The notes beneath the pieces are model-generated. The model was not told the DNA's origin. It was given only the letters and a program-made list of their open reading frames with translations, and did no database searches. Shown one piece after another: positions 1-64,000 of a DNA stretch of 64,000 bases. The position numbers and the translations under genes were made by a program. Numbering within the stretch: position 1 is the first letter of the stretch; each line of letters starts with the position of its first letter. Source of the DNA: Trichaptum fuscoviolaceum (Eukaryota; Basidiomycota; Agaricomycetes; Hymenochaetales; Trichaptaceae). The stretch spans positions 3,332,941-3,396,940 of the forward strand of contig CAJSYZ010000011.1 in assembly GCA_910574455.1 (NCBI GenBank), given 5' to 3'.

Positions 1-1523
1 TGTTGGTAAGATCGGTGGTGTACATGAAACAGTCGGCCTGGGGATGTCTCCGGTCTGGTTCCTCGTCGTGCGCGTAGGGCGACCGCGAAGACGCGGAGCC
101 GGCGACGTTCGGCATCTGGGTGCAAACGAGCGGGCTCTGCTGGGTGAAGGGGCGGTCGCTTGCGATCGAGTTGCTCCCGCCGAGCGCGAGTCGCGACTGC
201 ACCTGGGGGCTGCCCCGCTCGCCCTCGAAGCGGACGGTCGTCACTGCGTGCGCGGCGATCGGCTCGCGGGCGGTGAAAACGACGCAGGGCTTCGTGTGCG
301 GGAGGACCGTCACTGTCGACGCGCTGTTGGGCTGCTCGAGCGGGTAGACGGTCTCGGGGCGGCCGAGGCAGCCTGAGAAGCGCTTCACGGGCTCGAGCGC
401 GGCCAGGTCGTGGAGTGCTGCTGGCGAGGCGGTGGGGTCGTAGGTGATGAAAACGTCTCTGCGCTGCGTCAGGGGCGTGACGGGCAGAGAGCCAAAGGAG
501 GAGGCGGGGGAGTAGAACGCAGAGAGGGAGGGCGAGCCGGAGGATTCGGACTTGAGGCCGTAGTTCTGGCCATTCGGGGGGAGTCTGCTGCTGGGCGAGG
601 GGGAGTTGTCTGCAAAATCCGCCGAGTCGAATACATGCCCAGGAGTCGAGGAAGGGGGGGAGGGGGGGGACGCGAGCCACAGGCGTTTATGCGAATAGAA
701 AGCATGAAGATATGGGTGTCCAAATTCACGTGGTGGCGTCGAGAGCAATAAGCGCGTGAATCGAGAGAGGGAAAGAGAACACAACGTGGCATGAGCATGT
801 GTGCGATGATCTACAGGGGAGGGGGGTAAGACGTACCGTTACCAGTGTTGTGAATTGAGATATTGAGGTTGTTCACGCCCGCACTTGATGAGCCGGACGC
901 GCCATTGGAAGCGGCAGCCAGTGACCAGCTCGCAACATGGTTGAGCACTGTTGAGTGTTCAGTACAAGATCGAAGACGCGTATAATTGGAGGCAATTTCG
1001 TTTTACTGGCGCTCCGTGGCTCGCCGAGGTGGGGGGGGAGGATAGAGACAGCAGGAGGAGAACTCACGTTGCTTTCCACAGCCGACATCCTTGAGCTGCT
1101 GGAGGCGGCTGCCTACCTGCTTCGGTGTGCGTCGAACACCCGTCTCGTCGAAGATAAAGTCCGAGATGAAGCGGTTGCGTTTGGGGAACCGGCCGAGGGC
1201 ACGGGCATAGCGCGAGTCGCTGGGCTTGTATTGCAGGAGAGCTACGGAAAGCGAATAGCAGGATGGTGGAGCGCGCAGTCGGGAGCCAGAGCCGGAGTGC
1301 AGACAATAGAAGGAGAAAAAGTCAGCACACACAGCGTCCACAACGCGCTCAACGTCGAGCACGCACCTTTGACGAGGGCCTTCTCGAGCGCAGGCGGCCA
1401 GACAGGCTCGGACTTGCCCTTGACTGTCTTCCAGCTCTTCCGGGCTGAGACGATGGTCTCCGCGACCTCCTGCTCGGAGGCGCCGATGGGGTTCGTGCTG
1501 TACGCGTCCTCTGCAAACGACAT
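1..1523 (-). CDS. TEA/ATTS-domain transcription factor (5' part, runs off window)
   Basis: Nuclear DNA-binding regulator of the TEAD/Tec1/AbaA family, which controls development and filamentation in fungi. Exons read 1523..1367, 1241..1068, 947..837 and 609..1, and the frame is still open at base 1. The TEA domain starts near residue 27 (SWKTVKGKSEPVWPP) and crosses intron 1. It includes the recognition-helix segment TRKQVSS-like 'RRTPKQVGSRLQQLKD' near residue 100. After the domain the protein is Ser/Pro/Gly rich, then has a region (VFITYDPTASPAALHDLAAL) of unknown role. The start at 1523 is the first Met before the domain and gives a 26-residue leader. The C-terminal half is outside the window, so total length is unknown. 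Domain call is firm; exon 3 and 4 borders rest on splice motifs and frame. Confidence 0.85.
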
Positions 1524-4500
1524 CCGTGTATGCTGTTCGGTGTACAGAACGCGGAGTGTGCTGTGGGCGAGCGCGCTGTTATGAGCGCGGTGTGGGGACG
1601 AAGGCGGGGGATGTCTGGGACAAGCAAGGAAGGGAAGGGAGCGGAGGGCTGTATAAGTAGGGAGAGGAGGACGGCGAGCTAGAGACGGACCTGGCTGGCG
1701 GGTGTCCAGATATACATAACGTCTAAGTGAGAAGCTTAGACTAAGTGCGACTTCCCGATCCGGACATAGTCAATTATGGCACAGATCCACAGATTCTTCG
1801 ATCCCATATTTCCTTTTACCCTGAAACGAGAAATCGCGAAATTAAAATTGCCAGAAAAGTACCCGCAGAAAAATCGTTTAATTTACCAGAAATTGATAGC
1901 CTGCGAATTATCCCGTCTTCAGTCCTCAATCGGCCTCTCGGATAGGCGTGTTCTCGGATGGCCGACGACACTGCAGGTGATCGATGCATAGTCGCTGCGG
2001 CATCACCTGAAGGATGCATCAGTGCGCATTCTCTGGGAGGCCTGTGCTAATTGTGGTCATAGGCACGAGTGCAGCTCCGGATTCCTCGCTGGTGATAGTC
2101 TACAGAGAAAGAGGCAACGCGACGACCAGGCCGCTCGGGCTCAGAGACGGAGAGCCCGACATCCGGTCCGGGATCGACGCGGGAGACAGAGGGTAATGAA
2201 TGCAGCGCTGGTGCAAAGGAGAGATAGAGATAAGTGAGGAAGCGCATGATGGACCAAAGGACCCGTGCCGAGGGAGGCACTTTCGAAGCCCCGACCCTGC
2301 GTATAATTCTATTTGGCGCTGGGCTCAACGTGAATTCAAGGTTCACAGATCTCTCAGAACGCGAAGGCTATGAATATCCACGCATGCAAAAATTTAATAC
2401 AAACGGGATCGAAGACCAATGGGAACAGGCGCCTCCGAAGGAGGGGGGGGAATCAGTTGGGCAGAGCAAATCAGTGTAAATTGGCTTTGGGCGTCCGTGT
2501 TCGCGCAATGGCTTCAAGCAGGAGAAGAGGCGCCTTATCGACACCTCCCAGAACAAAGCCATTTCTCAACTTCTTCGCGCTTCCTGGGGCGCTTGGACAG
2601 TCCTTTCTTCCTCCTTCTCCATCGGACAGCCCTAGATAGCACAGATTTGCTCTGTGGCTGTAAGGCGTATTCGAGGAGGAGCTTAATGCTTCCGGATGTG
2701 GCACCCGAGGGACGTTACGCGCATTGGCCGCCTTGGTACCGATCGATGAGGATGCTGTGCGAATGCCGATGCATCTCTGCGAACACGTTCACAAGACGTC
2801 AGGCTCCGTCAAGACCCGTCAGAGGCGTCAGGACATGTTCGTACATCCGAGCCAGAGGGAAAAAAACGGACGACCATCAAATAGTTAACTTTGACGCAGT
2901 GAAATAGCACATACAGCTCTCTGGGTCGGAAGCTGGTGAGGTGGGATTCTAGCGCGATGAGCCATCCCGGACCCGCTTCGTCACTGTCGATTATGCGGCG
3001 GACTCCCGGCGTCTTGTCACAGAGCGCGTGACGCGCTAATCGTATTTTGTAAGCAGGCGATGTCACAATACCGGAGATCCATACTGGGACGAGAGTAACG
3101 CAAATCTATAAATGCGACTGCAAGCGAGGCTTCTTCGACGATGGATCAACTAACTCAATGTGAATGTGAGATGAACCTCGGGGTGCGGGCGTCGGTGCGT
3201 GCATGTGTCCGACATTGCGACTGCTCCGAGAACATCGAACTTGCTCTAGCTGAACCTTCAGCTTGTGATGGCAATTGATCGCGAGCATGTTCGTATGTTC
3301 GAATTGAATCCGTCCACGTTCAGTTCATCCACAACCTCCCGCGCGACGACATAGTCGGGCGCTTAGTTCACCGACCTCGGCTCGGACACCCTTCAGCTCT
3401 CCACCCCCCGTCATGTCTTCGTTGGGCTGGTAACGCCTATCCTAAGGCGAGCCTAGCTTGTTGAACATATCTCGTTTCATCTTGAAAAGGTCGCGCTACG
3501 TCAGCTATTTCCTGTGCAATTCGCGTGTCGATCAGAGCTGTGCGCGCTTCGGATAAATGACGAGGACGCCATTGTTTGAATCCGCTGGCTCCGCGCTTTG
3601 GGCCCATAAGTTCAGATAGCTTTGGTAGCCTCGAGGCAGGCCGTAAGCGTGTACAAAGAAAGAGCGACGTCCGAAAACAGAACCAAGGCGCCTGGAGGAC
3701 CATCTCCCCGAACTCGGCAAGCCCCGACAGACTCCCACACACGCCATTGGCTGCTGCCCAGATGCTATCAACGCTCATTGGCTCACCAATGCACCCGCAC
3801 GTTCTAGACATGCTAACACCAAAGGTACGCGCAGATGATGAGATGTTTTACTTATATTGACCCTCTGCAGACATTTGACCAAAAGTGGCGGGAAGCGAGT
3901 TTGCTATAAGCTCACCCAGCGGCCGGGCCGCTCACCACCCGTTCTTCTCACCGATGCTGGGATGGCGCAAATCTTTTAGAGAGAGAAGCAATGCCCGAGA
4001 AGCAGGAAGCAACTCGATGCTGTAACGCCATGAAACAGCTTCCACCATCCGGGAGAACTGCTTGCCTCTCTTCGATCATGATCAACGCGCTGGGAGAACT
4101 CGCCCACTTCACCCGCAATATCCGTTCCTCCATCCTTCTCGCAACGCCTCAACAGCCTCTCTGGTGCCTATGTTCCCTTACTCGTCTATCTCTCGCTACG
4201 TCTTCCTTCGTGGCCGTTAAGCTCAGCCGCAGCCTAAAATTTCCTGCGTCGTATCAACCTCCTCACTCACTCCGCCACAGTGACCCGTGCATGACGGCCT
4301 TGTCAACAGGTTCAACAGTATCTCGCGCAATCGCTTCTAGTACCTGCCAGTGGCGTTCCTTCACGTCCATCCCCCACATCTCCCAGCATGCACGGGGCTG
4401 GTGTACGGAATGCACAGCTGGTTTAGATTGATTTTCGAATCCCGTCTATACGTACCGAGATCGGGCACGTTTAGTACACTGTTATCACACGCTCCGATTC

Positions 4501-7500
4501 GACTCGGACTCAACTTGGTGTTGTCGTAAGTTCGAGTTTGGCTGCAGTGTGAGCTGAAAATATACATATCATAGCGTATATTTGGACATGTGGACGTCAT
4601 GGTGCGCGCATGCATTTCGTGTACCGAAATGCTAAATAAACCTATAGTTAGTTAGGTGCTATGTGTGCGATACAACATAGCCCACACTCCCAGACTAACA
4701 AAAAACCCATCGTCGTCCGAAAATTTCCTTTGAGCACAGAAAACCCGATATTAAAGCCGTTCATATATCATCGGCTGATGCACAAGCGTCAGGTACATTG
4801 AGATTGTTCATCTTTACCATAGTCTCCGATATGTTCACCAGCAAAGCGCGCGTGAAATGCAAAATAAACGCTGCATGTAGATCTCAAACAAACAGATAAA
4901 TGATGCCCGTGTTGCAAGCGCGAGGCAAGCTAAAAGCTAGGTACGGTCAATAAAGCACTGCTGAGGCTGCACAGCAGCTACGGGATTAGCGCCTCGCTTT
5001 GGCTTTTGTGTGCAGGCTCCTTGTATTATGCTTTGATAAATGAAAGTCGATGGGCGATAGACAGGATATAGGCGGAAGAAGATCGTATGATGTTGCTCAA
5101 GGAAACAACACATACGAATTGTTGTGGATGATGGGCGCTTATTAATAACGCTTACGCATCTATGTAAACCGGGCGCTTAACATGGACGTGGTCAAACACT
5201 CAACAATTGGAGTACTTGATCGGGGCCCACTTTCTTTCAGCGTACTCTATGGGTAGCAAGAGAAAGGTACAACACGAGCTTTCAGCCATAGAGTCGACGC
5301 GCTTCCCATTGCTGCCGAGCACTTCTGGCTTCTTTGGTTACTTAATTTACGGTCTGAACCCATCAGAGGAATCGACATCGCGAAGACGGCCAGTGTATCG
5401 TACTCCGCAAGGCAATCCCTATCATCTGTGTGGTAGCATATACGTTCAGGAGAAAGTCTTAGGCCGCGGATGGTGAATGGGTACGTACGTACGAGAAGAC
5501 ACCTCTTCCTGTTGACAATACGATAACTGCCCGTGTCTCACTTAAGTCCATGAATTTCAGAATCATTATCGAAATAATGGATTTTCTTCTTCCTCTATTC
5601 CGAAAGTGTAGATCGCGTTCGATAAAGTAACAAGAGGGTACACACCGTTTGCCCTCCCTGGGGCCCAGACGTCCGGGATCTCAGGCATTTTTTTGCCTCA
5701 TAGTCGTGCCGTGGCGGCGTCGATAAATTGCTTGACCGTTTGCAATAATTTCCTGAAGTATGCACCATAGAACGTGGCTCACGGGGTGCTGAGCTGACTC
5801 GGAGGGGGGTTTCTATCCAGTTGCCCGACGTCGCGGCCGGTCGGACTTATAAAGCCACGCGCGCATTCGGTTTAAACGTTTAGGACTTTGCATTGCCTGC
5901 GGCCGGGCCACGATATAGCCTGTCCCATCTCACTCGACTCTCGTTTATTGCGTATGTCGATCAATTCCGAAACTCGTCCTTGCGTTATTTTTTGTAATTG
6001 TAACACTCATATATCTGCGATATCTGGACGGTGAGTGGGGTCAAGCAGATCTAATCTATCCTTTTAGAACTGATGTGCGATAATCCCGCAGTATGTGTTT
6101 TGGTGGTATGCCGGTGGACACAACAATACCGGTGACCTATATCTTCTATATCTCCCAGCTCCGGAGATTGCGCATGACAGTCCAGGCTGGGAATCGTTCA
6201 GGCTTGGGCCATGGAATGACGCGTCGGTCACGCGAGCAGCGAGCGACGCGTTGATCGTCGATCCCGACGACGTCAGTATGATGGTAGAGAGACATCTGAC
6301 CAATATCACATAGCTCGGTACCTACAGGTACGGCACCGGACGCGGACAAAGAGACAGCGGCGGGACGGACGACGGATAACGGACACCGGTCTGTCAGTGT
6401 CCGTTCCGAGGCCATCACATGCAGACCAAGAACGACCTTTCCATTCCAGCTGTCGTCCTGCCCAGCACATGCGTGTGCGTGCGCGCGCGTCCGTTCGAGA
6501 AATCAAATTTCAGTTACATTTCAAGTTTAGGCATCGCCGGTGGCGTCAGGCTTTTGTTATAGTGCCCTCCCTTGCCTGTGGGCAATGTGCGCGCCATCCA
6601 CTCGTATCCATGGTATCTTATACCATACAGCTGGCATTTGTCCTTTGCATGCGTGGACACATAAGGTGTCGCAAACTCTCTCGGAGATCAGCATCAGCAA
6701 CGAACTCGGAGCTGGCTACAGTTTTTTTTTTCTGATCAGAGTCGAGGACAAGGGAAGATTTACTGCATAGATACCGCTCGGCCGCGTCCGACTGAGGTGC
6801 TCATGGCATTTGTAGTACGATATACATGAAATACAAATTTCTGCATTAAGGGCATTCCTTTCGATCGCTATCGACAAAATTCTGTTTAATCGATCTTCTA
6901 TCACCTTTTCTACTTGCCGCTGAAGGAGAATCACACTGAATTCTGCTGGCTTGACAGCAAAGAAACTGGTCAGCAGCAAGGCGGTGGCCCGAAGTAATGT
7001 ACATATGTGCCTTGGGCTTTGAGCTCGGAGTGCGGCACAGCCATCAATGGAAATACAATTGGAATTTGGCGAATCCAAACGGGGCGAACCTGATCTTCGA
7101 TCGGTTGCCTGACATCTCGCCATATTCTCGGGTTTCTAAGCGGCACAGCTCGGCATTTAACCACGTCCGATCCGTTGGCCATAGGCGCTCAGGACCCTGA
7201 GAAGAAGTTTTCGGGCCCATTTGTCCGAATAAGGAAATCGCGATGTCTTCGGACTACGACATTGTTGGACCCACCTCGTTGACCACAGCAACACACATGC
7301 ATTCCACAGCTCTGCATTTCTCATGATGGAAAGCTGTTCGAAGCTTAGCAGACCTTTCGTGATCTTTTTCTCAATTGATTTTCTATCGTGTCGGCCGAAT
7401 CCAATTGTGTAGATAGGCTGGAAAGCCTCGTTGGAAGGTCGACATGAGTCACATTCATCTTCCGATGCGTCTCCTTCTTCATCGCCTTCTTGTTCTCTTC

Positions 7501-10500
7501 CGAACATTACCTGAAAATATGTCCCTTCGACGTTTACAACCCACATGCACCATGTACTTCGCACTAACCATCGCCAGCGCGATCAGTGATCTACGGTAAG
7601 CGCTCGAAATTTTTTTCAACGTACATATGTATGCAACTTCACACAGAGTTGTCTCTGTCTGGAGTTCTACCAGTGGCGCACCGAAATGAACCGGGGAAGA
7701 CAGTACTCCTCGGCTACCTTCGTGGGTTTCGTTGAACTCTAGCTCGAGTCGCCTGTGCGAAGATGAGGCGTGTCTTGTAAACTCACCTGCAATTGCAATT
7801 CATTGCAGCCGTATTATACTCGTTTCAAGTCGTTAGCTCGACTGTTCTGATGCATGGTCATTTCTTCGCATGTGCTGAAAGTGGCTTACCAATTGGGTTA
7901 GCCAATACTGTTCAACCGTTCATTGGAAGCATCATTGGTTATACTTGTTCCTACCTACGACTCAGGCGCTCAGATGTCAGTGGTAAGCGCCCAACGCATT
8001 TTGTATCCGTTTAATACTCACCTGTCTCGTAGGAGTCGCTCTGGATCATTGATAATAATACTATCCGCGTGTGTTAGAGATAACGTTTCACGTCCGGTTT
8101 TCAGGAACAATGTCCTATACTCGGTCGTCATTAAATTAAGGTAGGTGTAGTTATCACCTGTAAGATTAACGATCTCAATTATTAATTAATAGGATCCGAG
8201 TAAATGCCGTATATGAATACAGATAGTACAGGAAGATTCTGCGACCGAAGCACTCTGTCTACGGACCTCCACATTGTCCGCGATTCTCTGTCCAGCAGAG
8301 TTCACTCAAGTAACACTAATATATTGCTCTAGCGCTTTAGAACCCTCCTTTGCCGGTGTGAGCGCCTACTACAAATTCAAATGACATAACAATAGTAATC
8401 AGAGCAAGTTCAAGGGCGCTAAATCGAGAATCTATACACGTCTTGCGAAGTCACCGTGGCCCAAATTGGCGAGTATTTCAGAAAATACAGCCCGACTGTG
8501 CTGGTGTAAACACAACGAGGCAGGCTAGAATCGCCTTTTGCAGTGTCGTAACCGTAATGTACCCTGGGTCGGAATGACCTTCGCATTTCCCATGTTTACA
8601 AATCCCCTGAAATGTCCAGGGAACGACCTATTGCAACATCGAAACGGGACTCGGCATCTCATATTTGTAAGTGAGTTTAGATAATATCTTGCGAATATTA
8701 TCGCATGCATCATGCAATCGCAGCTCCTTCCGTATCTTGCTCATCTTAAGAGAAGCAAACTCAGCTATAGGTAGCCCATAGAAGGGATAAACGGAGGGGT
8801 GTATGAGCCTAAGTTAAGACGGCAATGGGCCTCGGAATGTAGATGGAACGTTGATATGCTATAGACGGCCATACAAATTCAAGAAATAGCATGGCAAGGC
8901 GGGCCACCGCTCCGTCCCAGGTTTCCCAACAACCTCCTGTTGGTCACCGATGATAACTGACCGTGAATATACATGGGCTAGCATGAACGATTCTTGGCAT
9001 CACGATGCTTCGCGATTAATCATGGAGACCACCATTTCAGAAAGGACAGAACAATTAGAACCGTGTTCAGCGCATCTCCGAGTCATATATAGAAATATCC
9101 GAGGAGTTCCTCGCCAGTCCTTCAGGATCGAAGTCCAAGGCGCTAATGACGAGCCTCCAGATGACGATAATGGCGAGTCCCGGAATAGGACTCGATACAT
9201 AGCAGGTTCGCGAAGATCTCGGCGCTTTGTACACTAGCTATAGGTATTATTGCGGCGCTTCTGAAAGTAAGAAGAAACAACGAATAGCGGATGTGTCTAT
9301 ATGCTTTACTAAAAGACAGAGGAGATTCCTTGTTTTTGTTATCATGTCATAGACGAGGCTGCCTATCATTTTTATATAGAAAAATTAAAGTCTTGAACTA
9401 TTGTAAGCTCCTCTTTATCAGGCGATTGGTTGGGATAATTACATTTTCATATCCTTCCGGGCTTCTAATGAGCTCGCGTATGAGAACGAAGCAAAAAGGC
9501 TAACTCTGTCCTCTTCTTTTTACAAATAAATTAGAGCGAACACTTGCGAATTTGAAGCCATGTGGTTGATTTTCAAGTGTACACTAAGACATATGCTCGT
9601 TCATGTCTAACGCCGCTCCGTCCATAGCACAAACATAGAAAAGAGCAGACAAACAAGGACAAATAGCACATTATAATTGGACCGCTTAGTATGATTCCTT
9701 TTCCGGCCCGGCAAATCCCCTATCCTTTCTTCGAAACTTTATTTTTTGCTCTTCTCTTCTCCCTCTACACGCTCTTCGACCCAACAAGCTGCATTTTCGA
9801 TTCGTTCGATGTACACAATGCTGCAAGATGTGCATTAAATGAGTGTCTAATAGAACCTTGGGAATGCGTACTAGGACGGTTAAGGGGGTACTGGAGCGGC
9901 TTCACGCTGTCAAAGCTGCCGAGGTTTGACATGTCTTCGCAAGTTCTGCCTTCTCGCGTTCTCAAGCTCTGCCCTAGGCCTGCTTATTGTGTTCTACTGC
10001 GCCCCAAAGCCTCAACCCACCACTAGCCTCATACAATGGTGCAGCTGCGCACATTATGTGTCAATATAATCTGGAACGCCTGCAGTAGCCATTTCAAGCA
10101 ACGGCTCACCGCCAGGCATGCTTACAGTGCTTCGTTGCATCATGATGCTGGTGCCGGAGGTGGTTTGCACACACACATGCACCGGTCTCGTCTGGCCGTC
10201 CCCGTGGTATCGCGATATCTCTGATCATGAGTACTGTTTGTGGATGCTTGCGGAAACTTAAATCCCAGAGTCTTCAAACTGCGGTAGAAACATCGCGCGC
10301 GATACGCATGTTGTTCGCTCCGATATTGGTCTAGCCGTTCTGGGTCAGGCTGGGCTGTTGTACCTGCGTACTGTGCCGTCAGACCGTCCTTTCCATATAT
10401 CCTTTTCTGTGCGGAGGAAGCGCTGAGGTACTACGTACTACGGCCGGCCAGTATGTGCGTTTAATGTGACGCTGGTACTGGCTTCGGAAAGGCGGCTCAT

Positions 10501-13500
10501 TGTTTATGGGCAAGAACTATAATATTTCTTCAGTCTATTCTATGGGAGACAGAAATCCGTCTGTTATAACCGGAGCCTAAACGTACAAGCTGGTTGAATC
10601 CGTGCATAGGCGTTAAGAATGTCCGGTAAGTGAGTATTCAATTATCAACTGATAGCTGATAAGATTTCTTCTCCCATACTCATATACACATCGGATAAAG
10701 AAGGGCTAGGCCAGGTCAGGCCGTTTAGGAATTAGATGATTCGGGAGTAATGCTACGGTATTGAGCCGAGCATCGTGAGCTCATTATGGAGCCTATTGAG
10801 GTCCGCAGACGACATTTTTGCTCTCCCCCTCGGATCCAAACCTTGAACCTTGACCTTCACTCTTGCATAGGACATGCCGATGCAATGCTTTCGGCAACTG
10901 ACTGACTTTGCTATTGGCTATCCTGGTTGTAGGTCACTTGAAAGAAGAAGAGGACATGAGCTCAAGTTGCATGTGTTGATCGCAATGGAGTAACATAATC
11001 CACTCCTTCGGTCACAATCTTCTACCTCGCTCTCGTGCTCGAGGACCGTTAAAAGAGTATACAATTCAAAGAGCACCAGATTATTGCAATTCTTACAGAT
11101 CGAGGGTAGGACCTAGGGCGCTTATTCTGGGCTGCCCCAAAGTCTTTGCATATCATGGCGCGAGCTCCTATTTGCAAAAAATCTTCTTCGGTCGGTCCTA
11201 ACCTGTCACTCATCCTCAATCTATGAATCAGACTTCTTACTGGAAAACACTGCCTTCTTCACTTCCCGGGCACATCTCGAGAGTCCAGAGGATACTATGC
11301 AAATGTTCAAGCCAAGATTCCTGACCACACGGTCGGTCTAATATTTTTGGCGTGGTTATATTCTATGGAATTATGACCTCTTCCTTGGAAGGCTGTTGAC
11401 TTCAAGAAATCCTCGGTTTTGCAAGATCAATCGGACACTATACCACTGCCAGTGCTACGGCTCATCTTACTCCGAGTTTTTTTTTTCCTACACGGTCGTA
11501 CGTACTTCAACGTGTGTCACGGATACACACAGCTACTGCGCACACAAGAAAACTGTGAAGTTTTGTTTGTCGGCATTCAAACACGATGCTGTACAAACTG
11601 ACGGATCAACACACCTTTTCTCGATCAAAATTAACCGTCTCGTTTCTCGAGCACCATCAGCTGGAGCCTAGCTTGGATATGGTAACTCAGGCGTTTACTT
11701 CTTTGGGAATGGATCTCCCTCATGTCCGTCTACGAGGGCTATGGCCCATGGCACAGTTGCGTTTCTGAAAGTAGGGTCGGAACGAGCTCTTCATTCTGAA
11801 AGCAGGGCCTCGGACTCAGGTATGCAGCACTGCAGATTTTCCTTACTTTGGCGCCGGACGCATCGTTAGGTCCATCAAACCACGCTGCTACCCCGAGCCT
11901 CCGACGCACTAGCATCCATGTTTGTTCCTTTTCAGCTGCGAGCTTTACTCTCACCCTTCAATCGGATGTGCACCCTCTTTCCCATTCGAAATGGCCAAAG
12001 TACTAGCCTCTGGTAGTCAGTGAGTGAAAATCTTCTTCTACTAATCATTTGCGACAACTCATTTGATTTTTAGTAGGATGAGAGCTCGGTAAGACGTAGA
12101 TGGTATTTGGGAGTGATTAGAAGCGTCGTGCTTTAGTCTACCACGTTCACCGATGCGCCATTTTCCTGACATACGTTTGCCGATCTTGCTCATATCAAAT
12201 TCCTGGCTCGGCTCGATCCAGCCCTGCCCCGTATTCTATTTGAAATTATCCCGATGTCGGGCTGTGCTCGAGAGTCGATAGCTTCATGTTATCAATTGAG
12301 GCAGTGTCACGGTCGCGCCAGTGACGCCTTCATCACGCCAGACGGAAGGAAATAACAAAGCAGATGATGAACGGTATCCTTTCAAATCAATGATGTGCCC
12401 TACTTTTTTTTTTGATAGACGTTTTGACATCATTGAGCAATTGTGCATCCCTCTGCACCTTTAGTTCAAGTGTATCAGGTACAATCGATAAATTCACCCC
12501 GAGTATGCAAATTCGACTTCAAGCTAGAAGAACGCATCGTCCCAACAAAAGACAGTCTTGGTCGGAACGACGTAAACGACTGACATCGCAGAGTACAGAG
12601 CTCAACTTGCTATACGATATCCGATACTCGAGTCCGACTAAGGACCCAGAGAAGCAGCAGGTTTTTTTCATCATTTCATCGAAATCAATACAGGTTCAAA
12701 GATCCTATGTACAATTGAAGGGTTCCGATACGAAGGATAACGGGAGGCGAGACGGGAGTTGATAGAAGATAGAGAGAGAAAGTACGATAAGCTACTGTTC
12801 TGTACCAGGTGTGTATTGCGATCACTGAGTGTGAGACGCTGCAAAGAACTGTCCATGTCGAAACTACTAGTCGTCTTGGAACACATGGGAAGGTCAGATA
12901 TTGCTGAAAGTCTGAGTGGACCAGCCGGAAAAAGAGAGTAGCTCAAGCAGATCCGAACAAGCAAAACGATGTAGGACGTGTGTATGTTCGTTTGCTAGAA
13001 AAGACGCCTGCCAAGACATCAGAACACCAGTAAAAGACACGGAAATAGAGATGTGTAGATACGAAGTCCAAAATGATACTAGAATGCATCGAATAGATGG
13101 GAATATATGAGATATCATGTCCGTAAATGACCAGTCCATGAACACAAAAAAAGATCGTAAAAGAAAAAGTGCGGGGCCGAGGTATGTAGAAGAACAAAAA
13201 GATGAAAAAAGTCCAGTCCGATCGTGAAAGCTTCAAGCTTCTTCAACAAGATGCAGAGAACCCCAATATCGAATCAACTCCCTTCAACGTCCAATGACAA
13301 AGTGCTTGGCAGGAAAAGGGCACGGAGGGTGAAAGCGGATGTAAAATCCAGACTTCGGACACAACATCTATGCAGCATGTCGACAGCGGACAGTCTTGAC
13401 TTCGGCGTACACACGTGTGTCACAGCCAACAACCTCCGAGCAAAATGAACTGAGCGGCGACCGGACAGACGGAATGGCGGACGGAAGATGGGGAACGGGA

Positions 13501-15643
13501 GGCCAGACCGATCCAGGACAGTTCGACGGTTAATCGTGCACGGAAGGAATCTTGAAGGGGACGGAAAGAAGAGGCGTCGTAGATTAAGCCGAATAATCAT
13601 GCCCGCCACGTCCCGAGATGTGGATAACCCAACCATCGATGTGTGCGCCAATCCCACGTTCTCAATGCCAAACGCCCCAATTGCAAATGCCACGCGCCGA
13701 TGTCAAAGAGTGTTGCGAGTTAATTAAATGGAGGTGGGTGTGTCGAAGTCGATGACAATACAAAATAGAACAAAAATTGATGATCGATACATCCTTAAAC
13801 CATGTAAAAAGTCCAGACGTCATGAATGATTCCAGTTCATGCGTATAGAAGTTGAAGGTGCAGAAAATAGATAGATTTACTGAAGTGAGATGAAATAAAG
13901 GATTTGAAAGGAGCAATGGACGGTGGGCGGGGATGAAAGAACGAGTGACCGCAATCTCGAAGCGGAAGAGGTATGATGAATTAGCACGTTCGTCTGCACA
14001 ATTTCTTTATCTTTTCTTCTTTTCAGGAATAACGTCGAGCAGCTTTTGGATTACAGGATAACGCGGGATGACCGGAAGGAAGAAAAAAGACATAGCTTGG
14101 CGTGGCGTTAGACGGGAATGAGACTCGACGAGACGCGTGGAAGGCGAGAAGCTGGATGAACGGAAGACAGGAGGACGAAGACGTCGATCGATCGCCGGGA
14201 AGCAGACGGAGACGAGAGAGAGTTTGAAGACGCGTGCGAAGGTCTGAATGTGGTGACTAAGTGTATAGTTGAAAGGAAGGCCCGATTCCGTGATTGAAGT
14301 GTCGACAATTGGCTAGAGTCGATTAAAGACAGTCATGGGATGTGTGGAGAACAAGGCATCGAAGTCTGGAGGGGGTCCCTAACGGCGGAGTGGCTCGGAA
14401 GTGTCGAGAAAAAGAAGACAGCGGGCGGGCGTCTCAATCAGGGTCGGCGTGAAATTTCACCGGACGATGCTTGTATGACGAATTACGCGGAATAGGAATA
14501 GTCGGGCAAAAGAAAAGTCAAATGCTTCGGAGCGAGCTGGTAGATAGCAGACAACTCTACTGACATCGTGGATGAATAAGGGTTGTTCAGGATCGACGAC
14601 TCGCGGTGGGCGATTACCGGATGAACCGGTGAAGGTCAATCAAGTCACTTGACAAAATAATTGACAACGACCAGACGGCATCGAAGCTCAATGTTCAAGC
14701 GACGAACCAACTGCGGATCGGTAGAAGCAGCTGTGAGAACCTTCCTAGAGAGAAACGAGGCTTAGCCGTGAAACCGCATGGAAGGGCGATTACCAGCGCT
14801 TTGAAGTGATCAATAAGCTGTCGAGTAGCGCTCTCCAGACGTGCCCCGCAACCCCAAACCCAAGCGCACGCCTTCGCACGTCCAAGCGTCGAGTAGAACC
14901 CGTCATCAGCTTCTGATGCCCAAAGGTCCCAAAGAAGGCAGATCCCGAATGCCGCGTGCGCGCGCTTCGGACGCTTCCCAGAAACCCTGCTTCGAACATT
15001 GGGTTCGAGATCGACAGCCCCTAAAGCCCATATCTGTCGTCTCTACCGCCATACGTCGCCATCTTCGTCGGCCCTCCTGTTGCTAAGTGATCGCGAACGT
15101 CGATCACCTCTCGCACATCCCCGTGGTCCATAATCGTCGATATTGGAGTGATCGAGGAAAGGAACTGCAATGGACATTGGGTTGCTTCGAATACTGATCT
15201 TCGGGATCGACAGCACCTAAAGCCCACGAGTGTGCTACGCATCGTCCTACGTCACTGTCTTCGATAAAGTTGCCCCACATACTGTTGCTATGTGATCGAG
15301 GACGCCGATCACCTTCGTATGACTTTGCTAGAGGGCCACCACCGTCTACCGAAGCGACGGAAGATCAGCGCACGCAATTTACGCGCTCTCGGCTCCGAAC
15401 TTCGCTGACTCTATGTTTCAACTCAATCCCAGTCGGGCGATCTTTCTCTTCTGAAAATGTGACGCAGATGCATCTCTTCACATCCGAACTTCAGCATCCG
15501 ACAAGTCTCTTCACTCTAACCCACCGTCCAAACCCGTCCAAACCACAACAGCTCCTCCTACCCTCCCTCCCCCCGGGACTTCCAAACCCCAAACAACCCC
15601 CCTTTCTTCTCCACCCCTCTCACCCTCTCAAACCCGCTAGCAC
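1524..15643. other. 14 kb gene-poor interval upstream of the TEA gene
   Basis: No family-recognisable gene was found on either strand. Open frames here are short (about 135 codons or fewer, apart from one overlapping the glucanase exon) and do not join across plausible splice sites into anything I know. About 12.4-14.6 kb the minus strand is rich in pyrimidine runs, as seen in fungal promoters and 5' leaders. Around 15.0-15.3 kb there is a diverged direct repeat, listed separately. Because the TEA gene is transcribed away from this interval, some of it may be regulatory DNA or an unrecognised non-coding transcript; that is inference. Confidence 0.5.
15009..15315. repeat. Diverged tandem direct repeat, two copies
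   Basis: Copy A runs about 15009-15110 and copy B about 15205-15315. Both begin with GATCGACAGC.CCTAAAGCCCA and both close with a GTGATCG...CGATCACCT segment, so offset is near 196-205 bases. Middle parts have diverged with small indels. The closing GTGATCG/CGATCAC pair can also form a short stem. No coding frame spans the two copies. Confidence 0.6.
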
Positions 15644-18222
15644 TCAGAGACTCGGGGGAGGCGTCGCCCTGGCCTCCACCGCCCTCTTCGTCGCCGCGCC
15701 CCCACACAAAGTAGCCGGCATCGTCACGCCCACACTATTCCACGGGTCCGGATACGTGCACCCCGCCACCTCCGTCACGCCCGGCGTCGTGTCAGCCGCA
15801 TCCGCCCACCCATCGCCGACGCTCAGCGTCTTCGGCGCGTCGCTCACCGCCGTGCTGTCGATCGGCAGCGTGCTGACCGCGCCCGTCGCCGTGTACGTCG
15901 GCTGGAACTCGATGTTCCCGCCGTCAGGGAGCCCGCTCATGGATGCGGGTGGCCAAGCGCTGAATGACTGGATGAAGGCAGGATCTATCGTGGGTGAGGC
16001 AACGCCTCCGGTTTGCGAGGCGGCGTAGGTCTCATCGAATTGGTCACCGACGACACCCAGAGAGGCACACGTCCCCACGGCGGACCGCGGGTCCGTAGGC
16101 ATCCACCCACCAGCCAAGCCGGCGGAGTACGACCAGAGGGGTGCTTGTACAGTGTTCGTAGTACTCGAATTACCGATCTGTCGCAAAAAAGTTATATTAT
16201 GGACGTTACCATCTGGCTAGATATTAGTTCAAGTCAATGACTGGGCGTACCTTCCATGTCCAGAAGAACCAGTTCTGTAACGCATCCATGCTCGCAAGCG
16301 CATACGTCTTTAAGCCGTCTACGATCGTGTCGTTCCACTGGGTCGAGTCCATCCAGAAGTTGCAGTCACCGCCATAACTATGCCCGCCACCAACACCATT
16401 CAAGAACAAGCCGCAATCATTGATACCGTTGCTCCACTCGCCCGCGACAGTGACCCCAAAGTCAGTCTGACTAGTGTTCATACCGGGTCCAAACCCGTTG
16501 CAGGCCTTTGCTGGCCATGCGCCAATAGGGTCCGTGTTCGGCTGACCATTGAATGCGAAGTACGGGTGCGTGTCAAGGATGAGTCGGTCAGCACCAGGGA
16601 AGAACCCGGCCCAGGTACTAGTGCTTTGGAACCCATCGTGAATGCTGATATATGGTCCTTTGCCAGCGCCAAAGCCAGTGATACCACGAATAATGTTGTA
16701 TGCTTGGAGGTAGCTAAAGTTTGGAGTGAGAAATGTCGTCAGTCAGATTTGTAAGAAGACGAGGAGTTGTCGCTATACTCACAAGTGTGAAATCACATCC
16801 TTCCCAATCTGCTGAGTTCGAGCCTCATTAACAATCCCGAACATTGGAACAACGTTCTGATACTCAGGCTGCGAGATAAACTCGGCAATAATTCTCAAGT
16901 ATCCCAATGTCCTCTGAGCGTTGGCATAACCCATCACGCCCATCAAGAAGTTGATCTGTCCATCCTTGCCGGAGTGATTATATCCATTCTGGCTCCCAGG
17001 GATCGTGTGCAAATCAATGTTGACACGCAGACCGTACTTACGAGCCCAGCGGAACATGCGTAGGATGTATTTCCAAGAGACACGCGCGAGGAAGGGTTCC
17101 GAATCCCAGACGTCTATGGTCCAGAAGGGGATGGGTACGCGCACCCAGTTGAGACCAGCTCCAGCGATCTGGGCAAAGTCCTCCTCGGTGATGAAAGTGT
17201 TGTAGTGGTCCTCGAGTTGATTCTGCAAGCCACCAGAAGAAGAGGTGTCGGCTGCCATGGCCTGGGAGAGCGTCCATTCGTCGATCGCCTGGGGCGTGGA
17301 GGTTTGGTACTTTTGGTAAAGAGCGGGCGAGATGAACGGCTCCAGAACAAACCAGCCGCCAAGATTCACACTATGAAAGCACTCAGTCTCAGGCACATTT
17401 TGAAATAAAAGAAAAAACCTATACACACCCGTTCACCTTATTCTTGCCCCATGTCCAACTCGTATTCAAAGGCGGAGTCCAGCTGTTCGGCTGTGCATTG
17501 TTGTTGAACGGATCTTCCGGGTCGCTCACCCAGAAACCGCCGAATTTGTTCGAATACGTGAATGTCGAACCGTCTTCAGTTGTCACCGTTGAACCGTCAC
17601 CACCGGTAGTTGGGTTTTTGTTCTTTGGAGGATCGTTTGTGCCGTCCGGGTTGTTCGTCGCAGTAGGGTTGGCTGTCGAGCCCGTACCTGAGGAGGTCTT
17701 ATTGTTCTTGTTGTTCTTGGAGACGACTACACCGACGGGGATGGCGATTGCAGCAGCAATGATCACAAACGCAATAAGACCACCAAAAATGAGAAGCTTC
17801 TTGCGCTTGCCGCCACTACCACGGGAGGGGTCGGGATAGAAGCGACCTTTCTCGGAAAACTCGTTGTGATCATACCCTTCGGTTGCAGCTGCGCCAACAC
17901 CAGCACCTCCGACTGCGCCAATAGCCAGGGCTGCGTTGGATCCATTCCTGCTGCCGCCATCGCCGCGAATGCTCTGAGGGTTGCTCGTCGCCACACTGTC
18001 GCGCGGGGTCTGGCTACCCGGCCCGAAGCCTGGGCCGCCGTAGAATGATTGAGAGAAGTGCGGGTTCGGCGGATCGAGCATAGAGTTGCGTGGCGAGATG
18101 TCAGAGTCGACATCGGTGGCGGGAACGGGGTCGTAGGCGTTGGGATTGTGCTGCGTGGGGTCGTGTGGGCCAGCTGGGCCTGGCGAGGCGGGCGGATGGG
18201 GAACTGTATCCTGTGTGGACAT
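15644..18222 (-). CDS. Membrane-anchored GH5 exo-beta-1,3-glucanase
   Basis: Glucan 1,3-beta-glucosidase that trims cell-wall beta-1,3-glucan at the outer face of the plasma membrane. Exons 18222..17429, 17370..16783, 16713..16251 and 16177..15644 give 792 residues; every junction keeps frame. Residues 1-142 are a Pro/Ser/Gly-rich cytosolic tail. A basic KRKK run precedes one membrane helix (about 143-167), then a Ser/Thr/Asn-rich stalk, so topology is type II. The catalytic domain starts with VNLGGWFVLEPF near residue 265. The acid/base Glu lies in GIVNEA (near 445) and the nucleophile Glu in VAGEWSNG (near 555). FWTWKIGNSS spans the last intron, as in this family. The NEP motif of many homologues is NEA here. 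A Thr/Pro-rich C-terminal tail follows. Confidence in function is high. Confidence 0.93.
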
Positions 18223-21200
18223 GGTGATAGCAGACAGGCACGAACAGAGATTTGGCAGTGACAGCTACTCGTTCCTGGCGGGTAGAGTGCTGGTCGTCGC
18301 TGGTGCGCTGCTTGAGGGAGCAGACGAAGGATGGGCTGAGGCTACGTTGAAGTCTGCCTGCTGTCCTATTCGTGGGCGGAAAGAACGGCACGCTAAGTAG
18401 AGAGCAAGCTATGTTTAGTTCTCTCGTATGTTATATGTTATATTTCTGAGAATGTACTCACGCAGCAAGATCAGGTCAGCTGCGTAAGTTCTTCTTCCAC
18501 AAAATTCGCCCAACTGGGAGGAAAGGAAGAGTAGAATAGAGCGAAAACAAGGAGGGAGAGGGAGGAGGAGATGGAGGTAGGAAGGAGGCAGCGGTGAGGG
18601 CAAGTTTGAAGGTCCTGACGTGGTATGCATCCCCGACTCAATATTCACAATCCTCCTTGCCGACCGCGCCGCCACAAAAGACCCCGATCACAACACCAAT
18701 AAAATTGGCTACGACCGTGGCTCTCCAACCCATTCAAGTTGCTAGTTGCTTGCAGCATGGAACATATGTATGTACACAAAAGGCATTGAGAAATTCATAC
18801 ATCAGTAGTTTCAATTCGTATTCTCTTCGGCTTCAACATATAACGGTGAGAGACTGCGCTATACTCGTTTCCATTGGTCTATCTTTTTTTTTACTTCTAT
18901 GACGTCGTCGCCTGAAATACATACAATTAATATACCTACCGAGCTGGACTTCGTCATTACGAAGAAAGTGGAAGTTGTGCGATTGAACATACAATATGTA
19001 TCACGAAGGACTTTTGCTATTGGCACTTTTAAAATCAGGCTGAGCTCTTTCTACTTCAAGTTCACAGGACTTTAAACTGGGCTTAAAGAATCATAAGTCT
19101 AAAGCAAACATACTAGCGGTGATCGGGGTCTATGCGGGGTATATTGATCCAAGCGCCTCGCTCGTACAGCCACTCATCGTATCGAACGCCCTCGCATCAA
19201 ATCTCACCGCTTTTCAACAAGCGTACCGAGATTGGCGACAATTACTCCCAAACCTCATGCGAGAAACTCCAATACATCAGCATCACCGACCCGGGCCTTC
19301 CTTATTCAAAGGTATACAATTTATGATTGCAGCACTTGTCGCCAGGGTGAGAGAACGGTAGGTTACATGTAAATGGGCGGAAATGGGCGTCAAGTTATTG
19401 AAACAGCCTGGAGCCTTTCGGGAGAACAGCTTGAATACCGTGACACGGTGCAAAATGGCCGCTCTCGAGCAAGCAAGGGAGTTTCCGAAGAGAATGTCTT
19501 GGCAAGCCAGAGTCCGAATAAAGCTAATTGAAAACGAGAAGATGCAAAGAATGATGAAAGGTTCTACCCCATCATCGACAAAACAAGTCAGTACACATGC
19601 AGTACGCCGAACTTGAAGCTACAATTCAATTCATACTCACCAGCAGCGCCTGTAGCTCAAGGACCGAGTGCTCCGGCTTGCACAAGAGCAAATTCGAAAC
19701 TCGAAACAGAACGGCGAATCAGTTTGCTTGTGAACGACTGCAGGTGATCAGGAGGTATTGCCATTTACCCGAGTCCTCAGGCGAATCATGTTTCATATGC
19801 CCGTTCTCTCGATGGATTCCGAAAAACATACTCTAAGTTGACGGCATTCAAAGGAAGGCGGGAGCTTAGCAGTTTTCGTGCCCTCATGCGAAGACAGTAC
19901 AGAACAAAAATCGCCCAGCAATGACAGTAAAGGCTGTCATAAACCGTCTCCCGTGTACTATCATCTCGTAGGAGGATCGAAGACACGAGTACTGTAAGGT
20001 ACAGTGAGGTGCCATTCGTGACCCATACGCAAGCTATGTGAAAGTATAACTCAATAGTCTTCCAGATTTCTCCACATAGGCACCCCGTCCCGCACCAATA
20101 CGTGAGAGGGTGATCAACCTCTACCAGAAGCCGCAAAGTCCGTCTTACCAGCACACAAGGGCAAAAGAGAAATTCATGATGTCATTATCCTCGACAGAAG
20201 TAGCCCGCATCCCGACTGCTGCGCATTCGATTATACAATCCCGAGTTCGTTCTCATGTTTGTGGGATACCAAAATTCAGGGGCGGGAGTCAACGTCGGTG
20301 CTGGTGTTGGCGGGTGATGATTGAGATTGGCCAGAAAGTGGTGCTTAGCCGCGTTATGGAAGAGAAGCGGGACATACTGAAGTTGAGTGAGTAAATCATG
20401 TCCAAGCGAGAACAATCATGACCTCGTCTGACGGAGAAGACAGCCGTGCCGGGTACATAGTGCAGCGTGAACACCAGTTCAAGGATGGATGTTCACTGCG
20501 CCCAATCACGCAATCGATGCAAACGAACCTCGAACTGCTCGGATTGGAGATGCGTGAATGGACTCGGGTTGATAGGACGATCGCGACAATTGCTCGCCTC
20601 GACATCTTGAAGTGATACACACTTCCGATCTGACCAAAGAGACGGCAATACGCAGATTCAATCATGGGTCGTGAGACGGACAACACGGATGAAATTTGCT
20701 GTGTTCAAGTGATATCCCGGATGACTTGGCCATCATTTTCACCAGTTACCACCTCGTTCATCTGCACGCTATCAATCGACGGAGCAGATCGACGGCATGG
20801 CTTGCTCAAGTATTCGACTTAGGTACTTCAAAGCACACGTCAAAATGGCCAAGATTAAAAGCATATATTCCTCGGATATCCCTCGCCCATTGAAGGGAGG
20901 ATGTGGATGCAAACCTGCGCCACGTTCAGGGGGATAACCGGCACCCGAAGTTGCCCGTCTGGGTCTTGCTGGTCGCAGGAGGACGGCCTTGGTTGCCCTA
21001 AGACCGACACTAAAGCATCCCGGCAGCGAGAGTCGGACTCGCTGCCACCACCATCCAGGATGCACTCTACGTCTATTATACTACACTGTCGATGCATCGA
21101 AATCTACACCTTGCCCATTCAAGGGAGGATGGGGATGTACGCCTGCGCCAAATTGGGGAGATAGCCAACACCCAATGATCTTTCTGGTGCAGGAGGACGG

Positions 21201-22793
21201 CGTTGGTGTCCCCGCAGCCGCCACTCGACAATCCCGACAGCAAGAGTCGGACTTGCTGCCACCACCATCCAGGGAGAACGGAATTGGGACTCTTACGCAT
21301 AGACACGCTGCCGTTCTGAGAACTTCTAATTGTTCTCGGAATCGATCAGGATGCTGGATGAGATTGGGAACATGATGGGCGCCTCTCGTGCTAAAGAGTC
21401 ATATCTTGATGCACGCCCAGTCATAATCTTGAACCACACATTTCCACAAAAGTGGCTGGCACCGGAGCGTGCAATGGGAGGTTAGCCCAGCACAACTCGT
21501 CGGCCTTACCGCCCTCGCACCGCCGTGACGCAGAGGACCACCTGTCTAAACGACCGGAGCAAGCGCAACACGTAGCTGGGCTGCCATGGGTCGAAGGCGT
21601 CATGCGTATACGAACGAACGGGGAAGGCGCACCAAGTGGCAACGCTCACTGTCCTGCCGACCGCGATGACCGGCTGACGCTCCCACCGCTATGCGGCAGG
21701 GTTTTGCGCGGGGAGACAGTGGTTACTCCCTCACGAGCTGCGGGTATCGGAGGGCATTCGCGTATATGGACGGAGCGTACTCACTTGTTTGAAGGGCTTC
21801 CGGAGGCTGCGAGCCACTTGTGTCCCGTCGACCATGCGTTCGGCTTACATCCCACGTCCCAGTCGTACCAAGACGTGGACGTGAGTCTCAGGGAGGAAGG
21901 CGCGGTGGCACGATACTCTCCCTAAGAGCGGCGAGGGCAAGAAGGTCATTGACGTCTTGGACGTGGACTGCTAACCACCCGTAGTAGAAGCCCAGAGGAG
22001 TGGCTGACGACTGGGTGGGGTTGTTGTCGAGCGTCGGTGGTGGTGGTTGCTGGTTAAGTTGATGGGGTGAAGACGTGCTGGGGCCGACCTTTTATGCCTT
22101 TTGAGAGGTGGCTGGGTAGCAGGTCACGTTGGGTGACTCGTCTTGTTGTCGTCGTGGTTGAGACCGAAATGAGTAGCTACAATACGCCACCTATCTGCTC
22201 TGAGGCCATCAGGAAACCAGGACGTGACCCTCATTCCTTGGACCTCTCTGACTCACAACATATTTCCTCCGTGCTCTTGTTCTTATGGAAATCGATGTTA
22301 TCGATGGAGCGTCCACTCTGAAATGCGGCTCGACGCGGCGCGCTAAACCGCTATTGGTCTGCTGAATTTGACGTTCCGTGCTGCCCTGTTTTCATCTTGT
22401 TTACATCTGTCCGAAAGGATGTACCTGCCCTTGTCCTGTGCTATTGAAAATGCCCTTTTATTTGCTAGTCTATCGCTACCATTCGGGGTCACGCCTTTCT
22501 TGAAGCGATCAAAGATGAGTATGCATAGGTTTCGCAGTTTCCGCTCACAACCCACTTCCTGAACAAGTGGGACGAATACTGGTGGACAGGAAGTTTATAG
22601 GTAACAAATAATGATGCATCTTTTTCCTACGCAGAAGGTAGCATAAAACAACCGCCAATTCGTCCGAGGACCTGATAACGGTTCCCCCGCCATAGAAGCT
22701 TCATCAAGCAGGTTTAGCACTCTGCCTCCCCACGACACCCGGAGGATGATTTCGCCACCGTGTTCGCCAGTTCCCCTCGTTCACCCCCCGCTA
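18223..22793. other. 4.6 kb without a recognisable gene
   Basis: Holds the promoter side of the glucanase gene (18223 onward), a pair of diverged tandem repeats at 20885-21273, and a GC-richer stretch at about 21450-21930 where one plus frame stays open for 157 codons but resembles nothing I know. A 51-codon frame ending near 21482 contains TFPQKWLAPERAMGG, which looks protein-like, but no neighbouring exon supports it. No tRNA or rRNA was recognised. Confidence 0.45.
20885..21273. repeat. Tandem duplication, two diverged units
   Basis: Unit 1 is about 20885-21059 and unit 2 about 21113-21273. Both open with GCCCATT.AAGGGAGGATG, continue with CCTGCGCCA, then a GCAGGAGGACGGC segment, then GAGTCGGACT.GCTGCCA, and close with CCACCACCATCCAGG. 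The spacing between unit starts is 228 bases. Identity is obvious in blocks, with scattered substitutions and small indels between. The repeat has no coding assignment. Confidence 0.75.
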
Positions 22794-24609
22794 CTAATCG
22801 ACGGAGCAAATCGACAATCTGCCTGAAGATGCATTGTGCCTCCTCGAGGCTAAGTGCGAACCGAGTGCCATACCAGCAACAAAGGCTGTTGCGGCCAAAG
22901 CTTGATCCGAAGAATCTGCGTTCTCGTTAGCGGGTGCGTCCCCTTGGTCGCCAGCCCGGATGCCTTCGACTCCGTGTGCTCGTGGACGGACAATGTCGGA
23001 AACCGACCGCCATCTGCGATCGCGTCGTGGTGAATATTTTCTTTGATAGAAGAGTCTATCAGTATGAAGGCCCTGTTCGATCGATGATAGTGAGTTGAGG
23101 TAAGATTCCCAATTGATGTCTGTGCGAAGGCCTTTTCCAAGCCGATTGACGGCGTCCTCGAGTGAATTCAATGAGGTCAAGAACTCCATGTTTTTGCGCA
23201 TCGAGATGAGCAGCATCCTATCCAAGATCTCTTCAGTCTTGCCCCGCACTTTTCGCGACATCCTCCTTAGATTCCAATCATGTTCCTTTTGCGCTTGCAT
23301 TGATGCTCTCGGAAAGATTAAAGCTACAGGCTTGCTGTAAAAGATTATTGTTTCAAATGAGCAATTGCAAAACAATACAGATGCGACGAGTGGGCGTACA
23401 GTTGTAAGAGACTACAGATCCTAACTTGAATATCAATTTTTCGAAGACTATCTTGATGCGTCTTCCAAACTATGTCGAAACACTTTGCTACCAAAACATC
23501 CTCCAACATTTGAATTGAGCTATACAAATCCGCCGTCCGCTGATCCAAGTTTCTCGCCTGCGGTGGTGGTGAAAACCAGACTAAGGTAATAAGCGAGAGC
23601 CACAAAGCCTCAAGTCCACGAAGAATTGTAAGTGAGAAGCTAAAATAGTAGGTTATATCGTAGTTCAGAACCAAAATGTTATAGAGAATAGATAAACGAG
23701 CGGATAGGGGGGAATAGCTTCCATGCCTAGTACAGTAACATAAGTTAGTTTCCCTCTGCTGCAGCTTTATTTTCTAAGTCAACTTACAGCAATGACGCAC
23801 CTGGCTTCATGCAAGAATCTTATGAGTGTACTCCTCATCTCCTCAATACAATCAGGTCCCGAGAACTCAGAGATTGCGAAGTCGTGTTTGTAGAAAAGTA
23901 GCTTCGCAAGTTTGATGAGTTGAATCAAAATGTCCACAGCTCGGTCGTCCTCGCCATGCGAGAGACTATTGCGTATGTCTCCTTTGAACATTTCCGTATA
24001 AAATGAGAGAGTCCTCACGTCACGGAACGACAGGACTAAAACGAGGGATAGAGCCTCAGGTCTTTGTTTACGTCGACCAACGCTGATTACGATAATTAGA
24101 TATAAAACCTTCGGCAACCTTCAGACTGCAACTCACAGACATAAACGAAAGAGACGTTCCAGTCCTGAGACGGTCCCCCTTCCGCCGCACTTCTGCTCAA
24201 GTGACCATACAATCGTTCTCAAAGGATTTCGGAAGGGATAAGGAACCATTGGCCATTGAAAATCATACTGAATAAAGTGCTGAAGCTGGCAGCCAATCGC
24301 GAAGGGCGTTGCCAGTGCCGGTCCCAGAATTTTGTTTAAAAGTCTCTCCAGGCTCACTCCGGCTGGTCGAAAAAAGTACTTGAACAGCGTTCTCCCAGCG
24401 CCCATATCATTATCGTCGATCGTTTCCATTGTCAGTATAGAGATCATGTCGTCGTCGTCTGTGCCCTCGGTACGATCGACGAAATTGCGCCAGCGCTCGG
24501 TGGGGCTGCATAATGGAGATCCAAATAAAGGATCGAGGAATCTGGTCGATTTCTTACTGCGGATAAGTGAATTTGACATTTTCTTGATTGTAATCCGAGT
24601 CGAAGGCAT
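22794..24609 (-). CDS. Orphan four-exon gene, function unknown
   Basis: Exons 24609..24137, 24082..23801, 23726..23426 and 23330..22794 join in frame into about 530 residues. I recognise no family. The N-terminal exon is charged (SLIRSKKSTRF, then acidic GTDDDDMI) followed by FRPAGVSLERLLNKILGP. Exon 3 has two hydrophobic stretches (around NILVLNYDITYYFSFSLTIL and ALWLSLITLVWF) that could be membrane helices. Exon 4 is basic and helical, then ends with a small Ala/Gly-rich segment (ALAATAFVAGMALGSHLA) and the tail SICSVD. A Met 105 bases upstream (24714) stays in frame and would add a hydrophobic leader; I preferred 24609 because similarity to the dead neighbour copy begins just downstream. 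The existence of a paralogous fragment at 25.1-25.4 kb supports exon 1 as genuine protein. Confidence 0.6.
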
Positions 24610-25140
24610 TGATGTCGGTACGAGGAGGAGTGTCAGGATGTGAAGGTAGTTAATGGAAAACGAGAGAGATGGAGGGGCTGGAGAGGGGAAGATAAGGAGA
24701 CGCAACAAAAACACCCATCGTCATCCTGTTCAAGGCAGGGCATGTCAACTTGCACACCAACTTGAAGGCTGTCCCAGATCCGCACAGCCTTCTCCACTTG
24801 CATATATCTGGACAAGTATAGCCTCACGATTCATATATGGATTCATCTGTTCTCGTGTCGCGGGAAACAACCGGATATCAAAGGGTTAACTTGCGCGTCT
24901 GCCCGATGATAGTAAGGTGAGAAAAGTCCAACTTGAAGGTTTCGACCTCGTAGCAATGGGCGTCTATTTATCCATGTACAAGCATTGCCCAACTGCAACT
25001 TGAATGGCAGTGCGGAATTTACGACTGTCCACAGCCATCAAATAACTGATGTTGACGTTGGCTTAGTACGTCCGGGTCACCGAGTGTATCAAAGCAACTG
25101 CGGGTGGGTCTCCTAATGGCGACATACAAAGGACACGCGC

Positions 25141-25445
25141 GTCTGGATTTGTCGACCGATTTCGACAGGAGACACCAACATTGATCCCAAGATTCGATTT
25201 GCTCTACGTTCAAGCATTGCTCCGAGTCGCTGTTAGATGTACTTGCCAATGAGCCTGCCTGTACCTGGGTTATCGCTGATTTCTTCCATAGACCAGATTG
25301 AGTCATCATCTTCCTTCGCCTCTCCGGCAGAACTCAGCCACAGATCGATTGGACAGGTGAGCGTTGGCTGCACTCCAGGTTCTCCAAGAGCCTTCGAATT
25401 TCTGCTGCGGGAGCGTATAAGCCATTCGAAGGTCTTCAGTGCCAT
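25141..25445 (-). pseudogene. Dead N-terminal copy of the 22.8-24.6 kb orphan gene
   Basis: Reading down from the Met at 25445, the frame aligns with exon 1 of the neighbouring gene. It shares LIRS near the start, the acidic run with Asp-Asp-Asp, then GTGRLIGKY against GAGRTLFKY, and MLERRANRILGSMLVSP against SLERLLNKILGPALATP, then IG.Q[IL]Q. The frame is broken by TAA at 25235-25233 between GKYI and QRLGAM, in the middle of aligned sequence; below 25140 there are further stops. Only exon 1 is represented. It lies in the same orientation just upstream of the intact gene, so it is a tandem duplicate that has decayed. The first stop could derive from CAA by a C-to-T change. Confidence 0.7.
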
Positions 25446-27304
25446 GAGTGTCTGCGAAGTAGAGTTGAAACGGAAAGGCACGAGAGGTGTAGTGATGCGA
25501 TGAGAATGCAAGAAAAGTTATGCGATCGGGCCTTTTGCCACACAAAAACAGGATTATGACTTTCCGCACCACTTGTTGGGTTTGGAAGTAACATATATTT
25601 TGGTGTGTGTTGGTTGGTACTAGTTGGCCAAGGGTCTCCGACGTATACCTCGGGGTAGCGTGAGAACTTAAAAACGCAAAATGGCTTTTCGCGTTTGGTT
25701 GACCTTTTTTTTTTTCCAAGCTTTAACTTTCAATGCAACTTTCTCCACTACCAGTTGAGCCCAGTACATTAAGGTTGATGTGCTCCTTTCTATCGCAGAA
25801 AGGACCCACTAGGCCTTGACATTACGTGGTTCACGCTTAACTTTTACCATTTGCATTGATATTTTTCCACTCTGGCAGCGACAGAATTATCGTGCTATCA
25901 ACGAAGTGATTCGCAAGCAGACTCGCTCGTTCTTAGAGAAAGATTGAAGAGATGGTGTCTATAATCTTTCTAACTTCTTATGGGAGACAGGCAGCAAATG
26001 AGTTTTCTCATTAATCTATGTACTATGATGTCCCTTTCCTCTCCTCCCCTTTCCCACAACTGTTCGAAGCATCGTTTCGTAGGTGGGATCTCTATCTCAT
26101 AGCGCTTTTACCTACGATGAGAAGCTTAAAATGTCTCGAGACATCGTGGAACTGACTTATAGTCTTTCTTGTTCAAATAATTACAGCGAGAAGAGCACAA
26201 ATAACTTCTAAGAAAGCGGAGATGGTAATTATAAACTCAGCTGTCCTGGATTGGTGTGTCGATCCATCATTTTTTGCTATAAATCGCCATCTTGATCACG
26301 TTGATGATGTCGTCGGAGCCGAGTATTAACTTGAAGATATGATGTACAGTTGAAGCGGACCGCGGCTTCAATTTTCACCACGATACCGGTTGTCTGCCGG
26401 ATATCAAGACAACTGGCTTTTGTTGCACCTGCTTGAGGTTATGTCTTCCATCAAGTGGGAGTGTATATAGCTTGTCTCGCTGGCAATTTGCGAGATATCT
26501 TCTCATGCGACATGATGAATTGCTGCCGAACACAAGAGCTTCCACATAGAAAATGGGGAAAAAAATCTTATCAGCCGTTTGTCCAATGGCGTACAGGGAC
26601 CCGGATAGCTACATGCCAGATAGGCACCGTGAAGGTGTATTTCCACTGCCAAAATCTGTGCTCTTAGAATATCTAAAAATGCAAACATAAGCATAAAGAG
26701 CAGCTCAAACCACTGAGTCTTAAATATTTCCTTGGATGATGTTTTCCCTATTATTTTGTATGTTTTCTATCATCACTTACAAGCGCCCGGGGTCCTAGCC
26801 TCAAAAGGCAGCGTGCGAAGATATTGAGCGGAGTGTGAAACGTGGTGTGATTAGGACTTGTTGAGTGTCTCGAGCAGGACAACTTTTTTCCTTCGACCGC
26901 CATCGTCGCCGTCGCTGCCGCCGTCGTCGCGCTCGTCGTCTAGTCCTCTTCGTCGAGTCTGCCGCCGCTTGGCTTTTCTTCCGTTTTATCTCACTTAAAA
27001 ATCGCACGGCAGTCGTCCTCTCCTTGAGTTTCCGATCTCTGTTGACTGCCCGTTTTTGTTGTGCGTGTCTCTTTTCCACTAACCCCCACGCTCGTTACTA
27101 TCTCCCGACTGTCCTCCCCCGTAACATTCTTTATTATCTATCTATATTGACTCTGATTTCTCTCTCCAATTCCTTTATCCGGTGTTAAACTTTCCGTGTT
27201 TTTCACGAAACATCATTTCCGCCGTGTTGCCCTCTTCAACCATCCACACACTCCCCCTCTTATCATCTACAATTCCTTACCCTCGCATCGTGGATTCTTC
27301 AAAC
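25446..27304. other. Gene-free interval upstream of the RRM gene
   Basis: No coding frame with recognisable content. The last 450 bases before 27305 are strongly pyrimidine-rich (TTCTTCC, CTCTCC runs), typical of a basidiomycete promoter and 5' leader, and probably serve the RNA-binding-protein gene. A poly-T run sits near 25710. Confidence 0.5.
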
Positions 27305-29747
27305 ATGGACGACGCGCAGACAGTCTTCGCATCGCCTTATCCGCCTTCGTACTCTTCATTTGAACTCGATATGTCGAAGGTAAATCTAACTTTGTAAGTC
27401 TTCTTGATGTAGCTGATTAACGTTGCATTTGTACAGCGACCGATGGAAATGACCGGTGGACCTGACGCGAAGAAGGCACGGTGGTCCCCGAACTCCTTCA
27501 CGGCCAGCAACGCGACCCCAAACGGTACATCACGCGATCTTTTTGCGAACTACGGTTATGGAGCCCAAGCAGCCATCAATCAGGCAAACGCAACTGCCTT
27601 CTCTTCTCTTGCTAGTAATGGGCTTAGTTCTCTCGGAGGACAACATAGTCAGCAGCATTTGTACTCAACACCTTCTCTCACCGTTAACACCGCCGCATCT
27701 TTGAATGGCTCAGGTGGCATGGGCGCTCAGATGAGCCCCAGCAGTGCGACTTCCCCTTTCACACCTTCTCTTCAGATGTCGCACCAAACACAGCAGGGTC
27801 AACAACAACAGGGTCAGCAGAATGGCTATAGTGGGTTCAGCCTAGGAAACTATGGCATGAATGGAATGCTTGGTATGGGTATGAATGGAATGGGAGGTAT
27901 GGGAAGCATGGGAATGCTTGGTGTTGGTGGATTCCCTTACAGTCCACAAGTAGCATCATTCCAACAGGTACGTGTTCTTTTCATTCGACTGAAGCCAGTG
28001 TTGAATTCACAATATAGAACTTCGGCCAGCAGCGTCTCAATTCTTTGAACATGGGTGGTGCGGGAGCTTACTCTCCTGGTATGCTTAACGTCGCTCTCAA
28101 TGGAGGTATGGGAGGCATGGGAGCAGCCGCTATGGGGATGAACGCAATGTCAGCAGGTTCAGCTGCTGGTTCTGGTGTTCCTCAAGGACGTACCGTTTAC
28201 GTTGGCAACCTACCTTCAACCGCGTCTGTTGATGAGCTACTCAATCTTGTACACTTTGGTCCGCTCGAGTCGATCCGTGTACTGCCTGAGAAGTCCTGCG
28301 TATTCCTGAGCTTTTTGGATGCTGGCACGGCTGCTGCTTTCCATGCAGACGCTACTATCAAGAAGCTGAGCCTTCACGGGCAAGAACTCAAGATCGGCTG
28401 GGGAAAGCCTTCGCCAGTCCCAAGCCAGGTCGCGTTGAGTATTCAGCAGAGTAATGCGAGCCGGAACGTATACATCGGTGGTCTCGATGAGAACATGACG
28501 GAGGAGCAGCTACGCGACGACCTTAGCCGCTTCGGCTTGATCGACCAAGTGAAGATTGTTAGAGATAAGAATATTGGCTTTGTCCACTTCCTAAGCATCT
28601 CTACAGCCACCAAGGTCAGCGTCTAAATCGCCCATCCTTGAAAGCATGTCAAATACTTACGCGTTTCTATTAGGTCGTTGCGACTCTTCCTACGGAGCCG
28701 GCATGGGCTGGCAAGCGTGTCAACTATGGCAAAGATCGATGTGCGTACATCCCGAAGTCCCAACAGGCGGCTGCCCAGGCCGCTCAAGCAGCAGCTGCGC
28801 AGTCCCTTGTCGCCGCCCAGGGTGGGTCTGCACCCGGTCTTTCGCCAATGCAATCAAGCCCCTTCGCCCCGTACGCCCCATTCTCACCTGGTGTAGGTGT
28901 TGACAATATGGGCCAGGGCTTGAACCGCACCGTATACTTGGGTAACATCCACCCTGAGACGACCTCCGAGGATCTCTGCAACTCTATCAGGGGCGGTGTC
29001 TTGCAAAGCATTCGCTACATGCAGGACAAGCATATTGCTGTGAGTTAATCCTGTCGACTGGCAGTATCAATCGCTTACGAAAGTTTACAGTTTGTCACGT
29101 TTGTCGACCCGACGGCGGCTTACACTTTCTATCAGGTTGCTTCCTTCCAGGGCTTGACCCTAAACAACCGCCGTCTCAAGGTCGGCTGGGGTAAGAACTC
29201 TGGGCCACTGCCCCCAGCACTTGCACTTGCTGTGCATTCGGGTGCGACCCGCAACGTGTATATCGGGAATGTCGAAGACTTTGACAAATTTAACGAGGAG
29301 AAGCTCCGTCGTGATTTCGGCGAATATGGCGATATCGAGCTCGTGAATTTCCTGAAGGAGAAGTCAGTTCTCTCTCGTATACTCTTCAGGGTTCTCACTT
29401 ATTGAGCTCTTCTTATTTCTAGGAATTGTGCATTCGTGAATTTCACGAACATATCGAACGCGATCAAGGCGATTGACGGTATTAAAAACAAACCTGAGTA
29501 CGCGGACTTGCGCATTGCGCATGGGAAAGACCGATGTGCAAACCCACCCCGGTCTGGTCCGCAAGGAGGCGGAATGCGTCGTTCAGCGAGCGGCGGCAAC
29601 AATGTGAACAGTGTACATTCTCCGAACCCTGCTCTTGATGGCGAGGACGAGCTTAATGGACACCTTGAAGAAGGCGATAGCGGCGCTGCTGACGCCGATG
29701 CAGCTGTAGGCAATGCAGAGATGCACCCTGATGAGCTTGCAGCATAA
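27305..29747 (+). CDS. Four-RRM RNA-binding protein, Nrd1/Mrn1 type
   Basis: Cytoplasmic or nuclear mRNA-binding regulator; relatives are fission yeast Nrd1 (represses differentiation genes) and budding yeast Mrn1. Exons 27305..27379, 27437..27967, 28018..28614, 28674..29039, 29091..29362 and 29423..29747 give 721 residues with all phases consistent. Four RRMs are visible by their RNP2 motifs: TVYVGNLP (near 261), NVYIGGLD (near 349), TVYLGNIH (near 485) and NVYIGNVE (near 577). The matching RNP1-like strands include IGFVHFLS and CAFVNFTN. The first 250 residues are Asn/Gln/Ser rich with a Met-Gly repeat tract. Introns fall inside RRMs 2, 3 and 4. The tail is acidic. Start chosen as the first Met of exon 1, MDDAQTVF. 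Orthology to Nrd1/Mrn1 is inferred from RRM number and motif sequence. Confidence 0.9.
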
Positions 29748-30936
29748 TGAAACTTCGTCGGTCACCACCCCACAACGATCGCACTACCTCTCAAGTCTCG
29801 AAAAATGAATAATATGCCGTCAAAATATTGTATCCTATCTGGACCGCCGAGGTTATCAATGGAATACCCCTCCTTCGTTCATATCCGCTCTTTTTTCTCC
29901 TTCGTCTTTCACTTGCTCAGTTTCCCGTCTCTCTCAAATCGCCTTGCTCGCTCCATCGGTGCTGAGTCACTCTCAAAATGTACCATGTCTGGAATAGCTT
30001 TACCTGCTTATGACGTCCAGGCCGCGATACCGTCTAACCTCTCGCACGCACCCACGTACGAAGCTCCCGCTAATTTACCCAGTGGATGGAATGAAGAGTC
30101 GGCACCGGACCCGCGTCACATCCTTTTCTTGGATCGTTGTGTCTGATCATGTATTTTCAGTATCTCGCCGGTAGTCAGGCAATTTATCGGTCAGACGATG
30201 ACGGAATGAGACGATGTGTAGCGCGGCGCTTGGGCTCTTGGTTGCTAGTCTTTTTATCAACTCCTCTTCACCCGCTGTGTCCCCTTTACTTTTTTTCATT
30301 CTTCAATTTTATTCTCTTTCTTTTTCTCTTCCGTTTGCCATGTTCCATAAATCCTCCCCATGATTGACGGTACATTCCGGCTCATCTAACGTACATCATC
30401 GTCATCAGTCTATCTCTTTGAGTCTACTGTGTCAGCCTGTCTTTATTATTTGAAGTCATTTATGCCATATCATCAATTCGGGTCGTTTCTTTACTCAATT
30501 CTCTCTCTTGATATTGGCCTCACTTCATGAGGACTCTGGTTGGACGGTCATGGCTAACTCGGACCTCACAGCATACTCTTTATTTGGCGTGTTCGCACTC
30601 CTATTCGCCGTGATTGAAGTCTGCTATGTATCATGGCTTGGCTTCATGACTTTCCGGACTATGGTGTCATTTGCTCACCCCATCCTATCGCCTCTTAGCG
30701 TACTCACATGTCCATCGTACTTATTCAGTACTCTGTGTAACACCCATATATATCTCTATCTCTATCTGGTGAATTTATCTTGCGCGCTATCGAGAAAAGA
30801 ATATGCGAAATGGGTTCCGCGTCTGATACAAACGAGCTGTTAACCGTTCAGTCGCAGCTCGTTGACTTGAACACCAATTAACTCGAATCGATTAATAATT
30901 ATGAGCGAGTAAATACACATGTCTACAAAAACAGGT
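29748..30936. other. Convergent 3' intergenic region
   Basis: Lies between the ends of two convergent genes. It is T-rich with several frames under 115 codons, including one opening MSGIALPAYDVQAAIPSN near 29985, which looks protein-like but stops after about 53 codons and has no partner exon. I read the interval as two 3' untranslated regions with intergenic sequence. Confidence 0.45.
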
Positions 30937-33492
30937 TCAAGGATCATCACTCGCAGCGTTCGCGACGAGTTCTTGAATAAAAGTGTCCAACCCAACATCC
31001 CGTGTAATCTGAATTTCACAGCATAGGTCAACGATCCTACGCTCTAAGGTATGTGGACTAGAATCGTACCTCTTCCTTGAGAATTGCATCTTCCCTGCTC
31101 GCGTCCGACTTGAAGAGCTTGTCCACTTCCTCAAGCGAAACATTCGCAGTCTCCGGCACGCAGATCTTGGACCACAAGCTCGCAGCGAAGCAGGCGAAGG
31201 AGAAGATGACGAACGTGCCCCTGTGTTTTAGGTGAGTGTGAAGATCAATAAGGAAATGAAGTTATGAAGGATTTACGTAGGCGAAGCAGAGAGGAATGAA
31301 GGCGTGATTAAGCCGATGAAGACTAGAAAACGGCAAGCGAAGGTTCTGAGTATTCAGTATTCATTTTGCGCAAGGAAGGACAAACAGTTGTTGATCCAGT
31401 TCGAAGCGGTGGCAAGGGCCGCTCCCTTGCTACGGATGGAGAGCGGTAAAACTTCACTCGGCAGAACCCATGCGATAGGACCGTAGCTAAGACCGTACGC
31501 CAGCGTGAAGAGGTACACACATCTATGCATCATCATTTCAGGTCATAAGTATTACAGGAAATAGAACGGTGATACGTACGCTACAGCCATCCAAGCAGCG
31601 GCATGATGCGAAGGCCAATCATCTTGGAAGAGATAGACCTAAAACAGGCCGCCGATCAGAGAAGCCTCCTTATAGATTAAAAGGAAGGTCCCTCACAAGC
31701 ATCGCAATGCAGAGGTGTGCAATCCCCATGGCGATACCGCCCCCTGATCCAGAGGGTTCTCCGTCAGCTCTAATCCCATGCTTCGACTTAATGAACTCAT
31801 CTACATTGCAATAAAGGCTTCCTTCCTGTTTGAAGAACCCCGATCCGTCCGTTAGCAAGCATAAAGCTTCCCTTTTAGACAAATGGATGTGTGTACGCAC
31901 CGACACGATCGATGTACAGGATAGCCGGTATAACTGCTAAGAACTGGACGATGCCGATACCGCCAGAGCCAAGCAGTTCCAGGATGTCGCCCTGTAGACC
32001 GATGCGCCTCATCAAAAGAGGACCGTAGTAGATCAAGGCATTAATTCCACTCCACTCTGCGAGCTGACATCAGAGGCCGATATTTTTTTCCAATGACGGG
32101 TTCTGACATACGTTGGAAGAACATCATCATGATACCGATCATGGTCCTATTCACGACTTTGCTCGAAAACAAGCGCTTCCAACGGTGCAATTCGGCTACG
32201 ATAGGGTTTTTGTCGACAATGCTTGGTGCTGAACGCTTGATGAGCTCGGCTTCAACTTGCATCTCCAAGAACTCGACCTACATTATAGCCATACGTCAAC
32301 ATTACGCAACAAATTACACTCTAATTCTTGCCTACCTTTAGTAAAGGATCACTCAGTTCGTCTTCGGGTCGGCGCAGCCGCAGCCGCGTCAACGACTGTA
32401 GAGCTTCGTCCGCTTTGCCCTGGAAAGTCAATAGCCGTGGTGAAGGAGGAAGGACAAAACACCCGAGTCCAAGAATGATCCCGGGAACCAACTGTATTGC
32501 CAGTGGGATCCGCCATGAGGCAGAGCCCGACACTATGGTGTTTAAAATTAGAGATTGTCTTCACAGAGGAGAGTTTTGCTTACAATCTCGAGTAAAGAAT
32601 CCGGTCCAAAAGCCAAAAACTACGCCTACTACTATTGCGAGCTGCTCAAGCGACATGAGCGATCCGCGTACTTCAGGGGGACTGATCTCAGCCATATATA
32701 GGGGCGAGAGCATGCTGAACGCACGATGAGTGCACACGCTCTCAACGGGATCAGGAACCCATAAACTCTACCTTAGCGAGCCGATACCGATTCCTCCAAT
32801 TGCCCTACCGAGTATTAAACCATTTAGCGATTGAGCGGCGCACTGCAATACCGAGCCGACACAAAAGATCGCTATATCTCAATCAGCAAAGCAAGTGAGT
32901 CATGGATAAATGACTTACTGCATGCGACAAAGAAAGATTGCTTCCTTGAATACTTGTCGGCGAGAACACCTGCCAGAAGTGCCCCCATGAGTGCGCCGAG
33001 TTCAAGCATGGCGGCTGCCGGCATTTGAATGAGTTCTGGCATGCGAAGACCATCTGCTGAACACACATACTCATTAAGCCCTCCTGCCAGTCACTCATCG
33101 TCCATCTCTGCCTGAAGTCATGCATAACCAAGACGTTTGCTATAACACCCTGGTCGTAGCCAAACAGCAGGCCACCGATTGATGCAAATATAGCACTTGC
33201 GAGCGAGTAATAGTTGTGTCGGAGTCCTGCAATTCCACACGGTCCATATGCGTACGTGTAACTCTTTCTATCTGATGAAAAAGTGAAGGTGCCGTCGTAT
33301 GGGAGATTGATGGTTCGCTCATCTGAGCTTCCATGAACTCTTGTGCCAAGTTCGTGTCCAGCCGAGTCCGTAGCTAGTGCTATGTACCCATTGTTGCTGA
33401 GAGTCTATGAAAGCAATGTATAATACGCATGCTCTTCAAAGATGAAATAACTCTTACCATAAGCCGCGATATCCAAAAAATCGAATGGACAT
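30937..33492 (-). CDS. MFS sugar transporter
   Basis: Twelve-helix proton-coupled or facilitative sugar permease of the plasma membrane. Fourteen exons assemble in phase: 33492..33458, 33396..33071, 33014..32919, 32877..32772, 32714..32584, 32532..32336, 32277..32112, 32056..31901, 31767..31697, 31638..31580, 31522..31386, 31322..31277, 31220..31070, 31041..30937 (about 593 residues). Signature stretches are GGLLFGYDQGVIANV (helix 1), ELGALMGALLAGVLADKYSR (helix 2 and loop), GRAIGGIGIGS, LYMAEISPPEVRG, SWRIPLAIQLVPG, PSPRLL (the family's PESPR), QQWSGINALIYYG and YGPIAWVLPSEVLPL. The first exon (35 bases) and the 31.70-31.90 kb junction are the weakest parts: the expected D-R-x-G-R-[KR] after helix 8 is not seen cleanly. 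The gene is divergent from the zinc-cluster gene at 33962. Confidence 0.88.
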
Positions 33493-33961
33493 GCAGTCAG
33501 CCAGACGTTACAAAAAAGCCAGCAGCGTAGGATACTACTGGTTAACATAATTAATTTGAAACTCCGATAGCCTGAGGCTTGTAATAGTAGTATGAACCCG
33601 CATGAGGAACTTTGCCTTGCTGTGTTCATGTTCTCTTCCCCCCATCACGAATTGTAGGCTCATTTCATCAATTCTTATCAACGGTGTTGATTCGTGCAAG
33701 TTTGCTCAACCGAAACCAACCATCTTCGACCCGATGAAATTTCTGCCAATGGCCTCGTGTTGCCAGTGTATATTTCCACCGGATCACTGATCAAAATCTA
33801 GCAATCGCCCCCTCGGGTTTGAACTCGACGGCTTCGCCTTCCACGGCCGTGAAAGGATGCTGTCGGCTCTCCCGAGGGGCAAAAGAAGTATATAAATCCA
33901 TTCTCGAAGGAGCTGTCTCCTTCAAGTTACGTCCTGTACCCTTGAGTCCGTTTTTCCTAGC
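33493..33961. promoter_or_regulatory. Shared divergent promoter, transporter / Zn2Cys6 regulator
   Basis: 469 bases separate the two start codons. A TATAAAT at 33891-33897 lies about 65 bases before the ATG of the regulator. Several CGG or CCG triplets occur (for example around 33829, 33845 and 33870), the half-site type used by zinc-cluster factors, but I saw no clean inverted pair with fixed spacing. Use as one bidirectional promoter is inferred from geometry alone. Confidence 0.55.
33891..33897 (+). promoter_or_regulatory. TATA box of Zn2Cys6 copy 1
   Basis: TATAAAT, 65 bases upstream of the start codon at 33962, in a region otherwise moderately GC-rich. Position fits a core promoter for the plus-strand regulator. 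Confidence 0.5.
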
Positions 33962-35390
33962 ATGACTGATGCTCCGAGTCCTACGTTTACCGCTAGGTCT
34001 AATGCGGCGAAGATCAAGAACCGAAACCCGTGTATGAGCTGCCAGAAACAACGACAAGGCGTAGGCTATCCTCATAAACATCCATTTCACTCTCTGACTT
34101 AGTGCTCATAGTGCAAGTGGGAATTCCCCGGGCAGCCTTGTAAACGTTGCGCTACGAAGGGAAAAAAATGCGAGCCCTCGCGAGAGTCATCGAAGGTAAA
34201 TTTGGGTGTTGCCCTCTGATCTACAGACTTACATATGATGATGAAGGACCTCGTGTTCATTATTGAAGAGCCCGAAAAAAGGTCAGAACTGCACTTGGCT
34301 CCCGCATCTTGTACTCACGTATTTCCAGCTATGACAAGCATCCGAGAAAAGATTGTACAGATTCTGCTATGTCAACGGAAACCTGGGTCTCTGAAGGACC
34401 AGAAGTGAGTGCAAATACACCGGTATGGTGAAAGGCGCTCAATGTAATTTGGTACCAAATAGACGCCGAAGGAATACGAACCTTCCTACCTCACGGGTAC
34501 CGTTTACAACGAACCAGAGAATCTGGTATATGTATGTGTCCCAGACTTCTCTTGACCACTCTCTTGTTCAATCGTATAATTAAGGACAATGATGGTACAA
34601 TTAGTCACGGTTCGGTCGTGACCTACCCACGTGAGCCGGAGGACCAAGATTATGTTGAAAGGATTGTCTTCCCATCAAAGGCTCCCGCTGAAGTAGAAAC
34701 GAAAGAATATACAGACGATGACTGGGCTTTCATTGTTAAAATGGCGCTGAAGAGTCTGGGAACAGATCCGACCCTCTCTGGGAAGGTACTTTTTTGCGTT
34801 GCTGATCTATCTCTGATGCTGAATCAAAATGACAGGAAATTCAGACTTCCGAAGACTATGAGTTGCGCGCTGTGGGGGTCTCCTCAGAGGATCTCGGAGA
34901 TCTTGGTCAGGTATGCTACCTCTCACATGCAGTTCAATAGTGTGACTTCTATATTAGCTTATGCTCCTCAGCTTCATCGTCCTCTCCCTACACGAAGCCT
35001 GGACGCATCTTCCGGTGAATACCTTCTTACTCAGACGATGAATCCATCAGTAAGTCTCATCCTTTAGTGGCCTATGAGAAAAATGAAGCTGATTCCTGCT
35101 TTTAAGCTTGTCTATCCATGCAGAGGTTACGATGAACTTCCGAATGCCTGCGTCAATCCTAGAGATACAGTACTGAACCAGAACTTTATAATGGATACTA
35201 CTGTCGCTACGTATACCAACATTTCCCAAGGGATGAGTTATGGTGTGGAGGCGAGCAACTCAACAATCGCTTCGGGGCCCACCTATGTACAGTATAGCAC
35301 GGATTATATGCGACCTACATATACGATGTAAGTCTCTTCGCGCACGATGATGATAAGTGGGCGCTGATCGACTTCTCTCTTGACAGCTAG
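33962..35390 (+). CDS. Zn2Cys6 transcription factor, copy 1
   Basis: Fungal zinc-cluster DNA-binding protein. Exons 33962..34060, 34112..34195, 34247..34281, 34329..34404, 34463..34525, 34585..34785, 34836..34905, 34958..35049, 35107..35327 and 35387..35390 give about 314 residues. The cluster is split by intron 1: CMSCQKQRQG in exon 1 and CKWEFPGQPCKRCATKGKKC in exon 2, giving C-x2-C-x6-C-x8-C-x2-C-x6-C, the classic spacing. Downstream is acidic and Ser/Pro rich with no middle-homology domain. The last exon supplies only C plus the stop TAG. Exon 3's acceptor is the least certain. Exon order and lengths, and motifs such as TPKEYEP, match the second copy at 44808, so the two are paralogues. 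The transposon starts 252 bases after the stop. Confidence 0.8.
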
Positions 35391-35632
35391 GCGTTACGCT
35401 TCCGGAAACGAAAGGTTGGTAAAACATCCATAAGATGCAATGGAAGGGACCCGCAGATAGGCCGCAATGAAGACTTGATATAATTCCAACCACAGTAAAT
35501 TTGTACCACATAGACTTGTACATGTTAAACGTACTGTACATGCTGTGAATATAATTCCGAAAGTTATCCATAGCATTCACATCCGAGTCCATCACCAAGA
35601 GATCAGATTGTTCAAAAGTAACAAATATTTCG

Positions 35633-35641
35633 CGTCTTTGA
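35633..35641. repeat. 9-bp target site duplication, left copy
   Basis: CGTCTTTGA immediately left of the left TIR; identical to 42187-42195 immediately right of the right TIR. Confidence 0.9.
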
Positions 35642-35710
35642 TAGACTCGCAAGCCAGTCGTTTCGGAGAAACGACTGGTCCGACTCAATCAGTAGGTGGC
35701 AGAGTAACGT
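35642..35710 (+). repeat. Left terminal inverted repeat (69 bp)
   Basis: Exact reverse complement of 42118-42186. It contains an internal hairpin at 35654-35678: an 11-base arm CCAGTCGTTTC, a 3-base loop GGA, and the matching arm GAAACGACTGG. The same hairpin is at 42150-42174 in the right repeat. Such a structured end may be a transposase binding or cleavage signal. Confidence 0.93.
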
Positions 35711-35734
35711 CATTGTGACCCATGGGTCACAATG
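35711..35734. repeat. 24-bp perfect palindrome abutting the left TIR
   Basis: Each half is CATTGTGACCCA and its complement, with no spacer, starting at the base after the left TIR. I did not find a matching copy inside the right TIR. It could be a protein-binding site for expression of the helicase gene or for transposition; that is inference. Confidence 0.8.
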
Positions 35735-35902
35735 TGCCTGATTATTCAGCTTAGTGGTGGCAAATTTTCACAGGGTTCTTAAGTTGCCGGTGGCTTCCCG
35801 AGTCCCGGTCACTCTACTTTTTTATTTTGAAATTCCACTTGTATTAGAATCAGATAGCGAATACATGCAGATTTTGTGCTACATTTTTACTATACATCTA
35901 CT

Positions 35903-38122
35903 ATGAGGTTCTACGAGTCCAGAGAGCTGAACAGAGACTCATTGAAGTCCTTAGGCCGTCAAACGTTTGGTTTCGAGCCCTTTGACTGGCAAATAGACAC
36001 AGCCGAAGCTGTCTTGGGGGGCCGGGATGTTGTGCTTGACGTAGGCACAGGGAGTGGAAAGACTCTAGCATTCAGCTTGGCATTAGTTCTGGATAAGAAA
36101 GACATTGCTATTATAATATCGCCGTTATCAAGTCTCATGATTGAACAAATGGAAGACGAACGTATTTCAACAATAGCCGTACACGAGACATTTAAACGGA
36201 CGTCGAAGGAGGAAGTGTACCGGGTGAGGTCGTACCTGAATATGAGTTAGTAAGAACTAATGGAGATAATTAGGACATATGCATGGGCAAATTCCGGAGA
36301 GTACTAGTCTCACCGGAGATTGCAATCTCGCAAGAATTTGGTGTATCTGTTCTATCAAAAAAAACCCTTCAAGACCAGCTTCGATGCTTCGTAGTTGACG
36401 AAGCACATTGTGTATGCGAATGGGGAGGTTCCTTTCGCCCTGACTACACCAAGATTGGTGCCCTCCGAGGTCGGATAAGAAAGTCTGTACCATTTGTAGT
36501 CGCTTCAGCGACTCTGCCATCTCATGTATTGGACGTTGTAAAAAAGGAGCTCAACATCGACGCCAATCCAATCGTGGTATCCCTTACGAATGAAAGGAGG
36601 AATGTTATATTAGTAACAAGACCTATGAAGTTCGACGAATTGTCAATGGGAGACTTACGTTTCACAATCCCGCGAGAGGCAAAGGTGCCTCAAGATGTAC
36701 CAATCACATTGATCTACGCAAATACGCGTGCCTCCTGCGAGACCATTTACGACCGCCTAAAGCACTTCTCACCTACCTGGCTACACGGAGCCATTGCCTA
36801 TTACCATGCTAAGATTGGGCAGAAAAAAAAAAGGCGGCTTGAAGAACGCCTTCGCAAAGGCAAAGTCCGGATAATGATCTGTACAGATGCTGTTGGTATG
36901 GTGAGTAGTCTTTTATTAAATAGGAAGGAGAAATACTTATCTACAATGTCAAGGGATGCGATCTACGTAACATCGAACGGGTGGTTTTGTGGGATTTGCC
37001 CCTTACATTTTGTTCTTTGGTTCAGCGGGCAGGGCGCGCAGCACGAGACTTGTCAACTCTCGGTGTGGCCTTTTTAATAGTTCGGAAGGGGACCAGATGC
37101 CAAGGCGTGAAGGCATTGGAGGTCGACCGCCTTCAGTCTCAGATATTTGGACCGGAGGAGGTACTGAGTTCCAGTGAAGAGCTTGATGAATACGATAGGA
37201 TGGAGATTGAGAATGCCGTGGAGACAAGTGGTCATGAGATCAGACGTCTTGATGACGGTGGGAGACGAGTGGAAAGGGCAGGGGAGGGTGAGAGAGAAGA
37301 AGCTGTCGAAGGATCAAACGGCCCGAAGGCACGTAAAAAAAAAACTCGCACGCGCATTGAGGAGAAAGAGGCAACGTACCTCACATTATATGCCAATACT
37401 ACACATTGCCTGCGTGAGGTCTGGGACAAGTACTTTGGTAACAAAAACAAAAGTAAGTCATATCATTCCCAATTTCTCTATGCAGATTAGGACTTACAAT
37501 TTATACAGCCCCTTTAGTCTACAAGAAGAACACCCTCTATAAAGCACGCCCGGGAACCCCCTGCTGCTCCAATTGCAACCCCGAAAGCTTTCCCATGGAG
37601 GACATTGTGCTCGAAAAAAGGCCTGGAATAAAGCGGGGTCGGCGTGCCGTTGCATCACAGGATTTTATCAAGTACGCAACAAAGCGTCTTGTTGCATGGC
37701 GAGCAGCCCTCCTTGATCGACTATACCCGAACTCCGTTACCACGACCGCCAAGACGCTCATGCAGAAAGATATCATTGACAAGATAGCCTTGCAAGGCAA
37801 GCGATTCTCATCGGCGACTGATCTGCTCTCGCGAGTTCGGTGGGCCTTTGGCACTGAATCTCTTCAAGACCCTTCGCCAATCCCAAATGACTATTGTCGG
37901 GAGCTCTTCATTGAGCTCCAGGATATCTACAACGAATACGACAGAATGCATCCGTCAGGTGAAGACACTGAAGATGAATTAGAAGAAGGAAAGGACGAAG
38001 GTTCTGGTGGTGCAAGTAATGGGGGGGGAAGCAGAGTCACACATACTAATGCCGGTACACAAGTCCGTGTTCGAAATTATGTGCTTAAATTCAATTTGAA
38101 CCCCAATGTGTCTTCCGATTAA
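35903..38122 (+). CDS. RecQ-like DNA helicase carried by the transposon
   Basis: Superfamily 2 ATP-dependent helicase. Exons 35903..36223, 36274..36900, 36954..37452 and 37509..38122 give 686 residues, uninterrupted. Motifs in order: a Gln motif-like FDWQ, Walker A GTGSGKT, motif Ia SPLSSLM, RecQ-style Walker B DEAHCVCEWGG, motif III SATLP, motif IV IYANTRASC, then CTDAVGMGCDLRNI and motif VI QRAGRAARD. The RecQ-Ct zinc domain is absent. Instead there is a long charged linker, a GTPCCSNCNP motif, and an acidic Gly-rich tail. This architecture, rather than a host RecQ with HRDC domain, is the type I know as abundant in Agaricomycete genomes. The start at 35903 (MRFYESREL) is preferred; an in-frame Met at 35876 is possible. 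Likely role in the element is strand unwinding during transposition or replication, by inference. Confidence 0.88.
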
Positions 38123-38213
38123 TTTGCTTCACAATAAAGGCGACCTATTGTAATATTGAGAGTGGAAATAGATAGACATAAGTAGATAACTGAAATGAAC
38201 TATCCGATATTCG

Positions 38214-38232
38214 CGACTGGCTTGCGAGTCTA
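38214..38232. repeat. Internal copy of the transposon's terminal 19 bp
   Basis: CGACTGGCTTGCGAGTCTA is identical to the outermost 19 bases of the right end (42168-42186), in the same orientation, so it is inverted relative to the left end. It sits between the stop codons of the two convergent genes (38122 and 38240). Confidence 0.85.
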
Positions 38233-38239
38233 CTGTCCG

Positions 38240-41200
38240 TCATCCATCCAAGTTGAGGCCCTCAGCCATGGCACGGATGGCTTTGATCGTCGACTCCGTA
38301 AATAGATCATCGTCTTGCAGGTCCTCTAGAGTAAGATCTCCTTCGTCCTCGTCTTCGTCTTCCATGTCCTCTAGCGCAAGTTCTCCATCAGAAGCTTCCG
38401 TGGCCTTGGGAATTAACCCGGTGTCCTCTGACTCTGACTCTGACTCTGACTCTGACTCTGACTCTGATTCCGACTCCATTGCATCCATCGATCGAGATGG
38501 TGTCGGCCTTGCTTTATAGAAGGCCTGACGTGTGTCTGGAACGAAGTTCTTGAAGGCCCTGGGTGTATCAGAGTAAGCTGCGCCATTTTCGAAGAAGTTG
38601 CGCGCCTCGGCAGTGTCGTCGTTGAAGGCCCTCCCAGGTGTGTACGTTTGAATGGAATACTGTTGTAAGTGTCCCAGTAACTTATCCATGTCCTTTCGTG
38701 TGTCCGGGGACGTGTGTGATGTCCCATTTTTTCGAGCCTCGTATTGGTCGCCAACGCATGTGAGAACACTGCGTAGTGACCATAGACACAGGCTAATAAC
38801 TCGAAGCCATTCGTCACTCTTATTCACCCCTCGAGCCTGGTAAATTATCTGTAAGTTAATAACTTGATTAGTGCAACATTCTTCGAGTGCGACCGCCAAA
38901 AAAAACCTACCTTAATGAAGAAGTTCTCGTGCTCTTGAAGGAGGTCAAGCTCCTTGAAGTGACCTGGTTTACCGGAGAGATTGACCAGCCAGTTCATGAG
39001 ATGCGCCTCTCTTTTTTTTTTGGCGGTCGGAATAAAAAAGAATGTCAAGTTAGCATAGCCAATGCGACGAACTACACATCAGGAACTCACCTGCGAACTG
39101 GGTCCATCTGCTTCAATGTCTGCAGTGTTTCAAACAATGCATCCGCATACTTTGGCATAGAGCCGGTTCCCCGAAACTCCACCATCCAATGCACAAGCAC
39201 ATTGAGAACCCGTCCGATATCTCCTTCTCGTATGGCGGATTTGAACTCTAATAAAATAAGGGCGTCGATGTTGAATAATGTAATGTTCTCGAATACCCTA
39301 TCTCATGCTTCTTCAGGCTCTTCCCGCATGTCCGATACTCGGCGTCGAGACGCAATGCGATTCAGTACTCGTTTCGCAGTGTCAGTAATGTCTTGCATCT
39401 CACTGACACTATCCACCCATTCTGACAGCGAATCCTTGCCACATTCGAGGCGCCAGCCGTCCAAGACATTTGCAGGCAACGCAAATGTCAGAATGAGCTC
39501 AGACAAGGGCTGGAAAGGAGCAAGCTTCGACGCTTTCCAGCCACAGACCATGGGCCGTCGACAGAGCAATGAGTTCACCTTCCAAAGTGACCACATTGCT
39601 TTTCCATTGGGCTTGCCCCAATACTCATTCCCAACCATTCGGGTCCCGGCCATTTTGACATGGAAAAGGCCGAGCAATTTATCGACCCACTTGCTAAAGT
39701 TATCGAAAAAATCGTCGTCGCATCTGCGTGTCGCGCATGCCTTAAAAGACAATAAATCAGTTAAATGTACTCCAAATAATGTTGGTGATATACCTTGTCA
39801 GTCAGAGACCATGTCAGGTGGTCCCCGGAGCAAATTATTAGTCCATGCCTTCGGAGATCCTCCGAACTCATTCCAAGAATTGAAATAATTGCTTCGATAA
39901 TTTTTATGGTGCCGTCAAGCGAAGACTTGTCAATAGGAAGGTAGGGAAGGGAATGGTGCACAGATTTGTGCACTGGTATCGGATGTACAACCGGGGGCTT
40001 CGCTCCATTTTTAAAACGAGTCTTCAAGCGTGTGTAGTATTGAAATAATATATCAATAATATGATAGATGAGAGATTCTTCAAGCTCGTGTATCTGTTGC
40101 GTGGAAGGGAGTAGATCGTGGAATTTGAAAGCCAGAGGAGGTTGACGATATATGCGAGGTGCTAGCATTGCCGACTTCAGTTCTCCTTGTCTAATATTGA
40201 AGAGTTCGATCATTGAAACCGATGTCCCAGATAGAAATCGGAATTTATTGTCCTCCCGTTGTTCGGCAACGTCGTGTCTGAGACACAGATTGTCCCAGCT
40301 AATAAGAAACGGTGTGTCTTTAGCGCGGGAGCGAATGCATTGAAGACGCTCGTCCGCGAGCTTCTTGAGTCTTTCGATAGCAGTATTGTAACTGACCGAC
40401 AAGCCTGCATGATGCAAGACGTCGAATACGGCTCTTGAGCATCCACTTGCCAGTAGATAAAAGCTTATGACAATTTGAAACACATTCGCGCGCTCGCTGC
40501 GGGCCTGCGCAAGCATGCAAATGACAGTCGTATAAACCTACACATTTAATGAGCCGGAGACCATACTAAGATAAAAAAAGGGGGCACGCACCAAATCCCG
40601 ATTCCTTCTCATTGACTCCCCATCCTGTTTAGTCCTACGACCAGTGGAGCGAACGCACGTCCATAGCAAAGGACACAATTCTTGCGTGCATCTCATAAGT
40701 CCGGACATTGAGAAGTTGACGAGCAGATAGCTGAGATCTTCAGATGGCATCATATTAACTACAAGCCTTTGTCCTTCCCTCTCTGCCTCACGCTCCACCC
40801 ATCCCACTACCCATCCCCGAACCATGTCCGGACACCTATTCTCCAGTCCATCCAACAACTCGTGTCCATGTTTATTCATGGTGCGCGAAACATGCGCTTT
40901 TATTTGCTGTTCGGAGCACGTCAAGAGCGTATTCAGGAAGCCGTGAAGAGTCCAATCGAGGCGTCCGAGGAAGTCCGTAACAGACTTGATGACTTCGACG
41001 GCAGTGAGCTTGTGGGTGCTGGTCGAAGGCCGTGGAACTTGTGCATTGTGCGTACGGACGCTCGGACGCGGAGAAGCTGATATCTCATGTGGATTGCAAT
41101 GTATCGCACTCGCTTTCGAAGGAGTCTCGGATAGTGACAATGCGCTCGAGCTGTTCGGAGTTGCAGCTAACGTGCTCAGATCGACTGTGCTCCCGAGCTT

Positions 41201-41305
41201 TGGTTTTTTTCTATATGTCCTTTTTTCACCTGGAGTAAAATCAATGAATGTTGTGTTTTGATTACGCTCCCCTAATGGGCGCTTCAACGGTGTAGAATAC
41301 TCCAT
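38240..41305 (-). pseudogene. DUF6589-family protein, candidate transposase, one in-frame stop
   Basis: Exons 41305..40592, 40537..39794, 39740..39091, 39010..38911 and 38848..38240 join in phase to 938 codons. The product resembles the DUF6589 proteins of basidiomycetes, with landmarks SVSYNTAIERLKKLADE, LISWDNLCLRHD, ICSGDHLTWSLTDK, WLVNLSGKPGHFKELDLLQE, and a late stretch TRQAFYKARPTPS. Codon 632 (39305-39303) is TGA, between EEPEEA and DRVFENITLF; both sides fit the family, so the copy looks disabled by one base change, possibly CGA to TGA. A rescue intron (donor GTGAGA near 39390, weak acceptor) would drop 30-odd conserved-looking residues and is less likely. Acidic residues in WDN, GDH and QEHEN could form a DDE site. 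The C-terminus has a Glu-Ser dipeptide repeat and acidic tail. Confidence 0.75.
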
Positions 41306-41384
41306 AATAAATTAACTACATAAATACGACCTCGTCAAACGTTGTAGTAGGAAAAGAGGCGCGTAGACGCGCGCGACGCGCCTA

Positions 41385-42003
41385 CAGTGGCGAAAGGCCA
41401 AAACCCGCCTCTGGGTGCAGGCCGGAATTTTGCGTGAAAACTCGCCATACTGAAATTTTTGTAATCAAAGTAAGAAAGATACGTCGATTTATGCAATAAA
41501 AAAATTTCCGGTCTATGTTTCAAATTTTTTTGAAGGATATGATTTTTTTTTGTGAGATTTCAGCCTTTATTGGCCTTGGATTGGCTGGAAATATAATCGG
41601 GAGTGATTTCCGAGCCTTTCTGGAAAACTACTAATTAAGGTTAAACAGCTGAATGACCTTTGCCGGGTTACCGGAAAAAGATAAATTCCGATTAAAATTT
41701 CTTATACTGTCAATTTTTTTGCTTGAGGCCCATCGGATTGCGAAAAGACGTTGATTCCGCATGTTCCGAGCCCGTGGGAAATAGATAAAAGAGCTGCAGC
41801 CCCAAAATAAGCAAGATGTTTCAAATTCAGACATGGAATTTTTTTCGGAATCATTTTCGTGCAAAACTAATCTATAAGAATTGAAGATATACTGCATTAG
41901 AAGCTATTTACACAGTTTCAGGGTTATTGGTTAAGGTTTGTGTCCGTAGAAAGAAAAGTTTTGAGGGGGTTTCCGAGAGGCTGGTTTTAGCCTTTCGCCA
42001 CTG
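41385..42003. mobile_element. Nested 619-bp Tc1/mariner-like MITE
   Basis: The left end reads CAGTGGCGAAAGGCCAAAAC and the right end is its inverse with two differences over 27 bases (41385-41411 against 41977-42003). TA dinucleotides flank both sides (41383-41384 and 42004-42005), the target duplication expected of Tc1/mariner elements. The interior is AT-rich with no long frame, so it is non-autonomous. It inserted into the larger transposon, between the DUF6589 start and the right TIR, and is therefore younger than that element's assembly. Confidence 0.75.
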
Positions 42004-42117
42004 TATGACCGGCGCAAATCGCGTGTGACTTTCGCACTCGTTTTGTCTTACTTTCTCACCCTCACTAGGGTCCTACCTCAAAGGGAGAATGCTTTTTAGG
42101 AAATATGGGGAGCCTTC

Positions 42118-42186
42118 ACGTTACTCTGCCACCTACTGATTGAGTCGGACCAGTCGTTTCTCCGAAACGACTGGCTTGCGAGTCTA
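42118..42186 (-). repeat. Right terminal inverted repeat (69 bp)
   Basis: Exact reverse complement of the left repeat with no mismatch. The outermost 19 bases also occur at 38214-38232 in the same orientation as here. Confidence 0.93.
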
Positions 42187-42195
42187 CGTCTTTGA
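42187..42195. repeat. 9-bp target site duplication, right copy
   Basis: CGTCTTTGA immediately right of the right TIR; identical to 35633-35641. Confidence 0.9.
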
Positions 42196-44807
42196 CCACC
42201 ATATCACCGGTATTATTGCTTGATTCTCAGGTTTTATATCACAAACTCCACGACTATTAAATTAATGAATGCCTAGAAAGCTCCATATCCCCGCTAAAAT
42301 TCTTGAACGAGCCCTCCATTAGTCTCGAGCTGGTAACAACTTAGTCACCGAGTCCGTTTTTCACCGGTGATAGTATGCATCCGAGTCAGCATCTGAATTA
42401 TTGTTACCATAGTAAGATGATAAATTCTTTTACTGCACTACTCGCCGCAAGAGTCTGCACTCACTTTATGACAGAGAGAGGAGATCGACGGTGGGTACAT
42501 GTTTGGTATTTGCATTTTCATGTGTCAGTGTGGATCACGCCGGTCGATAACGATGGACTCGGAGGATCTGTTTACGCTGCTTCCGGATAATCATCAATAA
42601 ACATGAGCCTGGTGTCGGACTGAACCGAAGGAGGATGGATACTCACTCTGGAAACCTCCTTTAATCCTGTACCACTGCCTCTCGTATTTCTCTTATAAAC
42701 GCCTCTCAGTTGATGCCAACGTCCGCAAGCCAGAAACAACCGGCCGTCAGGCGTGCGCGGACCACTAATCGGGGACGACATCGAGATTTGAAAACCCGCA
42801 CCGAGGTTCGAGTCACCACAAACATTCCGAGCTTTGGCAAGAGACATCCACCTTTGTACCTTGTCTCTTTGTCGTTTGATGGGGTCATGGACGTTCTGTG
42901 GAACTCAGCCCAGTAGAATGACTTGTATGAACTTGGCCTGCTGTTCGGACGTGTGGAGTCTGGACCGCTTCGTGTGCGAAAGACATATTTTTCATAATGG
43001 CATTCGATCCACTGAATTTTTCGAGAACGAGTTTAATTGGAGGATGAGGGCGGGCGGCAAGATAAGGTGATTGAACGTACCTAGACTGGCTTGTTGAAAT
43101 TACTGATATTGCGGTTCCTTCCACGTTCTTCTCCATTGGTCTGTTCTCGAAGGTAGACAAAAGACATTCTCGGAAGCTTTATTTAACTGCAACGTCGAGC
43201 ACGAAGTCCATACACGGAGACTCTCTTGTTCAGAGAGTGCATTCTGGTCCAGGACTGCTTAAACGAAGGTTCATCAATATATCTGCTTGAGTCAACTAAC
43301 TCGGGCGTATTCAGCCCACCTTGTGACCATCGCCATATCCTCGTCGCTACAAAGGTCGCCATGTAATTCCTGCACATTCTTGAGGATAAAAGTCTATTCG
43401 AGTGTCATACGATCGGTCATCACCCGCATAATCTACTTTGGACCTGCTCGCTATGCCTCGAGCTCATGTAGTCGGAAGAAAGAGAACTGACAATGTTTCT
43501 ATCTTCGATCTATAGGGTTCACATTGATGCTGGGTAATTCGAACTTCAACAACTTGAAGTAGTAGTAGTAAGCGCTTGACAGCTTGACACTACTAGTACT
43601 ACTAGTAGGCTTACGAAAGCTTGATCGCTTTCAAGTCGCTCGGAACGAACCTGATGATTGACGCCCTGCTTCTTTCATCGTCACCACCACCCCGTCTCAT
43701 ACGTCTCTACCTACATCCCTCAGCTCTAGCAATTCCCCTACACACCTCTCATCGTCGCTCGTTATCTGCTTTGGGATTTGCACGTATCTGGTAAAGTACG
43801 CCGATACTGGCCAATTCGAGAATGAAATAGGCACTATTGATCCTGATTCCCCATATTGGATATGTGGCTGGCGGCAACCACACTTCGGACTACCGTCTAT
43901 CGGCTCCAGAACAATAGGCATTTCAACGCTTCCGAATCCGATGATGTCCAGCCAGGCTTTCCTATTCGAATATCTGGAATTGACGGAATGGTAGATATGG
44001 AGATTTTAAGGATAAAAAAAGGTATGTATGCTAAAAGCCGCAAATGGTATGAAAACGGTGGTCTTTCCTTTGTTTACATAGGTGAGTACCTGCTCCACCG
44101 AGTGAGGCGACAAACTCATAAACATTCTCAACAGCAAAAACTCGCGCATCGGCTGGCCTTGTTTTGGTGATGTCGCCGCTAGCGCCGAATACCAGCTCAA
44201 GCTATGTGACTCAGACTCGGGTTGTACACAACGGCTATGTTAACTAGATTCGTCTGCATTCAGTCACCATTCCGGTCGCCACTGCGGGTGAAAAGCACGC
44301 ATTCGACACAGAAAGAAGTCGCCATAGTCCCTGCGTTCTCGTCTTGGTGAGGGGGTTTAGTGTGTTGTTTCTGATTTGGACAATTTCAATGTCTCGAATC
44401 ACCATTGTGAGTTTTGTTAGAGCCATTTGAAGAACGTCTTGCTCAACTAATGGCAAGTTATCTCTTTCGTCGCCGTTCATTTTCGCCGAAGGACCATCCT
44501 GGAGGCAGTCGGCTCTCCTTTCGTGTCGCCTCTTTTCTTAATGGACTGCGGGGTTTTGTGTAGGCGACAATTTCTCGCGACTCAAAGACGCTTAAAATGC
44601 CATTTTCTATCGTGACATGACGCCTGTGTTCCAGCATCGCCCTTGCAGCCCCGTTGACATCGCTCGCTCCATCCGTTCCATCGACTTCTGCACTACGAAT
44701 ATACGCCTGCACTCCCTCTTCCTCTCTCGCGTCGCATTGCAGTTCAGCGATCGCCTAACAGCTTAACCAGGAGACGCTGGCCTTGCTAGGACGTATTAGT
44801 TTCAACC
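42196..44807. other. 2.6 kb without a recognisable gene
   Basis: Sequence between the transposon and the second zinc-cluster gene. Minus-strand frames near 42.6-42.9 kb and 44.5-44.7 kb are short and match nothing I know. At 43557-43613 there is a run of TAG/TAC triplets (GTAGTAGTAGTA followed by ACTACTAGTACTACTAGTAG) that could fold back on itself. The 150 bases before 44808 are pyrimidine-rich and probably promoter. Confidence 0.45.
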
Positions 44808-46191
44808 ATGCCTGAATCGTCGTCAGCTACCTCCTCCCGCCCGAAAACTGCGAGGCAGAACTCTGCTCTGACGAAAAACTTGCACCCGTGCAAGAATTGT
44901 CAGCAGTACCGTAAGGGCGTACGTTCACGAAAGCTGCCGGATTTCTGTAGTGTGTTAACATCTTGTTTGACTTTGCAGTGTGATAGGACGGACTGGACCG
45001 ACTGGACATCTTCCTCCAATAGTTGCAAACACTGTTGCGGCAAGAAGTCTTGTGAGCCCGGTGATTGGGCTATATCGAATCCTACCTCCCACACAGAAGG
45101 GGTATGTGCAAACGCAGAAGCTTTGATATGTTATATTTACAATATCTACACTTCAAAGATGCAAATCATACTCTGCGATCCATCGAGCCCGTAAGTATTA
45201 TTGCAGAGTCCTAGTTTTACATTTGCTCATACGTTTTGTTGGGTTTAGGAGTAGGAAAGAACGAAAAAGAAGCAGCTCTACGCGGTCTATAACGGCGTTT
45301 TCTGCTGGTTCTCCCTCATCCACAATCCTCGAGGTTGGTGGCCAACATCGGTTTGGTATCGTAATCGTTATAGTAGTACTGACTCTCACATAGACGCCTG
45401 GAAAATTTGACCTCCCGCTACCCGAAGGCGAAGTGTCTATTAAGGTTCGATCGTCATGCGAGTATACTTCTTTGAGTGCTAAATTGATTCCAGTACCAGT
45501 ACGATAATCCGTACAAGGAGCTTTGCTCTTCCCCTACTTCAATGCAATCTCCGCTCGCTGAGAGTCCAGCTTATTCCGGCAAGGCGAATGCAGTACCCGT
45601 GACCGTAAGTCGTGAGAATGCTTCAGTATAGATAGCTTATTATATCGTCTGTGTAGCCAGCAGATTGTGCAGATCTACCTATTTACCCGAACGTGGAGTT
45701 AACCCCGGTACACATGCGCCCGGCGACAGAGCTTCCGAGTGGCACATATGCCCATCACAACATTGAAGGCTCGCAGTTCGCTCCGGTAAGTTGGTTGCTC
45801 GAACTCGACGTGTATGGATGGTACTGCATTTGCTCATGTGTCTTTTCTCTCTCGAAGTTTAAATCAAGTTCAAGTTCCCTGCATAATTGGGACGGGAAGG
45901 TCACTCAGGTTGGAGGTATGCAAGATAGTTTGTTAATGATCTCTACGCTATTTCTGATACTTTACTCGCCCTTATCGATCGCTTTGGGCAATTCACTAGG
46001 CGTTACCAGAGTCCACCGAGTCCACCGTCTTCTTGATGAAAGTCGATCCATCTCTGGATTCACACATGATCCATCAATGTCTGAAGAACTGGAGGAGTTA
46101 AACACGTTGGACTACCAGTGTCGAGGTAAGGCATTATATTTAGTGTTCGTTGACATCTGCGTTAAACTACATTTATGTTTGTACAGTCTGA
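44808..46191 (+). CDS. Zn2Cys6-like transcription factor, copy 2
   Basis: Paralogue of the gene at 33962. Exons 44808..44918, 44979..45101, 45159..45190, 45249..45333, 45394..45444, 45494..45604, 45657..45785, 45858..45915, 46000..46125 and 46187..46191 give about 276 residues. The cluster is again split by intron 1: CKNCQQYRKG then C, followed by a long loop and CKHCCGKKSC, giving C-x2-C-x6-C-x13-C-x2-C-x5-C. The last two spacings depart from the classic pattern, so metal binding or DNA specificity may differ. Exon 5 begins TPGKFDLPLPEGE, matching TPKEYEPSYLTG of copy 1 at the same phase. The last exon contributes only the stop, as in copy 1. The 3' end is less certain: an unspliced frame runs to 46385. 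Confidence 0.7.
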
Positions 46192-46309
46192 GATTGCGAT
46201 GTGCTGTGCTTGACGTAACACAGGGCTGGTTCAACCCCGCTCTGAATAGATTGAATGTACATATATTACTGGGTGATACAGTGCGAATTCAATCTACTAT
46301 TTATTATGC

Positions 46310-48540
46310 TCATCGTTCCCACCTGAAGTCTGGTGCTGCCCACTCTGGCATGTCCGTCTCGAATGATCCAAGACTTGTAGTGTAGCGAATGGCGTGTAAG
46401 AAAATATACAACTTTTCGGGATTCGGATCCGGGTGGAGGGGAAGATAGCACTCCGGACAATAAAGCATCTCCTCAGTCTTTTCATCAAAGTCCTCAGTAC
46501 CCTGCGATGTTTTGGAGGATATAGCAATCTTCGCCACCCCTTCCGTTACTATGTCAACGTTCGTAGCTGTAGCCTGCTCTTCCGCGGTGGCTGGCGCAAC
46601 AGTATCGGGGCTCCGGTCAGTAGATTCCGGCTGTAATTCGGAGCTGTCTAAACTGTCTGCGCTGATTGCAGGAGTCCCAGCTTCATCTTGTGCTCCGGAG
46701 CTAGGCTTCCTACGTTTCTGTCGTACTGACTCCGAAGGTAGAACCAAATTTTTAGGTCGGAGCGCTCCTTTAGCTCTAAAAATCACATCTCGCCATCGGC
46801 CCCAATCTTCATCTTCATCCTGGCAACCTTTGAATATTCGTAATTATGCACTGATAGAATATGCAGACCAACCTTTTGGTTTCGCAAACGCGTTATAATT
46901 CCTACCGCCTCTAACGACAGAGGAACTGGCGAGCCCATGCCAATATCATGGCCTGTCTCACGAGGAAGGAGCTCCGGGGGCTTGCCGTCATGATCGACAG
47001 TTAACTCCGTAGACTCTTCCTTCGTACGCCACGCAGGGTTTCCAGCCCTCGTTTGAGCCTTCTTCTTCCTCTGTTCTGACGCTGTCTTCTGATCTTCTGA
47101 TAGCCTGTACCGACCTTCAGCTGTAGAGTCCTCAAATTCAGGTGGTGGAAGGGGAGCGCTTCGCTCATCGCTGGGAACAAGGTCTATCCCTCCTTTCCCG
47201 AGCTTTTTGCCCTGCTTACGGAGTACTATTATTCGAGACCTGAAGCAAACCAAGAAAACATGTGTACTGACCCAAATTTTTTCGCTCGAATAGACTGAGT
47301 CATTTGCTATTGGAAAGCCCAAATATTGCAGATGTACTCGGATTTGATGTGCTTCGGTGTAATATCTGGTGAGGAAAAGCGCCCATACGAAAGTAAAAGG
47401 TACGTACATCGCCCTGTGAATGGTCTACCTGCATCATTTGGTCAACTAGAAAGGACCGAAAGATCGCTATGAAGGACAAACAATGGACAACGGTGCTGTT
47501 CGTCTCCAGATCATAGTGAAGCCTCTTGAAGACTGTCTTCGCATGCTAAAGTGGCTTTGTGAAGATCTAGTCCGAACTATGTGATGTGATGTCATTCTAA
47601 CCTTGCCTTCAGGATGTACTACGTTTAGGCCCATTTGTCGATCGATCGTCAATAGAGGTTGTTCGCAAGTGATTTCCTCTCTGTATCGAAGGTTATGACG
47701 GATTGAGGATGTAATTGTGACGTGCTTACTCGGGAAATTCCCCTTGTACTCGGGCAATGTATTCCTTCCTTACAGTACCAGCGGTAAACTCAGCGGTGAG
47801 GTTTCGAGCACATTCAGTCGAAAGCGCGATAATCATCAGACCGGATGTTAATCGATCAAGCCGATTGACAGCTATCAGAAGTCAGAACATATTTCAAACG
47901 AGGAACGGGGCGTCCGAAATGTTGCGTACTATGGACGTTTTCAAACCCGAAGTCATTCTTCAGAATTTCTGCCAAGGTATTCCTGAAATAGCGTCCGGCT
48001 GCATGTACAGGCTCATATTTTCCTCAGTTCGTCCTTCGTAAACCCTAGAATTGTCCGACTTACTATACTTCCGGGTTTGTTTATGACGATGAACTGCCTC
48101 TCCTTATCATGATGAAGAATCTGTACTGGTGTAGAGGTAACCGGAGGTTCATGCCTATGAACTATGTTTCTGTTTGAATTGTTCCATAAATATCTGTCCC
48201 AGGACAACAAAGAGTAGCATACTCTAGAATATCTCCATTTCGAATAATTGTGCCAGGTTTAGCGATTTTGCCATTGATAGTAGTTACGCCCGACTCTAAA
48301 GCGTATCTCTGTCATAGAGGGTAAGTGAGATGCAGATTATATGCATGCATATAGGAGACATCTCACGTAGTACTCAACGCTTCGATCCCTGAACTCCGTG
48401 GATACAACTTCTAGGATCTCCCGGTCAAACCAGCGAGCTTTGGCATTTGTTCGGTACGGGTACCAATATGGGGGTATTTTCTTCAAGCCTGTTCTGCTTG
48501 GGCGATGGTTTGTGGTTGATTTTTCTGACATCGAAGCCAT
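46310..48540 (-). CDS. RluA-family tRNA pseudouridine synthase (Rib2/Pus9-like)
   Basis: Isomerises uridine to pseudouridine, in yeast relatives at position 32 of cytoplasmic or mitochondrial tRNAs. Eleven exons in phase: 48540..48367, 48308..48223, 48169..48064, 48011..47930, 47871..47730, 47680..47602, 47545..47482, 47428..47408, 47351..47272, 47211..46873, 46819..46310 (560 residues). An S4-like start ([10 protein letters not shown] near residue 62) is followed by INKPGSI and PVHAAGRY. The catalytic motif is [14 protein letters not shown], with Asn where most family members have His and the catalytic Asp retained. Then come [19 protein letters not shown] and [20 protein letters not shown]. 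The C-terminal [20 protein letters not shown] matches the fungal Rib2/Pus9 tail. There is no deaminase domain, so the riboflavin activity of Rib2 is not expected. Start is the first Met, MASMSEKS. Confidence 0.9.
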
Positions 48541-48925
48541 ATATCCCTACAGCCCAAGTGCGAGGTCAGAATTTAAGTAAACTCTTCATACTTGAACATG
48601 AAGTTTATTACCGGCCGTAGGTTTGCAACTGGCGGGTTAATTCGATCGGATAATGACTCAAGTCTTGGACGCAAATTGTATAATACCGGACCCGGAAAGG
48701 ACGGGTTGAATCGCAAGGGTATTTGTCTCAAAGAAATAATGAGTTATTCCGCCTTACGAGCGCTGGCGAAATGGTAGATGAGTGTAGGAGGGAAAGTGAA
48801 GCGACCCAAATGAAGTAACCGAAGAGGTTAACTTGAAGTTCGAGTTTACGTGCCAGCGCTTTGGTCCCGACTCTTGCTATATCCGTGGTCATCGTTGAGC
48901 GCACCTTTACGTTGTCCAACGAGGG
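48541..48925. promoter_or_regulatory. Divergent promoter, pseudouridine synthase / USO1
   Basis: 385 bases between two divergently transcribed housekeeping genes. No clear TATA box or known operator seen; short frames here are incidental. Confidence 0.45.
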
Positions 48926-51900
48926 ATGGACTTCTTCTCTCATACGTATAATGCCTTGCGAGGACCAAACGGAGCTCCTCAATCAGCTGTTGAGACTATT
49001 CAACGACTCGCAGGCCGACTGTCACCATCAACCCTCCTCGCAGACCGCCGAGCAGCTGTGCTATCTCTGAAGGGCCTATCGCGCGACTGGAAGGCCGATG
49101 TGAGCGACAATGCTCTACCAGGCCTGTTGGAGGTGCTCGAGAACGATGCAGAGATTGATGCGGACATTGGGAAGGCAGTTCTGGAGACTTTGAATACTCT
49201 ATGTGAAGTAGGCGATGCCAGTCCAACTGCAGAGAGCAGGGCGCTCGGCCTGAAGAATACAGATGTTGTGTTGAAAGACGAGAAGGCAGTTCAGAAGCTG
49301 TTCACACTGCTTGCCGACTTAAACTTCTATGTGAAGTATGCGACTCTTCAATTCTTGGCCACATTACTGCAAAATCGCAGGCAAGCAGTCCAGCGGTATT
49401 TCATGAAAGCACAGAATGCGCCAGGAAATGTATTAGGCACTCTAGACGATAAGAGGGAGATAATACGAAATGGTGCGTAAATGTGTGGTTGGGTGTATGA
49501 GCATGTCTGACACGTTTCAGAGGGTTTAATCCTCATACAATCATTGACATCTCAAAGTCCTGATATCCAAAAGCTATTCGCATTTGAAGGCGCGTTCGAC
49601 AAACTCTTCTCCATTGTCAGAATGGAGAACGGCGTTGAGGGAGGTGTAATCGTTCAGGAGTGCCTAACATGCGTGGATGGCCTCCTGCGAATGAACATTT
49701 CGAATCAAACGTTCTTCCGAGAAACAGGCCTCGCGGGCTTCATAATTTCGCTGCTCTTCTTCCCATTGAATTTACCCCCTCACGAGCCTGTCCCACAAGA
49801 TTTCGCACTTCAGTTCTGGGACGCACAGAAAGTGAGAAATGTTAGTCTTGTGGTGGATATTTTGGGAATGCTTGTTGGATCGAAAGGAAGTAATGTGAGA
49901 GCCAATAGCCCTGCTTCGTGATATAAACCTTCTGACACCCATTACATAGGAAGTCGAGACAAATGCGTTAATTCGATGTTTGATTGAACTTGGTCTGGCT
50001 TCGAATTCCCCGACCAGTTTAAAGACACAGGTTAGCTACTTCTGTCAATGTAGTACAGGGCGTTCTAATACAGTAGCAGGCCCTTCATCACCTACCTGCT
50101 AATCTCCACTTCCCGCTTCTTTCCCATATGGTCACTCCATACATGCCCGTCCCAGAAACAAACGGTGAAGAATGGGACCGCCTCGAGCCAATGCCTGCTT
50201 TAGATGCGCTTATTGAATTAGTGGTCCATGGGGAGTACTCCGGCTCAGATCCGAGCAAATTGAAAGGAAAGGAATCTCTACAATTACGTGCCGCTGGATC
50301 GATTGTTTTTGAAGTAAGTTTGGATGTCAGCAATTTGAATACATTCTCATTCTCTCCCAGAACTATACCAGAAAAGAAGAGGTCCGTCTTATCATTCTAA
50401 AGACCATGATTGCTAGTGATGGTGTGCACACTCTCTTATTCGGTTCGAAATATGTCCTAAAGATATTATTGTCTAGACCCAGAAGCGCCGCGACCTGGCA
50501 TGGCCTTACTCCAAAGTCTCTCAGCTCCCCCAGGATCACCGCTAATCCAAGCTGCCGTACAGGCGACGCAGTTTGCATCGCTTCTCTTTGCCTCTCTCAT
50601 TCGCTCATCAGCACGTTGTAAGCAACTTGCCCGAAACATCAAGCCGTCAGCCGTATTGCAAGGAGAAGCATCCCAATCAAGCGGTCAATTTTTTGTCCCT
50701 GCAGACGGTCCTGCGCCTCCGAGTGGAGCGGCAGAAACCCCTGAGGATGACGAGCCACCACAAACTTTGTTGGCCGTTCTGACGGAACATCTCTCACTGG
50801 CCTTTTTGTCACGTACTCACTCGGCGTCCTCGGAGACGGCACGGGAGACGCGCGAATGGGATCGGCTGATCATCTCTCACCTTGCCCTTTTGTCTCAATG
50901 GCTATGGGAAGATCCTAAAGCCGTCCGCGATTTCCTCGAAAATGGTGGCATGGGAATGGTGAGTTATTTACTTTTAAATATTGCTCTACAATGGCCTAGG
51001 CCAGATTTTCTCCTATTTATTCGTTCAAGATTATCCTTCTTATCCTTGGCCATCATCATTATCTTACTAGTGGCATGCTGACCGTCATGATCATCTAGCT
51101 TGTAGAACCCATCAACCAGACAGATGATGTTGATCCCTTAGTTCAAGGTCTTTGCGCCTACCTTTTAGGGTTATGCTATGAATACAATCGCGAGCCCGGC
51201 GAGATCACTCGGTACGCATGGTCTTATTTCTCTTCGTGTGGTCTGTGCTAATGAATTGCATCCGTGAATCCAGATCAACGATCCATGCGATATTCAATCG
51301 TCTTGGCGCTGACGCTTTGGTCGGTCGAATGTCCAGAGTGCGAGAAGACGAGCGATTCAAATTGATTGGGCCAGAGGACATGATAATGCCGTATAGACCA
51401 CCCACTATTCATACACATCCAGGAACTCAGCATGAAACCCATGACGATGTCGAGATATGGTTTGACTGGCCGTTTGTTGACTTTTGGAAGTCTAACTATT
51501 GTGAGTGCTGATCTGTCAATTCCCAGTGTCACGCAAAGGCAAGAATCGAGCGCTAACTCTAACGTTACATCCATAAAGATACCATCCAAAGGGCAATATC
51601 TCTCGATCCAGACACATTAAGCTCTTCTTCGGGTATGTACTTTCATGGGGCTATGCGAGACTTTGCTGATTTTGGCGGTAAATCAGGTGAAAATGCCGAG
51701 GCGGCTATGCTCATCGCCTCTCTTCGGGAGGTCATTCGAAGTCAGGCTTCACAAATTGAGGAGCTTCAAACTAAACTCCAAGATACCGAGAACGCCAGAG
51801 TCAAAGAGGTGCTGTTCCATTTTACATTCCATTGGTTGGGGAAAGGAACTCAAACTTTTTTCCAGATCTCGGAACTACAAGCGCAAATGTCTTCGATTAC

Positions 51901-52084
51901 TTTAGAGCTGGAAGAACTCAAACAGAAACATGCCGACGGGGAGAAAGAACAGGAAGATCTACTTGTCTTCCTCGACGAGCTACAGGCAAAACGACGGAGA
52001 GACAAAGAGAAGCTCCGGACGGCTGGACAAGAAGTGTCCGATGACGAAGATGCAGATGACGGCGAAGAAACAGACGCTGAATAA
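48926..52084 (+). CDS. USO1: USO1/p115 vesicle-tethering protein
   Basis: Golgi-associated tether that links ER-derived COPII vesicles to the cis-Golgi upstream of SNARE pairing. Eleven exons in phase: 48926..49472, 49521..49894, 49950..50030, 50080..50313, 50361..50421, 50477..50958, 51099..51211, 51274..51500, 51579..51632, 51687..51808, 51866..52084 (837 residues). The globular armadillo head occupies roughly 1-700, with YVKYATLQFLATLLQNRR and NRLGADALVGRMSRVREDERF as conserved landmarks. A short coiled coil follows (IEELQTKLQDTENAR, ISELQAQMSSITLELEELK) and then the acidic tail DDEDADDGEETDAE that binds Golgi partners in p115. The coiled coil is far shorter than in budding yeast Uso1 and closer to animal p115. 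Start MDFFSHTYNALRGP matches the family N-terminus. Confidence 0.93.
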
Positions 52085-52563
52085 CATGCATGTGTACCTT
52101 TCGGCCAGGTCCTGTTACCGCCATTTTGGGCAAAGTCTGAAGTACATTTAGATTACGTTTGTAATATTATTGTTTGATCGGATGTCAGTGACACCACGGA
52201 TCACGCTCAACATTCGCGGATTGGTCGAATCTCCGTTGAAGTGACAAATAGGCTATGCTCTATCAAAATGTGTCAAGGGCTGTTGCGTCGTTGTTCGGTA
52301 ACAATAGGTTCTAATCCTACGGAAGCTCCTATCAGGCGCCTGATTAATTTACATGCCGTTGCAAGAGAGGCAGTGTAAGTGACAGCACACACGAATGATT
52401 GCACGAAAGGCCTCTCGGTACGAACAAGTACAATAGGAATACAGATGTGTTACAGCAGAAGCCAAAGTATACAGGCGAAAGAATTCACCGAAGAGAAGCA
52501 GAACATGACGGAACTAATAAGAATGAGCGATAAGTAAAAACGAGTCAGTAATAGCGAGGAGAA
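52085..52563. other. Convergent 3' intergenic region
   Basis: 479 bases between the stop codons of two convergent genes. Contains AT-rich 3'-end-like sequence; no frame, repeat or RNA gene recognised. Confidence 0.45.
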
Positions 52564-54522
52564 TCAATGAAGGGGTCGATTAGAACATTTCCAATCTTTC
52601 CACAGCTTTTCCCGTTCACTTTGCGTGCCCATGCAGGTAGCGAACTGCAAGACCTTCCATACGTCCGAGAAGCTGCTAGCAAGGCCAAGACTAATGCGGA
52701 CAACACCGAGCTCATGTCCAACGTGCAGCTCGAAGTCCTTTAAGGTGGAGTCTGGCCTTAACTCCATCATTTTTTCTTCAATTCCCAAGATAGCCGCCGC
52801 ACCCCCGGGGTTGCATACACAGCCAGTCCGTAGAGATATTTTCTGCCTGACAGCAGCGTGCTCAACGAATGAATTGGGGATCATATCACCTTTGGGCTAA
52901 ACAGTCATGTCAGAAAAGGTTGACGATGTCAATCTGAGTGCGATGTGGACTCACGTCAAGGAACAGGAGCGAGACAGTTGACCCAGTATCTGCCTGATCA
53001 CCCAGTTCCCGCACTCTACGTGATGGTAAACGCGAGAGAATTCGGACTACGGGTAAACCCGTAGTGTCATGGCGCAGGTTCTCTAGGCTCGATGTGAGGT
53101 GGTGTAGTAATGCTGACAGTCGTATTGGAAGGAACGGTAGGTATGTTGAAAGGAACTGTAATCCTTGCGTGACAGCTGGAAGACTCAGGTAGTTGATCGT
53201 GCCATCCTAAGAATATGCTAGCCTTCAGTGCGATTGCTCTTACAAGCATGAAAGTTGTACTGACCTCAAATTGCTCCCGGACATCTTCAGCCATAGTCAC
53301 GATCGATCCGGGCACCTGCACCACATCAACAGTGCCACCTGCAAACCATGGTCGTTGAAGCGAAGACAAGAATTCTTCTTTGACCACCAAAGCCCCAACT
53401 CCGGTGGGGAAGCCGAACATTTTGTAGAAACTAACAGCCATTGCATCCACCGGTGTTTCAGTCAGATTAATCTGCGACGTAGTAGCAAGTGCGGCTGCAT
53501 CCAGGAGTGTTTTATATCCCAAAGATTTTGCGAAGTCAAGTAAAGAGAGAGGGTTCTTCGAGTTTGAGATGTTAGAGAGGCCAGTAAGAGCGAATAGGCA
53601 AGGAGAAGAATCCGTAGTCGAGGGTCTATTTTCGATAAGAACGTTCTGAAAATAGATTTGTGAATATTTTTCCGATTAATTATCTCGGAAAAACGAACCT
53701 CAGTCATAACAAGATCTACACCACCGCGAATGGTTGAGCCAAGATAGCAAACCTTGGCACCTCCTTGGGCTGCGAAGCGTCTTATGCCGTTGATACTGTT
53801 GTGAGAGTCGGTCCCGAGAACGAAGGCACCGCCCTCACGGAAAGGGAATGATTCCCCGACAAGCTTAATAGCTGCCGTAGCATTCGCCGTGAAGATTACT
53901 GTGTAACCTGAGGGCGCCTTGAAGAAGTCGAGGACAGCTTGTCGAGCCTCAAGTGCAAGGTTCGTTGATGTTTGGGAGCTTTAAGTGGTGGAATTGTCAA
54001 TAACGTGAAATGGGGAAGGACAATGGGAGTTACCAACCTATTGCTAATAGAGTGAGTGTTTCCCATTATGTTTCGAGAGAGGAAGTCAGAATGTATCCGA
54101 ACCAAGCTCTCGGGAAAGATAGCGCCGCCCATATAGTCAACGTACGTCTCATCAGTACGAGTCAATCGGGTGTAGTCACTCAGACGGAGAGAGTCGAGGA
54201 TCCATGTCTGCCGATACTCAGGGTATAAGTCTTGGAAAGCACTGAGGGCGGCGTTAAACTTTGTGGCATCAATGTCCTGTCGATCATCTGGCCTTGTAAG
54301 GATATTTCCGATACTAGCAGCGAATTTTTCGTCCAGTGACGATGAGGTAGAGCCAACAGATGGCAGTGAATCATCAGAACTCCATGCTGAAGTGATGCAT
54401 GAGAGCTTGCGAGAGAGTCGAGGGGAGCGAGGGGAATGGGACCTCTTGGTCAAGTGGACGGTGTGGGAGTGGAGGGAGTCGGAGTGCGGGTGCGAGTGCG
54501 GGTGCGAGTGGATGTTGCCCAT
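52564..54522 (-). CDS. Molybdenum-cofactor-sulfurase-like PLP enzyme (NifS-type domain only)
   Basis: Class V aminotransferase fold, resembling the cysteine desulfurase domain of Moco sulfurase, which makes the terminal sulfide of Mo enzymes. Exons 54522..54038, 53978..53699, 53645..53265, 53206..52955 and 52896..52564 give 576 residues, all in phase. Landmarks: DYMGGAIFPESLV, SRNIMGNTHSISN, ANATAAIKLVGESFPF, DSHNSINGIR, and SFYKMFGFPTGVGALVVK, whose Lys is the expected PLP Schiff base. RTGCVCNPGG near the end carries the catalytic Cys. There is no C-terminal MOSC domain, so it may transfer sulfur to another acceptor or be a related lyase. The N-terminus has a His-Ser-Pro repeat (residues 5-20). 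Start is the first Met, behind a strong TATA box. Confidence 0.85.
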
Positions 54523-54572
54523 GCTGAATGATCAGTGGATTTGTGACTGAGGATGCATGGTCTGCGACATCT

Positions 54573-54581
54573 CCTTTTATA
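54573..54581 (-). promoter_or_regulatory. TATA box of the Moco-sulfurase-like gene
   Basis: TATAAAAGG on the minus strand, about 50 bases upstream of the start codon at 54522. It is a near-consensus core promoter and supports the chosen start. Confidence 0.6.
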
Positions 54582-57500
54582 CGCTCGGAAGGAGCGGGCA
54601 GTGTTGTTAGTCATTGTGGTAGGATGCCAGGATTGACGGTAAGATCTGTCGTATTGGTGATCCAATTAGACAGTGGTCGGGGTCGATGCAAGATGCAAGA
54701 ATGTCCCAAGGAAGTTGCTCCTTTCGCTCTAGCTGGCCAAATGCTCTCTTCTTTTCGGGTAGGCTTCTGAGGCCAACCTGACGCCGTAACGACGCTCGGG
54801 CCTAATCGTCGTTCCTGGAATTCTTCTAGGAGAAGGCAAAGACCAAAGAACACCGATGAAAAGGCCATTCGCGCTAGGACCTCTTATTCTCCAGGGTTGG
54901 GCCCAAGCAGCACGTTTATGGAAGTCCAAAACATTTCAGGTCCACTCGGGTTAGAAAATAGTAAGAAGGATCAGGAGACGAGTCATGGGCGGTTACTTGT
55001 CTGATTTTGATGCTGTTACAGCGCCCCGGTGAGTGTTCGAGATCTACAGATAGGTACAGACCCGAAGTGTCGCTCGAATGATTTAATAAGACAATTAAGC
55101 CTCGACTTGACTCCGAGGCCACACGGGCATTTTGTATCGCCAAGCGTCGACATGCACGAGAAAAGTCGCCCCCTGATGTGACTCTGACCCGCACCATTCA
55201 TGAGAAAAGAGTGATAAATAGCGTTGATTGCCATGGACAAGGAACACCTGTTGCTCGTTGTTGTCGTATCCATCACGGAGCGCGGACTACGTGTGAAAGG
55301 ATGAGGTTTCAACTCGAAAAAGCTTCGTCACCGCTTCCGTGTCATTAGTATTGCCGCAAATCATTTTAAAACTCCGGCTAAATATATACTGGCTGCCGAT
55401 TGAGCCGGGTCTTGCCAGTGTCAATTCCGTGCTTCGAAAGAATGTGCAACAGACTGAAGAGAATAGTTCATTATAATTGTTGAGAGTTGAAGTCGGTAAT
55501 GGAATGCACCTGGGGCGCCACTCCGAACCTCAGGTAGAAATGATTCACCCATCATATCCGGACCCCGGCGCTCACCGGTTCGCTATTTGTTCCCGATTCT
55601 ATATTTTTGAAATAACAAATGTATGGATGCGACTGGTATTCAACATCAGAGCTAAGCCATGTCTACTACACCATCTCGATCTAGGTATGATCGTGAGGCC
55701 ATATGGTCAACTTTGAAAGATCCTAGTATCCCCATTGTCCAAACTTGGAATAGGCATCTAGATAGAACCGAATAGTATATCCAACTGATGTTATAGTGCT
55801 TACTTGACTGTCTGTTTATGTATGAGGTCTAACTCCTCGAAGCAAAAGAACACCCACGCATGCTTTTCTGCTGACACTGTCAAAGAGTCTATTCATCGAA
55901 CAAACCGGGATTGCGTATGTTCCTAGGGATAAGCACCGAGATGATATTGGAATTTAGTGAGATGAATCATCCCCGCTTCTGAGACTACCTTTATGTCGAC
56001 ACGATGAATTTTCGGAGCTGTCATTTAAAGTGAAATCACCCTTGCACTGAATACACAAATTCGATACAACTCACGTACGGCCGACAGCGTGCAGGATACA
56101 AATCGGACCGATAAACCAGCATGCACCAGCGGGTCAACAAAACAGCTATGACCACGAGATCTGATGCTCAAAGACACTATAGTCGACAGACAGGGAGCGT
56201 ATGATACTGTCAGGTCTGCCAGAAAGTAGAACGGGACCTCTCACCCATAGTACAGAACGAAGCCATGCCTGTGCAATAAGCTTCTTCCCCAGAGGCCGGC
56301 CCTTCCGCAATCCGACCGTGTCCACAATCATCGGCTGAGGTAGATAGACGGAGGTGACGGCATGGCATAATCAGACGGAAGGTTCGTAGAGTTGTAAAAG
56401 GTGTCCCTCGACCCTATTTTCTAGAAGCCCGGAGACTCAAGGGAGAAAGGTTGACGTTTAACGCCGCAATAAAGTTATGCTTCTTCGTCGCTGACAGAGG
56501 ATGAAGAAGCGGCCGACCTTAAGTGCGATTGCACAGTTTGCAGACCCAGAACCACAAGAATATAAGCTCGCCCAGCGTCAGTAAATTGCGCACGCAATTT
56601 TTCCAGAACAGCAGTCCGTGCTTCTAGTGGGCTTCGGGAGAATAGAGACTGTGTCTATTTGACCATGGGTAAATCAACTCGAAAACTTTCCAAGCAGAGG
56701 ATTGCTGAGACAGAGGCAGCCACACTTCAATTGCTTCTCATTACAGATGAAAGGTAGCGTGTAATCGAACCTGATAGATCGTGTCGAACTAGATGAAATC
56801 GCAGAATGATTGACAGATCAACTTGATTAATTACTCGATCGTTCGCTGTGCCTATAATGGACCACAGTAAGTCAGTGATGTTAGCGTCTCCAGTGACATT
56901 TGACCTCCTTGCTACGCTGACTTGGAGGTGGACATGGGGGTAGGATCACTACGAATCGGAAGCTGTCAATTATACAAGGTTGCTGCTCCACAGAAACAAG
57001 TACGAAGATAGCATCTAGTAAACCGAGCTGTGTAGGTGTGCCTTCATGCGCTCTGAACCAAGGCATATCAGTTAGTCGAAATCCGCTTAACACAGCAAGC
57101 CGGTCATTTCAGTATGCGGCGCAGCAAGAAGAGAACGGCCACAACTCCAAACACACTTACGCAGCCTCTCCGCAAAGGAGATACACGCGCCCCGAAGAAC
57201 ACCCTTATCCGAAAATCGGAAGGAAGACAAGACGGCTTGCACTAGATCACAATTTACGGCGTTCTTGCACATGAATGACAAGTCGAATAAGGACAGTGCA
57301 ATCGGTGGTACTGACAAGGCCGAACAAGGCTGTGAGGATGGATCCAGTCAACTCTATTCACCTTAACGCCACTATAGAATCCGAAAAAGGAGTTTTACCT
57401 AATAGACACAGCCACAATAGATGCACAAAAACAAGGCAGTGCAAGTCCAAGAGGAAGCGAAAGACAACAAAGATCATCGCTCACCTCGATGGACATGTTT

Positions 57501-58774
57501 AATGTCTCCAAACAATCAACAGTCCGAATTCTCCATTTGATTGCGAAAGAGAAGCCTGAATAGCCGAAGCAATAATCAGTCATCAACCTTGGTCGCGAGG
57601 AAAGTGAGGAGATTCTCAACGTACTGCGAATGAAAAGCGTGATAACTATCGTAAAAGATTGCGTATGAATTAAGGGGCAAAGCATGAGAGATGAATCGAG
57701 AGTTTCGTCGAGCTCTTGGACTCAATGTGGAGTCGAAATCTCACTAAGGAACCAGACCGTCGCTTTCGACTTCCATCCACTAAGGGTAGGCAACGAATGC
57801 CCAGATCTCCGCGACCGTACCTTGGAAAAGGAGGCATGGCTGGGTGTGTCTAATATCGCCGCTCTAAGGGAAAGACAATGTTTCGAAAGAAGAACAGCTT
57901 CCCAAGATTCCCACACGCGGAAGCAGAGTGGAGCATAGTCACGACTGCCATCTCGGAAATGAACAAACGCTCGTGGAGGACGAGCCAACATTCATTGAAG
58001 TTCTCGTCAATACAGTAGTATCCGCCAGTGCAATTGTCCTGAAGCATCTCCGGAAAACGTCAAGCAGTAATAGATTTGCTTGGTTCGACGACTTGCCCCT
58101 GACAATGACGACGTTAACAAGGATGTACATCAAAGGTCAAAGATCTGGAGTTGCAGGTGCCTCGAGGCCCATAAGTGCCAAAGAAGGTGGTTCAGTGACG
58201 ATTGCAGACTTGAACCATGTGGAATCATCCTTGCTCTTAAAATAGTGCATGAGAACCCGATATGAATTCAACTCGAGGAGACAACCTATCAAATTAAGGA
58301 TGCTGAGGTTCGACGTCTGTCTATCGCATCCCGCAGCACAGATAGTTCTGTCGATCTTCGAAGGGACCATCATTAAAAGGCACCAGAGGGTATTACTGAC
58401 AGTTGACTCGAACGTTAAAGGTTGTTACCCCTGATGATGACTTCTTGTCGCATAGGCCTGGACAATACCCAAAGCAGTAAGTTAGGGCTTCGCGCGTTGA
58501 TGGAAACCGGCACACTTCCAGTAGAGGATCGTCCGACAAAGGGGCAGAGGTTGAGTCCAAAAACATCGCCTGGAGACGGAATACGGGTGAGTTGGCGCCA
58601 AAGCCTGAGGATGAAGCGAAATGGGACGGAACATCTCACGTCCATTCCGTCCGAGAAGCTTGTGTTGACTAGACGACTGAACAAGAGCCACTGAGAAAGA
58701 GATACAATCATGTGTAATGTAGTGTAGTGTACACGGAAGAGCGAATAGCTAATAGCAAATCACTGTAGTTGATG
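54582..58774. other. 4.2 kb without a recognisable gene
   Basis: Many frames under about 105 codons on both strands, several between 57.0 and 58.7 kb with protein-like composition (for example a plus frame 57928-58245). None shows a known motif, and no set of splice sites joins them convincingly. I see no TIRs, long repeats or RNA genes. Confidence 0.4.
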
Positions 58775-59828
58775 TCAGAACTGTACTATATCAAAGAGCA
58801 GGAGAATATTACGCGCCTTAATAAATTTAGACATAAATTTTCTATACCAACCGAAGACCATCATCATCAACAAGTTGCACACCCTCAAACAAATGATGCC
58901 GCTTACCTGTGGAATTCTGTCCGTAAGAGGTCGTTGACGAATTGTCCCTGGGGCTTATCCGAGTTGATAGCTTGGTTTTTGAAGATTAGGTCTAGATGTG
59001 GAGTAATATTGAGCGTAGGAAACAGTGTCGCAGATACAAAACGCACCATCATCCCATCTCCTTTTCACGGCAAATGTTCCGGGAACAGTCGTATTTACAC
59101 CAGGTGATTGACCAAGGGCCGCTGCAAGATTTAAAAGAGGGTTTGCTGTGGCAATTTCCGACTCTCGCTCCTTCTGAGCGTGAGCGTTCTGTTCGCGTTC
59201 CTGCCGCTCTTTCTCCTCTGCGCGTTCGCGTTTAATCTTCTCCAATTCGCGTAGCAGCTCCGCGGTATCGTCCTCTTCGTCCGAGTCCTCGTCGCTATGT
59301 AGAAGAAAGGTAGCGTTTAGCACCACAGAAAAGACAACCTGACGAAATACAACGTACCTATCCTCATCACCCGACTTCTCTCCGTTCTCGACATTTCCAT
59401 CCTTTCCTTCATGATCACCATTAGCATCACCCTCGTCGTCATCTTTGTCCAGCTCAAGTGCCTCTTGTAATAGTTTTCGGCGTTTACTCGCATCGTCATC
59501 TTCTGTAGCAAGGTCAGGCTTGTCCTCCACCGCGAGGACTGCACTCGGTTTGCCCTCAGCTTTCCGTTTCTTTTCTCGCGCTTCCTGTTCCGCTGCTAGG
59601 AGTTCTGCACGAAGGTCGCGTTTCGATATGTCGGAAGCTGCTGTTTGGCCCGGTTGCCTACAAATATCTCGAATTAATGTTGATTTCATAAAGCGAAAAG
59701 ACTTGGATAGCGAACCGAAATTTTAGCTTGGTATGTGATGCCACATCTCTCGCGGAAAATTGACGCGAGCCTCCTTTCACATCTTTCGCCTGCGCTGGGT
59801 CCCATGTCGGTCTATGTGCTGTCGACAT
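58775..59828 (-). CDS. CWC15: Pre-mRNA splicing factor Cwc15/Cwf15
   Basis: Component of the Prp19/CDC5L complex in the active spliceosome. Exons 59828..59716, 59657..59358, 59294..59047, 58991..58907 and 58841..58775 give 270 residues. The conserved N-terminus is [16 protein letters not shown] followed by [13 protein letters not shown] across intron 1. [18 protein letters not shown] follows, then a long acidic Asp/Glu tract and a Glu/Arg-rich helix. NPLLNLA precedes the C-terminal box, with [13 protein letters not shown] across intron 3 and [21 protein letters not shown] across intron 4. The last exon adds about 14 residues after the usual KFM.K[FY]I end, reading [14 protein letters not shown]. 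Start is unambiguous from the conserved N-terminus. Confidence 0.93.
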
Positions 59829-60577
59829 CGAGTAGGACGATGTGGTATATAAACATGACTGCTTACGTTAACGCACAATACTATTAATTGCGTGCCAGTG
59901 TTTATTTGGCTCTATTTACTACTACTATCCGTCACCATCAGGGAAACTTCCTTTTGCTTACGGCGACTGACGCGTCCTGACGCGTCCTGATTTGGCTGGC
60001 ACCTGTCTGAAGGGTCGCTACTTCGTCTGAAAATACACTGATTGCCTTATCTCACTGAAATAAGGAGTGTTTCAGGATGCAAGCCGTCTCTCAGTGCATC
60101 AGAATGCAAGTCAGGATTTCAGTGCTCAAGTGTAATACATCAGAGATTGCTAACGGCGGCTGGCGCGTCCTGGAGCTTCCTTAAATGGGTTGAAGCGTTG
60201 TCATGCCTGCCTGAAGTGTTGCCTGGCTGCCTGATGGCCTTAAAACGGCGTTTCAGGACAAAATCAGTGTGTAAGGAGGGAAGCTGTACATCAGGTGGCA
60301 AGTCAGACTCAAGTGAGATTTACTACTACTACCACTACTGTACTCAAGTGAACTTGAACCTCTGTTTTGAGATTTCAAGCTACCTTCATCTTCATGACAT
60401 CTTGAAAGCGACAGCAAACACCATTGACAACCTCAGTCTACAATGATCATTCAACGAGAAGCAATTCAATAATAGATACAATCATGATGCTCCTGGCAAC
60501 TTTTGAAGACAAGAGCATGCACTCAACAATTTACTCAACAAGATAACACCGTTAGCACTATTCAAACGGGCCTCAGC
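59829..60577. other. Intergenic region with paired MluI-type sites
   Basis: No gene. At 59968-59987 the unit GACGCGTCCT occurs twice in tandem, giving two ACGCGT cores (59970-59975 and 59980-59985), the MCB motif bound by Mbp1/Swi6-type factors at G1/S. They lie about 145 bases upstream of CWC15. A related GGCGCGTCCTGG occurs near 60164, and CCTGA/GCCTG words recur through 59990-60260, giving a loosely repetitive texture. Confidence 0.45.
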
Positions 60578-61434
60578 CTACTCAATATCGAGCATTGGGA
60601 AGTGATGGATTTCTGCATCCGGTAAGGCCAAGGCATCTTGATTCAAGACGGAAGCAACAGCAAACGTGCTGTGCGCGTCGATTGCCGCATCTAATAGAGC
60701 AGATGCAAGTGAGAAGATGATCAGCCTGAGTGACAACTTGAAAAGGATAACTTACAATGGACTTGAGCAGCCGACAGCTCAACTTCGGCCCAATTGCTCC
60801 TCGTGACCGTGGCATCCTTCTCAATGTTTGCCTGCGGAGTCTGCCTGCCATCTCCTCCAGCTTTATAAACGGTTGCGGAAACTTGAACCAGAGACGGGGG
60901 TTCAGAAGCAGCTGGAGCCAAGTTAGCGTTCTTGGCCAGAAATCGGGGTAAACGAAGCGCGCCCAATCTGTCAAATCGACACAGGAGGTTACGGGAACGC
61001 CAAATTTATTCCTGATGCGAGTTGCATCACCTGCCAATTAGTTCAGTTATGCCAAATAATGAGAGAAGAAATGGGACTCTCATACCAGCGATTCCTGCTG
61101 ACACTTTCCATACAGCTTCATCACCTAATAATTGTGTCAATCTCGCGGGAAGTTCATTAAGTAGATGAGTCCGGAGGAGGAACACATGTTGCTGAACCGC
61201 GAGTTGGATGAGGTCCACGCGATATAGCTCTGGTGAGTTACTCGCCCATTCAATGTCGAGGGCAACGAAGCGTCGTTCCGGGGCATCCGGCAAGGAAGCA
61301 TAGATGACGTCTACGGCATTCTCCATCGTCGCGGTGGTCAGACATACTTCAGGAACAAGAGGTCCGAGTGTATAACTGCGAAGTTGAAGAAGAGGCGTTG
61401 GCGGAACCCCCAGGTAGTCGAGGAGATGTTGCAT
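60578..61434 (-). pseudogene. WRN-type DEDDy 3'-5' exonuclease with apparent frameshift
   Basis: RNase H-fold exonuclease of the DnaQ/WRN class. Exons 61434..61086, 61030..60757 and 60690..60578. Exo I is FVALDIEW (Asp and Glu), exo II is around AGIAGDATRI across intron 1 (Asp), and exo III is HYAAIDAHST across intron 2 (Tyr-x3-Asp), so the DEDDy set is present. However the exo II frame (DLTDWARF) and the exo III frame (RSNWAEVELSAAQ) differ. Coding length from 61434 is 736 bases, one more than a multiple of three, and the switch falls near 60945-60965 where no intron fits. Either a one-base change has broken the gene or the assembly has an error. An upstream exon may exist: acceptor at 61447-61449, with LHKQ in frame before the Met, and a donor after 61497. 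Confidence 0.7.
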
Positions 61435-62343
61435 CTGTTTGTGAAGCTGGCAAAAAGTCAGTGCAGTGATTTTGAGAGGAAATAGAAAGTAAGCACGAAT
61501 TTTTGCATCCTAGATATCCTCCTTTGTGTCCAAGGAAGTCTTCGCGCGATGCGTACTCGAAGCACAGCATGGTCAATCAATAGGAGCATGTGTAGCCCCA
61601 ACAGAATGTGATAAAAGTTCATGGCGAAGGGTTGAGTGGGTGGGTGGGTGGCGGGGAGGGGCGACACCCACTCCGAGTTCACATTTATACAAAGCTCTTG
61701 CACGCATTTTTCTGATGCCTTATTCTTCTGGGAAAAGAAGAGAGGAATCTATCAGTGCATTGTACTATGGCTCGGATAAACCTCAAGCTGAACTGACAGG
61801 AGATAAGAAGGATTTCTTCTAGATGACTCGATTATGAGGCTTCTTTTCATTTTATGCACAAACAAACAAGAAAGTGAGTCAGGTTAACTCCGAAGAAGTC
61901 AGGAAGACATAGCCCACTGCACAAGAAGCTGTTCCATCAGCTCTAGAAGGCAAAGCCACGAGTAAGCCGTCATACAATCAGTCATCCCTGGACACAACTC
62001 GAAACCGGAACCATGCCGATATGGGAAATGGGATCAATGCACCCCAATCCGCTTTGAAAGAAGTAGATTGAATGAAGGCACGTTTCTTGACCTTAGAGCT
62101 GGGGGGATTGCGCTGTCGGCCGATAATCGACTTATTCTGCATATTGAAACCGAGCGATCTCCGTTTCGGCGGCAATGGTGGTGGCACAGAGGTGTTTGTC
62201 GAGGAATAGGACATGACTACTTGAACGATATCTAAGATGAAGTAATACTTTTTCCCGTTTGATGCATTCGCAATTTGCGTCGTGAGCTGCTTTGCCAACG
62301 TCAGGTAGACTGTTTGACGCACCTCTCATCAATGAGCTCGAGC
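61435..62343. other. Interval between exonuclease and BCS1-like pseudogene
   Basis: The part next to 61435-61700 may hold a first exon of the exonuclease (frame with MNFYHILLGLHMLLLIDHAV). A GGGT-rich run lies near 61640-61660. The rest, about 61800-62340, shows only short frames that may be decayed 3' sequence of the BCS1-like gene. Confidence 0.4.
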
Positions 62344-63400
62344 TCAAGGTTGCGGTACTCGAGGCATCGGACGCAAATACCGACACCGGAATTTCCGAAA
62401 TCGATCCAGAGGATGGGGTGTGGTGGGGAGGCTGATCCCATCGAGCTCGCCTTCGCGTTTGGTGATCTCGGGCTTCTTGACGTCCGCGTACAGGAAGAAG
62501 AAGTCGCAGAAGAGCGCTTGAGCCTGCCTAGGGCTTGCGCTTTTGAACTCGATCCAAACATCCATGCCACCGGGGCGCGAGAGCGCGGGGTCGAAACGCT
62601 CAAGATGGTTCGTCGCTGCGACGAGAAGAGGAAGCGGCCAACAGCAGCGGCGACACCATCAAGTGCATTAAGAAGGCCAGAAAGAGAGAGCGTGTTCACG
62701 TCGGATAGAGTGTCATATTTCTTGCTTTTCTTCTTCTTGCCAATTTCTTCATTGTCGTCATCATCGTCATCTTATCCTTGTTGTCGGACAACAAAGAGCT
62801 CTTCTTCTTACCACCAGGAACACAGGTTGAGGACCCGTCGCGCGAAGTTGAGCGAGTGAATGCAGCATCAAGGTCCTCGAGAAGGACAATACACGGGGCA
62901 GGCACACGGCCCATAAGCAACGACAACGCCACATCGTTCATCCAAAAGGCGGAACGTGAGATGGCGAGAATGTTGAGCATGAGCGCGCCAGCAAGGGCAT
63001 GGATCAACGATGATCTGCCCAAGCCAGGGACACGATAGAGGAAATTGTCGCGACAAGAGCGGTTACCACGGTCAGCGCACCACTGATTCAGAAAGAGAGG
63101 TTAAACTTTCAGTCGATGTGTGGCACTTTATGTACATACCTTCTCTGATTGCAAGAAGTCCCTTGTGTCGGCAAGGAGCATCTCTTAAATCCCCGCCATG
63201 AGCCATGGAATCAGCGAAATAGATATGAATTTGATGGTCGTCTGGTGAGGCAAACTGGAAGCCTTTGAGCTCCTCATCTCCGAATGACTTGTCTCTGAAA
63301 GAAGACTTGCCCGGCAAGATGGTGCGCGCTGTCGTCTCGAACTCGTAAGCGTGCTGGCATTCTAAGCGCTTCAACAACCATAGCATCAGCCAGTCATGTA
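62344..63400 (-). pseudogene. BCS1-like AAA ATPase pseudogene
   Basis: Relic of a mitochondrial-type BCS1 AAA protein; such genes are multiplied in Agaricomycetes. Recognisable pieces in order: DWLMLWLLKRLECQHAYEFE, IHIYFADS, EMLLADTRDFLQSEK, WCADRG, SSLIHALAGALMLNILAIS, LMGRVPAPCIVLLEDLDAAF (Walker B region), SLSGLLNALDG, NHLERFDPALSRPGG and MDVWIEFKSASPRQAQALF. Lesions: Walker A reads VPGLGRSSL, with Arg for the essential Lys. A frame change and apparent loss separate IYFADS from EMLLAD. A two-base excess in CTCTTCTCGTC near 62620 shifts frame before NHLE. RPGR has become RPGG. The family C-terminus is not identifiable. Each lesion alone would likely abolish function. Boundaries are approximate. 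Confidence 0.75.
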
Positions 63401-64000
63401 GTTGTGTTCATCGGGTCATGAGCTATTGTTGCAATAGCGGATAACTACTAGGGCTACTTACCAGTCCCCACAACAATGAAAGTGTCTCCGGAAGTCTCTA
63501 GTTTCCAACCTGACCATGGCTGTCAGTGGTGGTAGCGGACGACGGAGGGCCTGTGATGCCAGTGTCAGACCCCACGTGGGAAGTCATCATGTCGATGCTG
63601 GGTACTACTAGTAGCAGGAGTGCGATGGCAATGGTGGTGGTGCTGTCTGGCGGTGTTCCAGAATTGCACCATCTTGCGTGCGCTGTAAACGGTGTGAGCT
63701 AGGATTCTGTATCAAATGGTATGTAAATAACGTGAAGTAAAAGGATTGAGAAGGAGAATAAACTCACCAGCCTTGAACTCCTGTGCCATGCTCGTGCAGA
63801 CCTCTGTCTCCCATTCCGCCCAGATCTGTTACGACATAATTTAGTACAAAGTGCAGGAGAGCAGCGCATGGAAGATGTCATATGTGAAGGAGACAGCGCC
63901 AAGGTTGAAGAAAATGACAAGCCTCAAGGTAGTGCAAGAGGATGAGATGAGAGAGTTTGTGCGCATGGTGGGGGAGTTGAGGAAGGGGCTCAGTCTGGGA
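63401..64000. other. Right edge, unresolved minus-strand sequence
   Basis: Contains minus-strand pieces that look spliced: IWAEWETEVCTSMAQEFKAG (about 63770-63830) followed by a GTGAGT donor, and GWKLETSGDTFIVVGTG ending at a GTAAGT donor near 63460. A frame from about 63965 reads a hydrophobic leader. They may be the 5' part of the BCS1-like relic or another gene entering from the right. I cannot assign a family. Confidence 0.3.

Follow-up and report, generated by a model that had tools for sequence, protein, structure and literature searches.

A probable lineage of DNA transposons pairing a DUF6589 protein with a RecQ-like helicase in Trichaptum fuscoviolaceum

Sequence comparison and structure prediction make it highly likely that the genome of Trichaptum fuscoviolaceum carries a lineage of Agaricomycete cut-and-paste DNA transposons in which a DUF6589 protein serves as DDE transposase beside a convergent RecQ-like helicase, within terminal inverted repeats (TIRs) and 9-bp target site duplications. 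One copy lies in the window (the whole stretch analyzed, 64,000 nt of contig CAJSYZ010000011.1, assembly GCA_910574455.1). The element proper spans 35642–42186 (6545 bp) and is flanked by the 9-bp duplication CGTCTTTGA, present at 35633–35641 and as an exact copy at 42187–42195. Repeat comparison identifies perfect 69-bp TIRs at 35642–35710 (plus strand) and 42118–42186 (minus strand), the outermost part of arms that run to 82 nt and are 93% complementary. A subterminal palindrome, CCAGTCGTTTC-gga-GAAACGACTGG, begins at nucleotide 13 from the tip (35654–35678, plus strand) and recurs at the right end (42150–42174, minus strand); with up to three mismatches allowed, 0.02 copies of the terminal 19-mer would be expected in the window, where three occur. 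The TIRs and duplication enclose two spliced genes in convergent orientation, RecQ-like on the plus strand and DUF6589 on the minus strand. Perfect 69-bp TIRs, a perfect 9-bp flanking duplication and two convergent spliced genes had all been claimed in the original prediction, and the sequence, the gene models and the PF20231 profile agree with it on each point.

The RecQ-like gene was modeled by hand as four exons encoding 686 aa on the plus strand (35903–36223, 36274–36900, 36954–37452, and 37509–38122); the second carries a DEAH box and a following loop that is RecQ-type by eye, and the fourth a C-terminal cysteine cluster. Pfam DEAD and Helicase_C domains score above cut-off, as in a RecQ-family core, and homologues include proteins titled DNA 3'-5' helicase and ATP-dependent DNA helicase RecQ; by homology, the product is predicted to be a 3'-5' DNA helicase. 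The RecQ zinc-binding domain falls below the Pfam threshold (20 bits vs. 25), and RQC and HRDC are absent among the Pfam matches listed for this protein. The DUF6589 gene (38240–41305, minus strand), in which an HMM search verified PF20231, runs from an ATG at 41305 to a stop at 38240, with exons at 41305–40592 and 40537–39794 and a remainder from 39740 to the stop in which later introns are unplaced. The element had been called intact, with genes filling its interior. Neither description holds strictly for the window copy: an in-frame TGA interrupts the DUF6589 frame (39303–39305, minus strand), at a place where the sibling copy L022 is open, and a nested 619-bp MITE with a TA duplication (41385–42003) sits between the DUF6589 start and the right TIR. 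A full DUF6589 protein probably cannot be made from this copy.

Across the 59 Mb of this one genome, the left end of the window element matches at least 40 places, a lower bound because 40 of 66 candidates were scored. Both ends were located for 25 elements, flanked by an exact 9-bp duplication in 21, by 10 bp in one, by eight matching positions of nine in one, and by none in two; these duplications differ in sequence between sites, and their fixed length beside TIRs at independent sites is the general mark of DDE cut-and-paste elements. Copies with this signature, which the original prediction had proposed to look for beyond the window, are present. A duplication is missing from elements i and C10, which retain both ends, and from element a, which has a TIR; no TIR was found for elements g, l, m, and n. 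The ends begin with 5'-TAG or 5'-CA. Neither the 79 pattern matches in viral contigs nor the 99 in prokaryote genome contigs encode a relative. As far as sequence can establish it, the scattered copies, TIRs and differing 9-bp duplications show the lineage to be mobile. An empty site for the window insertion, also proposed as a check, was not found in this genome; the joined flanks match the window alone, and none can be demonstrated because the flank is single copy. This lack is all that favors attributing the repeats to chance or segmental duplication with no transposon involved, a reading of negligible probability that is already refuted by the differing, exact flanking repeats at separate sites.

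The association of the two genes extends well beyond the window, as had been expected of a shared element: a convergent RecQ helicase domain adjoins DUF6589 at 18 of 22 loci, and a RecQ C-terminal remnant does so at three more (21/22), with no helicase seen at locus n (C3:170k). RecQ places of the same type without a DUF6589 partner number 6 of 22. RecQ is found in all four subfamilies compared, and the two proteins fall into the same subfamilies (Mantel r 0.971, 16 loci). dN/dS is well below 1 for both proteins, and for RecQ lies at 0.10–0.24 in the seven comparisons, out of ten, that yielded a ratio; several ratios are rough, since their dS values lie above 1. Both proteins look to be under purifying selection. 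Constant pairing and co-diversification mark the two genes, at the level of sequence, as one mobile unit.

The original prediction had cast RecQ as cargo and DUF6589 as engine of a single lineage; the single DNA transposon lineage stands, whereas RecQ is better regarded as a core partner, because it has co-diversified with DUF6589. That RecQ is instead a passenger playing no part in transposition, with movement due to DUF6589 alone, appears somewhat unlikely. Short copies of 0.5–1.2 kb keep both ends and neither gene, and many of these moved with their ends only, so neither gene is required in cis, which favors the passenger reading; accessory genes with diverse uses, TET/JBP among them, are also found in other fungal transposons, according to the available text of PMC12730594. 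Set against this are the presence of RecQ in every subfamily compared, its co-diversification with DUF6589 and its low dN/dS ratios. The lineage plausibly accounts for the RecQ and DUF6589 expansions in Agaricomycetes generally; the adjacency data come from one genome. In Mycena polygramma and Plicaturopsis crispa, a RecQ and a DUF6589 protein come from contigs of equal length, an observation too weak to use.

Structure modeling and fold search predict that the RNase H core of DUF6589 is interrupted by a large helical insertion ahead of the last acidic residue, a Hermes-like arrangement, and the model matches ISCth4 by fold; Foldseek TM-scores for the top match are low (0.23 and 0.36). A putative catalytic triad of D, D, and E was assigned by conservation and secondary structure; two further acids, E410 and E582, are likewise invariant in the alignment, and a pattern search did not detect the E motif in elements f, g, h, and m. 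The conserved acids and predicted fold together fit an RNase H-fold transposase carrying D, D, E/D residues, and they strongly support DUF6589 as a DDE transposase of the type that has a helical insertion (Hermes, P, RAG1, IS256-like). Until now without an assigned function, this Pfam family is very probably a transposase. The profile searches linked it to no other transposase family: hmmscan of 52 DUF6589 proteins (E of 1 or below) returned at least 25 Pfam families, any beyond those listed having at most one member, and no transposase family is among the 25 listed; hmmsearch of PDB sequences for relatives gave a single match with E of 0.97.

It is very doubtful that DUF6589 is no transposase and that another enzyme, such as KDZ, moves the ends with both genes as cargo. 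KDZ is very abundant in this genome (115 Pfam matches), and the short copies imply that movement in trans occurs; however, DUF6589 has the predicted DDE fold and occurs with every terminus type seen in the genome, and the 9-bp duplications here differ from the 8 bp given for Zisupton and Dileera in the part of PMC12730594 available. KDZ (Kyakuja-Dileera-Zisupton) elements do resemble the present lineage in being expanded in basidiomycetes, some with accessory genes, as that text describes. Their transposase domain, PF18758, is missing from the 25-family Pfam listing of the 52 DUF6589 proteins, and hhalign against six KDZ sequences from the same genome, a shallow alignment, gave a probability of 0.1%.

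MULE elements (MuDR) resemble the lineage in long TIRs, in a duplication range of 8–11 bp that includes the length seen here, and in the ISCth4 fold match; the RecQ partner and palindromic subterminal arms are features in which our lineage differs. It is improbable that the element belongs to this known superfamily as a MULE with a captured RecQ: the MULE transposase domain PF10551 is absent among the same 25 listed families, hhalign between DUF6589 and five MULE sequences of the same genome (also shallow) gave 0.1%, and a recent capture is contradicted because RecQ tracks DUF6589 across subfamilies. In control comparisons, DUF6589 against itself gave 100% and MULE against KDZ gave nothing; the alignments for both MULE and KDZ have little depth and may miss a distant relation to DUF6589. 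KDZ, Dada, and Kolobok are missing from the structure-search list, and their absence from its results carries no weight.

The hAT elements share the predicted RNase H core and large helical insertion of Hermes, but make 8-bp rather than 9-bp duplications, and long perfect TIRs (69 bp for the window copy and as much as 405 bp for element b) together with RecQ set our lineage apart from them. The hAT dimerization domain PF05699 is likewise absent among the 25 families listed, and of the variants hAT5, hAT6, and hAT7 named in the accessible text of PMC12730594, none is a 9-bp variant. Matches to hAT in the same genome have short open frames.

KolobokH, described as a fungal-only DNA transposon lineage that combines a DDE transposase with RecQ, is similar in gene content, and Kolobok-1_CCri has its RecQ on the complementary strand (PMC9587614, in the portion available). 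Identity with KolobokH is nonetheless very improbable: the same text gives TTAA duplications and 5'-RR..YY-3' ends for Kolobok, and in KolobokH RecQ is downstream of the transposase domain, as against varied 9-bp duplications, 5'-TAG or 5'-CA ends and a separate convergent gene here. Core-only, multicopy RecQ-like helicases have also been reported from Agaricus bisporus var. burnettii and other fungi (PMC7473861, as far as its available text goes); those copies are subtelomeric, in contrast to the dispersed, TIR-flanked and DUF6589-paired genes observed here. The suggestion that the superfamily may be undescribed has held up in so far as no classification covering a DUF6589 and RecQ element was found in open-licence PMC papers, and the lineage fits no named transposon group found there. 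It would give a function to DUF6589, a family common in mushroom genomes, and a home to the core-only RecQ-like helicases multiplying beside it; in this genome at least, counting either as a host gene expansion amounts to counting transposons.

In the mechanism we propose, DUF6589 would bind the tips, excise the element and insert it into target DNA at positions staggered by 9 bp. The RecQ-like protein would act in transposition itself, most likely on branched or palindromic end DNA or in donor-gap repair. The latter role may be likened to that of host Blm, which helps repair gaps left by the P element (an element making 8-bp duplications), with the difference that the helicase is host-encoded there and element-encoded here; failed gap repair would account for the short copies with both ends and no genes. 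Helicases are also encoded by AcademH, a DDE element, and by the unrelated Helitrons. Studies of DDE elements that encode their own helicase, a combination otherwise described for KolobokH (PMC9587614, available portion), could use this lineage as a test system.

The end layout common to the lineage is a tip of ~11–12 nt followed by a palindrome opening with CCA, and these ends are hairpin-capable, with CCA...TGG arms, variable loops and paired changes. Tentatively, and with rather low probability, we suggest a superfamily-level DDE lineage whose palindromic ends are recognized or processed as folded DNA and melted or resolved by its own RecQ; if true, this would constitute a helicase-assisted DDE mechanism. 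The 19-nt TIR tip also recurs internally, in the gap separating RecQ from DUF6589 (38214–38232, plus strand), with no second palindrome arm seen. Searches with each subfamily's own tip found none between the genes at 14 other loci, whose intergenic DNA was partly covered, and the internal tip is present at six of the seven window-subfamily loci. We considered whether this tip, which lacks the second arm, is a trace of RecQ as a once separate, nested element. One window-type tip, unexplained, lies inside the DUF6589 match of locus L017.

The window element spans 35642 to 42186 (6545 bp) and is bounded by two copies of CGTCTTTGA; its ends are identical over their first 69 nt and 93% alike across 82 nt. 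A gene model built by hand places the RecQ-like gene on the + strand at 35903-38122, with four exons and 686 aa; DEAD and Helicase_C domains score above Pfam cut-offs, and the RecQ zinc-binding model below its cut-off. The DUF6589 gene (PF20231) occupies the - strand, its frame interrupted by an in-frame TGA codon (39303-39305). Towards its right end the element also contains a nested 619-bp MITE (41385-42003; ends CAGTGGCGAAAGGC, TA duplication) with 22 near-full-length matches in the genome at identities of at least 91%, the window copy counted. This MITE about accounts for the difference in size between the window element and a contig 10 copy of ~5.9 kb, as estimated from end positions.

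The left end of the window element recurs at a minimum of 40 places in the 59-Mb genome; the right end has 46 matches, which take in left ends too, as the TIR is common to both. We inspected 21 elements of the window subfamily (the window element, counted here, and its relatives) and located both ends in 15; for the other six (contig 10 at 404k, contig 9 at 3125k, contig 1 at 4395k, and gene-bearing copies on contigs 1, 7, and 8), one end was not located in the DNA fetched. Exact 9-bp target site duplications flank 12 of the 15: eight identified by script, the window element, and three identified by eye (GCTCGGTTG, ATCTAGGCA, GGAAAATCC). The remaining three comprise one exact 10-bp duplication (by eye), one 8/9 match, and one element without a duplication, the contig 10 copy, which carries both genes. 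Most of the 21 (16) measure about 0.5 to 1.2 kb, judging from their end positions, and genome searches for both proteins placed neither DUF6589 nor RecQ within these short copies.

Across the genome, 42 PF20231 matches were merged by our own reading into 22 DUF6589 loci, 15 of which (a to o) lie outside the window subfamily. TIRs with an exact 9-bp duplication occur at nine of these 15 (b, c, d, e, f, h, j, k, and o, the last by eye), though in h one extra nucleotide separates the left duplication copy from the tip. In b, c, d, e, and h the TIRs measure 224 to 405 bp, with 99 to 100% identity; in f, j, k, and o they have diverged further, to 74 to 92%. Neither element i, with both ends found, nor element a, with a 191-bp TIR, has a duplication. 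Searches for TIRs at g, l, m, and n recovered none that was convincing (in n, a 249-nt inverted match at 60%), and by eye l and n are broken up by open frames resembling Ty3-type retroelements. Over all subfamilies, 21 of the 25 elements with both ends located carry exact 9-bp duplications of differing sequence. By eye, element a (pieces L009 and L059; contig 5, 4452.0-4452.2k and 4458.0-4458.2k) appears to have its outer TIR hairpin module inverted on one side and a module of differing sequence on the other, and element b seemingly has two such modules in tandem; these TIRs look as if built from exchangeable hairpin modules.

The adjacency of RecQ and DUF6589, first proposed from the window as the gene content of one transposon lineage, is not confined to it: in this one genome, a helicase domain is present at 18 of the 22 DUF6589 loci, and a C-terminal remnant at three more. 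A convergent helicase related to the window RecQ adjoins DUF6589 at 16 loci, and a DEAD domain was confirmed at l and o. The remnants on contigs 12 and 3 match window RecQ exon 4, and that of m matches, at 87%, a frame downstream of the g helicase exons; a search beside DUF6589 at n found no helicase. Conversely, 6 of 22 listed RecQ places have no DUF6589 partner, two of them with a window-subfamily left end nearby. Distances between the RecQ proteins (exon 2) and between the DUF6589 proteins (Pfam stretch) are strongly correlated across the 16 loci (r 0.971; none of 10000 permutations as high). Both proteins yield identical groups (window and four siblings; a to e; f to h; i to k), and where ends were found the tips track them: TAGACTCG; CATCCTCC in b to e; CAGTCTCC in f and h; and TAG(T/C)CT in i, j, k, and o. 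The window RecQ is unusually distant from its subfamily siblings (63-66%), while the window DUF6589 (81-87%) is not, which suggests that the window element may be a recombinant between elements. Values of dN/dS are 0.10-0.24 for RecQ and 0.07-0.18 for DUF6589, with 6 of 20 comparisons saturated and yielding no ratio and several others having dS >1. Among the best 120 of 2077 RecQ homologues, the first 34 are fungal where named, with up to 47% identity over most of the protein; identity then drops to 24-34%, mainly to bacterial RecQ where named. Near their C-terminus, the transposon RecQ proteins (window exon 4 and its counterparts) also have a cluster of Cys residues, CCSNC or similar, over which no Pfam model was placed in the frames scanned.

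In the window subfamily, each of the 34 termini located (not independent, because the copies are related) has an 11-12 nt tip and, after it, a palindrome that begins with CCA; of 9 arm positions, 8 or more pair, and the loop measures 7 to 36 nt. Five short pieces without a terminus fall outside this set. Other subfamilies (c, e, f, h, i, j, k, o) have a palindrome opening within about nt 9-13 of the tip with differing arm sequences; for j and k the script misplaced the start points by 1 to 15 nt. In b, the best hairpin begins at another position, nt 25, and 14 and 20 of 60 shuffles equal it; in i, in o, and at one end of k the arms are short, are reached in 2 to 12 of 60 shuffles, and count for little by themselves. 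Changes in both arms do occur (CCAGTCGTT/AACGACTGG vs. CCAGCCGTT/AACGGCTGG), and gene conversion between arms could keep them alike. The variable loop speaks for recognition of putative folded DNA or of two separable, likewise putative, binding sites. Additionally, six of seven window-subfamily loci have an internal 19-nt TIR tip, with 0 to 3 mismatches, in the interval separating the genes' 3' ends (window 38214-38232; also loci L018, L022, L027, L029, and L030), with the second palindrome arm absent. A window-type tip with two mismatches also lies within the DUF6589 region of element k (L017 1655-1673, contig 4), perhaps an insertion remnant.

At the level of sequence, these data show that the unit is mobile and generates 9-bp duplications, and DUF6589 is strongly supported as the putative catalyst of this movement. 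The RecQ-like protein would help at the palindromic ends or in donor-gap repair; deletion copies keeping both ends are consistent with gap repair having been interrupted.

The closest published pairing of a DDE transposase with RecQ in fungi found in the open-licence PMC literature is KolobokH. However, Kolobok is set apart from the DUF6589/RecQ elements and their 9-bp duplications by TTAA duplications and RR..YY ends (PMC9587614). KolobokH with RecQ genes has also been reported at Cladobotryum telomeres (PMC10989895). MULEs resemble the DUF6589/RecQ elements in duplication length and in having long TIRs (PMC6446971). Within KDZ, Zisupton and Dileera duplicate 8 bp (PMC12730594); neither MULE nor KDZ showed a sequence relation to DUF6589 among the Pfam families listed for 52 DUF6589 proteins or in a shallow profile comparison. 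A survey of fungal helicases as transposon domains names AcademH, KolobokH, and Helitron, and "DUF" is absent from its accessible text (PMC10799480); the word DUF6589 has no occurrence in the open-licence PMC literature searched. From these comparisons, we therefore place the window element in a lineage of DDE transposons, probably of superfamily rank, which Repbase or Dfam may hold under another name. Pfam matches in this genome number 115 for the KDZ transposase domain, only 7 for MULE, and 5 for hAT.
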